Both the position numbers and the translations under genes were made by a program. The notes under the pieces are model-generated. The model worked only from the letters and a program-made list of their open reading frames with translations, ran no database searches and was not told where the DNA came from. Source: Actinomycetota bacterium (GTDB lineage: Bacteria; Actinomycetota; Acidimicrobiia; Acidimicrobiales; CADCSY01). Taken from it: a stretch of 51,540 nt of DNA. This document shows, one piece after another, positions 1 to 51,540 of the stretch (its first letter is position 1; each line of letters begins with the position of its first letter). The DNA is taken from NCBI GenBank assembly GCA_016781105.1, contig JADDRA010000079.1:3659-55198 (forward strand). The letters run 5' to 3'.

Positions 1-136
1 GGCCGGGCCCCGCCTCAGCCGGGTCTCGCCACCCGCCGGCCCTCCCGCCGGCCCTCCCCCGCCGGCAGCGGCGGCGCCGTAGGCCCCAGCCGATCCGCCC
101 GGCCAGCCCCGCCTCCACCGGCTGTCCCGGCCCCAG

Positions 137-1270
137 GTGCGCTCGGTGGCGCCGTCGCCCTCGCTCGCCCTTGCGGCGACGCCAGGGGCCGTCGCCGTCG
201 TCCCCACCGACGCCGGCGCCCTGCCGCTGGGCAAGGGGATGTGGCTCTACCTGCCCGAGGAGGTCGAGGGGGGCGACGTCGAGGCCCTGGTGGCCCGGGC
301 CCGCCAGGTGGGCCTCACCCACGTCTACGTGCGCACCGGATCGTCCAAGGGTGGGTTCTACGCCCAGGGCTACCTGGACGAGCTCCTGCCCAAGGCCCAC
401 GCCGCCGGGCTGCGGGTCTACGGGTGGGACTTCCCCTACCTCGACGACGTCGAGGCCGACGTGTCCAGGGCGCTGGCCGCCATCGCCCACACCACACCCG
501 GCGGAGAGCGCCTCGACGGCTTCGCCGCCGACATCGAGACGGCCTCGGAGGGGACCAACCTCAGCGCCGAGCGGGCCGGCGCCTACGGGCAACTCCTGCG
601 GGCGCGCGTCGGCCCGGCCTATTCCCTCGTGGTCGTGGTCCCCCGGCCCTCGGCCAAGATGCAGACCCGCTACCCCTACCAGGCCGTCATCCCTCCGTTC
701 GACGCGGTGGCGCCGATGACCTACTGGCTGAACCGCCAGCCGGACTCCGACGTGGTCAACGACGTCACCTTCCTGGCCTCCTTCGGCAAGCCGGTGCTGC
801 CCATCGGCCAGGCCTACGACGGTTCGCCCGAGGGTGGGCGGCCCGGCCCACCGCCCCCCGAGGAGATCCGGCGCTTCCTCGGCGCGGCCCAGCAGGTGGG
901 CGCGGCCGGGGTGTCGTTCTGGTCGTGGCAGCACGCCACCCAGGCCATCTGGGACACGATCCAAGCGGCGCCCGAGTTCCGCTGGGAGGCGGGGTCCCCG
1001 GGCGAGCTGCGGCCCGAGCAGGTGCGGGCGCTGCAGTTCCAGCTCAGCCGGCTCGGCTTCCCCGTCGCCGCCAGCGGGACCTGGGACGAGGCGACCGCGG
1101 CGGCCCTGGCCGACTACCAGCAACGGGCGCTCCTGCCCAGGACCGCGGTCCTCGACGCCGCCACCCTCGCCGTGCTCATGGAGCCCTTCAACCCCCCGCT
1201 GGCCGACCTCCCCGGCCAGGGGCACGACCGCGGCCGGCTCGACCTCGGCCTGCTCCGCCTCGGCGGGTAG
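137..1270 (+). CDS. Putative glycoside-hydrolase-like (TIM-barrel type) protein with C-terminal peptidoglycan-binding domain
   Basis: 377-aa ORF; N-terminal barrel-like segment (GLTHVYVRTGSSKGG, LRVYGWDFPY, PMTYWLN) and C-terminal PG_binding_1-like segment (EQVRALQFQLSRLGFPVAASGTWDEATAAALADYQ). Confidence 0.65.
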   Translation: MRSVAPSPSLALAATPGAVAVVPTDAGALPLGKGMWLYLPEEVEGGDVEALVARARQVGLTHVYVRTGSSKGGFYAQGYLDELLPKAHAAGLRVYGWDFPYLDDVEADVSRALAAIAHTTPGGERLDGFAADIETASEGTNLSAERAGAYGQLLRARVGPAYSLVVVVPRPSAKMQTRYPYQAVIPPFDAVAPMTYWLNRQPDSDVVNDVTFLASFGKPVLPIGQAYDGSPEGGRPGPPPPEEIRRFLGAAQQVGAAGVSFWSWQHATQAIWDTIQAAPEFRWEAGSPGELRPEQVRALQFQLSRLGFPVAASGTWDEATAAALADYQQRALLPRTAVLDAATLAVLMEPFNPPLADLPGQGHDRGRLDLGLLRLGG

Positions 1271-1335
1271 GCGGAACGGCCCCCGCCGGACGGCCACCGG
1301 CCGCGTGGCCAGCGGCGTGCCTGCCCCGTCGCTGT

Positions 1336-1386
1336 GGCTTTGTGGGCACTTGTGGACCTCTACGGTTCGGAACTGCCCACAAAGCC
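1336..1386. repeat. 51-bp inverted repeat: perfect 13-bp arms (GGCTTTGTGGGCA / TGCCCACAAAGCC), 25-nt centre
   Basis: Arms 1336-1348 and 1374-1386 are exact reverse complements; lies between convergent genes. Confidence 0.9.
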
Positions 1387-2247
1387 CGGGTGTGGCGGGC
1401 GTGGCTGCTGGGGCTGGTTCCACTCGCTCCAGCCCGCACCGGTGCGCCCGTCGGCTACGCGGTAGCGGCACAGCGAGCGGGCCAGGCGGCTCGTGCGTGC
1501 CCCGGGGCCCACGACCAGGACCGGCGCGTGGTGGAGCGCCTCGACCGCGACCTCGGTGGTGGTCCCGGGGAGGACGAGGCGGCCGGGACGAGGCAGGCCC
1601 TCGGGGCCGAGGGCCGGTGCCGAGCCAGAGCGGTGGTCGTGCCAGGGCAAGCCGTCGTCCAGGCGCCCGCGGGTGTCGCACCACGTGTGCTCCCACCACC
1701 GCCGGTCCCCCCAGGCGTGGCTGCGCCCACCCCACCCGTCGACGCCGAGGACCTCGGGGCCCACGAGCACCTCGCCGTGGACCTGGCAGGGCAGGTGGTA
1801 CCCGTCGGGGTGGGGGTGGTGGTGGGCGCCGCCGGTCGTCTCCCACTCCAGGTCCAAGCCGAGTGCGGTGCGGTCGCCCCGCCCGCTGCGGTAGGCCTCG
1901 GTGGGGTCGTCCAGGGCGACGCCGAAGGCCTCCAGCCCCACGCTCCAGTGCTCCAGGGGCGTCTCGCAGGTGAGCGAGGTCCACAACCCCTCGGCCCGCA
2001 GGTCCAGCGAGGGGGAGCCAGGGGCCGGCAGCCTGAGCTCGTGGTCGACGACCGTGACCAGGGGCCGGCCCCGGCCCACCAGGGCCGCCCAGAACCAGGC
2101 GACCTGCCGGCCGGGTCGCAGGGTCAGGCGGACGTAGCCGGCGAGCTCGGCCTCGGCCGTGTGGAACTCGAGGTCCCACGATTCCTCCCACTCCGGCTGG
2201 CCCGGATCGAGACGGTGCCGACCCTCGTCGCCGGGCACCAGCTCCAT
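1360..2247 (-). CDS. Hypothetical protein, possibly DUF7064-like (SHAWGDRRWW motif)
   Basis: 295-aa ORF with strong high-GC coding character; last codons and stop lie inside the 51-bp inverted repeat. Confidence 0.6.
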   Translation of the reverse strand: MELVPGDEGRHRLDPGQPEWEESWDLEFHTAEAELAGYVRLTLRPGRQVAWFWAALVGRGRPLVTVVDHELRLPAPGSPSLDLRAEGLWTSLTCETPLEHWSVGLEAFGVALDDPTEAYRSGRGDRTALGLDLEWETTGGAHHHPHPDGYHLPCQVHGEVLVGPEVLGVDGWGGRSHAWGDRRWWEHTWCDTRGRLDDGLPWHDHRSGSAPALGPEGLPRPGRLVLPGTTTEVAVEALHHAPVLVVGPGARTSRLARSLCRYRVADGRTGAGWSEWNQPQQPRPPHPGFVGSSEP

Positions 2248-2300
2248 CGTGGGCAGGGTAGTGAGGGGCCCGAGCCGGGCCGTCCTGCCAGGATGGCGCC

Positions 2301-2690
2301 GTGGCCCGCTTCCTCAGCCCCGACTGGATTGCCGAGGCGTCGGCGACGGCCGCAGCGAGCGACGAGCTGGCGGCGCCGACCGCGGGCGTGACGCTGGTGG
2401 TCCAGCAGGTCGTGACCGGTGGGCCGGACGGCGAGGTGCGCTACGTGGTGACGATCGACGACGGGCACGTCGCCCTGCGCGCCGGCGAGGACGGTGAGGC
2501 CGACGTCACCTTCACGCTCGACTGGGACACCGCGGTGGCGATGGCCACCGGTGGGATCGGCGGCCAGGAGGCGTTCACCAGCGGGCGCCTGCGGATGCGG
2601 GGCGACGTCGGCGTCCTGTTGCGCCACGGGCCCACGCTGGCCGGCCTGAGCACGGTCTTCGCCGGGCTGCGGGAGCGGACGACCTACTGA
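2301..2690 (+). CDS. SCP2 sterol-binding domain-like protein
   Basis: 129 aa, GTG start; SCP2-like pattern (VRYVVTIDDGHVALRAGEDGEADVTFTLDWDTAVAMATG...AFTSGRLRMRGDV). Confidence 0.75.
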   Translation: MARFLSPDWIAEASATAAASDELAAPTAGVTLVVQQVVTGGPDGEVRYVVTIDDGHVALRAGEDGEADVTFTLDWDTAVAMATGGIGGQEAFTSGRLRMRGDVGVLLRHGPTLAGLSTVFAGLRERTTY

Positions 2691-2710
2691 CGGCGTGCGA
2701 CGGCCGACCG

Positions 2711-3079
2711 CTAGGCCCCGAGGAAGGCCAGCAACAGGGCGCTCCCGACGAAGGGCAGGATGAAGAACAGCACGAACGTCGCCGCTCCTATCCATCCCAG
2801 CACGATGCCGGCCGTCGCCATGCCGGCACCACCTTCGCCCCGCTCGGCGATCTGGCTCTTGGCCACGTAGCCGAAGACCAGGGCGAGGATCGAACCGATC
2901 CAGAAGATCCACACGATCCCCAGCACCATGGAGGCAACGGCCATGCCGTTGGTGGGGCGAGGTTGGCCGTAGGCCCCGTACTGCCCCGCCTGCGGGGGCG
3001 GCGCCCACTGTTGGGGTGGCGGCTGGCCCCATCGGGGGGACGGGTTCGGGCCGGGCTCGTGCGGATCCGTGTGGGGCAT
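2711..3079 (-). CDS. DUF4190-like membrane protein
   Basis: Pro/Gln-rich N-terminus then two TM segments (NGMAVASMVLGIVWIFWIGSILALVFGYVAKSQI). Confidence 0.7.
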   Translation of the reverse strand: MPHTDPHEPGPNPSPRWGQPPPQQWAPPPQAGQYGAYGQPRPTNGMAVASMVLGIVWIFWIGSILALVFGYVAKSQIAERGEGGAGMATAGIVLGWIGAATFVLFFILPFVGSALLLAFLGA

Positions 3080-3243
3080 CGGGCTGTCCTCCGGCTGGTG
3101 ACGCTACTTCCCTCACCGATCCGGGCGTGACGCCTTCCCGCGAGGCGGTGCCGCACATTGCCCCTCAAGCCCGCGGCAACCGCTCCCGATAGTGGCCGTG
3201 GAAGCCGGCGCCGAGCCAGCCGGCCTGACCGACGAGGGGCAGG

Positions 3244-3741
3244 ATGATGCCACCAGGCACCACAGGGACGAGCCGGGATCAGCCGAGACGGTGGTCGCGG
3301 CGCGTTCGTGGCCAGCGAGGAGCGGTGCTCGTCGAGTTCGCCCTCGTGGTCGTCCTGCTGTTCTTCGTCCTCTACGGCATCGTCGCCTACGGCATGGCCA
3401 TCGCCCTGCGCCAGAGCATGGGCCAAGCCACGGGCGAGGCGGTTCGCGCCGCGGTGGTGTCAGCTGCCGCCACGCCCGCCGAGCGGGAGGCCGAGGCCGA
3501 GGCGTTCGCCGAGGCGTCCACCAACGGCTTGGGCAAGCCCGGCTACGGCGACGCCGATGCGACCGTCGCCACCTGCGCCAGCTTCGCGCCGGCCGCGACG
3601 CCGCCTCCCGGCGGTCAGTGCATCGAGGTCGTCTTCACCTACGACTACCGCGGTGACGGCGCCATCGTGCCCGGCGGACCCTTCGGGGTGGTCCTCCCCG
3701 ATACCCTCACGGCCAGCGCCGTGGGCCGGATCGTGCCATGA
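3244..3741 (+). CDS. TadE-like pseudopilin/pilus assembly protein
   Basis: RGQRGAVLVEFALVVVLLFFVLYGIVAYG: prepilin-like cleavage motif and single TM helix. Confidence 0.75.
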   Translation: MMPPGTTGTSRDQPRRWSRRVRGQRGAVLVEFALVVVLLFFVLYGIVAYGMAIALRQSMGQATGEAVRAAVVSAAATPAEREAEAEAFAEASTNGLGKPGYGDADATVATCASFAPAATPPPGGQCIEVVFTYDYRGDGAIVPGGPFGVVLPDTLTASAVGRIVP

Positions 3742-5384
3742 GCACCGGTTCCCTGCTCCGACGCAACGCCGACGGTGAGCGAGGCGCCGTACTGGTCTTC
3801 GCCGCGGTCGGCCTGGTCGTGGCCATCTTCGCCGCCGCCATGGCCATCGACGTCGGCTCGGTCATCTGGCGCAAGCGCGACCTGCAGGTGGTCGCCGACC
3901 TGGCCGCAACCGACACCGCCCAGCAGCTGGCCACCCTGACCGGTGGCGCCACCCAGGCCGCCGCCGACCAACTGGCCCGGGAGAGCGCCACCCGCAACGA
4001 CTTCGCCTTCGCCGCCACCGGCAACAGCCTGGTGGTCGAGCTCGGTACCTTCGGTCCGACCGGGAGCTTCGTGCTCTCGGCGCCGGCCGACGCCACCGCG
4101 GTGCAGGTCACGGCCCGGCGCCTGGTCGACCACACCTTCTTCCCCGGCGGCACCGGCACCACCGTCACCACCCGGGCCGTCGCCTCCTTCACCAACGAGC
4201 CCCGCGCCGCGTTCTCCATCGGCTCCAAGCTGGCGTCACTCGACACCCGGACCAGCAACGTGCTCGGGCCGGTGCTCAGCGAGTTGCTCGGCGTGAACCC
4301 GGCGCTGACCGCAGGCGTGGCGACCTACGAGGGGTTGGCCTCGAGCGCCGTCGCGCTGGGTGACCTGGCCGCCGAGCTGGGCTTCGCCACCGTCGATGAG
4401 CTCCTCGCCGCCAACGTCCGCGTCCCCCAGCTGGCGGACGCCGCCGCCCAGATCTTCGATCGGGACGGCACCGTCGACGCCAGCGTGGTCAACGCCCTCC
4501 TCGCCATCGCCGTCGACGGCGACAGCAGCGTGGACAGCCGGGTCGTCGCCTTTGGCAGCATCGTCGAGGTCGAGCAGGGCCAGGGCGACGCCGCTGCAGC
4601 CATGGGCGTCAACGTCCTCGACCTGCTCACCAGCGCCGGCCAGCGGGCCACGGTCGCCAGCGGGACGAGCTTCCTGACCGTCCCCCTGAACGTGGCCATC
4701 CCCGGGCTGGCCTCGTCGTCGCTGCGCCTCGACCTCATCGAACCCGCCGTCATCTCGGCCTTTGGCCCCGTTGGCACACAGGCCGAGACCGCCCAGATCG
4801 AGACCACCCTCACGACCCGCATCGAGGTGACGACGCCCAGCATCTGCGTGCTCCTGGTCTGCATTCCCCGCCTGCTAACGGTCGACCTCCCGATCGTGGT
4901 CACCGGCGCCGACGCGGTCGGCACCATCTCCGACATCCGCTGCCTGGTCCCCGAACCCGAGAGCGAGGTCGACATCACCGTCGTCACCGGAGGAGCGTCG
5001 GCGACGGCGAACGCCACGGCCAGCATCGTCGACATCGGCGTCGACGCGGCCAGCGCCGGGCCCATCGAAATCGGTCCCGATGTCACCAACCCACCGCTCA
5101 CCTTCCCCGGTCCCGCCGATCCCAGCCCCATGGTGTTCCCCTCGGCGATCCAGTCGACGCCCGGGGCACAGACGCTGGCCACCAGCTTGATCACCGATGC
5201 GCAGCTGAGCCTGGCGGGCCTCGACGCCGGACAGCTCCTGAGCCTGGTGCGGCCGGTCACCGACCAGATCGACGCCGTCATCCTCAACCCGTTGTTCGAT
5301 GCCCTCGGGCTCTCGGTCGGCGGTGCCGACCTTCGCACCCGGGGAGTGGAGTGCGACGGGGGGTCGTCCCGGCTGGTGCAGTAG
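3738..5384 (+). CDS. TadG-like (Flp pilus assembly) protein
   Basis: 548 aa; N-terminal ERGAVLVFAAVGLVVAIFAAAMAIDVGSVIWRKRDLQVVADLAA; start overlaps the tadE-like stop (ATGA). Confidence 0.7.
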   Translation: MSTGSLLRRNADGERGAVLVFAAVGLVVAIFAAAMAIDVGSVIWRKRDLQVVADLAATDTAQQLATLTGGATQAAADQLARESATRNDFAFAATGNSLVVELGTFGPTGSFVLSAPADATAVQVTARRLVDHTFFPGGTGTTVTTRAVASFTNEPRAAFSIGSKLASLDTRTSNVLGPVLSELLGVNPALTAGVATYEGLASSAVALGDLAAELGFATVDELLAANVRVPQLADAAAQIFDRDGTVDASVVNALLAIAVDGDSSVDSRVVAFGSIVEVEQGQGDAAAAMGVNVLDLLTSAGQRATVASGTSFLTVPLNVAIPGLASSSLRLDLIEPAVISAFGPVGTQAETAQIETTLTTRIEVTTPSICVLLVCIPRLLTVDLPIVVTGADAVGTISDIRCLVPEPESEVDITVVTGGASATANATASIVDIGVDAASAGPIEIGPDVTNPPLTFPGPADPSPMVFPSAIQSTPGAQTLATSLITDAQLSLAGLDAGQLLSLVRPVTDQIDAVILNPLFDALGLSVGGADLRTRGVECDGGSSRLVQ

Positions 5385-5387
5385 GCC

Positions 5388-5966
5388 CTAGCGGGCGAAC
5401 AGCTCCCGGACGCTCAGGTTGAAGCCGGGGAGCTGGGGCGAGCCCAGCTCGTGCTCGGTCACCAGGGTCAGGTGGACGTCGAACACCGGGGCCTCGGGCG
5501 ACGAACGACGGTGGACCAGGACCACCTCGGCCTCGGTGTCGACCAGCCACAGCTCTGGCAGCCCGGCCCGTTCGTAGGTGTCCTTCTTGACCTCGGTGTC
5601 GTGGCGCCAGGTCGACGGCGAGCTGACTTCGACGGCGAGGTCGGGCGGACCTTCCAGGCTGCGTGCACCCTCACCTGGACGACGCGCCTCGGTCACCCAC
5701 CACAGGCCCGGGGCGAACACGTTGCGCTCGTCGAGCACCACGTCGACCGCGATGCCGGCCTCGCCTCGCCCCGGCCCCTCCTCGGTCCACTCGGCGAGGC
5801 AGCGAGCCAGGAACATGACGATGCGCTGGTGACGGAAGCTGGCTTCGGTCACGATGATCTCCCCGTCGATGAGCTGGGTGAAGCGGTACTCGTCGAGGGG
5901 AAGCTCGAGGAACTCGTCGGCCGTGAGCCCTTGATCGGCCAGCGCCATCAAGACCAGGCTACCCAC
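5388..5966 (-). CDS. Uma2 family (DUF820) putative restriction endonuclease
   Basis: 192 aa; PPDLAVEVSSPSTWRHDTEVKKDTYERAGLPELWLVD signature. Confidence 0.85.
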   Translation of the reverse strand: MGSLVLMALADQGLTADEFLELPLDEYRFTQLIDGEIIVTEASFRHQRIVMFLARCLAEWTEEGPGRGEAGIAVDVVLDERNVFAPGLWWVTEARRPGEGARSLEGPPDLAVEVSSPSTWRHDTEVKKDTYERAGLPELWLVDTEAEVVLVHRRSSPEAPVFDVHLTLVTEHELGSPQLPGFNLSVRELFAR

Positions 5967-5984
5967 GCCCTGGGACAGGGTCGC

Positions 5985-6989
5985 TCAGCCGAGCAGGCCC
6001 AGGGCCTCCACCGCTTCGGCCTCGTCGACCAGCTCCGACACCGAGGCGTCGATCCGTTCCCGCGAGAACCGACCGATCTCCAACCCGGCGACGATCGACC
6101 ACTCGCCGTCGGCACACGTCACCGGGAACGACGACACCAGGCCCTCGGGCACCCCGTAGGAGCCGTCGGAGACCACCGCCATCGACGTCCAGTCGTCGTC
6201 GGGGGTGCCCGCCACCCAGTCGCGCACGTGGTCGATGGCCGCCGCCGCGGCCGAGCCGGCACTCGACGCGCCGCGGGCGGCGATGATGGCGGCCCCCCGC
6301 CCCTGGACCCCGGGGACGAAGTCGCCCTCGAGCCAGGCCTGATCGTCGTGCAGCGCGTCCAGGGCCGGCCTCGAACCCACCCGGGCGTGGGACACGTCGG
6401 GGTACTGCGTGGACGAGTGGTTGCCCCAGATCGTCATGCGGCTGACCTCGCCGACCGACACCCCCACCCTGGCTGCCAGGCTCGCCTTGGCCCGGTTGTG
6501 GTCGAGGCGGGTCATGGCGCTGAAGTGGCGGGGGTCCAGGCCGGGGGCGTTGCGCTGGGCGATGAGGCAGTTGCTGTTGGCCGGGTTGCCGACCACGAGC
6601 ACCCGCACGTCGGGCGAGGCCCGCTCGGCCAGGGCCCGGCCCTGGACGCCGAAGATGGCGCCGTTGGCCTCCAGCAGATCGGCCCGCTCCATCCCCGCGG
6701 TGCGAGGCCGGGACCCGACCAACAGGGCGAGCTCGACCGAATCGAAGGCGGCACCGGAATCGTCGCTGCAGGTCAGCCCCTCGAGCAGGGGGAAGGCGCA
6801 GTCGGCCAGCTCCATGGCCACGCCCTCCAGCGCAGGCAGGGCCGGGGCGATCTCCAGGAGCTGGAGGACGACGGGCTGGTCGGGACCGAGCAGATCGCCG
6901 GCGGCGATGCGAAAGACCAGGCTGTAGCCGATCTGGCCCGCTGCCCCGGTGACGGCGACCCGGACGGGAGCGACGGCGGGCGGCGGCAT
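5985..6989 (-). CDS. mdh: Malate dehydrogenase
   Basis: [27 protein letters not shown]...[15 protein letters not shown]...MTRLDHNRA...[13 protein letters not shown]. Start chosen at MPPPAVAP. Confidence 0.93.
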
Positions 6990-7028
6990 CGCGCCAGTCA
7001 AGCGCACTTCCCGGCCCCGACACCGTTC

Positions 7029-7070
7029 TGGCCCCACGAGAGGCCGGAAGTCGACGGTCTCGTGGGGCCA
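7029..7070. repeat. 42-bp inverted repeat: perfect 13-bp arms (TGGCCCCACGAGA / TCTCGTGGGGCCA), 16-nt loop
   Basis: Arms 7029-7041 and 7058-7070 are exact reverse complements; lies 3' of lon and upstream of mdh. Confidence 0.85.
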
Positions 7071-7107
7071 CAAGCGGAGGAGAGGCCGCGGCTCAGGCGG
7101 CGGCGGC

Positions 7108-9558
<2,451 letters not shown>

Positions 9559-9637
9559 ACCGGTTGTAACGATGATTACGGGCTGGCTATTTCCACCCCA
9601 GCCTGCCGACAGCCAGTTCTCGACGCGGCGGCACCCG

Positions 9638-11068
9638 CTAGCGCTGGATGGCCTTGGTCTCCAGGTACTCCTCCAGCCCGGCCACCCCCAGCTCCCGACC
9701 GTTGCCCGACTGCTTGTAGCCCCCGAAGGGGGCCCGGGGGTTGAACATGGCCCCGTTGATCTCCACCTGCCCGGTGCGCAGGCGCCGGGCCACGGCGAGG
9801 GCACGCTCGGGGTCGGCCGACCACACCCCCCCGGCCAGGCCGTAGTCCGAGTCGTTGGCCAGGGCGACCGCCTCCTCCTCGGAGTCGTAGGCCAGGATGG
9901 CCAGCACCGGCCCGAAGACCTCCTGGCGGGCCAGGGCGCTGTCGGGCCGCACCTCGGAGAAGATCGTCGGGCGCACGAAGTACCCCCGATCCAGTCCCTC
10001 GGGCGGCTCGGGCCCCCCCACGACGAGCCGGGCGCCCTCCTCGAGCGCCTGGAGGATCGCGGCGCGCACCCGCTCTCGCTGCTCGAAGGATGCCAGCGGC
10101 CCGATCGTGGTTCCCGCCGCGAAGGGGTCACCGGGGACGTAGGTGGCCGCGGCCTCGGCCGCCCGGTCCTCGACCTCGGACAGCGCGGCCCGGGGCACCA
10201 GCAGGCGGGTGAGCGCCGAGCAGGTCTGGCCGGCGTTGAGGAAGCACTTGGCCACCCCGTCGGGCACGGCCTGGTCGAGGGGGGCGTCGTCGAGGACGAC
10301 GTTGGCCGACTTGCCCCCCAGCTCCAGCGCCACCCGCTTCACGGTCCGGGCCGCCACCTCGCCCACCCGCCGGCCGGCGCCGGTCGAGCCGGTGAAGGAC
10401 ACCATGTCGACCTCGGCGTGGGACACCAGGGCCTCACCCACCGGTCCCGCCCCGGTGACCAGGTTGAGCACGCCGGCGGGGAGCCCGACCTCCTCGGCCA
10501 GCTCGGCCAGGACGAAGGCCGACAGCGGCGCCACCTCAGAGGGCTTGAGCACCACGGTGCACCCGGCGGCCAGGGCCGGCGCGACCTTGGCCACCGCCTG
10601 GTGCAGCGGGTAGTTCCAGGGGGTGACGGCGGCCACCACCCCGACCGGCTCGCGCACGACGAGCGACGGAGGCTCCTCCACCTCGAAGGGGAAGTCGGCA
10701 ACCAGCTCGGCGGCGTGGGCCAGGGTGAGCGTGGGCAGCCCGACGTGGATCAGCACGCTCAGGTTCTCGGGCGTGCCCACCTCCCGGGCCACGAGGGTGG
10801 CGATCTCGTCGGCGCGCGCCGCCATCGCCGCGCCCAGCGCCGACAGCAGGCCGGCCCGCTCCGGCACCGGCGTCTGCGACCAGGCGGGCAGGGCATGGCG
10901 CGCCGCGGCCACCGCCCGATCGACGTCGGCCGGGCTCGCCTCGGGGACACTGCCCATGACCTCCTCGGTGGCCGCTTCGATCACGTCGCGCGAGCCCGAG
11001 CCGTCGGGCACCACCCACCGTCCGCCGAGGTAGAGCCGGTCTCGCCGGTGGAACGGGCCTCCCGTCAC
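9638..11068 (-). CDS. NAD(P)-dependent aldehyde dehydrogenase family protein
   Basis: 476 aa; [38 protein letters not shown] motifs. Confidence 0.93.
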
Positions 11069-11075
11069 CGGCTCA

Positions 11076-12272
<1,197 letters not shown>

Positions 12273-12281
12273 CGGGAGAGG

Positions 12282-13181
12282 TTACCGGCGGTCCGCGATG
12301 ACGTCGAAGGGTGGTCTCCCCGGGCCGAGGCCGAGGTTGGCGTAGATCTCCCTGGTCGCGGTGGAGCGGTTGAGGGTGTAGAAGTGCAACCCCGGCGCCC
12401 CCCCGTCGAGCAGCTCGGCGCACAGCTCGGTGGCCACCTCCACCCCGATTCGGCGCACGTCCTCGGGGCGGTCGGCCACGGCCTGGAGGCGCTCGGCCAG
12501 CTCGGGCGGGAAGGCCGCCCCCGAGAGGGCGGCGAAGCGCTCGACCTGGCCCACGTTGGTGACGGGCATGACCCCGGGGACCACCGGGCGCTCGACGCCC
12601 AAGGCGTCGAGCTCCTCGACCATGGTGAAGTAGTCGCGTGCCCGGAAGAAGAACTGGGTGATGCCGAAGTCGGCGGCAGCCAGCTTGGCCGCCAGGTGGC
12701 GGCGGTCATCGGTGCGGGTCGTCGAGCGGGGATGGCCCTCGGGGTGGGCGGCCACGCCCACCGAGAACGGACCCCGCTCCCGGACGAGCTCCACCAGCTC
12801 CAGGGCGTAGCGGAAGTCGACGGGAGGGGGTGCGGACGTGGTGCCTGACGGGGGGTCCCCGGCCAGGGCCAGGATGTTCTCCACGCCGGCCTCCCGGTAG
12901 CCGTCGAGGATCTCGACCAGCTCGGCTCGCCGGTGGCCGGCGCAGGTCAGATGGGCCATGGGGGTCATCGACGTGGCCGCCAGGATGTCGAGCACGATCT
13001 CGCGGGTGCGGGCCCGGGTGCTCCCGCCGGCACCGTAGGTGACCGACACGAACGAGGGGGCCAACGGCTCCAGCTCGGCCAGGGCCTTCTCCAGGGCTCG
13101 TGCCGCCTCGTCGGTGCGGGGCGGGAAGAACTCGAAGGAGACGCAGGGGCCGGCGCCGAGGAGCTCGTGGACCTTGGCCAT
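12282..13181 (-). CDS. metF: Methylenetetrahydrofolate reductase
   Basis: 299 aa from MAKVHELLGAG; VSFEFFPPRTDEA, HLTCAGH, GITQFFF, HFYTLNR. Confidence 0.93.
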   Translation of the reverse strand: MAKVHELLGAGPCVSFEFFPPRTDEAARALEKALAELEPLAPSFVSVTYGAGGSTRARTREIVLDILAATSMTPMAHLTCAGHRRAELVEILDGYREAGVENILALAGDPPSGTTSAPPPVDFRYALELVELVRERGPFSVGVAAHPEGHPRSTTRTDDRRHLAAKLAAADFGITQFFFRARDYFTMVEELDALGVERPVVPGVMPVTNVGQVERFAALSGAAFPPELAERLQAVADRPEDVRRIGVEVATELCAELLDGGAPGLHFYTLNRSTATREIYANLGLGPGRPPFDVIADRR

Positions 13182-13308
13182 GGGGCGCCTCAGGCTAGCC
13201 CTCGGATCTCGGCGCCTCGGGGCTTCAGGCCTCGGCCCCACCTGCCGATACGAGGAGGAGGAGGAGCGGGGGCGACGGGTGCCCACCGCCGGGCAGGAGG
13301 AGCCACCC

Positions 13309-13491
13309 ATGGCATGGCCGATGCACCTCAAGCAGCGCCACCGTGACCACGTCGTGCACCGCTGGGAGCGGCCGCCCCAGGTGGAGGAGGGCCAGATTGC
13401 CCTGGTCCACGCCCCTCGGGCCGGCGTCCTCCTCGAGCACCGGGCGGCCGATGCCGACCAGCCCGAGGACGTCGTCGACCAGCCGGTCTGA
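13309..13491 (+). CDS. Small hypothetical protein (60 aa)
   Basis: ATG preceded by GGAGGAG 7 nt upstream; GC3 about 92% with AT-richer second positions. Confidence 0.5.
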   Translation: MAWPMHLKQRHRDHVVHRWERPPQVEEGQIALVHAPRAGVLLEHRAADADQPEDVVDQPV

Positions 13492-13603
13492 ACGACCAGC
13501 CCCGCGTCCCGCGCCACCTCCCGAGCCCATGTCGTCGCCCATGGCCGACCTGCTGGTAGGAAAGAGTCGAACGCAGCGTCGAGACGATCCGGGAGGTGAC
13601 GAG

Positions 13604-14374
13604 GTGGCTGATCCGATCCGTCCCTGGCGCCGGCCCCCGCCTCCCCCGCCCGACCCGTCCATCCTGCCCCCCGATCTGGTGGCCCGGGCCCGGGGCCTGC
13701 GCCTCCAGCTGGGCGACAACATGGGCGGGGGATCCGAGCACCGGCGCCGCACCCGCAACGCCTACGACGAGGCCCTGGTCCAGGTGGCCGACCTGCTCGA
13801 GCTCCCCGGCGCCCCCGACCCCGAGCTGGTCATCGGGCGGCGGGTGCTCACCACCCTGGAGCGCTCGCTGCTGGAGAAGGCGGTGGTCGCCCGGGGCGTC
13901 GACCTCGGCATCGCCGAGCGGCCGCGGCTCCGGGCCCTTGGTCCCGGGCCCCAACCCACCGGGCCCCCGGCTGCCGGCCGGACGCCCACCCCCGGACCTC
14001 CTGCCGCCAGTTCCCCTGGGTGGGACGGGCGCCGTCGCACACCCCCGAGCCCGAGCGTCGACCCGGCCCCGCCGGCCCCGCCCCCGCCCGTGCGGAGCCG
14101 CCGCGACAGCCTCCTGGTCGAGGCCCGAGCCATGCGCCGGCGCCTCGACCTCTACGAAGCCGACGACCGGTTGTGGCCGACCAAGGTGCAGGAGTGGTGC
14201 GAGGACCTCGACACCTACGACGGCCTGCTCATCGACCTCGCCGTGGCCACCGGCCTCCCGACCTCGGTGCTGCCCGAGGGTGACCGGCGGCGGCTGCTGG
14301 CCGAGGAGCGGGCCGGCATCGAGGGCGGCCTGGCCCGAGCCGGCCACGAGCTCGATCGCGACCGCGCCCACTGA
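13604..14374 (+). CDS. Hypothetical protein: two helical segments joined by a Pro-rich linker
   Basis: GTG start preceded by GGGAGGTGA; 256 aa; N part LVQVADLLELPG..., central PPAPPPPV linker, C part LLVEARAMRRRLDLYEADDRLWPTKVQEWCEDLDTYDGLL. Confidence 0.6.
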   Translation: MADPIRPWRRPPPPPPDPSILPPDLVARARGLRLQLGDNMGGGSEHRRRTRNAYDEALVQVADLLELPGAPDPELVIGRRVLTTLERSLLEKAVVARGVDLGIAERPRLRALGPGPQPTGPPAAGRTPTPGPPAASSPGWDGRRRTPPSPSVDPAPPAPPPPVRSRRDSLLVEARAMRRRLDLYEADDRLWPTKVQEWCEDLDTYDGLLIDLAVATGLPTSVLPEGDRRRLLAEERAGIEGGLARAGHELDRDRAH

Positions 14375-14393
14375 GCTGGGCGTCCTTCACCCT

Positions 14394-14423
14394 CGAGCCG
14401 GCGGCGTGCGCCGCTCGGGCTCC
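14394..14423 (+). terminator. Imperfect GC-rich hairpin between 13604-14374 and the Asp-rich ORF
   Basis: CGAGCCGGCGGCGTGCGCCGCTCGGGCTC folds as a bulged stem; no T-tract. Confidence 0.4.
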
Positions 14424-14474
14424 GGGGTAGGCTCCGGCTCGTCCCGATGTTCCTCCTTCCCTGCGAGGTGTGAG

Positions 14475-14768
14475 ATGGCTGTGGTGACCGGGCTGCGCGA
14501 CGACGACATGGAGACCACGTGGCTCCGGCCCGGAGTGACGGCCATGAGCTCGGACACCCCCCTCGGGACCGACGCCGACGGGACCGACGCTGACAGCGCC
14601 GACGTGGTCGACGGCGACAGCACCGACACCACCGACGGCGACACCGCCGACACGACCGACAGCACCGACACGACCGACAGCACCGACAGCACCGACACGA
14701 CCGACAGCACCGACACGACCGACGTCGACTCGACCGACGTGGTCGACGGCGACACCGCTGGCGCCTGA
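14475..14768 (+). CDS. 97-aa protein with Asp/Ser/Thr-rich repeat tail (candidate substrate/precursor peptide)
   Basis: ATG with GAGGTG SD; MAVVTGLRDDDMETTWLRPGVTAMSSDTPL then GTDADGTDADSADVVDGDSTDTTDGDTADTTDSTDTTDSTDSTDTTDSTDTTDVDSTDVVDGDTAGA. Confidence 0.6.
   Translation: MAVVTGLRDDDMETTWLRPGVTAMSSDTPLGTDADGTDADSADVVDGDSTDTTDGDTADTTDSTDTTDSTDSTDTTDSTDTTDVDSTDVVDGDTAGA
14599..14754 (+). repeat. In-frame STD/TTD coding repeat flanked by an exact 21-bp direct repeat (CCGACGTGGTCGACGGCGACA)
   Basis: Flanking copies at 14599-14619 and 14734-14754, 135 bp apart; interior alternates GACAGCACC and GACACGACC units. Confidence 0.9.
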
Positions 14769-16017
14769 GGCCCCCGCCGCAGTCGGCGGCGCGCTGGCCC
14801 GCTGCGTCGGCGACGCCGCCGACTTCCTCGACCGGAGCTGGGCCCGCCGGCCCCACCGCCTCGACCCCCCCGACCCCGGAGCCTTCGCCGACCTGCTGTC
14901 GCTGGCAGCCGTCGACCACGTCCTGTCGACGACCGCCCCGCGCACGCCCTCCTTCCGGCTGGTCGCCGACGGCACCCCCCTGCCCGAACCCTCCTACACC
15001 CGGTCGGGCCAGGTGGGGGGCAAGCCCTACCGGGGGGCAGCCGATGTCGCCCGGCTGTCCCAGGCCTTCGCCGACGGGGCCACCGTCGTGCTCCAGTCGC
15101 TGCACCGCTCGTGGGCGCCGCTGGCCCGCTTCTGCCGTGACCTGGAGCTGACCCTCACCCATCCGGTGCAGGCCAACGCCTACCTCACCCCGGCCGGGGC
15201 CACCGCACTGGCGCCCCACCACGACACCCACGACGTGTTCGTGCTGCAGATCCACGGCCACAAGCACTGGCGTGTGGCCGAGCCGGTGGTGGAGGCGCCC
15301 CTCCCCCGCCACCGCTCCCGCCAGGCCCTGGCCGCCGCCCAGCCGCTGCTGTTCGAGGCCGACCTGACCCCGGGCGACTGCCTGTACCTCCCCCGGGGCT
15401 TCGTCCACGCCGCCACCGCTCAGGACGGCGTCTCCCTGCACGTGACCATCGGGGTCCACGCCGTGACCGCTCACGACGTGCTCGCCGCCGTGGTCGACCG
15501 GGCCGCCGAGCACCCGGCTTTGCGGGTCCCCCTGCCCGTCGGCTTCGCCCGCGACCCCGAGGCGGCGACCCTTGCGGTGCAGGCATGCGTGGCCGAGGTC
15601 GGCCGCTGGCTGTCCTCGCTCGACCCGGTCCCGGTGGCCGAGGGGCTGCGGCGGCGGTTCTGGTCGCAGCGCCAACCCCTCCTGGAGGGCCAGCTCATCC
15701 AGCTCGTCGACCTCGGCCGCCTCGACGACGACTCGGTGGTGATCCGCCGCCCCGGTGCCATCTACGAGCCGGCGTCCCCTGGTGACGGGTACGGTGACGG
15801 GGCCGGGAGCGGGGGCGACGGGGGCCGGCTGCGCCTGCTGCTGGGCGACCGGGAGCTGGTCCTGCCCGCCGAGCTCGGTCCCGCCCTGCACCGGTTGCTC
15901 GACGGCGATCCACGACCGGTGTCAGACCTCGCCGACCTGCTCGACGAGCCGAGCCGCCTGGTCCTGGTGCGCCGGCTGGTGCGCGAGGGCCTGGTGCAGG
16001 TCGTGGCCCATGTCTGA
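14758..16017 (+). CDS. JmjC/cupin-type Fe(II)-dependent oxygenase-like protein
   Basis: FLDRSWARRPHRL, VLQSLHRSWAPL, HPVQANAYLTPAG, APHHDTHDVFVLQIHGHKHWRV (HxD), YLPRGFVHAA (distal His). Frame is open upstream but has no ATG/GTG/TTG before 15013; CTG at 14758 taken as provisional start. Confidence 0.75.
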   Translation: MAPEAPAAVGGALARCVGDAADFLDRSWARRPHRLDPPDPGAFADLLSLAAVDHVLSTTAPRTPSFRLVADGTPLPEPSYTRSGQVGGKPYRGAADVARLSQAFADGATVVLQSLHRSWAPLARFCRDLELTLTHPVQANAYLTPAGATALAPHHDTHDVFVLQIHGHKHWRVAEPVVEAPLPRHRSRQALAAAQPLLFEADLTPGDCLYLPRGFVHAATAQDGVSLHVTIGVHAVTAHDVLAAVVDRAAEHPALRVPLPVGFARDPEAATLAVQACVAEVGRWLSSLDPVPVAEGLRRRFWSQRQPLLEGQLIQLVDLGRLDDDSVVIRRPGAIYEPASPGDGYGDGAGSGGDGGRLRLLLGDRELVLPAELGPALHRLLDGDPRPVSDLADLLDEPSRLVLVRRLVREGLVQVVAHV

Positions 16018-16993
16018 GGGGGCCGCTCCCCAGGCGACGGTGTCGGTGACCTGTGCCGCGGCCTCCCTGGGCCGCCACGAGGCGTTGGTGGCCAGTGCCT
16101 CCCGGGTGCGGTCGTGGCTGCTGATCGAGCAACCCGGGTCCTGGGGCCGGGACGCCCTGCTCGAGAGCGGCCTCGACCCCGTCCTGGCGTCCGCCCTCCT
16201 GGCTCGGTGCCGGCGGGCGGGAGTGCGCCCCATCCTGATCCGGCGCCCACCCTCGCTGCACTCGGCCGCTCCCGGCGCCCTTGGCCACCGGCGTTGCTAC
16301 CTGGCCCACTCCGGGATTCACCGGAGCTGGTCGGAGGCCCTCGACCTCGACGATCCCGCCTCCCTCCTCGACCTCGACCTCGGCCTGCTGGCGTCGGACC
16401 GGCCACCGGGCCTGGGGGCCGCCGAACCCGGACCGCTGCTGTTGGTCTGCACCAACGGGCGCCACGACCGCTGCTGCTCCGACCTGGGGCGCCCCCTGGT
16501 CCGGGCCCTGGTCGAGGCCGGCTCGCACGACGTGTGGGAGTGCTCCCACATCGGCGGAGACCGCTTCGCCGCCAACCTCGTGTGCCTGCCCGAGGGCGTC
16601 TACTTCGGACGGGTGGCGGCTACCGCCGGCCCAGGGGTGGTCGCCGACTACCGGCGCGGCCAGCTCAGCCTCGAGCACTACCGGGGTCGGTCGTCCCACC
16701 CCTCGCTGGTGCAGGCCGCGGAGCTGTTCGTGCGCCGGGCCAGTGGCCTGCTCGGGCTCGACGCCCTCCTGCCTCGCGCGGTCGAACCGCTCGGCGAGGA
16801 CGAGGCCGAGGTCACCTTCGTCACCGCGGGCGCCCCCGCCTCCTCGCCGCCGGGGTGGCGGGCCCGGGTGGGCCGGCGGCGCTCCCCGTGCCCGGCGGTG
16901 CTCACCTGCCGGTCGGACCGGGCCTCCTGTCCCTGGGAGTACCACCTGGTCGACCTGTCGCCGCTGGCCCTGGCCCCCTCGTCTCCCGCCTGA
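16010..16993 (+). CDS. Sucrase/ferredoxin-like (thioredoxin-fold [2Fe-2S]) family protein
   Basis: 327 aa; LLLVCTNGRHDRCCSDLGRPLVRAL...VWECSHIGGDRFAANLVCLPEGVYFGRV; start overlaps the JmjC stop (ATGTCTGA). Confidence 0.8.
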   Translation: MSEGAAPQATVSVTCAAASLGRHEALVASASRVRSWLLIEQPGSWGRDALLESGLDPVLASALLARCRRAGVRPILIRRPPSLHSAAPGALGHRRCYLAHSGIHRSWSEALDLDDPASLLDLDLGLLASDRPPGLGAAEPGPLLLVCTNGRHDRCCSDLGRPLVRALVEAGSHDVWECSHIGGDRFAANLVCLPEGVYFGRVAATAGPGVVADYRRGQLSLEHYRGRSSHPSLVQAAELFVRRASGLLGLDALLPRAVEPLGEDEAEVTFVTAGAPASSPPGWRARVGRRRSPCPAVLTCRSDRASCPWEYHLVDLSPLALAPSSPA

Positions 16994-17008
16994 GCAAGCC
17001 CGGCGCGC

Positions 17009-17866
17009 TCAGCGCCGGCGCCGCTCGGCGGCGGCCACCGTGTTGGCCAGGAGCATGGCCACCGTGGTGGGGCCCACTCCGCCCACCCGAGGTGTGATCC
17101 ACCCGGCCACCTCGGCCACCGACTCGTCGACGTCGGGCAGGATGCGCCGACCCTGGTAGCGCACCCCACCGCCCACCACCACCGCGCCGGGGCGGACGTG
17201 GCCGAGCTGGAGGATCCCGGGAACGCCGGCGGCGGCGATGACGACGTCGGCCCGCCGGGTGTGCTCGGCCCACTCGGGCACCCCGGTGTGGACCACGGTG
17301 ACCGCGGCGTTGGCCGTGGGCCGCTTCTGGCTGAGGAGCAGGGCCAGGGGCCGCCCGAGAGTGAAGCCCCGGCCCAGGATCACGACGTGGCGCCCGGCGA
17401 CGGGCACCTCGTAGTGGGCCAGCAGCGCTTCGATGCCGGCCGGGGTGCAGGGGACGGGACCGGGCATCGACAGGGCCAGGCGACCGAGGTTGGCCGGGTG
17501 GAGCCCGTCGGCGTCCTTGTCGGGGTCCATGGTGGCCAGGGCGGCCTCGTAGTCGATCTGGGCCGGCGTGGGGTGCTGGACGAGCATGGCGTCGACCGCG
17601 TCGTCGTCGTTGAAGTCGCGGATGGCGCCCACGAGGTCGTCCTGGGTGGCGTCGGCCGGGAGGTGACGGTGCGACGAGGCGATGCCGAGCTCGTCGGAGC
17701 GGGCGTGCTTGCCCCGGATGTAGCCGGCGCTGGCCGGGTCGTCGCCCACCAGGATGGTCCCCAACCCGGGCCGGTGCCCGGCAGCCACCAGCGCCTCGAT
17801 CCGGGGCCGCAGGCCGGCCAGCACCGCCTCGGCCACCGGTCCCCCGGGCATGAGCACGGCGGTCAT
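17009..17866 (-). CDS. folD: Bifunctional methylenetetrahydrofolate dehydrogenase/methenyltetrahydrofolate cyclohydrolase
   Basis: 285 aa; [61 protein letters not shown]. Confidence 0.93.
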
Positions 17867-17927
17867 GCCGGCGACTTCTCCCGGTCCTCTCCACCGGTTC
17901 CGGGGCCGGATGCGGGAGGGGTGGGCG

Positions 17928-19451
17928 TCAATGGAGGAACTGGCGCTCGCCGGTGAGGACCATGGCCAGGCCCAGGCGGTCGGCGGCGGCGGTGACCTCG
18001 CCGTCGCGCACCGAGCCCCCCGGTTGGACCACCACGGCGACCCCGGCCGCGGCCGCCGCCTCCACCCCGTCCGGGAAGGGGTAGAACCCGTCGGTGGCCG
18101 AGGCGCCCCCGGCGGCGCGACCCCCGGCCTTGGCCGCGGCGATCTCGGCCGCCCCCACCCGGCTCTGCTGGCCGGCGCCGATCCCCACGGCCATGCCCGC
18201 CTTGACCAGGGCCACGGAGTTGGACGTGACGTGCCCGCACAGCCGCCAGGCCAGCTCGGCGTCGGCCCACTGCTCGTCGGTGGGCGCGAGCTCGGTCACC
18301 ACCCGCCAGGCATCGCGCCCGGCGACGAAGCGGGGCGCCTCCTGGACCAGGAAGGCACCGGCGAGCTGGCGGAGCTGGAGCCGGTGGGCCACGGGCGCCG
18401 GCGCGCTGAGGACACGAGTGTTCCTGCGCTTGGCCGCCAGCAGCTCGACCACCCCGTCGTCGTAGGCGGGGGCGATGACGACGTCGGCCTGGGCGGCGGC
18501 GACCATGCGCTCGGCGGTGGCGGTGTCGACCGGGCGGCTGAGCGCCACGATGCCCCCGAAGGCCGACTGCTCGTCGCCCTCGTAGGCCCGCTGGTAGGCC
18601 TGGGCGAGATCGGGGGCCACGGCCGCGCCGCAGGGGTTGGCGTGCTTGACGATGGCGACCGCACACCCGTCGCCGGCCAGGGGGACGAGATCGTGCACCA
18701 GGGCCCAGGCCGAGTCGGCGTCGTAGAGGTTGAGGTACGACAGCGCCAGGCCCTGGTGCTGGACCACGCCGTCCCACCAGGTGGTGGTCCCGACCGGTCG
18801 GTAGCGGGCCCCGGCCTGGTGGGGGTTCTCGCCGTAGCGCAAGTCCTGGGCCCGCTCCAGGGCCAGGTGCACGGTGGGTGGGAGGGGGCCGGCGGGGGCG
18901 GGGTCGGTGGCGTCGAGCCAGCCCACGATGGCGGCGTCGTAGGCGGCGGTGTGGGCGAAGGCGGCCCGGGCCAAGCGCCGGCGGGTGGCGTCGGCCAGCG
19001 ATCCTGTCGACCGAAGCTCGTCGAGCACCGGGGCGTAGTCGCCCGGGTCGACGACCACGCCCACCGAGGCGTGGTTCTTGGCTGCGGCCCGCACCATGGT
19101 GGGCCCGCCGATGTCGATCATCTCGATCGAGGGATCGGACCGGAAGGGGTAGAGGTTGGCCACGACCAGGTCGATGGGCTCGATGCCCCGGGCGTCGAGC
19201 TGGGCCAGGTGGGCGGGCTCGGACCGGTCGGCCAGGATGGCCCCGTGCACGGCCGGGTGCAGGGTCTTGACCCGGCCGTCGAGCATCTCGGGGGCGCCGG
19301 TCAGGTCCTCCACCGAGCGCACGGCCAGGCCGGCCTCGGCCAGGGTCCGGGACGTTCCGCCGCTCGACACCAGCTCCCACCCCAGCTCGGCCAGGCCCGA
19401 GGCCAGCTCGACCAGCCCGCGCTTGTCGTAGACCGACAGCAGCGCCCTCAC
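17928..19451 (-). CDS. purH: Bifunctional AICAR formyltransferase/IMP cyclohydrolase
   Basis: GTG start [54 protein letters not shown]; stop/start overlap with purN. Confidence 0.94.
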
Positions 19452-20011
19452 CGAGCGCTCACCTGCTCGACGAAGGCCCGGATGGTGCGGGGGTAGAGCC
19501 GGCGCTCGACCGCCTTGATGCGCTCGTGAAGGGTGGCGGCGGTGTCCCCGGCGAGCACCGGCACCCGCTCCTGGGCCAGGATGGGCCCGGCGTCGACCTC
19601 CAGGGTGGCCAGGTGCACGGTGCACCCGGTCTCCTCCACCCCCGCCTCCAGCGCCCGGTCCACCGCGTGCCACCCGGGGAAGGCCGGCAACAGCGCCGGG
19701 TGGGTGTTGAGGATGCGACCGCCAAAGGCGTCGTGGACCGGTGTGTCGAGCACCGTCGCGAACCCGGCCATCACGACCAGCTCGACCCCATGGACCTCCA
19801 GGGCGTCGACGATGCGGTGGGTGAAGTCGAGACGGTCGAAGTCGGCGCCGAAGCTCTCCCGGCGCACCACCTCGGCCGGCACCCCGGCCCGCTCGGCCAC
19901 CTCGGTGGCCCGGCACGGCCGGTCGACCACCACCACGGCCACCTCGATGCCGGCGGCGAGGATGGCCTCGAGGATGGTGCCGCTGCCCGACGCCAGCACC
20001 CCGATGCGCAC
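19448..20011 (-). CDS. purN: Phosphoribosylglycinamide formyltransferase
   Basis: MRIGVLASGSGTILEAI; VVMAGFATVL; ILNTHPALLPAFPG; GCTVHLATLEVDAGPILAQ. Confidence 0.92.
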   Translation of the reverse strand: MRIGVLASGSGTILEAILAAGIEVAVVVVDRPCRATEVAERAGVPAEVVRRESFGADFDRLDFTHRIVDALEVHGVELVVMAGFATVLDTPVHDAFGGRILNTHPALLPAFPGWHAVDRALEAGVEETGCTVHLATLEVDAGPILAQERVPVLAGDTAATLHERIKAVERRLYPRTIRAFVEQVSAR

Positions 20012-20099
20012 CGGCGGGACGGTACCAGCGGTCCGGCCACCACCCTGCCTGCCGCCCGCTCGAGCTACCCCTGCCGGTGGCGGCGGCGGTGGGAGGGCG

Positions 20100-20984
20100 T
20101 CAGGTCAGGGAGGCGACCGTCTCGGCCACCAGGCGGGCGGCCTCGCTCGGGTCACGGCCCACGGCCACCCCCGCCGCTTCCAAGGCATCGATCTTGGCCC
20201 GGGCCGTGCCCCGAGTGCCCGAGACGATGGCCCCAGCGTGGCCCATCCGCCGCCCCGGCGGGGCCGTGACCCCGGCCACGTAGCCCACCACGGGCGTGGC
20301 CATCCCGGCCACGTACTCGGCCGCCTCCTCCTCGGCCGAGCCGCCGATCTCGCCGATGAGCAGCACCACCCGGGTGTCGGGATCGGCCTCGAACAGGGCC
20401 AGGCAGTCGACGAAGGTGGTCCCCGGCACCGGGTCGCCCCCGATGCCCACGCAAGTGGTCTGGCCCACCCCGGCCTGGGTCAGCTCGTGGAGGGCCTGGT
20501 AGGTGAGCGTGCCCGAACGGCTCACGATGCCCACCGGGCCTCCGCCCCGGCCGATCTCCCCGGCGGTGATGCCGATGTTGGTCCGTCCCGGGCTGATCAC
20601 CCCCGGGCAGTTGGGCCCGAGCAGGCGGGTGCCGGGGAAGTCGTGCACCAGGGCGGCGTGCATGCGGGCCTGGTCGTGGGTGGGGACGCCCTCGGTGATG
20701 ACCACCACCAGCTCGATGCCGGCGCCGGCCGCCTCCAGCACCGCCGGGGCCACGCCTGGAGCCGGCACGAAGATGCACGAGGCGTTGGCCCCGGTGGCGT
20801 CCACCGCCTCGCCCACGGTGGCGAAGACGGGGATGCCCTCGACGTCGGTCCCTCCCTTGGTCGGGTGGGTCCCGGCCACCACCTGGGTGCCGTAGGCCCG
20901 GTTGCGCAGCCCGTAGAAGCGTCCCTGGCTCCCGGTGAGCCCCTGGTAGACCACCCTGGTGGTCTCGTCGGCCAGGATGGTCAC
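20100..20984 (-). CDS. sucD: Succinate--CoA ligase subunit alpha
   Basis: 294 aa; [56 protein letters not shown]. Confidence 0.95.
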
Positions 20985-22156
20985 GCCACCGGCGCTCCCG
21001 CTGGCTCCCCCGTGGCTGCGGCCGCCAGCTCCACCGCCGTGCGGGCTGCCTCCACCATGGTGGGCCGGGAGCGCAGGCGGGCCGACTCGTGGCCGGCCAG
21101 GATGGCTCGGCCCTCGGCCGCGTTGGTCCCGTCGAGGCGCACGACGATCGGTGAGGTGATCTCGACGCGCTCGAGCGCCTCGACGATGCCCCGGGCCACC
21201 TCCTCGCCCCGGGTGATGCCACCGAAGATGTTGACCAGGATGGCCGCCACCTCGGGGTCGGCGTTGACCAGCTCCAGGGCGGCGGCCATGACCTCGGCCT
21301 TGGCTCCTCCACCGATGTCGAGGAAGTTCGCCGGCCGGCCGCCCACCTGGGCGACGACGTCGAGGGTGCTCATGGCCAGGCCGGCGCCGTTGGCGATGAT
21401 CCCCACGCTGCCGTCCAAGCCGACGTACTGCAGGCCCCGGGCCCGGGCCGCCCGCTCCCGCTCGTCACCCTCCTGGGTGGCGGCGTAGCGGTCCCAGTCG
21501 GGGTGGCGGTAGGCGGCGCTGTCGTCGAGGGTCACCTTGGCGTCGAGCGCCACCAGCGAGCCGGCAGCGGTGACCACGAGGGGGTTGACCTCGACCAGCT
21601 CGGCGTCGCCCTCGCTGTAGGCCACCCACAGCCGCCCGAGCAGCTCGATCAGGTCCCGGGCGCCCGGACCCGACAGCCCGGCGGCGGCGATCCAGCCCCG
21701 GCAGCCGTCGGTCGTCAGACCCTCGACGGGATCGATGTGCAGGCGGGCCACGGCGCCGGGATCCTCGGCCGCCACGGCCTCGATGTCGACCCCGCCCCGG
21801 GCCGAGAGCAGACCCAGGTGGGCCCGGGCGGCGCGGTCGAGGGTGAAGCTGACGTAGTGCTCGGCGGCGATCTCCGCCGCCGCCTCCACCCAGACCCGCT
21901 CGACCAGGTGGCCCGAGATGTCCATGCCGAGGATGGCCTCGGCCGCCGCCCTGGCCTCGCCGGCGTCGGCGGCCACCCGGACGCCCCCGGCCTTGCCCCG
22001 GCCGCCCACCCGCACCTGGGCCTTGACCGCCGCGGGGAACCCCAGCTCCTCGGCCGCGGCCACGGCCTCGTCGGCGTCGGTGGCTACCTTTCCGGCGGGA
22101 ACGGGGACCCCGAAGGAGCCCAGGAAGCCCTTGCCCTGGTACTCGAAGAGGTCCAC
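20981..22156 (-). CDS. sucC: ADP-forming succinate--CoA ligase subunit beta
   Basis: GTG start VDLFEYQGKGFLGSFGVPVPAG; VEVNPLVV; FLDIGGGA; VNIFGGITRGEEVA. Confidence 0.95.
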   Translation of the reverse strand: MDLFEYQGKGFLGSFGVPVPAGKVATDADEAVAAAEELGFPAAVKAQVRVGGRGKAGGVRVAADAGEARAAAEAILGMDISGHLVERVWVEAAAEIAAEHYVSFTLDRAARAHLGLLSARGGVDIEAVAAEDPGAVARLHIDPVEGLTTDGCRGWIAAAGLSGPGARDLIELLGRLWVAYSEGDAELVEVNPLVVTAAGSLVALDAKVTLDDSAAYRHPDWDRYAATQEGDERERAARARGLQYVGLDGSVGIIANGAGLAMSTLDVVAQVGGRPANFLDIGGGAKAEVMAAALELVNADPEVAAILVNIFGGITRGEEVARGIVEALERVEITSPIVVRLDGTNAAEGRAILAGHESARLRSRPTMVEAARTAVELAAAATGEPAGAPVA

Positions 22157-22163
22157 CGGGGCC

Positions 22164-22170
22164 GATACTA
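22164..22170. promoter_or_regulatory. Putative overlapping divergent -10 elements (plus GATACT 22164-22169; minus TAGTAT 22165-22170)
   Basis: Only 19 bp separate the divergent start codons at 22156 (-) and 22176 (+). Confidence 0.45.
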
Positions 22171-22175
22171 CGACG

Positions 22176-22640
22176 GTGGGGGCCCGGCGCTCGGTGGTGG
22201 TCGGCCTGCTCGCCGTGGCCTTCGGTGTGGCCCTGTTCGCCGCCCTGGCCGTGCTCGGCAGCTCGGGGCAGGTCGAGGTGCGCCTGGGCGACGACGTGTT
22301 CCAAGCCGGCCAGGTCGAGCGGTTGGCGGCCAACGTGGCCCGGGACGGCCCCATCGCCATCCCCGACGCCTCACCCGAGCGGGCTCGTGACATCTACCTC
22401 CAGCACCTGGGCGCCAGCCCCGAGGTGGGCTGGCTGGCCTTCGCCGCCCAGGCTCCGGGGGCGCCGCGGTCGTGCCTGCTCCAGTGGGTGGCCACCGAGC
22501 GCCACTTCGTCGATCCCTGCAGCGGGCTTCGCTACCCGGCTGACGGTGAAGGGCTTCCCCAGTACCGGACGACGGTGGCCGAGGGTGTGCTGTCGGTCGA
22601 TCTGCGCCAGCCCGGGCCGGCCGGCGCCCGCGTGCCCTGA
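22176..22640 (+). CDS. Membrane-anchored hypothetical protein with a degenerate Rieske-like C-terminus
   Basis: 154 aa; N-terminal TM VVVGLLAVAFGVALFAALAVL; RHFVDPCSGLRYPADGEGLPQYRTTVAEGVLSVDL. Confidence 0.55.
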   Translation: MGARRSVVVGLLAVAFGVALFAALAVLGSSGQVEVRLGDDVFQAGQVERLAANVARDGPIAIPDASPERARDIYLQHLGASPEVGWLAFAAQAPGAPRSCLLQWVATERHFVDPCSGLRYPADGEGLPQYRTTVAEGVLSVDLRQPGPAGARVP

Positions 22641-22644
22641 CCCT

Positions 22645-23023
22645 CTAGGCCAGGAGCATCCGCATGGGTTGGAGCCGGCGCGAGAAGGGGTTGAGGACGA
22701 GCCCGAGGATCTCGAGGGTGACCACCCCGAGGAGGGCCTCGTCGTGCCTCGCCGAGGATGACCGGGGTGTGGGCCCGGCCCTGGGGCAGCGAGATCTCAC
22801 ACTCGGACACGCCCCGCTGGAGGGGGCTGCCGTCGGCCAGGCCGAAGGTGAGGGTGCGGCTCGGCTGCAGCTCGAGGCGCTGCCACACCTCGGCCGGCAA
22901 CAGGGTGTAGGTGGCCCCGCTGTCGACCAGGAACCGGACGGGCTCCTCGCCTCCGGGCCCCCGGACCTCGCCGTCGATGAAGGTGAGCCCCACGCCCACC
23001 GAGCCTACGGCTGGCCCGCTCAC
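22645..23023 (-). pseudogene. Retropepsin-like aspartyl protease, frameshifted near 22738-22748
   Basis: N part VRFLVDSGATYTLLPAEVW...GVSECEISLPQGRAHTPVILGE; after a frame change, ALLGVVTLEILGLVLNPFSRRLQPMRMLLA* continues to TAG at 22645. GTG start overlaps the uvrD stop. Confidence 0.65.
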
Positions 23024-25296
23024 CCACCCCGCTCGAGCGGGGTCCAGCACAGCAGGACCCGCTTCTCCCCCGCCCCCGGGAAGCGGATGAGCGCCTCGGC
23101 CTTGTCGCCCGAGCCGCTCACCTCCAGGACCACGCCGTCGCCCCACTTCTTGTGACGCACGTCGTCGCCCACCCGCAGGCCCAGGTGCTCCGCGCCGGTG
23201 CTGGGTAGCGGCCGTGACGGGGCCAGCGCCGACTCCACGATGCGCGGCCGGGCCCCGAACACCCGCCCCTCGGGCTCGTCGCCCCCGTCGAAGGCCCCCC
23301 CGGCGCGCCGCCGGCCGGGCCCCTCGGTGCCGGTGGCGGTGGCGGTGGCCCGGGCTCGCCCCGGCGGCCCCCCGACCATGCGGACCAGGTGCTCGGGCAG
23401 CTCCCGCAGGTAGCGGCTGGGCGGGTTGTAGCTGGTGGCGCCGAAGAGGCTGCGGCGCCAGGCGGAGCTGAGGTAGAGCCGCTCCCGGGCCCGGGTGATG
23501 CCCACGTAGGCCAGTCGGCGCTCCTCCTCCAGCTCGGCCGGCTCGGTCAGGGTCCGCAGGTGGGGGAAGACCCCCTCCTCCAGCCCGGTCAGGAACACCA
23601 CCGGGAACTCCAGGCCCTTGGCCGAGTGCAGGGTCATGAGCAGCACCGACGACTCGTCACCGTCGATCTCGTCGGTCTCGGCCACCAGGCTGACCGTCTC
23701 CAAAAAGGCGTCGACGGTCTCGGCCTGCTCGGCCACCCCCACCAGCTCGGCCAGGTTCTCGATGCGACCCTGGGCCTCGACGCTGCGCTCGGCCTCCAGC
23801 TCGGCCCGGTAGCCGCTGGCGCCGAGGGCGGCGTCGAGCACCCTGGCCGGTCCCTCCCCGGCTTCGACGAGCGCCCGCAGCTCGGCCAGCAGCCCCAGGA
23901 ACGCGCCGATCCCCTTCAGCGCCGCGCTCTTGACGTCGGCCTCCCCGGCGTGCTCCAGGGCGCTGCAGAAGGGCACGCCCCGGGCCTGGGCCCAGGCGTC
24001 GAGGCGGGCCAGGGTGGTGTCGCCCACCCCCCGGCGGGGGACGTTGAGGACCCGCTTGAGCGACACCTCGTCGGCCGGGTTCACCGTGGCCCGCAGGTAG
24101 GCCAGGGCGTCCTTGACCTCCCGGCGGTCGTAGAAGCGGGCCCCGCCCACCACCTTGTAGGGCACGCCCGCCCGCACGAGCTGCTCCTCGAACACCCGGC
24201 TCTGGGCGTTGGTGCGGTAGAAGACGGCCGCGTCGCCCCAGCGGTAGGTGCCGCCGTCGTGCAGGCGAGCCAGCTCGCCGACCACGAAGGCGGCCTCGTC
24301 GTGCTCGTCCTCGGCGGTGTAGCGCACGAGGGGTTCGCCCCCGGCCTGCTCGGTCCACAGCTCCTTGGGCGCGCGGCCGAGGTTGTGGGCGATGACGGCG
24401 TTGGCGGCGTCGAGGATGGTCTGGGTGGAGCGGTAGTTCTGGGCCAGCACCACGACCGAGGTGTCGGGGAAGGCCTTCTCGAAGTCGAGGATGTTGGAGA
24501 TGTCCGCGCCTCGGAAGCGGTAGATCGACTGGTCGCTGTCGCCGACGACGAAGACGTTGCCGTGGCCACGGGCGAGCAGGACCACCAGCTCGTTCTGGGC
24601 CCGGTTGGTGTCCTGGTACTCGTCGACCAGCACGTGGCGGAAGCGGCGCTGGTAGTGCTCCAGCACCGCCGGGTGCTCCCGGAACAGGCGCACCGTCTGG
24701 GCCAGGAGGTCGTCGAAGTCCAGGGCCCCGGCCTGGGCCAGGCGCTGCTGGTACTCGCGGTACACCTCGGCGATGCGACGCTCGAAGATGGTGCGGGCCG
24801 CCTCGGCGTAGGCGGCCGGCCCCACCAGCTCGTTCTTGGCCGTGCTGATCGCGGCGTGCACCGCGCGCGGCGCCATCCGCTTGGGGTCGATGTCGAGGTC
24901 GCGCAACACGTAGCCGGTGAGGCGCACGGCGTCGGCCTGGTCGTAGATCGTGAACGACGAGGGGTAGCCCAGCACACCGCCGTGGCGCCGCAGGATGCGC
25001 ACACAGGCCGAGTGGAAGGTGGAGACCCACATGCGCTCGGCCACGGGGCCGACCAGGGCGGCCACCCGGGCCTTCATCTCGTCGGCTGCCTTGTTGGTGA
25101 AGGTGATGGCCAGGATCTCGAAGGGCGACACCCCCTGGGCGATGAGGTGGGCGATGCGATGGGTCAGCACCCGGGTCTTGCCCGAACCGGCGCCGGCCAC
25201 CACCAGCAGGGCACCCTCACCCGAGGTCACCGCCTCGGCCTGGTCGGGATTCAGGCCGTCGAGCAGGCCAGGACGGGATGGTGGACCGCTCACCAT
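23020..25296 (-). CDS. pcrA: UvrD/PcrA-type ATP-dependent DNA helicase
   Basis: 758 aa; VVAGAGSGKTRVLTHRIAHL, VDEYQDTNRAQ, VGDSDQSIYRFRGAD, TLHSAKGLEFPVVFLTGLEEGVFPH. Confidence 0.95.
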   Translation of the reverse strand: MVSGPPSRPGLLDGLNPDQAEAVTSGEGALLVVAGAGSGKTRVLTHRIAHLIAQGVSPFEILAITFTNKAADEMKARVAALVGPVAERMWVSTFHSACVRILRRHGGVLGYPSSFTIYDQADAVRLTGYVLRDLDIDPKRMAPRAVHAAISTAKNELVGPAAYAEAARTIFERRIAEVYREYQQRLAQAGALDFDDLLAQTVRLFREHPAVLEHYQRRFRHVLVDEYQDTNRAQNELVVLLARGHGNVFVVGDSDQSIYRFRGADISNILDFEKAFPDTSVVVLAQNYRSTQTILDAANAVIAHNLGRAPKELWTEQAGGEPLVRYTAEDEHDEAAFVVGELARLHDGGTYRWGDAAVFYRTNAQSRVFEEQLVRAGVPYKVVGGARFYDRREVKDALAYLRATVNPADEVSLKRVLNVPRRGVGDTTLARLDAWAQARGVPFCSALEHAGEADVKSAALKGIGAFLGLLAELRALVEAGEGPARVLDAALGASGYRAELEAERSVEAQGRIENLAELVGVAEQAETVDAFLETVSLVAETDEIDGDESSVLLMTLHSAKGLEFPVVFLTGLEEGVFPHLRTLTEPAELEEERRLAYVGITRARERLYLSSAWRRSLFGATSYNPPSRYLRELPEHLVRMVGGPPGRARATATATGTEGPGRRRAGGAFDGGDEPEGRVFGARPRIVESALAPSRPLPSTGAEHLGLRVGDDVRHKKWGDGVVLEVSGSGDKAEALIRFPGAGEKRVLLCWTPLERGG

Positions 25297-25406
25297 TGCC
25301 CTCGGGACCCTACCGGGGGCCTGGGACAGCGGGGCGACCCCCTCCGCCGGCCAGGACCTGGCCGACCCGGTGCACGATCGGGCGCCGCAGGGGCGAGACT
25401 GGGACC

Positions 25407-26678
25407 ATGACCACGACCGAGGCCGCCACCCCCACGATCGGTCCCGCCGACGCCCTGCTCTTCGAGCTCCTGGCCACCCCCGAGGGCAGAGCCGACCCCT
25501 ACCCTCGCTACGCCCAGCTGCGCGAGCACTGGCCGGTCCACCGCCTCGCGCTCGAGATCCCTGGCTCCTCGGCGGGCACCTGGGTGCTCACCCGCTTCGA
25601 CCACTGCCAGGCCGTCCTGCGCCACCCCCGGGTGGGCAAGGACTTCAACGCCATGCAGCGACGCTGGGGCCTGAGCGGCGAGGAGCTGGCGGCCCAGCAG
25701 ACCTTCAGCAGCGAACGGCCGTCGATGCTCTTCAGCGACCCCCCCGACCACACCCGGCTGCGGGGCCTGGTCTCCAAGGCGTTCACGCCCCGCACGGTCG
25801 AGGCGTTGCGGCCCCACATCGTGCGCCTGGCCGACGAGGTGCTCGACGCCATCGGTGAGGGGGAGGTCAACGTCATGGCCGCCCTGGCCTTCCCCCTGCC
25901 GGTCAGCGTCATCGGCGAGATGCTGGGGGTGCCCGCCGCCGACCGCCCCCAGTTCCAGCGCCTGGTCCGGGCCTCGGCCGCCGCCCTCGAGCCCTTCGTC
26001 TCCGCCGAGGTGCTCGAGGCGGCCAACGGGGCCACCCTGGAGATGGAGGACTACTTCCGCCACCTGGTGGCCGAGCGTCGCCGGAGCCCCGGTGACGACC
26101 TGTTGACCCAGCTCATCGCCGCCGAGGACCACGGCGACCAGCTGAGCACCCAGGAGCTGCTCTCGACGGCCATCCTGCTCTTCGCCGCCGGCTTCGAGAC
26201 GACCACCAACCTGATCGGCAACGGCCTGCTGGCCCTGCTGCGCCACCCCGACCAGCTCGAGCGCCTGCGCCGGGACCCCGGCCTGCTCCCGTCTGCGGTC
26301 GAGGAGCTGTTGCGCTACGACAGCCCGGTGCAGGTCAACGGCCGCATCGCCGGGGACGAGATCGAGATCGACGGCCACGCCTTCCCCGCCGGGGCCACGC
26401 TGTTGATCCTCCAGGGCGCGGCCAACCGGGACCCTCGCCGCTTCCCCGATCCCGACCGGCTCGACGTCGGCCGGGCCGACGGCGCCTCCATGAGCTTCGG
26501 CACCGGCATCCACTTCTGCCTGGGCGCGGCCCTGGCCCGGGTCGAGGGTCAGGTCGTCTTCGGCCGCCTGCTCGAGCGCTACGGGCGCATCGAGCTGCTC
26601 GACGACAGCCCCAGCTACCGCGACAGCATCACCCTGCGGGGCCTGGCCGAGCTGCCGGTGCGCCTCCAGGCCGCCTGA
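25407..26678 (+). CDS. Cytochrome P450
   Basis: 423 aa; I-helix AAGFETTTNLIGNG, ExxR-like EQLERLRRD region, heme motif FGTGIHFCLGAALARVEG. Confidence 0.95.
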   Translation: MTTTEAATPTIGPADALLFELLATPEGRADPYPRYAQLREHWPVHRLALEIPGSSAGTWVLTRFDHCQAVLRHPRVGKDFNAMQRRWGLSGEELAAQQTFSSERPSMLFSDPPDHTRLRGLVSKAFTPRTVEALRPHIVRLADEVLDAIGEGEVNVMAALAFPLPVSVIGEMLGVPAADRPQFQRLVRASAAALEPFVSAEVLEAANGATLEMEDYFRHLVAERRRSPGDDLLTQLIAAEDHGDQLSTQELLSTAILLFAAGFETTTNLIGNGLLALLRHPDQLERLRRDPGLLPSAVEELLRYDSPVQVNGRIAGDEIEIDGHAFPAGATLLILQGAANRDPRRFPDPDRLDVGRADGASMSFGTGIHFCLGAALARVEGQVVFGRLLERYGRIELLDDSPSYRDSITLRGLAELPVRLQAA

Positions 26679-26684
26679 CCCGGG

Positions 26685-26710
26685 CTACTCCCACTCGCTA
26701 CTCCCACTCG
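26685..26710. repeat. Perfect 13-bp tandem duplication (CTACTCCCACTCG x2) covering the guaA stop
   Basis: Copies 26685-26697 and 26698-26710 are identical. Confidence 0.95.
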
Positions 26711-28233
26711 ATGGTGCCCGGGGGCTTGGACGTGATGTCGTAGGCCACCCGGTTCACCCCCGGCACCTCGTTGACGATGCGGCTCGACAGGCGCTCGAGC
26801 AGCTCGTGGGGCAGCCGGGCCCAGTCGGCGGTCATGGCGTCGTCGCTGGTGACGGCCCGGAGGATGACGGGCGAGGCGTAGGTCCGCTCGTCGCCCATCA
26901 CGCCCACTGAGCGGATGTCGGCGGCCAGCACGGCGAAGGCCTGCCAGATCTCACGCTCGAGGCCGGCTGCCTTGATCTCCTCCCGCACGATGGCGTCGGC
27001 GTGGCGCAGCACGGCCAGGCGCTCGGGCGTGACCTCGCCCAGGACGCGCACCCCGAGCCCGGGTCCGGGGAAGGGCTGGCGCCAGACGATCTCGGGAGGC
27101 AGACCGAGCTCCTCGCCCACCCGGCGCACCTCGTCCTTGAACAAGGCCCGAAGAGGCTCGACCAGCTCGAAGTCGAGGTCGGCGGGCAGTCCGCCGACGT
27201 TGTGGTGGGACTTGATGCGGGCCGCGTCGGGCGTGCCCGACTCGATCACGTCGGGGTAGAGCGTGCCCTGGACCAGGAAGCGGGCGTCGGACAGCCCCTG
27301 GGCCGCCACCTCGAACTCCCGGATGAAGCGCTCCCCGATGGCCTTGCGCTTCTCCTCGGGGTCGACCACACCGGCCAGGCGCTCGAAGAAGCGCTCGGCC
27401 GCTCGCACGTGGACGAGCTCGATGCCGTGGTGACGGCGGAACGTCTCGACCACCTGGTCGCTCTCGCCCTCGCGCATGAGGCCGGTGTCGACGTAGACGC
27501 AGGTGAGCTGCTCCCCCACCGCCTTGTGGACCAGGGCGGCGGCCACGGCCGAGTCGACGCCGCCCGAGAGGCCGCAGATCACTCGCTCGGCGCCCACCTG
27601 GTCGCGCACCGCCTCGACCTGCGATTCGATGATCGAGGTCATCGTCCAGGTGGGCCTGGCGCCGCACACGTCGTGGAGGAAGCGAGCCAACAGCTCCTGG
27701 CCCCGCGGGGTGTGCACCACCTCGGGGTGGAACTGAACCCCGAAGATCCTGCGGGCCGGGGATTCCAGGGCGGCGACCGGCGCCTCGGCGCTGCGGGCGG
27801 TGGCGGCGAAGCCCTCGGGCACCCCCACGATGGAGTCGCCGTGGCTCATCCACACGCTCTGGCCGCCCGCCACCTCGAACAGGGCAGAGGGGGCGTCGAC
27901 CTCGAGGGCGGTGCGGCCGTACTCGCCCCGGCCGGTGCGGGCCACGGTGCCGCCTAGGCTGGCGGCCACCAGCTGGGCCCCGTAGCAGATGCCGAGCAGG
28001 GGGACGTCGAGCTCGAAGACCTCCGGGTCGAGACCCGGCGCCCCGGCGACGTGGACCGACTTGGGCCCTCCGCTCAGGATGACGCCGACCGGGTTGCGGG
28101 CGGCCACCTCGGCGGCGGTGATCGTGTGGGGCACGATCTCGCTGTAGACGTGGGCCTCCCGCACCCGCCGGGCGATGAGCTGGGCGTACTGGGCCCCGAA
28201 GTCGACGACCAGGACGGTGTCGAAGTCGCTCAC
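26698..28233 (-). CDS. guaA: Glutamine-hydrolysing GMP synthase
   Basis: 511 aa; [34 protein letters not shown]-terminus [10 protein letters not shown]. Confidence 0.96.
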
Positions 28234-28251
28234 CCGTCCCGCCTCCTCACG

Positions 28252-28299
28252 TTCCGGCAGCTCGAGTGGTCGAAGAAGCAGCCCGTCGTGCTGCCGGAA
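28252..28299 (-). promoter_or_regulatory. Inverted repeat (10-bp perfect arms TTCCGGCAGC/GCTGCCGGAA, 28-nt loop) between guaB3 and guaA
   Basis: Arms 28252-28261 and 28290-28299 are exact reverse complements. Confidence 0.6.
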
Positions 28300-28312
28300 G
28301 GAGGTTGGGGGC

Positions 28313-29482
28313 TCACCCCGAGCGGCCCATGCCGATGCCCTGGGAGCGCTGGAGGTCCTTGCCCTCGGTCTGGAGGGCGGGGGCGACCATCACCTCGGCC
28401 TTCTGGAACTCCTTGACCGTCTCGTAGCCACAGGTGGCCATGGAGGTGCGCAGGGCGCCGCAGAGGTTCAGGCGGCCGTCGTTCTCCCGGGCGGGGCCCA
28501 CGAGGATCTCCTCGAGGGTCCCGCGCACGCCGACGCGCACCCGGGCGCCCCGGGGCAGGGTCGGGTGGAAGGTGGCCATCCCCCAGTGGTGGCCCCGGCC
28601 GGGCGCCTCGGCGGCGGCGGCCAGGGGCGAGCCGATCATGACGGCGTCGGCCCCACAGGCGATGGCCTTGGCCACGTCGCCACCCGTGCTCATGCCCCCG
28701 TCGGCGATGACGTGGCAGTAGACGCCCGTCTCGTCGAGGTGGCGCATGCGGGCCCCCCGGGCGTCGGCCACGGCCGTGGCCTGGGGCACGCCGATGCCGA
28801 GGACGCCCCGGCTGGTGCAGGCGTTGCCCGGGCCCACGCCGACCAGGACCCCGGCGGCTCCGGTGCGCATGAGGTGCAGGGCGGCGTCGTAGGAGGCGCA
28901 GCCGCCCACCACCACCGGGATCGGCAGCTCTCGCACGAAGCGCTTCAGGTTGAGCGGCTCCACGGTCCGGGACAGGTGCTCGGCGGTCACGACCGTGCCC
29001 TGGATGACCAGCAGGTCGAGCTCGGCCTCGAGCAGGTGGGGGGCGAAGGCCTGGGTGCGCTGGGGCGTGACCGAGGCGCACGAGATGACGCCGGCGTCGC
29101 GGATCTGGCGGATGCGGGGGGCGATGAGCTCGGGCTTGACCGGCTCGGCGTAGATCTCCTGCAGGCGCAGGGTGGCCTTGTCGGTGGGCAGGTCGGCGAT
29201 CTCGTCGAACAGCGGCTCGGGGTCCTCGTAGCGGGTCCACAGGCCCTCGAGGTTCAACACCCCCACGCCGCCCAGCCGGCCCAGCTCGATGGCCGTGGCC
29301 GGGCTGACCACCCCGTCCATGGCCGAGCCCATCACCGGCAGCTCGAAGCGGAAGGCGTCGATCTCCCAGGAGATGTCGATGTCCTCGGGATCGCGCGTCC
29401 GCCGGCTCGGCACGATGGCGATGTCGTCGAAGCCGTAGGCCTGGCGACCGGACTTTCCGATCCCGATCTCGATCTCGGCCAC
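28313..29482 (-). CDS. guaB3: GuaB3 family IMP dehydrogenase-related protein
   Basis: 389 aa; [22 protein letters not shown]...[31 protein letters not shown]. Confidence 0.9.
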
Positions 29483-29589
29483 CGATGCCCCCTCGCTCCC
29501 GCCCCGTCGGAAGGTTCAGCCTATCGCCGACCTGGTTCCGGGACGGGGACCAGGACCGCCCACACTGTGTCGCAGGAGGTCGACGAGGC

Positions 29590-29757
29590 TCAGCCCGCGA
29601 CCTGCTCCTGTTGCACGTCGACCAGCTGCTCCAGCAGCTCGCGCAGGCCGCCCGTCTTGAGGTTGGCCATCACCCGCCCGGGTGTCTCCTCGCCCCGCTC
29701 CCACTCCATCCACTGGGACAGCAGCTTGGTGGGGTCGGGCGGGGGCCGTTCCTGCAT
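29590..29757 (-). CDS. Small hypothetical protein (55 aa)
   Basis: MQERPPPDPTKLLSQWMEWERGEETPGRVMANLKTGGLRELLEQLVDVQQEQVAG; codon usage consistent with coding. Confidence 0.6.
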   Translation of the reverse strand: MQERPPPDPTKLLSQWMEWERGEETPGRVMANLKTGGLRELLEQLVDVQQEQVAG

Positions 29758-29767
29758 CGGGGGCAGG

Positions 29768-30604
29768 CTACCCGCCGCCGAGGTGCACGGTCTCGCCCCG
29801 GGCCACGTAGCGGATGCTCGTGGGAAGCGACGCTCGGGCCACGGCATCTTGGAACACGGCCAGGGGCTCTTTGAACACGGTGTAGTCCTCGTAGTGGATG
29901 GGCACCGCGGTGCGAGGCCGGATGATCCGCAGCGCCTCGATCCCCTGCTCGGCGTCCATGGTCACCAGCACCCCGAGCACCCGGGTGCCGCCGAGGTGGA
30001 GCAGCCCGAGGTCGAGGTCGGGGTAGCGCTGGGGGATCTCGGACAGGCGGTCGTGGACCAGAGTGTCACCGGAGACATAGAGCCGGAAGGCGACCTGCCC
30101 GCTGTGGCCGAACTCCACCACGCTGCCCATGACCGGCGGGAGCAGGGCGGCGAGGGCACCGGGAGCGTGACGTCCGGGGACCGCAGTGACCCGCAGCGTG
30201 GCCTCGCCCCGGACGAAGAGCTGGGACTGCCAGGTGTCGAGGGTGATGGGCCGCACGAACCCCTGGCGCCGCAGCTTGGCGCTGGCGTGGGCGGTGGTGA
30301 CGATGGGGATCGCCTTGTCGAGCTCGGCCGCCGCCACCTCGTCGAAGTGGTCACCGTGGTGGTGGGACAGCACGATGAGATCGAGCGGGGGCAGCTCGCC
30401 GATCGTCAGAGCCGGCTCGGTCAGGCGACGCGAGTGCAAGCCGTAGCCCAACGTGGCGTGGTCGCCCCGGTGCAGGAAGTTCGGATCGGTGAGCAGGGTG
30501 AAGCCGCCGTAGCGGATCAGGACGGTCGCCGTCCCGATGAAGGTCAGCTCCCCGCTCCCGGGTGCGGGAACCTCCGAGGCGTCCAGCTCGACGGGATCGC
30601 TCAC
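29768..30604 (-). CDS. MBL-fold metallo-hydrolase
   Basis: GTG start; LSHHHGDHFDEV (HxHxDH), LYVSGDTL, PIHYEDYTVF. Confidence 0.88.
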   Translation of the reverse strand: MSDPVELDASEVPAPGSGELTFIGTATVLIRYGGFTLLTDPNFLHRGDHATLGYGLHSRRLTEPALTIGELPPLDLIVLSHHHGDHFDEVAAAELDKAIPIVTTAHASAKLRRQGFVRPITLDTWQSQLFVRGEATLRVTAVPGRHAPGALAALLPPVMGSVVEFGHSGQVAFRLYVSGDTLVHDRLSEIPQRYPDLDLGLLHLGGTRVLGVLVTMDAEQGIEALRIIRPRTAVPIHYEDYTVFKEPLAVFQDAVARASLPTSIRYVARGETVHLGGG

Positions 30605-30819
30605 CGACCTCGCCCGGTGCGCTCCTGGAGCTCGTCGATGCGCCGAGAGGCCTCGGCCTTGGTGAGCGAGGGGTCGAACTCCTCTCCGGCCTCCTGGCTC
30701 AAGGTCTCCAGGTACGAGGCCTGCGCCCCGGTCATGGCCTCGTCCCCCGTCACCCACTCATCAGGGTCCTTGGAGACGTTGGACGCAGGCTGCTCACGAG
30801 GATCCGGCGCATCGCTCAT
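30601..30819 (-). CDS. DUF3072 domain protein
   Basis: 72 aa; WVTGDEAMTGAQASYLETLSQEAGEEFDPSLTKAEASRRIDELQERTGRG; overlaps the next start (GTGA). Confidence 0.85.
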   Translation of the reverse strand: MSDAPDPREQPASNVSKDPDEWVTGDEAMTGAQASYLETLSQEAGEEFDPSLTKAEASRRIDELQERTGRGR

Positions 30820-30863
30820 GCGCGGGCTCTACCCACCCCGGGAAGAGGACCGAACCCGAGAAC

Positions 30864-30900
30864 GCGAGACAGCCGGACCTCAACGGTCCGGCCGTCTCGC
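30864..30900 (-). terminator. 16-bp hairpin with one mismatch and 5-nt loop downstream of groL
   Basis: GCGAGAC-A-GCCGGACC TCAAC GGTCCGGC-C-GTCTCGC. Confidence 0.7.
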
Positions 30901-31035
30901 CCGACTCACGAAGGAGGGGAAGGAGTGGTGGGCGGGTGGCACCGAGGGGAGGGGCCCACCCACCCGAGCGCAGCGAGGCGTGGGCGGGAGGGGTCCCGCT
31001 CGGTGACAGGACCCGCCGAGCACTCCGGAGGAGAC

Positions 31036-32996
<1,961 letters not shown>

Positions 32997-33048
32997 GTAC
33001 GCCTCCGTAGGGGGTGTTCCGCTGGGACCGGCCACACGAGAGGGGCCG

Positions 33049-33075
33049 TTAGCACTCTCGGGTGCCGAGTGCTAA
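33049..33075 (-). promoter_or_regulatory. CIRCE operator (HrcA site) upstream of groES
   Basis: TTAGCACTC-TCGGGTGCC-GAGTGCTAA: perfect 9-9-9 consensus. Confidence 0.97.
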
Positions 33076-33134
33076 CGATAGGCGCAGGCGCCCGCGCCCA
33101 CAACCCCCGCCAGGAGGGGCGAGGGGTCCGGCGG

Positions 33135-34142
33135 TCACACCACCGGGAGGCGGAGGTTGGGCTCCACCCCCGCGTCCAGAGGCGTGGGGCCGTCGTGCTC
33201 CAGCCGCCACCACGCGGCGGCGGCCACCATGGCGGCGTTGTCGGTGCACATGGCCCGGCTGGGCAGGAAGGCGGCCAGCCCATCGGCGGTGCAGGCGTCG
33301 AGGACCGCCTCCCGCAGCGCCGAGTTGGCGGCGACGCCTCCGCCCAGGGCGATGCTGGTGGCCCCCACCTCCCGCGCCGCCCGGCGGGCCTTGGCCACGA
33401 GCACGTCGACCACGGCCTGCTGGAAGCTGGCGGCCACGTCCTCGGTCGCCGCGTCGGGGTGCTGGCGCACGTAGGTGACGACCGCCGTCTTCAGCCCCGA
33501 GAAGCTGAAGTCGTAGCCCTGGTCGAGCAAGGCCCGGGGGAAGGGGATGGCGGCGGGGTCACCGGCGATGGCCAGACGGTCGATGGCCGGGCCTCCCGGG
33601 TAGCCGAGGCCGAGGTAGCGGGCCACCTTGTCGAACGCCTCGCCGGCGGCGTCGTCGAGGGTCGAGCCCAGCAGGCGGTACCGGCCCACGTCCTCGACGG
33701 CCACCAACATCGTGTGGCCGCCCGACACCAGCAGGGCCACGACCGGCAGCTCGAGCGTCGGGTCCTCGACGAAGGAGGAGACGAGGTGGGCCTCGAGGTG
33801 GTTGACCCCGACGAAGGGGAGCCCCCACACCAGGGCCAGTGCCTTGGCCCCGGCCACGCCCACCAGGAGCGACCCCACCAGGCCGGGCCCCACGGTGGCG
33901 GCCACCGCCTGCATCTCGGGCCCCTCGGCGCCCGACTCCACCAGCGCCTCGGCCACCACGGGGGTCAACAGCTCCACGTGCGCCCGGCTCGCGATCTCGG
34001 GGACGACGCCACCGAAGCGGGCGTGCAGATCGACCTGGCTGGACACCACCGACGAGCGGATGTCGACGCCCCGGGCCACCACCGCTGCCGCCGTCTCGTC
34101 GCAGCTCGTCTCGATGCCGAGGATCAGCCCGCTCCCGTTCAC
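33135..34142 (-). CDS. tsaD: tRNA N6-adenosine threonylcarbamoyltransferase subunit TsaD
   Basis: GTG start; LGIETSCDETAAAVV, NHLEAHL, SGGHTMLV, FSFSGLKTAV, GGGVAANSALR. Confidence 0.95.
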   Translation of the reverse strand: MNGSGLILGIETSCDETAAAVVARGVDIRSSVVSSQVDLHARFGGVVPEIASRAHVELLTPVVAEALVESGAEGPEMQAVAATVGPGLVGSLLVGVAGAKALALVWGLPFVGVNHLEAHLVSSFVEDPTLELPVVALLVSGGHTMLVAVEDVGRYRLLGSTLDDAAGEAFDKVARYLGLGYPGGPAIDRLAIAGDPAAIPFPRALLDQGYDFSFSGLKTAVVTYVRQHPDAATEDVAASFQQAVVDVLVAKARRAAREVGATSIALGGGVAANSALREAVLDACTADGLAAFLPSRAMCTDNAAMVAAAAWWRLEHDGPTPLDAGVEPNLRLPVV

Positions 34143-34741
34143 GCCTGCTCCTCGGCGGGAACGGCGGCGGGGGCGACCGAGGTGGTCGCCGTCGTGGAGG
34201 TCACCGCCGCCAGGTCGGCGTCGATGGCGGCCAGGCGGGCGGCGTAGGCGGGCGAGTCGATCTCGTGGGCCCACATGATGAGCGCATCCTCCTTGGTCTC
34301 GGCGTAGTACCCCCGTCGCACCCCGGCGGGGACGAAGCCGAAGCGCCGGTACAGCGCCTGGGCGCCGATGTTGCCCATGCGCACCTCCAGGGTCAGCCCG
34401 CTGCAGCCCTCGTCGACGCCGTGGTGGGCCAGGGCGAGCAGGAGGCGGGTGGCGATCCCCTGGCGGCGCCACCGGGGATCGACGGCCAGGGTGGTGACGT
34501 GGCCCTCGCCCAGACCGACCATCAGGCCCCCGTAGCCCACGACCGACGGGCCGGCGCGGGCCACCAGGTAGCGCCGGCTCGGTCCCGCCCCCAGCTCGGA
34601 CAGGAACAGGGCCAGCGTCCAGGGTCGGGGACAGACCTGGCCCTCGATGCGCAGCACCGAACGCAGGTGGCGCCGGCGCATGGCCTGGATGCGCACGTCG
34701 AGCGGCGCGCCCTCGCACCCCCCGCCCATCGGGCCGCTCAC
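34139..34741 (-). CDS. rimI: Ribosomal-protein-alanine N-acetyltransferase (GNAT)
   Basis: TLAVDPRWRRQGIATRLLLAL, LEVRMGNIGAQALYRRFGFVPAGVRRGYY; tsa gene neighbourhood. Confidence 0.88.
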   Translation of the reverse strand: MSGPMGGGCEGAPLDVRIQAMRRRHLRSVLRIEGQVCPRPWTLALFLSELGAGPSRRYLVARAGPSVVGYGGLMVGLGEGHVTTLAVDPRWRRQGIATRLLLALAHHGVDEGCSGLTLEVRMGNIGAQALYRRFGFVPAGVRRGYYAETKEDALIMWAHEIDSPAYAARLAAIDADLAAVTSTTATTSVAPAAVPAEEQA

Positions 34742-34743
34742 GC

Positions 34744-35466
34744 TCAGACCACCGGGCCCGGCTGGGGCGGGGCCTGCTCGCGCGTCGACCAGTTGATCTC
34801 GGCGTCGGCCTTGCGCAGGTAGACCGGCGCCAGCTCCCAGGGGTTGATGAACTCCTCGCGCAGGGCCCGGGCGTGGGCGAGCTGCACCAGCGAGCCGGCC
34901 GAGGGGTAGGCCAGGCCGGCCTCGCCGACCTCCACCCTGATGAGCTCCTGGAGCTGCTCGGCGTAGCGCAGGGCGCCGTCGCCCACGGCCAGGCACTCCT
35001 CGCCGGTGGCCAGGATCTCCGAGCACAGCGCCTCGGGATCACCGAGGCGCTGCTCGGAGAGCCGCTGCACCCCGCCGGGGACCTGGCGGTAGAAGCCGTA
35101 GAACACCTCACCCCGGCGGGCGTCGACCACCGACACGATGCGCCGGTGGGTCCAGCGCACCGGGAAGGCGAGCAGGTCGAGGCTGGACACGCCGATGACG
35201 GGCACCCGCAGGGCCATGGCCAGCGCCTTGGCCGTGACCACGCCGACCCGCAGCCCCGTGAACAGCCCCGGCCCCACGTCGGCGACGACCGCGCCGATCT
35301 CGTCGAGCTCGACCCGGGCCTGGCGGCGGATGAAGTCGATGGCCGGGGCCAGGGTCTCGGCGTGGCGCCGTCCCCGGGCGGCGTGGAACGAGGCGAGGAC
35401 CCCCTCGTGGCCCCCGATGGCGCAACCGACCTGGGGAGTGGCCGTCTCGATGCCGAGGATCAGCAC
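34744..35466 (-). CDS. tsaB: tRNA threonylcarbamoyladenosine biosynthesis protein TsaB
   Basis: GTG start VLILGIETATPQVGCAIGG; VVADVGPGLFTGLRVGVVTAKALA. Confidence 0.92.
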   Translation of the reverse strand: MLILGIETATPQVGCAIGGHEGVLASFHAARGRRHAETLAPAIDFIRRQARVELDEIGAVVADVGPGLFTGLRVGVVTAKALAMALRVPVIGVSSLDLLAFPVRWTHRRIVSVVDARRGEVFYGFYRQVPGGVQRLSEQRLGDPEALCSEILATGEECLAVGDGALRYAEQLQELIRVEVGEAGLAYPSAGSLVQLAHARALREEFINPWELAPVYLRKADAEINWSTREQAPPQPGPVV

Positions 35467-35966
35467 GCGGGCCCCCTCGCCGGCGCCCACGGGGCCAGCA
35501 CCGCGCCGAGGGCCCGCTCCCGGGCCGCCCAGGCCGGGCCCACCGTCCGCAGGCACAGCGACCGGTGGTCCCCGGCCTGGTCCCCGTAGGCCAGGCGGAC
35601 CTCGAGGAAGTCGGCGGGCAGCGCCGGGACCACCGCGTCACCCCACTCGATGAGGGTGACGGCGGGGTCGTCGACCATCTCGGCCAGGCCCAGGTCGATG
35701 ACCTCCTGCAGGTGCTCCAGGCGGTACACGTCGACGTGGTTCATGCGCAGGCGGCCCCCGGGATAGGTCCGCACCAGCGTGAAGGTGGGGCTGGTGACGA
35801 CCTCGTCGACCCCCAGCCCGGCGGCGAAGCCCTGAGCGAAGGCGGTCTTGCCCGCGCCCAGCTCGCCGGCCAGCAGGACCAGGTCGCCGGCTCGGGCCAG
35901 GCCCGACAGCGCGCCGGCCAGGGCCCGGGTCTGCTCCACCCCGGTCGTGCCCGCCACCAGGTTCAT
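35460..35966 (-). CDS. tsaE: tRNA threonylcarbamoyladenosine biosynthesis ATPase TsaE
   Basis: LLAGELGAGKTAFAQGFAAGLGV, SPTFTLVRTYPGG, HVDVYRLE. Confidence 0.93.
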   Translation of the reverse strand: MNLVAGTTGVEQTRALAGALSGLARAGDLVLLAGELGAGKTAFAQGFAAGLGVDEVVTSPTFTLVRTYPGGRLRMNHVDVYRLEHLQEVIDLGLAEMVDDPAVTLIEWGDAVVPALPADFLEVRLAYGDQAGDHRSLCLRTVGPAWAARERALGAVLAPWAPARGPAC

Positions 35967-36544
35967 CCCGCACCCGCCACGGCGTGAGGATCGCCGGCCA
36001 GGGCGAGCTTGGCCCGCACCAGGTCGGCCCGCATGCCGGCCATGGCCCCGGGGCTGCCCCGCAGGACCGCCGAGGGGTGGTAGGTCGGGATCAGCAGGCG
36101 CCCCGCCCAGGGGTAGGCCCGTCCCCGGAGCTGGGTGATGCCCTCCCGGCGACCGAGCAGGGCCCGGGTGGCCACGTTGCCCAGGGTGACCACCACGCGA
36201 GGAGCGAGGTGGGTGAGCTTGACGTCCAACCACGGGCGGCACGCCGCCATCTCCTCGGGACGCGGATCTCGGTTGTCGGGCGGGCGGCACATCACCACGT
36301 TGGCGATGTAGCAGTCGGAGCGCGCCAGGCCCATCTCCTCGGCGATCAGGCGGTCGAGGAGCTTGCCCGAGCGCCCCACGAAGGGCAGGCCGGCGGCGTC
36401 CTCCTCGGCGCCCGGCCCCTCGCCCACGAAGAGCAGGTCGGCCTCGACGTCACCCGTGCCGAAGACCACCTGGGTCCGGCCCTGGGCCAGGGCGCAGCGG
36501 GTGCAGCTGGCGGCCTCGGCGGCGGCTACGTCCAGGTCCGACAC
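35963..36544 (-). CDS. Family 4-like uracil-DNA glycosylase
   Basis: GTG start; SCTRCALAQGRTQVVFGTGD, VGEGPGAEEDAAGLPFVGRSGKLLD, NVVMCRPPDNRDP, TYHPSAVLR. Confidence 0.92.
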   Translation of the reverse strand: MSDLDVAAAEAASCTRCALAQGRTQVVFGTGDVEADLLFVGEGPGAEEDAAGLPFVGRSGKLLDRLIAEEMGLARSDCYIANVVMCRPPDNRDPRPEEMAACRPWLDVKLTHLAPRVVVTLGNVATRALLGRREGITQLRGRAYPWAGRLLIPTYHPSAVLRGSPGAMAGMRADLVRAKLALAGDPHAVAGAG

Positions 36545-36566
36545 CCCGGCGATGGTACCCCGGTGC

Positions 36567-37754
36567 TCAGGGGCCGGAGCCGTCCGCCCGCGCCCCCAGG
36601 TGGCACCGCGGGACCCGGGCCGAGATGGCGCACACCACCTCGTAGGCGATGGTGCCCAGGCGCTCGGCCCACTCCTCGGCCCCGATCCGCTCGTCCCCCT
36701 GCTCGCCGATGAGCACCACCTCGTCGCCGGGAGCGACGGCGGCGGCGAGGGGCTCGTCCGCCGCCCCGCAGTCGACCAGGAGCTGGTCCATGGTGACGGT
36801 GCCCACCACCGGCCGGCGCCGGCCCCCGAGGAGGACCTCGCCTCCGACCTCGGAGAAGCGGCGGGGCACACCGTCGGCGTAGCCCAGGGGAACGGTGGCG
36901 ACCACCGAGTCCCGGGCGCAGCGGTGGACCAGCCCGTAGGAGAGGCCCTCCCCGGCGGGCACGGTCCGCACCAGCGAGACGCGAGCGACCAGGCGCAGCG
37001 CCGGGCGCAACGGGGCGCGGCCGTGCAGGGCGGGGCTCGGGTCGAGGCCGTAGACGGTGATGCCGCAGCGCACCAGGTCGTGGCGCAGCTCGGGGCGGTC
37101 GAGGGCGGCGGCCGAGTTGGCGACGTGGACGAGGGGAGGGCGCAGGCCGGCGAGGGACAGCTCCTCCACCACGGCGGCGAAGCGCCGGGCCTGCACCGTC
37201 GTGAAGGGATGGGCCGGCTGGTCGGCCACCGCGCAGTGGGTCCACAGGCCCTCGAGCACCAGCTCGGGCTGCTCGGCCACCGCTGCGGCCAGCACCCGCG
37301 CGTCGCCGGTGGCCGCTCCCACCCGGTGCATCCCGGTGTCGACCTTGAGGTGCACCGGCAGCGTCCCGGCGCCGGCCCTGGCCACCGCCGCGGCCAGGCC
37401 CTCGATCCCCTGGCGGGTGTAGACGGTGGGGCGCAGGCCGAGAGCCACCACCGCGTCGTGCTCGCCGGGCGAGGGCTCGGCCAGGACCAGGACCGGCGCG
37501 TCGATGCCCGCCTCCCGCAGGGGCACCGCTTCGGCGGCCATGGCCACCGCAAGCCACGATGCCCCGGCCCCGAGCGCGGCCCGGGAGACGGCGAGCGCGC
37601 CGTGGCCGTAGCCGTCGGCCTTGACGACCGCGCACAGCCCGGCCGGCGCCACGACGCCACAGAGGGCCCGGACGTTGGCCGCCACCGCCTCCAGGTCGAC
37701 CTCGGCCCACACCGGTCGGCCGCCCGCGCCGAGCGCGGTGTCGACCGCGGTCAC
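36567..37754 (-). CDS. alr: Alanine racemase
   Basis: 395 aa; AVVKADGYGHGALAVSRAAL (PLP Lys), KVDTGMHRVG, VPLGYADGVPR. Confidence 0.94.
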   Translation of the reverse strand: MTAVDTALGAGGRPVWAEVDLEAVAANVRALCGVVAPAGLCAVVKADGYGHGALAVSRAALGAGASWLAVAMAAEAVPLREAGIDAPVLVLAEPSPGEHDAVVALGLRPTVYTRQGIEGLAAAVARAGAGTLPVHLKVDTGMHRVGAATGDARVLAAAVAEQPELVLEGLWTHCAVADQPAHPFTTVQARRFAAVVEELSLAGLRPPLVHVANSAAALDRPELRHDLVRCGITVYGLDPSPALHGRAPLRPALRLVARVSLVRTVPAGEGLSYGLVHRCARDSVVATVPLGYADGVPRRFSEVGGEVLLGGRRRPVVGTVTMDQLLVDCGAADEPLAAAVAPGDEVVLIGEQGDERIGAEEWAERLGTIAYEVVCAISARVPRCHLGARADGSGP

Positions 37755-38224
37755 GACGGCGGGTAGCCCATCACCGCCCGCAGGATGTCGCCCCTGGCGA
37801 TGATGCCGACCAGGTGCCCGTTGGCGGTGACCGGCAGCCGGCTGACGTCGTGCTCGTGCATCAGCGTGGCCGCCCGCTCCAGGGTGTCGTCGTCGGCACA
37901 GGCGAGGGGGTCGGGGTGCATGACGTCGCCCACGGTGGCCCCCACCGCCCGGCGGAGGTCCTCTTCGAACCTGCGGTGCGACGAGGGCAGCTCCAGGTAG
38001 GCGCCGAACAGCGAGATGACGGTCGGGTAGTGCAGCTTGGTCTCCTGGACCAGCAGGTCCCCGCTCGTGAGCATGCCCACCAGGTGCCCGTGCTCGTCGA
38101 CCACGGGACCGCCGTCGACCCCCCGCTCGACCAGGCGGCGGGTCGCCTCCTGCACCGGCTCCTCGGGGGTGAAGGTCACCACGTCGGTGGTCATGACCTC
38201 GTGGACGAGGGTGGTACGGGGCAT
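37751..38224 (-). CDS. CBS-domain protein
   Basis: 157 aa; two CBS repeats (VHEVMTTDVVTFTPEEP..., VGDVMHPDPLACADDDT...). Confidence 0.92.
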   Translation of the reverse strand: MPRTTLVHEVMTTDVVTFTPEEPVQEATRRLVERGVDGGPVVDEHGHLVGMLTSGDLLVQETKLHYPTVISLFGAYLELPSSHRRFEEDLRRAVGATVGDVMHPDPLACADDDTLERAATLMHEHDVSRLPVTANGHLVGIIARGDILRAVMGYPPS

Positions 38225-38228
38225 CGGC

Positions 38229-39599
38229 CTACCTCGGGGACGGGCCGCACCGGTCGCTCGGCGCGGGCGGGAGCACGGCGGGCAGCAGATCGACCAGATC
38301 GCCGGCGACCAGCCCCCGGGGCCAGCCTAGGCTCCCGGCCCGTCCGTGGACGTGAGCGGCGGCGGCGGCGGCCGCCAGGGGATCGAGGCCGGCGGCGAGG
38401 AAGGCGGCCACCACCCCCGAGAGGACATCGCCGGTGCCGGCCGTGGCCAGCCGGGGCCCCCCGCTGGTGGTGAGCAGCACGTCCCCGCCGGGCCCGGCCA
38501 CCACCGTGGTGGAGCCCTTGAGCAGCACGGTGGCGCCGCGGGCGGCGGCCAGGGACCGGGCCGCCTCCAGGCGGTCGGGACCGGGAGGGTGGCCGGCCAG
38601 GCGGGCGTACTCGCCGTCGTGGGGCGTGAGCACGGTGGTGGGGGCCAGCGACAGCTCCGCGCCGGCCAGGGCGCTCAGCCCGTCGCCGTCGACCACCAGG
38701 GGGAGCGGGCAGGACCGGGCCAGGTGGCGCACCTCGGCGGCGGCCAGGTCGTCGCGCCCGAGGCCGGGGCCCACGACGACGCAGCGGAAGCGGTCGAGGC
38801 CGGCCAGCACGACCTCGGCCCACCCCCTCGCCGGCAGCGGGACGCCCACGGCCTCGAGGGGCGCGCCCTCGCCCGTCTGCCCCCCCGGTGTCGACAGACG
38901 CACGTAGCCGGCGCCGGCCCGCTGGGCGGCACGGCAGGCCAGGGTGGCGGCCCCGGTCATGCCCGGGCTGCCCGCCACCACCCACACCGCCGCCCGCCAC
39001 TTGTGGCTGTCGAGGGGCCGGTCGGGCAGCCAGGCGGCCACGTCGTCGCCGCCCACCAGGTGGGCCCGGGCGACGCCGGCGGCGTCGAGGCCGATGTCGG
39101 CCACCTCGACCCTCCCGGCCAGCTCCCGGCCCGGGGCGAGCACCAGGCCGGGCTTGAGGGCGGCGAAGGTCACCGTGCGCACCGCGGCCAGGGCCTGCCC
39201 CTCGACCTGCCCGGTGCCTCCGTCGACCCCGCTGGGTACGTCGACGGCGAGCACGGACGCTCCGGCGGGATCGGGCGGGTCCCAGGTGCCCCGGAAGCCC
39301 GTGCCGTAGGCGGCGTCGACCACCAGGTCGCAGGCGGGCACGACCGGGGCCCCGGCGGCGGCGTCGAGGACCTCGACCCGCACGCCCTGGCGCCGCAGCC
39401 GCCGGGCCGCCTCCCGGCCGTCGGCACCGTTGTTGCCCTTGCCCGCCACCACCACGACCCGCCGGCCGTAGGACCCTGCGAGGAGGTCGAGCGCGGCCCG
39501 GGCCACGGCGGCGCCGGCCCGGGCGATGAGCACCTCCACGGGTTCGGGAGCGGCGGCGTCGACCGCCGCCATCTGCGCAGGCGTGACGACGGGGATCAC
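38229..39599 (-). CDS. nnrD: Bifunctional NAD(P)H-hydrate epimerase/ADP-dependent dehydratase
   Basis: 456 aa; VVAGKGNNGADGREAARRL (epimerase) and TVLTPHDGEYARLAG...ATAGTGDVLSGVVAAFLA (dehydratase). Confidence 0.92.
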   Translation of the reverse strand: MIPVVTPAQMAAVDAAAPEPVEVLIARAGAAVARAALDLLAGSYGRRVVVVAGKGNNGADGREAARRLRRQGVRVEVLDAAAGAPVVPACDLVVDAAYGTGFRGTWDPPDPAGASVLAVDVPSGVDGGTGQVEGQALAAVRTVTFAALKPGLVLAPGRELAGRVEVADIGLDAAGVARAHLVGGDDVAAWLPDRPLDSHKWRAAVWVVAGSPGMTGAATLACRAAQRAGAGYVRLSTPGGQTGEGAPLEAVGVPLPARGWAEVVLAGLDRFRCVVVGPGLGRDDLAAAEVRHLARSCPLPLVVDGDGLSALAGAELSLAPTTVLTPHDGEYARLAGHPPGPDRLEAARSLAAARGATVLLKGSTTVVAGPGGDVLLTTSGGPRLATAGTGDVLSGVVAAFLAAGLDPLAAAAAAAHVHGRAGSLGWPRGLVAGDLVDLLPAVLPPAPSDRCGPSPR

Positions 39600-39640
39600 C
39601 CGACCATTCTCCCCCTCCGCCCGCGGTAGCCTGCCCCGCC

Positions 39641-40441
39641 ATGCCCGACGAGGACCCCAAGGCTCGCGTCCTGCGCCGCCAGCTCCTCTGGCAGGGGTTG
39701 GTGGGGGCCGGGGTGCTGGCCGCCGGCCCCACCCTCTTCCGGTCGGTGCTGGCGGCCCCGCCCTCGGCGGGTGCGGTCGATCTGGGGCCGGCCCGGCTGA
39801 TCGCCGCCGTGCCCGCTCCCCCGGTGGTCACCCGCTCCCAGTGGGGCGCCGACGAGCGCCTGCGCCGGGGCAGCCCCGACTTCGCCCCCATCCGCCAGGT
39901 GATCGTGCATCACACGGTGACGGCCACCCAGGAGCCCGACCCGGCGGCGCGGGTCCGGGCCATCCACGCCTTCCACGTGCAGGGCAACGGCTGGTCCGAC
40001 ATCGGCTACAACTTCCTGGTCGACCAGGCCGGGCGGATCTACGAGGGCCGGGCCGGGGGGGCCGGGCCGCCCGGCGAGGACGGGGCCGGTCGTGGTGTCG
40101 TCGGCGCCCACGCCGAGGGGCACAACGCCGGCAGCGTGGGGGTGGCCATCCTCGGCACCTTCACCGAGGACGGGGTGACGCCCTCCGATGCCGCCCTCGA
40201 CGCGGTCGCCGCCGTCGCCGCCTGGAAGCTCGGGACCCGGGACATCGACCCGGTGGCCCCGGGTGCGCTCATCGGCCACCGCGACGTGGTGTCCACCGGC
40301 TGCCCCGGGGCCGGCTGCCAGCGCCGCCTCCCCGAGCTGCGCGACCGGGCCCGGGCCCGCATCGCCGGGGCCTCCTCCCAGCCTGAGGACGGCGGCCTGA
40401 TCGAGGAGGTGCTCGAGGCGGTGGGCGGCCTGCTCGGCTGA
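39641..40441 (+). CDS. Peptidoglycan recognition protein/N-acetylmuramoyl-L-alanine amidase with a possible Tat-type signal
   Basis: [20 protein letters not shown] signal-like; VVTRSQWGADERL, VIVHHTVTA, GWSDIGYNFLVDQAGRIYEGR, ALIGHRDVVSTGCPG. Confidence 0.9.
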   Translation: MPDEDPKARVLRRQLLWQGLVGAGVLAAGPTLFRSVLAAPPSAGAVDLGPARLIAAVPAPPVVTRSQWGADERLRRGSPDFAPIRQVIVHHTVTATQEPDPAARVRAIHAFHVQGNGWSDIGYNFLVDQAGRIYEGRAGGAGPPGEDGAGRGVVGAHAEGHNAGSVGVAILGTFTEDGVTPSDAALDAVAAVAAWKLGTRDIDPVAPGALIGHRDVVSTGCPGAGCQRRLPELRDRARARIAGASSQPEDGGLIEEVLEAVGGLLG

Positions 40442-40451
40442 CGAGCGCCGC

Positions 40452-40817
40452 TCAGAGGGCCACGGCGACGGCCTGAGCCAGCCCGGAGGTGTGGCTGAGG
40501 CTGAGGCGCCACTCGGCCACCCCGTGCTCGGCGGCCACCGCCGCCGCCCGTCCGTGGAGGCGCACCGTGGGGGCGCCCGACGCCGACCGGCACACCTCCA
40601 CGTCGCGCAGGGGGAAGCGGCCCAGGCCCACGCCCAGGGCCTTCATCACCGCCTCCTTGGCCGCAAAGCGGGCCGCCAGCCCCTCGACGGGGTTGTGGCG
40701 GCGCCCGACGTCGGCCCGCTCGGCCTCGTGGAAGAGCCGCTCGGCCAGGCCGGGGGTGCGGGCCAGGGCCCGGCGGAAGCGCTCGACCTCCACCAGGTCG
40801 GTCCCGATGCCGATCAG
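40452..40817 (-). CDS. acpS: Holo-[acyl-carrier-protein] synthase, apparent CTG start
   Basis: (L)IGIGTDLVEVERFRRALART...AARFAAKEAVMKALG; CTG overlaps the upstream glmS TGA (CTGA) with GGAG 6 nt upstream. Confidence 0.88.
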   Translation of the reverse strand: MIGIGTDLVEVERFRRALARTPGLAERLFHEAERADVGRRHNPVEGLAARFAAKEAVMKALGVGLGRFPLRDVEVCRSASGAPTVRLHGRAAAVAAEHGVAEWRLSLSHTSGLAQAVAVAL

Positions 40818-43800
40818 CTCGCTCTCCAGTGCCGGGCCAGTACGTGGACGGGCTCGGTCAGCAGCTCCACGATGGGCACCTGGCCCAGCACCTCGTCGGC
40901 GAAGGCGGGCTCGGTCTCGGTGACGGCGTCGACCAGGGCGCCGTAGCGACCCTGGTAGCCCTCCAGCACCGCCCGGGCCACCTCGGGCGCCAGCCGCCCG
41001 GCGAAGCGGACGTGGAGCAGGACCAGGCCCGTCGTCCTGCTCTCCCGGCTCTCGGGGACGATCAGCACGGTCCGACCGTCGCTTGCCCCCACGGCGGCCG
41101 TCACCTCCCGCTGGGTGGCCACCCGGTGCTTGGTCCCCCGCAACTCGGGGGAGCGCTCGGCCCGGGAGACGAGCCCGGCCGCGATGCCCTGCTGGTCGAG
41201 CACGCCCAGCCGGGCCGTTCCCTCGGCCACGGTGCCGTCGATGCGGTAGCGGGTCGACCCCAGCACCTCCTCCACGGCCGGACCCAGGGCGGCCAGGGTG
41301 CGCAGGGCCCGGTAGCCGAGGCGCTCCCGGGCCCCGCCGGCGGCCAGCACGGCGCCCACCAGCGGGGCACCCAGGAGGGCGTCCTCCGAGCGGGAGATGC
41401 CCACGGTCACCGTCTTGGCCTGGTGCTTGATGGCGTCGACCGGTCGGGTCAGCGCCTCGATCCCCCGGGTCAGCGCGTTGGTCAGGTCCTCGACCACGAC
41501 GCTGGGCAGGCCGAGGCGCCCGTGGTCGGACTCGTAGGCCTCGAGGGGGGCGACCCCGGTGGCGTAGCGCAGCAGGGACGCCACCTCGACGGCGACCGAC
41601 GCGTCGAGGCACCCGTCCAGCGCGCCGGAGCGCAGGGCGGCGTGGATGGTCGCCGCCGCCGGGCGCAGCGCCGGCGCCAGCCGCTCGAGCAGCCCGGCGC
41701 CGTCGGGCTCGGCCAGCACGTCCTCGACCGCGGCCCGGGCCTGGCGCAGGAGCCGGGCCTGGGCGTCGATGGCCAGGGCCGCCTCGTAGCCGAAGAGGTG
41801 CCCGGCCATGGCCGACAGCACGAAGGCCAGAGCGGGGTGCACGGCCGGCACCGGCAGCGTGGCCAGGGCGCCGACCAGCTCCTGGCCCTCGGTGGCCACC
41901 ACCACCGGCGCGGCCCGGTGGGCCCGGTAGATCGCCACCTCCTTGGCCACGTCGTCGGCGTTGGGTCCCTCCAGACCCGCCGCGCACACCAGCACCAGCG
42001 GCTCGGAGGACAGGTCGATGTGCTTCTTGTCCTCGGTGGCGTCGCAGGCGATCGACTTGTAGCACAGCTCCGACAGCTTGATCCGCACCTCCTCGGCGGC
42101 GATGCGGTTGACGCCGTTGCCCACCACCGCCCAGGACCGGCGGGAGGGGGCGTGGACCCGGGCCGCCTCGGCGATGCGCTCCCGCCCGGCCAGCACCTCG
42201 GCCATGGCGGCGGGGAGGTCACCCAGCCCGGCCAGCACCGCCGCGGCCCGGTCCCGGTCGGCGCAGCCCAGGGCGTCGGCGATGCCCTCGGCCAGCAGGA
42301 AGCCGGCCGCCACCTGGGCGTAGAACGCCTTGGTCGAGGCCACGCTCATCTCCACGTCCCGCCCGTCGGAGGTGAACAGCACCCCGTCGGCCTTCTCCAC
42401 CAGGTCGCTGTTGCGCCGGTTGACGATGGCCACCACCGCCGCGCCCCGGGCCCGGACCAGGTCGACGGTGCGGTTGGTGTCGGTGGTGGTCCCCGACTGG
42501 CTGACGGGGATGACCAGCGTGTCGGACATGTCGTCGTCGAGGCCGAAGCCCGACAGCTCGGTGGCCAGGGCGGACTCGACCCGCAGCGGGGAGCGGGCAC
42601 ACGCGGCGGCCACCGCGCTGGCCACGCTCTGGGCGGCGACGGCCGCCGTCCCCTGGCCGATGACCAGCACCCGGGCGAGGGAGCCGTCACCCAGCGCCTT
42701 GCGCAGCGGCTCGGGCAGGACGTCGTCGTCGAGGGTGACGCAGGGCCGTCCCTCACGGGTGCCGATGCGCCCACGCAGGGTCCGGGCCAGCGACCGGGGC
42801 GCCTCGGACAGCTCCTTGAGCAGGTAGTGGGGGAAGTGGCCGCGGTCGATGTCGCGGGTGGTGATCTCGGCCACCGCCACGTCGCCGTCGCCCACCGGCA
42901 GGGGCGTGCCGTCGTAGGACCAGCGCCGGACCCCCTCGAGGCCCTCGGCAGCAGGGTCGACCACGACCACCTGCCCCCGGGCCCCGGCCGGCCCGTGGGC
43001 GCTCTCCCCGTCGATGCGCAGGTAGCGGCGGGTCTCGCCCACCACGCCGTACGGCTCGCTGGCCACGACGTAGGTATCCTCGGCCAGGCCCACGTAGAGC
43101 GCCTGGCCGCTCCCCCGCACGGCCAGGGCCAGGCACCCGGGGGTGGCGCCCAGGCTGGCCGCCACCGCCATGGAGCCCTCCAGGCCGGCGACGGCTCGGC
43201 GGAAGGCCTCTGCCGGGGTCGAGCCGGCGGCCACCTCGCGGGACACGAGGGCGGGTACCACCTTGGAGTCGCAGGAGATCTCCACCGGGATGCGAAGGTC
43301 CCGCTGGCGCCGCAGCTCGAGGTGGTTGTCGACGTCGCCGTTGACGGCCACGGCGACGTAGGGCCTGCTGGAGGGCGCGCCGTCCTCTCCCTCCTCCTCC
43401 TGGTCGAGGGGGTGGGCGTTGGCCTGGGAGACGGTGCCGACGCTGGCCCAGCGGGTGTGGCCGAGCACGCTCACCCTGGCCGTGGGCGCGGCCAGCGCCC
43501 GGTGGAGGAGGTCGTCGCCGCGCACCTCCTGGCGCAGCGCCCGGGTGTTGTCGCCCAGCTCACCGATCTCGGCCGCGGCCTTGTACACCAGGGCCAGGCG
43601 CCCGCCCGGGGTGCGCACCGCCCCCGAGGTGAACAGCGGGTCACGCCGGGCCTCCAGGGCGGCGGCGAGCTCGGGATCGGAGAGGTCCAGGCCGTGCCCG
43701 TCGACCAGCAGGTGGAGCCCGGCCGAGTCCCGCCCGCGGACCTCGAGGCGGTCGAGGGCCGACAGGGCGACCTCCACGGCTAGGAAGGCCCCTACCGCGG

Positions 43801-44245
43801 CCCGTCCCGGGTCGGGGCCGGCGAGGTCGGCCACCGCCCGAGCCGCGCCCAGGCGGTCGCGCCCGAGCGCCCAGGACGCATCCTTCAGCCGGACCAGGGC
43901 GACGTTGTGGGCCTCCAGGGCCCGGCCCGACAGCTCTGCGGCCCGGAGGTCGAGCTCGCCGTCGAGGCGACGGAGGGTGGCTTCGGTGCGCTCGGCCACT
44001 GCGTGGATCTCCTCGGCCACCGCCGGATGGTCGAGCAGGAACTGCACGCCCGGGGCGCCCCGCAGCGCCGCATCGAGTGACTCCAGCGGGGCAGCGGCAG
44101 CCACCATCGCCGCCGTGGTGGACGCACCCTCGTCACCGGTGGCGGCCAGGGCGGCGTCGACCTCGGCGAGCAGGGCGCGCACCTCGGCGGCTCCCGGCGG
44201 CACGCGCTCGGACGGCCGGCCGACGACGGCGATGATCCCGCACAT
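40814..44245 (-). CDS. glmS: Large GlmS-like glutamine--fructose-6-phosphate aminotransferase (~1143 aa) with extra domains
   Basis: N-terminal MCGIIAVVG; RGRDSAG; HTRWASVGTVSQANAHP; SIS region VSQSGTTTDTNRTVDLVRARGA; C-terminal region beyond LFGYEAALAID unexplained. Confidence 0.85.
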   Translation of the reverse strand: MCGIIAVVGRPSERVPPGAAEVRALLAEVDAALAATGDEGASTTAAMVAAAAPLESLDAALRGAPGVQFLLDHPAVAEEIHAVAERTEATLRRLDGELDLRAAELSGRALEAHNVALVRLKDASWALGRDRLGAARAVADLAGPDPGRAAVGAFLAVEVALSALDRLEVRGRDSAGLHLLVDGHGLDLSDPELAAALEARRDPLFTSGAVRTPGGRLALVYKAAAEIGELGDNTRALRQEVRGDDLLHRALAAPTARVSVLGHTRWASVGTVSQANAHPLDQEEEGEDGAPSSRPYVAVAVNGDVDNHLELRRQRDLRIPVEISCDSKVVPALVSREVAAGSTPAEAFRRAVAGLEGSMAVAASLGATPGCLALAVRGSGQALYVGLAEDTYVVASEPYGVVGETRRYLRIDGESAHGPAGARGQVVVVDPAAEGLEGVRRWSYDGTPLPVGDGDVAVAEITTRDIDRGHFPHYLLKELSEAPRSLARTLRGRIGTREGRPCVTLDDDVLPEPLRKALGDGSLARVLVIGQGTAAVAAQSVASAVAAACARSPLRVESALATELSGFGLDDDMSDTLVIPVSQSGTTTDTNRTVDLVRARGAAVVAIVNRRNSDLVEKADGVLFTSDGRDVEMSVASTKAFYAQVAAGFLLAEGIADALGCADRDRAAAVLAGLGDLPAAMAEVLAGRERIAEAARVHAPSRRSWAVVGNGVNRIAAEEVRIKLSELCYKSIACDATEDKKHIDLSSEPLVLVCAAGLEGPNADDVAKEVAIYRAHRAAPVVVATEGQELVGALATLPVPAVHPALAFVLSAMAGHLFGYEAALAIDAQARLLRQARAAVEDVLAEPDGAGLLERLAPALRPAAATIHAALRSGALDGCLDASVAVEVASLLRYATGVAPLEAYESDHGRLGLPSVVVEDLTNALTRGIEALTRPVDAIKHQAKTVTVGISRSEDALLGAPLVGAVLAAGGARERLGYRALRTLAALGPAVEEVLGSTRYRIDGTVAEGTARLGVLDQQGIAAGLVSRAERSPELRGTKHRVATQREVTAAVGASDGRTVLIVPESRESRTTGLVLLHVRFAGRLAPEVARAVLEGYQGRYGALVDAVTETEPAFADEVLGQVPIVELLTEPVHVLARHWRAS

Positions 44246-44304
44246 CGCCGCGAGGCTAGTGGTGGCCCCGGCCCGGCTTCCCCTTCGCCCGGGCACGCAC
44301 CCGC

Positions 44305-45690
44305 TCAGCGAGCCTGATCGAGGGATCCCGACGCGGCCATCACGGCGGCGGCCAGACGATCGGCCTCCCGCTCGGCCGACTCGACCGTTGGTGCCTCCAC
44401 CATGATCCGCACCACCGGCTCGGTGCCGCTGGCCCGCACGACCACCCGGCCGCGGTCGCCCAGCTCAGCCTGCACCTGGCTGACCTCGGGTGCCACCCGC
44501 TCGGCGAGGCCGGCGGCCACGCCGGCCACCGGCACCGCCCGCAGCACCTGGGGCAGCCGGGTCATGGCTGACCCCGCCAGCTCCGCCAGCGGAGTGCGAC
44601 GGCGGGCCACGACGCCGGCCAGCACCAGGCCGGTGAGCAGCCCGTCACCGGTGGTGGCCAGGTCGTGGAGGATGACGTGCCCCGACTGCTCCCCGCCGAG
44701 CGACCACCCGCCCCGGTCGAGCGCGGCCAGCACGTGGCGGTCGCCCACGGGCGTCTCCACCACCTCGATCCCCTGCGCCGACATGGCCCGGCGCAGCCCG
44801 AGGTTGGCCATGACCGTGACCACCACCGTGTCGCCCCGCAGGCAACCTCGCTCCTGGAGGTCGATGGCCAGCACGGCAATGATCTGGTCGCCGTCGACGA
44901 GCAGGCCCCGGTGATCCACGGCGATGACCCGGTCGGCGTCCCCGTCGAGGGCCAACCCGAGGTCGGCGCCGGTGTCGACCACCGCCCGGCACAGCGCTTC
45001 GGGGTGCGTGGAGCCGCAACCGGCGTTGATGTTGCGACCGTCGGGATCGGCGTGGAGGACCTGCACCTCGGCCCCGGCCCGGCGCAGCACCTCGGGGCCG
45101 ACGCCGGAGGCGGCCCCGTGGGCGGCGTCGAGCACCACCGCCAGCCCGTCGAGGCGGCGATCCTCCAGGCACGCCAGGAGATGCTCGACGTAGGCCGGTC
45201 CGGCGTCGCCACGGTCGGCGACCGGCCCGGGGGCTGGACCCGGCTGCCCGGCGGCAGCGAGGGGGGCGGCCCCGACCGCGGTGGCCACGCGCCGGTCGAG
45301 CTCGGCCTGGAGGCGGGCCTCGGCGCCGTCGGGCAGCTTGCGCCCCCCGGGCCCGAAGAACTTGATCCCGTTGTCGGAGAACACGTTGTGGGAGGCCGAG
45401 ATCACCGCTGCGGGCACCTCCTCGGTGGCCGAGACCCAGGCCACCCCGGGGGTGGGCAGGATCCCGAGGCGCTCCACCGCCACCCCTTCGGCAGCCAGTC
45501 CGGCGGCCAGCGCCGACTCGACGAAGGGGCCGGAGCGACGGGTGTCGCGCCCCACGACCATGCGGGCGTCCGGCCCCGGGGCCAGGACCACGGCTGCGGC
45601 CCGTCCGAGGGCGACGACGAGCTCGGGGCCCAGTTCGGTCTCGGCGCCCCGGATGCCGTCGGTGCCGAAGCGCAGGCGAGCTTCGCTCAC
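44305..45690 (-). CDS. glmM: Phosphoglucosamine mutase
   Basis: GTG start VSEARLRFGTDGIRGAE; VISASHNVFSDNGIKFFGPGG; ALDGDADRVIAVD; RASGTEPVVRIMVEA. Confidence 0.95.
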   Translation of the reverse strand: MSEARLRFGTDGIRGAETELGPELVVALGRAAAVVLAPGPDARMVVGRDTRRSGPFVESALAAGLAAEGVAVERLGILPTPGVAWVSATEEVPAAVISASHNVFSDNGIKFFGPGGRKLPDGAEARLQAELDRRVATAVGAAPLAAAGQPGPAPGPVADRGDAGPAYVEHLLACLEDRRLDGLAVVLDAAHGAASGVGPEVLRRAGAEVQVLHADPDGRNINAGCGSTHPEALCRAVVDTGADLGLALDGDADRVIAVDHRGLLVDGDQIIAVLAIDLQERGCLRGDTVVVTVMANLGLRRAMSAQGIEVVETPVGDRHVLAALDRGGWSLGGEQSGHVILHDLATTGDGLLTGLVLAGVVARRRTPLAELAGSAMTRLPQVLRAVPVAGVAAGLAERVAPEVSQVQAELGDRGRVVVRASGTEPVVRIMVEAPTVESAEREADRLAAAVMAASGSLDQAR

Positions 45691-45809
45691 CTCAGGCGAG
45701 CTGCGCTCGCCGCCAAGGGCAGGCTCGCTTCGCTCGCCGGAAACGGCAGGGTGCCGCCTTCGGCGGCGCTCATCTCCGTTCCGACGGTGCAGGCTCGCTG
45801 CGCTCGCCG
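45673..45809. repeat. Four copies of a ~20-bp repeat, consensus CAGGC(GA/TC)GCT(T/G)CGCTC(A/G)CC(T/G)
   Basis: Copies 45673-45692, 45693-45712 (tandem), 45720-45739, 45790-45809. Confidence 0.85.
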
Positions 45810-45818
45810 CACCGTCGG
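45781..45818 (-). terminator. 10-bp perfect hairpin (CCGACGGTGC/GCACCGTCGG, 18-nt loop) directly abutting the rpsI stop
   Basis: Arms 45781-45790 and 45809-45818; rpsI stop begins at 45819. Confidence 0.65.
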
Positions 45819-46214
45819 TCAGCGCTTCGAGTACTGGGGGGCTTTGCGGGCCTTCTTCAGGCCGTACTTCTTGCTCTCCTTCTCGCGGGCGTCGCGCAGC
45901 AAGAAGCCGGCCCGCTTGAGCTCGGCCCGCAGGTCGGAATCGAGGCTGATCAGGGCCCGGGCCACCCCCAGGCGCATGGCCCCGGCCTGGCCGGTCGTCC
46001 CGCCCCCGTCCATGGTGCACTCGATGTCGTAGGCGCCCTCGGTGTTGGTCAACCGGAGCGGCTCGGTCACCACCATGCGCTGGCTCTCCGAGGGGAAGTA
46101 GTCGTCGAGGGAGCGGTGGTTGACCGTGATGGCGCCCTCACCGTGGCGCAGGCGGACCCGAGCCACGGCCTGCTTGCGGCGTCCCGTCGTCTGGACCAGC
46201 GGCTTGTCGGCCAC
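45819..46214 (-). CDS. rpsI: 30S ribosomal protein S9
   Basis: GTG start [23 protein letters not shown]-terminus RKAPQYSKR. Confidence 0.97.
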
Positions 46215-46222
46215 GTTGCCTC

Positions 46223-46696
46223 CTAGCTCGCGCCCTGGCCGGGACCGCTCTGGTCCCGGCGGGCGGACGGGAGGTCCCATGCGACCGGCTGCTGGGCGGC
46301 GTGGGGGTGGGTGGGACCGGCGTAGACCTTCAGCTTGCGCAACGTGGCCCGCCCGAGCCGGTTCTTGGGCAGCATCCCCCGCACCGCTCGGCGCACCGCC
46401 TCCTCCGGCCGGGTCCGCAGGTCGTCGGCGTAGCGCGTGGCCCGCAGCCCTCCCGGGTAGCCGCTGTGGCGGTAGACGATCTTCTTGTCGGCCTTGTCGG
46501 CGGTCAGCACCACCTTGGCCGCGTTGACCACGATGACGTGATCACCGGTGTCGAGGTGGGGGGCGAAGGTCGCCTTGTGCTTGCCCCGCAGCACCCGGGC
46601 CACCTCGCTGGCCAGGCGGCCGAGGACCAAACCGTCGGCGTCGACCACGTGCCAGGCGCGGGTGAGGTCGGATTTCGCAGGGGAGAACGTGCGCAC
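46223..46696 (-). CDS. rplM: 50S ribosomal protein L13
   Basis: [52 protein letters not shown]. Confidence 0.97.
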
Positions 46697-46774
46697 GGAA
46701 CCTTCTCGAGTTCGGCCGGCTTGCTCGGGAACGTGCCAGCTTAGGGTCGACGCTCCGCCGGCGACAACCGCCGG

Positions 46775-47386
46775 TCAGGGACGCCCGTCTCGACCCTCCC
46801 GGGACGCCGCCGGGGGCGGCCCGGTGGGGGGCGAGGCCGGCATGCCGGGGCGGGCGCCGAGGGCCGGAGGGACGTCGCTCGTGCTGTTCGCCGGGCTGGG
46901 ACCGGCCGGGGGTGGGGAGGACGAGGGCACGCGCTGCAGCTCTCGGGAAGCCCAGAGGGCCCCCGTGCCGGCCACCAGCACGAGAGCGAGGTCGCGCACG
47001 ATCGTGCCCGGACCGACCAGGGTCGGCACCTGGACGCCGGGATCGGCGACCAGCCCGAGATCGGCCACCAGGCGTAGGAGGAGCAGGAAGGTCGAGGCTG
47101 CCCCGACCGCGGTCGCACCCAGCACCACGCTCCTCGTGGCCTGGAGGTGCGGTGCGGCCCCACCGGGCTCGACCAGGCGGGCCAGGAGCACGGCCAGGGG
47201 GACCAGCACCAGCACGCCGAGGTCGAGGAGCTGGGTGCCGAGCTGGATCCGGGCCAGGAGGCCGAGCCGGACCTGCGAGGCGGCGCCCGGAAGGGCGAGC
47301 ATGTCGATCACCGCCGCGAGCAGCACCAGGGCGGTCGCGCCCACCAGGGCCAGGGCCAGGACCAGCCGGGGTGGTGCCTCGGTCAT
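46775..47386 (-). CDS. Hypothetical multi-pass membrane protein with Pro-rich C-terminal tail
   Basis: 203 aa, about four hydrophobic segments, overlaps truA stop (ATGA). Confidence 0.65.
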   Translation of the reverse strand: MTEAPPRLVLALALVGATALVLLAAVIDMLALPGAASQVRLGLLARIQLGTQLLDLGVLVLVPLAVLLARLVEPGGAAPHLQATRSVVLGATAVGAASTFLLLLRLVADLGLVADPGVQVPTLVGPGTIVRDLALVLVAGTGALWASRELQRVPSSSPPPAGPSPANSTSDVPPALGARPGMPASPPTGPPPAASREGRDGRP

Positions 47387-48180
47387 CCCGGGTCAGCTTC
47401 GCGCGCTGCCCGTGCCCGCGCCGCCGGCCCGTAGTCGACCCCCCACAGGCACAAGCCGTGGGGCGGGGCCAGCTGGCCGGCGCGGGACCGATCGCCCGAG
47501 GCGACCACCGCCCGCAGCTCACCCGCCCGCCGCCGCCCGGTCCCGGCCTCGACCAGGGTGCCCACCACGCTGCGCACCATCTGGTGGCAGAACGAGGAGG
47601 CCTCGATGTCGAAGCGCAGGATCCCCTCCCCCAGGTCGTGCCAGCGGGCGTCGAGCACCCGGCGCACCAACGAGGGCGGGCCCTGGCCCGGTCCCGGCCG
47701 GGGGCGGCGGCAGAAGGCGGCGAAGTCGTGCTCGCCGATCAGGGGGTCGCAGGCCAGACGCAGGGCGGCCAGGTCGAGGGGGGCGCCGATCCACCAGGCG
47801 GTGGGGGCCAGGAACGGGTCGGGCACGGGCCGGTTCACGATGGTGTAGCGGTAGCAACGGGCCCGGGCCGACCGGCGGGCGTCGAAGCCCTCGGCGGCCA
47901 CCTCGGCCTCGCGCACCACGATGCGGGGACCGCACTGGCGGTTGACGCCGCGCTGGAGCGCCACCAGGTCGACGTCGAGGCGCGGGGTGTCGAAGCTGAC
48001 CACCTGGCCCCAGGCGTGCACCCCGGCGTCGGTGCGACCCGCGCAGGTCAGGACCACCGGGTGGCCGAGCACCCGCCCCAGAGCGCCGGCCAGCGTCCCG
48101 CCCACCGTCTCCACGCCGGGGTTGGGGGCGAAACCGGAGAACCCCGCCCCGTGGTAGGCGATGGTCAGGCGCAGCCGCAC
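47383..48180 (-). CDS. truA: tRNA pseudouridine(38-40) synthase
   Basis: GTG start VRLRLTIAYHGAGFSGF; CAGRTDAGVHAWGQVVSFDT; SFCHQMVRSVVGTLVEAG. Confidence 0.95.
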   Translation of the reverse strand: MRLRLTIAYHGAGFSGFAPNPGVETVGGTLAGALGRVLGHPVVLTCAGRTDAGVHAWGQVVSFDTPRLDVDLVALQRGVNRQCGPRIVVREAEVAAEGFDARRSARARCYRYTIVNRPVPDPFLAPTAWWIGAPLDLAALRLACDPLIGEHDFAAFCRRPRPGPGQGPPSLVRRVLDARWHDLGEGILRFDIEASSFCHQMVRSVVGTLVEAGTGRRRAGELRAVVASGDRSRAGQLAPPHGLCLWGVDYGPAARARAAREADPG

Positions 48181-48204
48181 CCGAGAGATCCCTCCTCCCG
48201 TTCC

Positions 48205-48255
48205 CGTTCTTTGTCGCCTTGCGAACCCAGGGGGTACGGAAAGCGACAAAGAACG
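48205..48255. repeat. 51-bp inverted repeat: perfect 13-bp arms (CGTTCTTTGTCGC / GCGACAAAGAACG), 25-nt centre
   Basis: Arms 48205-48217 and 48243-48255; same 13-25-13 layout as 1336-1386. Confidence 0.9.
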
Positions 48256-48263
48256 AGGGACTC

Positions 48264-48617
48264 CTAGACCAGCTCGATCCTCGCCATGGGGGCGTTGTCG
48301 CCATGGCGGGGACCGAGCTTGAGGATGCGGGTGTAGCCCCCGTTGCGCTCGGCGTAGCGGGGTCCGATCTCCTCGAACAGCTTGTGGGCCATGTCCTTGT
48401 CGCCGAGGAACGACACCACCTGGCGGTGGCGGTGCACGCCGCCCTTCTTGGCCTTGGTGATCATCTTCTCGGCCACCGGGCGCACGGCCTTGGCCTTGGC
48501 CACGGTGGTGACGATCCCCTCGGCGGCCACGAGGGAGGCCACCAGGTTGGCCATCATGGCCTTGTGGTGGGCGCTGGAGCCGCCGAAGCGACGGCCCTTG
48601 GGAGGCGTCCCGGGCAT
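48264..48617 (-). CDS. rplQ: 50S ribosomal protein L17
   Basis: [38 protein letters not shown]. Confidence 0.96.
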
Positions 48618-48620
48618 CTG

Positions 48621-49559
48621 CTACTCCTTGGTCCGCAGCGACAGGCCGCGCTCGTCGAGCTTCTCGGCCACCTCGTCGAGGGACTTCTGGCCGAAGTTGG
48701 TGATGGCGAGCAGGTCCTCCTCGGTCTTCTGCAACAGCTCGCCGATGCTGTTGACCTGGGCCCGCTTGAGGCAGTTCCGGGGCCGCTCGGAGAGGTCGAG
48801 GTCCTCGATGGGCAGGTCGAGGTCGGGAGATCCCACCGTCGAGCGGCCCACCTCGCCCAGCTCCAAACCGTGGGCGGCGTCGCTCATGTCGGCCACCAGC
48901 CCCATCAGCGACCGCAGCGTCTGGCCGGCCGAGGCCAGGGCCTCCCGCGGGGAGACCGACCCGTCGGTCTCGATGTCGAGCACCAGGCGATCGAAGTTGG
49001 TCGACTGCTCCACCCGGGTGGGCTCCACCGCGAAGGTCACCCGGCGCACGGGCGAGAAGATGGCGTCGACGGGGATGAGCCCGATGGTGGCCACGGTGCT
49101 GGCCCGGTCGGCCGAGACATAGCCCCGGCCCTGCTCCACGGTCAGGTCGACCGACAGCCTGCCCTTGGCGTTGAGGGTGGCCAGGTGCAGCTCGGGATTG
49201 AGGATCTCGACCTCGGCGCTGGCCTGGATGTCGCCGGCGGTCACCTCGGCCGGCCCCCGCACGTCGAGGCGCAGGACCACGGGGTGGTCGGCCACGCTGG
49301 TGAGCACCACGTCCTTGACGTTGAGGATGATGTCGGTCACGTCCTCGGTGACCCCGGCGATGGTGGTGAACTCGTGCAGGGCGTCGTCGAAGCGCACCTG
49401 GGTCACCGCCGCGCCCGGGATCGACGAGAGCAGGGTCCGGCGCAGGGCGTTGCCCAGCGTGTGCCCGAAGCCGGGCTCCAGGGGGCTGATGGCGAAGCGC
49501 TGCCGATTGGCATCGCGCTCGGTGACGGACTCGACGCTCGGACGTTGGATGACCAGCAT
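48621..49559 (-). CDS. rpoA: DNA-directed RNA polymerase subunit alpha
   Basis: FAISPLEPGFGHTLGNALRRTLLSSIPGAAVT; alpha-CTD NCLKRAQVNSIGELLQKTEEDLLAITNFGQKSLDEV. Confidence 0.97.
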   Translation of the reverse strand: MLVIQRPSVESVTERDANRQRFAISPLEPGFGHTLGNALRRTLLSSIPGAAVTQVRFDDALHEFTTIAGVTEDVTDIILNVKDVVLTSVADHPVVLRLDVRGPAEVTAGDIQASAEVEILNPELHLATLNAKGRLSVDLTVEQGRGYVSADRASTVATIGLIPVDAIFSPVRRVTFAVEPTRVEQSTNFDRLVLDIETDGSVSPREALASAGQTLRSLMGLVADMSDAAHGLELGEVGRSTVGSPDLDLPIEDLDLSERPRNCLKRAQVNSIGELLQKTEEDLLAITNFGQKSLDEVAEKLDERGLSLRTKE

Positions 49560-49620
49560 TGGCCCTCTCTCCTTGTGATCCCGGTGTGGGTCCCGAGCCG
49601 GACGGGCGGCCCGGTGACGC

Positions 49621-50250
49621 CTACTTGCTGTAGAGCTCGACGATCAGCTGCTCACGGACGGGCACGTCGATGTGCTCCCGGAGCGGCACGTCTCGCACGG
49701 TGACCGACGCCGACTGGGGGTCCCCCTCCAACCACGGCGGCACCTGGCGGTCGAGCGTGTCGAGGTTGTGGCGGATCACGATCATGGCCTTGGCCCGCTC
49801 GCCCAGCTCGACGGCATCGCCCTTGCGCACGTTGTAGGAGGGGATGGTGACCCTCCGGCCGTTCACCTTGACGTGGCCGTGGCGCACCAGTTGACGCGAC
49901 TGGGAGCGGCTCGCTCCCCAGCCGGCGCGGAAGACCACGTTGTCGAGGCGCAGCTCGAGCATCCGCAGCAGGTTCTCGCCGGTGACGCCCTTCTGGCGGT
50001 TCGCCTCCTGGTAGAGGTTGCGGAACTGGCCCTCCATGAGGCCGTAGATGCGCCGAGCCTTCTGCTTCTCGCGCAGCTGCACCAGGTACTCGGAGTCCTT
50101 GCGCCGGAGCTGGGTGCGACCGTGCTCACCGGGCGGGTAGGGGCGCCGCTCGATGGGGCACTTCATGGTGTCGCACTTGGCCCCCTTGAGGAACAGCTTC
50201 ATCTTCTCGCGCCGGCACAGCCGGCACACCGGGCCGGTGTAGCGGGCCAT
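49621..50250 (-). CDS. rpsD: 30S ribosomal protein S4 (Cys-containing form)
   Basis: [65 protein letters not shown]. Confidence 0.96.
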
Positions 50251-50648
50251 CAGACACGCCTCCGCTTGGGAGGACGGCACCCGTTGTGGGGCATGGGGGT
50301 GACGTCCTTGATGCCGGTGACCTCGATCCCCACGCTCATGATCGAGCGGATGGCCGTCTCCCGGCCCGAACCCGGTCCCTTGACCAGGACGTCGACCCGG
50401 CGCACGCCGTGCTCCATGGCTCGCCGGGCGCACTGCTCGGCGGCCATCTGGGCCGCGTAGGGGGTCGACTTGCGGGAACCCTTGAAGCCCACGTTGCCGG
50501 CCGAAGCCCAGGCGAGCACGTTGCCCTCCTGGTCGCTGATGCTCACGATGGTGTTGTTGAACGAGCTCTTGATGTGGGCGATCCCGTAGGTCACGTTCTT
50601 GCGCTCGCGTCGCCGGGGTCGGCGCCCGCCTGGCTTGGGCTTGGCCAC
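50250..50648 (-). CDS. rpsK: 30S ribosomal protein S11
   Basis: GTG start; [52 protein letters not shown]. Confidence 0.96.
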
Positions 50649-50652
50649 GTCG

Positions 50653-51030
50653 CTACTTCCTGACCTTCTTCTTGCCCGCCACCGTCTTCTTCGGACCCTT
50701 GCGGGTCCGGGCGTTGGTGTGGGTGCGCTGGCCGTGCACGGGCAGGCCCCGGCGGTGGCGCAACCCCTGGTAGGAGCCGATCTCCATCTTGCGCTTGATG
50801 TCGGTGGAGACCTCGCGGCGCAGGTCGCCCTCGACCCGCAGGTTCTGGTCGACCCAGCCCCGGATCTGGGCCACCTCGTCGTCGGTGAGGTCGCGCACGC
50901 GGGTGTCGGGGTCGACCCCCACGGCGGTGCACACCTCCCGGGCCCGGCTGGGCCCCACACCGTAGATGTAGGTGAGTGACACCTCCAGGCGCTTCTCGCG
51001 AGGGATGTCGACTCCTGAGATCCGTGCCAT
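50653..51030 (-). CDS. rpsM: 30S ribosomal protein S13
   Basis: [64 protein letters not shown]. Confidence 0.97.
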
Positions 51031-51032
51031 GG

Positions 51033-51146
51033 CTACCCCTGCCGTTGCTTGTGGCGAGGATTGGTGCAGATCACACGCACGCGGCCGTGCCTGCGGATCA
51101 CCTTGCACTTCTCGCACATCGGTTTGACGCTCGGACGTACCTTCAT
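51033..51146 (-). CDS. rpmJ: 50S ribosomal protein L36
   Basis: [37 protein letters not shown] read from reverse complement (not in ORF track). Confidence 0.96.
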
Positions 51147-51370
51147 CACTTGTACCTGTAGGTGATCCGGCCCCGGGTGAGGTCGTAGGGGGTGAGCTCC
51201 ACCTGGACGCGATCCCCGGGCAGGATGCGGATGTAGTGCATCCGCATCTTTCCCGAGATGTGGGCGAGGACCTGGTGGCCGTTGTCGAGCTCGACCCGGA
51301 ACATGGCGTTGGGCAGCGGCTCGGTCACCTTCCCCTCCAGCACGATCGCGTCTTCCTTGGGCTTTGGCAG
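51146..51370 (-). CDS. infA: Translation initiation factor IF-1, apparent CTG start
   Basis: (L)[76 protein letters not shown] preceded by GGAAGGA-TCGACA. Confidence 0.9.
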
Positions 51371-51540
51371 TGTCGATCCTTCCGGGGGTGTGGGTGGAAC
51401 GAGGAGGGGACGCATCCCTTCACCCGTCGCCGGACAGGACGCGCCGCGGCCCGAGGGCCGGTTCTTCATGGTAGCCACTCGCCCCCCCGCTTCCACAAGC
51501 GATGGGTGGACGGCAACCCGCGGGGGCACCCGGACGGCCC

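Follow-up and report, generated by a model that had tools for sequence, protein, structure and literature searches.

A conserved actinobacterial cassette of an Asp-repeat, leader-bearing protein, a ROX-type JmjC oxygenase and a ferredoxin-like protein suggests a RiPP-like system

The analysed stretch of DNA (the window, 51,540 nucleotides in length) contains three successive reading frames on the forward strand. The first (14475–14768), recognized by its translation, orthologues and leader motif, encodes an Asp-rich, precursor-like protein of 97 residues, and a ribosome-site-like GAGGTG lies 5′ of it. The protein begins MAVVTGLRDDDMETTWLRPG and is made up of a leader, MAVVTGLRDDDMETTW, followed by an Asp/Thr/Ser repeat core (codons 31–97, 14565–14765). 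The second frame (14758–16017, start codon uncertain) encodes a JmjC_2 (ROX-type) Fe(II)/2-oxoglutarate oxygenase with a C-terminal winged-helix-like region, as indicated by PF08007 and an AlphaFold model. The third (16010–16993), whose start falls within the end of the JmjC gene, encodes a Suc_Fer-like protein, the C-terminal half of which adopts, in its model, a thioredoxin-like [2Fe–2S] ferredoxin fold with CX8C and HX3D motifs. This arrangement agrees with a sequence-only reading of the same DNA, which had described an Asp-repeat ORF, a JmjC/cupin oxygenase and a sucrase/ferredoxin-like protein on one strand. The window genome has a single match to each of the PF08007 and PF06999 families. 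Scans for promoters and terminators gave no matches. Elsewhere in the window, at 45693–45750, a 27-bp tandem repeat (CAGGCGAGCTGCGCTCGCCGCAAACGG) present in approximately two copies remains unexplained.

Translation of codons 31–97 bears out the composition first noticed for the repeat, with 23 Asp (GAC) and no Lys or Arg, and tandem repeats with periods of 9, 18 and 27 extend over 14564–14740. Comparison with orthologues from an Acidimicrobiales MAG (L002) and from a genome of the same genus as the window (G068, locus L153) gave, for the leader, dN of 0.10–0.13 and dS of 0.45–0.59 over the first 28 codons, while the repeat core grows and shrinks in frame among the three. Because the leader is under purifying selection (dN of about 0.1, dS of about 0.5), the 97-residue ORF is, as judged from these alignments, a real gene. 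An ordinary low-complexity ORF was ruled out by the leader dN/dS together with the distribution of JmjC-linked D-rich ORFs given below.

The start of the window JmjC gene is unresolved, since its frame, open from 14548, has its first ATG, GTG or TTG only at 15013, and a start there would cut off the conserved N-terminus of the enzyme, which begins at approximately 14791. Two CTG codons are candidates, one at 14758 that overlaps the first ORF's TGA and another at 14794. At most loci the JmjC gene has a separate ATG or GTG 3′ of the precursor stop, which speaks against a frameshift-fused precursor–JmjC protein, considered as an explanation for the missing start. The absence of a canonical start counts against the interpretation proposed here, and it leaves room for a JmjC gene that depends on coupling, the only role of the translated small ORF being to couple translation in the oxygenase operon or to regulate it. 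Start–stop overlaps or very short precursor–JmjC gaps at four loci (L087, L089, L095 and L107) are compatible with such a role, but we regard it as very unlikely, given that the leader is conserved at the amino-acid level, that the core expands repeatedly in frame, and that precursors are divergent or displaced at L047, L049 and L051.

The second frame matches JmjC_2 with an E value of 2.7e-28 (PF08007), and the JmjC/cupin features first noted in it, HHDTHD and a distal His, hold in alignment: H154-x-D156, K169 and the distal H217 are invariant, and none of the 68 precursor-linked enzymes covering the site lacks the active-site H, D, K or H. The closest sequence matches of the window enzyme are NO66 (2.6e-40), MINA53 (2e-31) and YcfD (1.9e-13). 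A Foldseek search with its AlphaFold model (pLDDT 87) returned NO66 as the best PDB fold (3.6e-25), followed by MINA, YcfD and YxbC. With a JmjC_2 domain carrying HxD…H and a 2-oxoglutarate Lys, and with the NO66/MINA/YcfD fold, the enzyme satisfies the criteria for the ROX type, and it has in common with NO66, MINA53 and YcfD the combination of JmjC and C-terminal winged helix. It differs from them in having a leader-bearing repeat peptide as its genomic partner and in the N-terminal RCVGD and QSLxR features, which are conserved in cassette enzymes. In a check for an RRE (PqqD-like) domain, the window enzyme gave no Pfam match over its C-terminal region, and L037 gave a weak winged-helix match. 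The enzyme also resembles FIH in its HxD…H motif and in K169, located 13 residues C-terminal of the metal-binding Asp, although FIH is far behind as a fold match (4e-9). FIH, a JmjC enzyme, hydroxylates Asn, Asp and His in ankyrin repeats (PMC4543633).

More distant JmjC paralogues occur in two genomes of the window’s order (L054, L056 and L057), adjoined by a second oxygenase-like gene and by small proteins with Tat-like RRSA(I/L)(R/K)KAA signals; no Pfam match was found among those small proteins tested. On a Pseudanabaena galeata plasmid (L133, 1–5158), a LanM-type lanthipeptide synthetase is encoded close to a related cupin gene, which hints at the use of JmjC enzymes in another RiPP setting.

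The third frame proved to be sucrase/ferredoxin-like with a thioredoxin fold, as had been inferred, by its match to PF06999 (8.4e-18) and by its model (pLDDT 92), which Foldseek aligned to Aquifex 1f37 (TMt 0.69) and to 1m2a (TMt 0.72). A Suc_Fer gene is found directly 3′ of the JmjC gene in 45 of 67 loci across the phylum, and, of 33 Suc_Fer genes in a set of 120 genomes, about 19 are next to a JmjC gene. Loci of the PTEDDENLD class, and a few others, have no Suc_Fer gene beside the enzyme, so that Suc_Fer is not essential. C147 and C156, forming the CX8C, are invariant. Apd1/Aim32 proteins, which have the thioredoxin-like ferredoxin fold and the CX8C in common with Suc_Fer, bind a [2Fe–2S] cluster via CX8C and HX3H (PMC8482512), whereas the cassette protein carries HX3D, found in 23 of 23 aligned cassette members. 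Among cassette-linked Suc_Fer proteins 56 of 57 have HX3D, the remaining one having Cys, whereas the usual HX3H is found in 13 of 14 unlinked ones; the lone Asp occurs in G135, whose JmjC gene sits about 22 kb away. At the level of sequence, the ligand switch from HX3H to HX3D therefore tracks with the cassette, a change that may or may not preserve binding of a [2Fe–2S] cluster.

At least 61 small proteins, the 97-residue one included, form a family that shares L-[T/S]-D-[D/E]-D-[I/M]-x-T as the motif of its leaders, followed by lineage-specific repeats. Within the 61, the Leu is kept in 46, the anchor Asp in 58, the Ile/Met in all and the Thr/Ser at +5 in 53. The leader is kept while the core switches class, the cores falling into DGTD/DGDASD types such as (DGTD)n (the class of the window), (PTEDDENLDAPGEHSQDTGDE)2 and (GEGPADGGSNPEGHDGGADGTA)n. 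No Pfam or NCBIfam family matches representative precursors. At L040 the leader part of the precursor (around 11055–11600) is masked as N, and the protein was left outside the 61. Besides its complete cassette, the G454 genome has a second precursor copy at a contig edge (contig 109; L154, 76–315). On a plasmid of the cultured organism S. clavuligerus (NZ_CP065235.1; L132, 4769–6164), WP_009999493, with a related leader, LEPDEIEV, and an Asp/Pro core, IADNDPSDPP..., immediately precedes a JmjC cupin gene, and an S9 peptidase and an ABC transporter are encoded nearby. Double-glycine leaders have the consensus LSxxELxxIxGG, which several of the precursor leaders fit (LSEDDIETVTGG, LSDEDINTVTGG), but Gly-Gly is not general in the precursors and the cassette has no conserved C39 peptidase.

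A profile built from 19 JmjC proteins found matches in 61 of 398 Actinomycetota genomes. The expectation that a small D-rich ORF with leader and repeat core would accompany neighbouring JmjC and sucrase/ferredoxin-like genes in other actinobacteria was met: at well-covered loci (those with a JmjC match of 290 bits or more and with 180 nt or more of upstream sequence) the precursor is present in 48 of 50, mostly just upstream on the same strand. Weaker JmjC matches had it in only 1 of 12, and that precursor is truncated by a contig end. In the reverse direction, a precursor profile identified 34 of the same genomes, 33 of them with JmjC (Fisher p 3e-30); in the exception, G556, the contig edge falls inside the precursor. 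The one exception to an order-level search, G068, has a contig that stops just after the first JmjC residues. As the precursor profile was built partly from the genomes searched, presence there is circular and only absence away from JmjC is independent; in addition, the loci share descent and the p-values overstate independence. Over 686 kb of loci, ORFs passing a D-rich-tail filter numbered 24 within 700 nt of a JmjC gene and 2 elsewhere, so the D-rich ORF beside JmjC is no chance occurrence. Nor is the linkage an artefact of overlap, because precursors on the other strand or farther off (L047, L049 and L051) retain leader and repeats.

These distributions bear on a rival reading, in which a ribosomal-protein oxygenase merely happens to have close by an acidic ORF that is unrelated to it and encodes a disordered or calcium-binding protein. 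In favour of this, the enzyme falls into the ROX group by fold as well as by sequence, and DxDG-type repeats can bind calcium. Set against this are a linkage that holds over many families with a conserved leader, the retention of the precursor where gene order has changed, the near absence of such ORFs away from JmjC and the lack of a precursor at 11 of the 12 more distant JmjC matches, and we consider the reading very unlikely. The sequence-only reading was to fall if the oxygenase clearly grouped with ribosomal-protein hydroxylases and left the repeat protein unmodified; the grouping does hold by fold, but nothing shows the repeat protein to be unmodified. Genomic context points to a substrate other than a ribosomal protein, and genomic data give good support to the pairing of precursor and JmjC enzyme as substrate and catalyst. 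Action of the enzyme on the repeat core is very probable, although this is inferred without mass spectrometry or expression data.

The composition of the cores bears on which residue would be modified. In 3467 pooled core residues, Asp accounts for 31%, and there is neither Cys nor Trp. Core Asp residues are mostly spaced by two or three residues and are followed by Ala (36%), Gly (31%), Ser (10%) or Thr (9%). Such neighbours, together with the His repeated beside Asp in some cores (GGHDGGAD), allow for another chemistry, namely hydroxylation of Thr, Ser, Gly, Ala or His, or a desaturation, crosslink or cleavage. The targets of related enzymes also vary, from His for NO66 and MINA and Arg for YcfD (PMC4543633) to Orn for BipG (PMC12707348). 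NO66 and MINA, the nearest relatives with solved structures, act on His in ribosomal proteins, and the window core has no His, which counts against the preferred reading given below. Against the other chemistries stand this lack of His and the abundance, in every core class, of Asp alone. Modification other than Asp β-hydroxylation is an unlikely, though not negligible, alternative, and Asp is on balance inferred to be the main target.

The preferred reading, which we hold to be probable, is of a RiPP-like cassette in which a leader-guided JmjC enzyme modifies an Asp core, most plausibly at Asp Cβ, with Suc_Fer as its partner. The gene, its family and leader, the linkage, the intact active site and the ligand switch are established from sequence; the residue modified, the chemistry, the function and removal of the leader and the biological role are inferred. 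The small gene would yield a precursor whose N-terminal recognition leader docks and guides the JmjC enzyme and whose repetitive core is rich in Asp. With Fe(II), 2-oxoglutarate and O2, the enzyme would then modify many core repeats, most plausibly by Asp Cβ hydroxylation. Suc_Fer, with its altered ligand motif, may serve as a dedicated redox or iron partner, supplying electrons or handling iron, a role that is inferred and only modestly favoured. Such modification would give an acidic, polyhydroxylated peptide that might bind metal, although metal binding is speculative and rests only on hydroxyaspartate chemistry; we do not think it likely. Taken in full, the proposal of a widespread actinobacterial RiPP class, in which a ROX-type JmjC enzyme makes poly-(β-hydroxyaspartyl) metal-binding peptides with the help of a Cys2-His-Asp, rather than Cys2-His2, [2Fe–2S] thioredoxin-like ferredoxin, is doubtful as a whole.

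The locus satisfies the criteria for RiPPs in that a gene-encoded precursor adjoins a putative modifying enzyme and its leader is conserved while the core varies more. In the cassette no peptidase or transporter is conserved, no RRE domain is annotated, and there is no fourth conserved neighbour; maturation by export and proteolysis is thus unexplained, although such genes can lie elsewhere. Among known classes, a graspetide was rejected owing to the lack of an adjacent ATP-grasp ligase or any further conserved neighbour, and a lanthipeptide because the pooled cores are free of Cys and no Lan enzyme is conserved. A close parallel is the biphenomycin pathway, in which the JmjC Fe(II)/2-oxoglutarate oxygenases BipG/PbsQ, likewise encoded in RiPP clusters and acting on a ribosomal precursor peptide, hydroxylate ornithine (PMC12707348, PMC12257519). 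However, BipG/PbsQ tailors one Orn among MNIO, arginase, rSAM and TldD enzymes, whereas in the cassette no modifying enzyme other than JmjC is conserved and the precursor has an Asp-rich repeat.

No description of the precursor, JmjC and Suc_Fer layout was found in the open-access literature, which leaves out most subscription papers and does not prove priority. The word ‘jumonji’ in PMC6856088 was taken as the species name Streptomyces jumonjinensis. The three-gene cassette, conserved across many actinobacteria, is apparently undescribed, and likely represents a new, RiPP-like class of ribosomal peptide. If the pairing is true, a dedicated peptide substrate could be assigned to a large set of bacterial JmjC (cupin-4) enzymes that are now orphans and whose fold would have them read as ribosomal oxygenases, and leader motif, Asp repeat and JmjC together would provide a rule for finding such systems genome-wide. 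The HX3D motif would offer a testable alternative [2Fe–2S] ligand set that tracks with the cassette. β-Hydroxyaspartate is known from siderophores, and the cassette might offer a ribosomal way of making peptides in which this residue is abundant.
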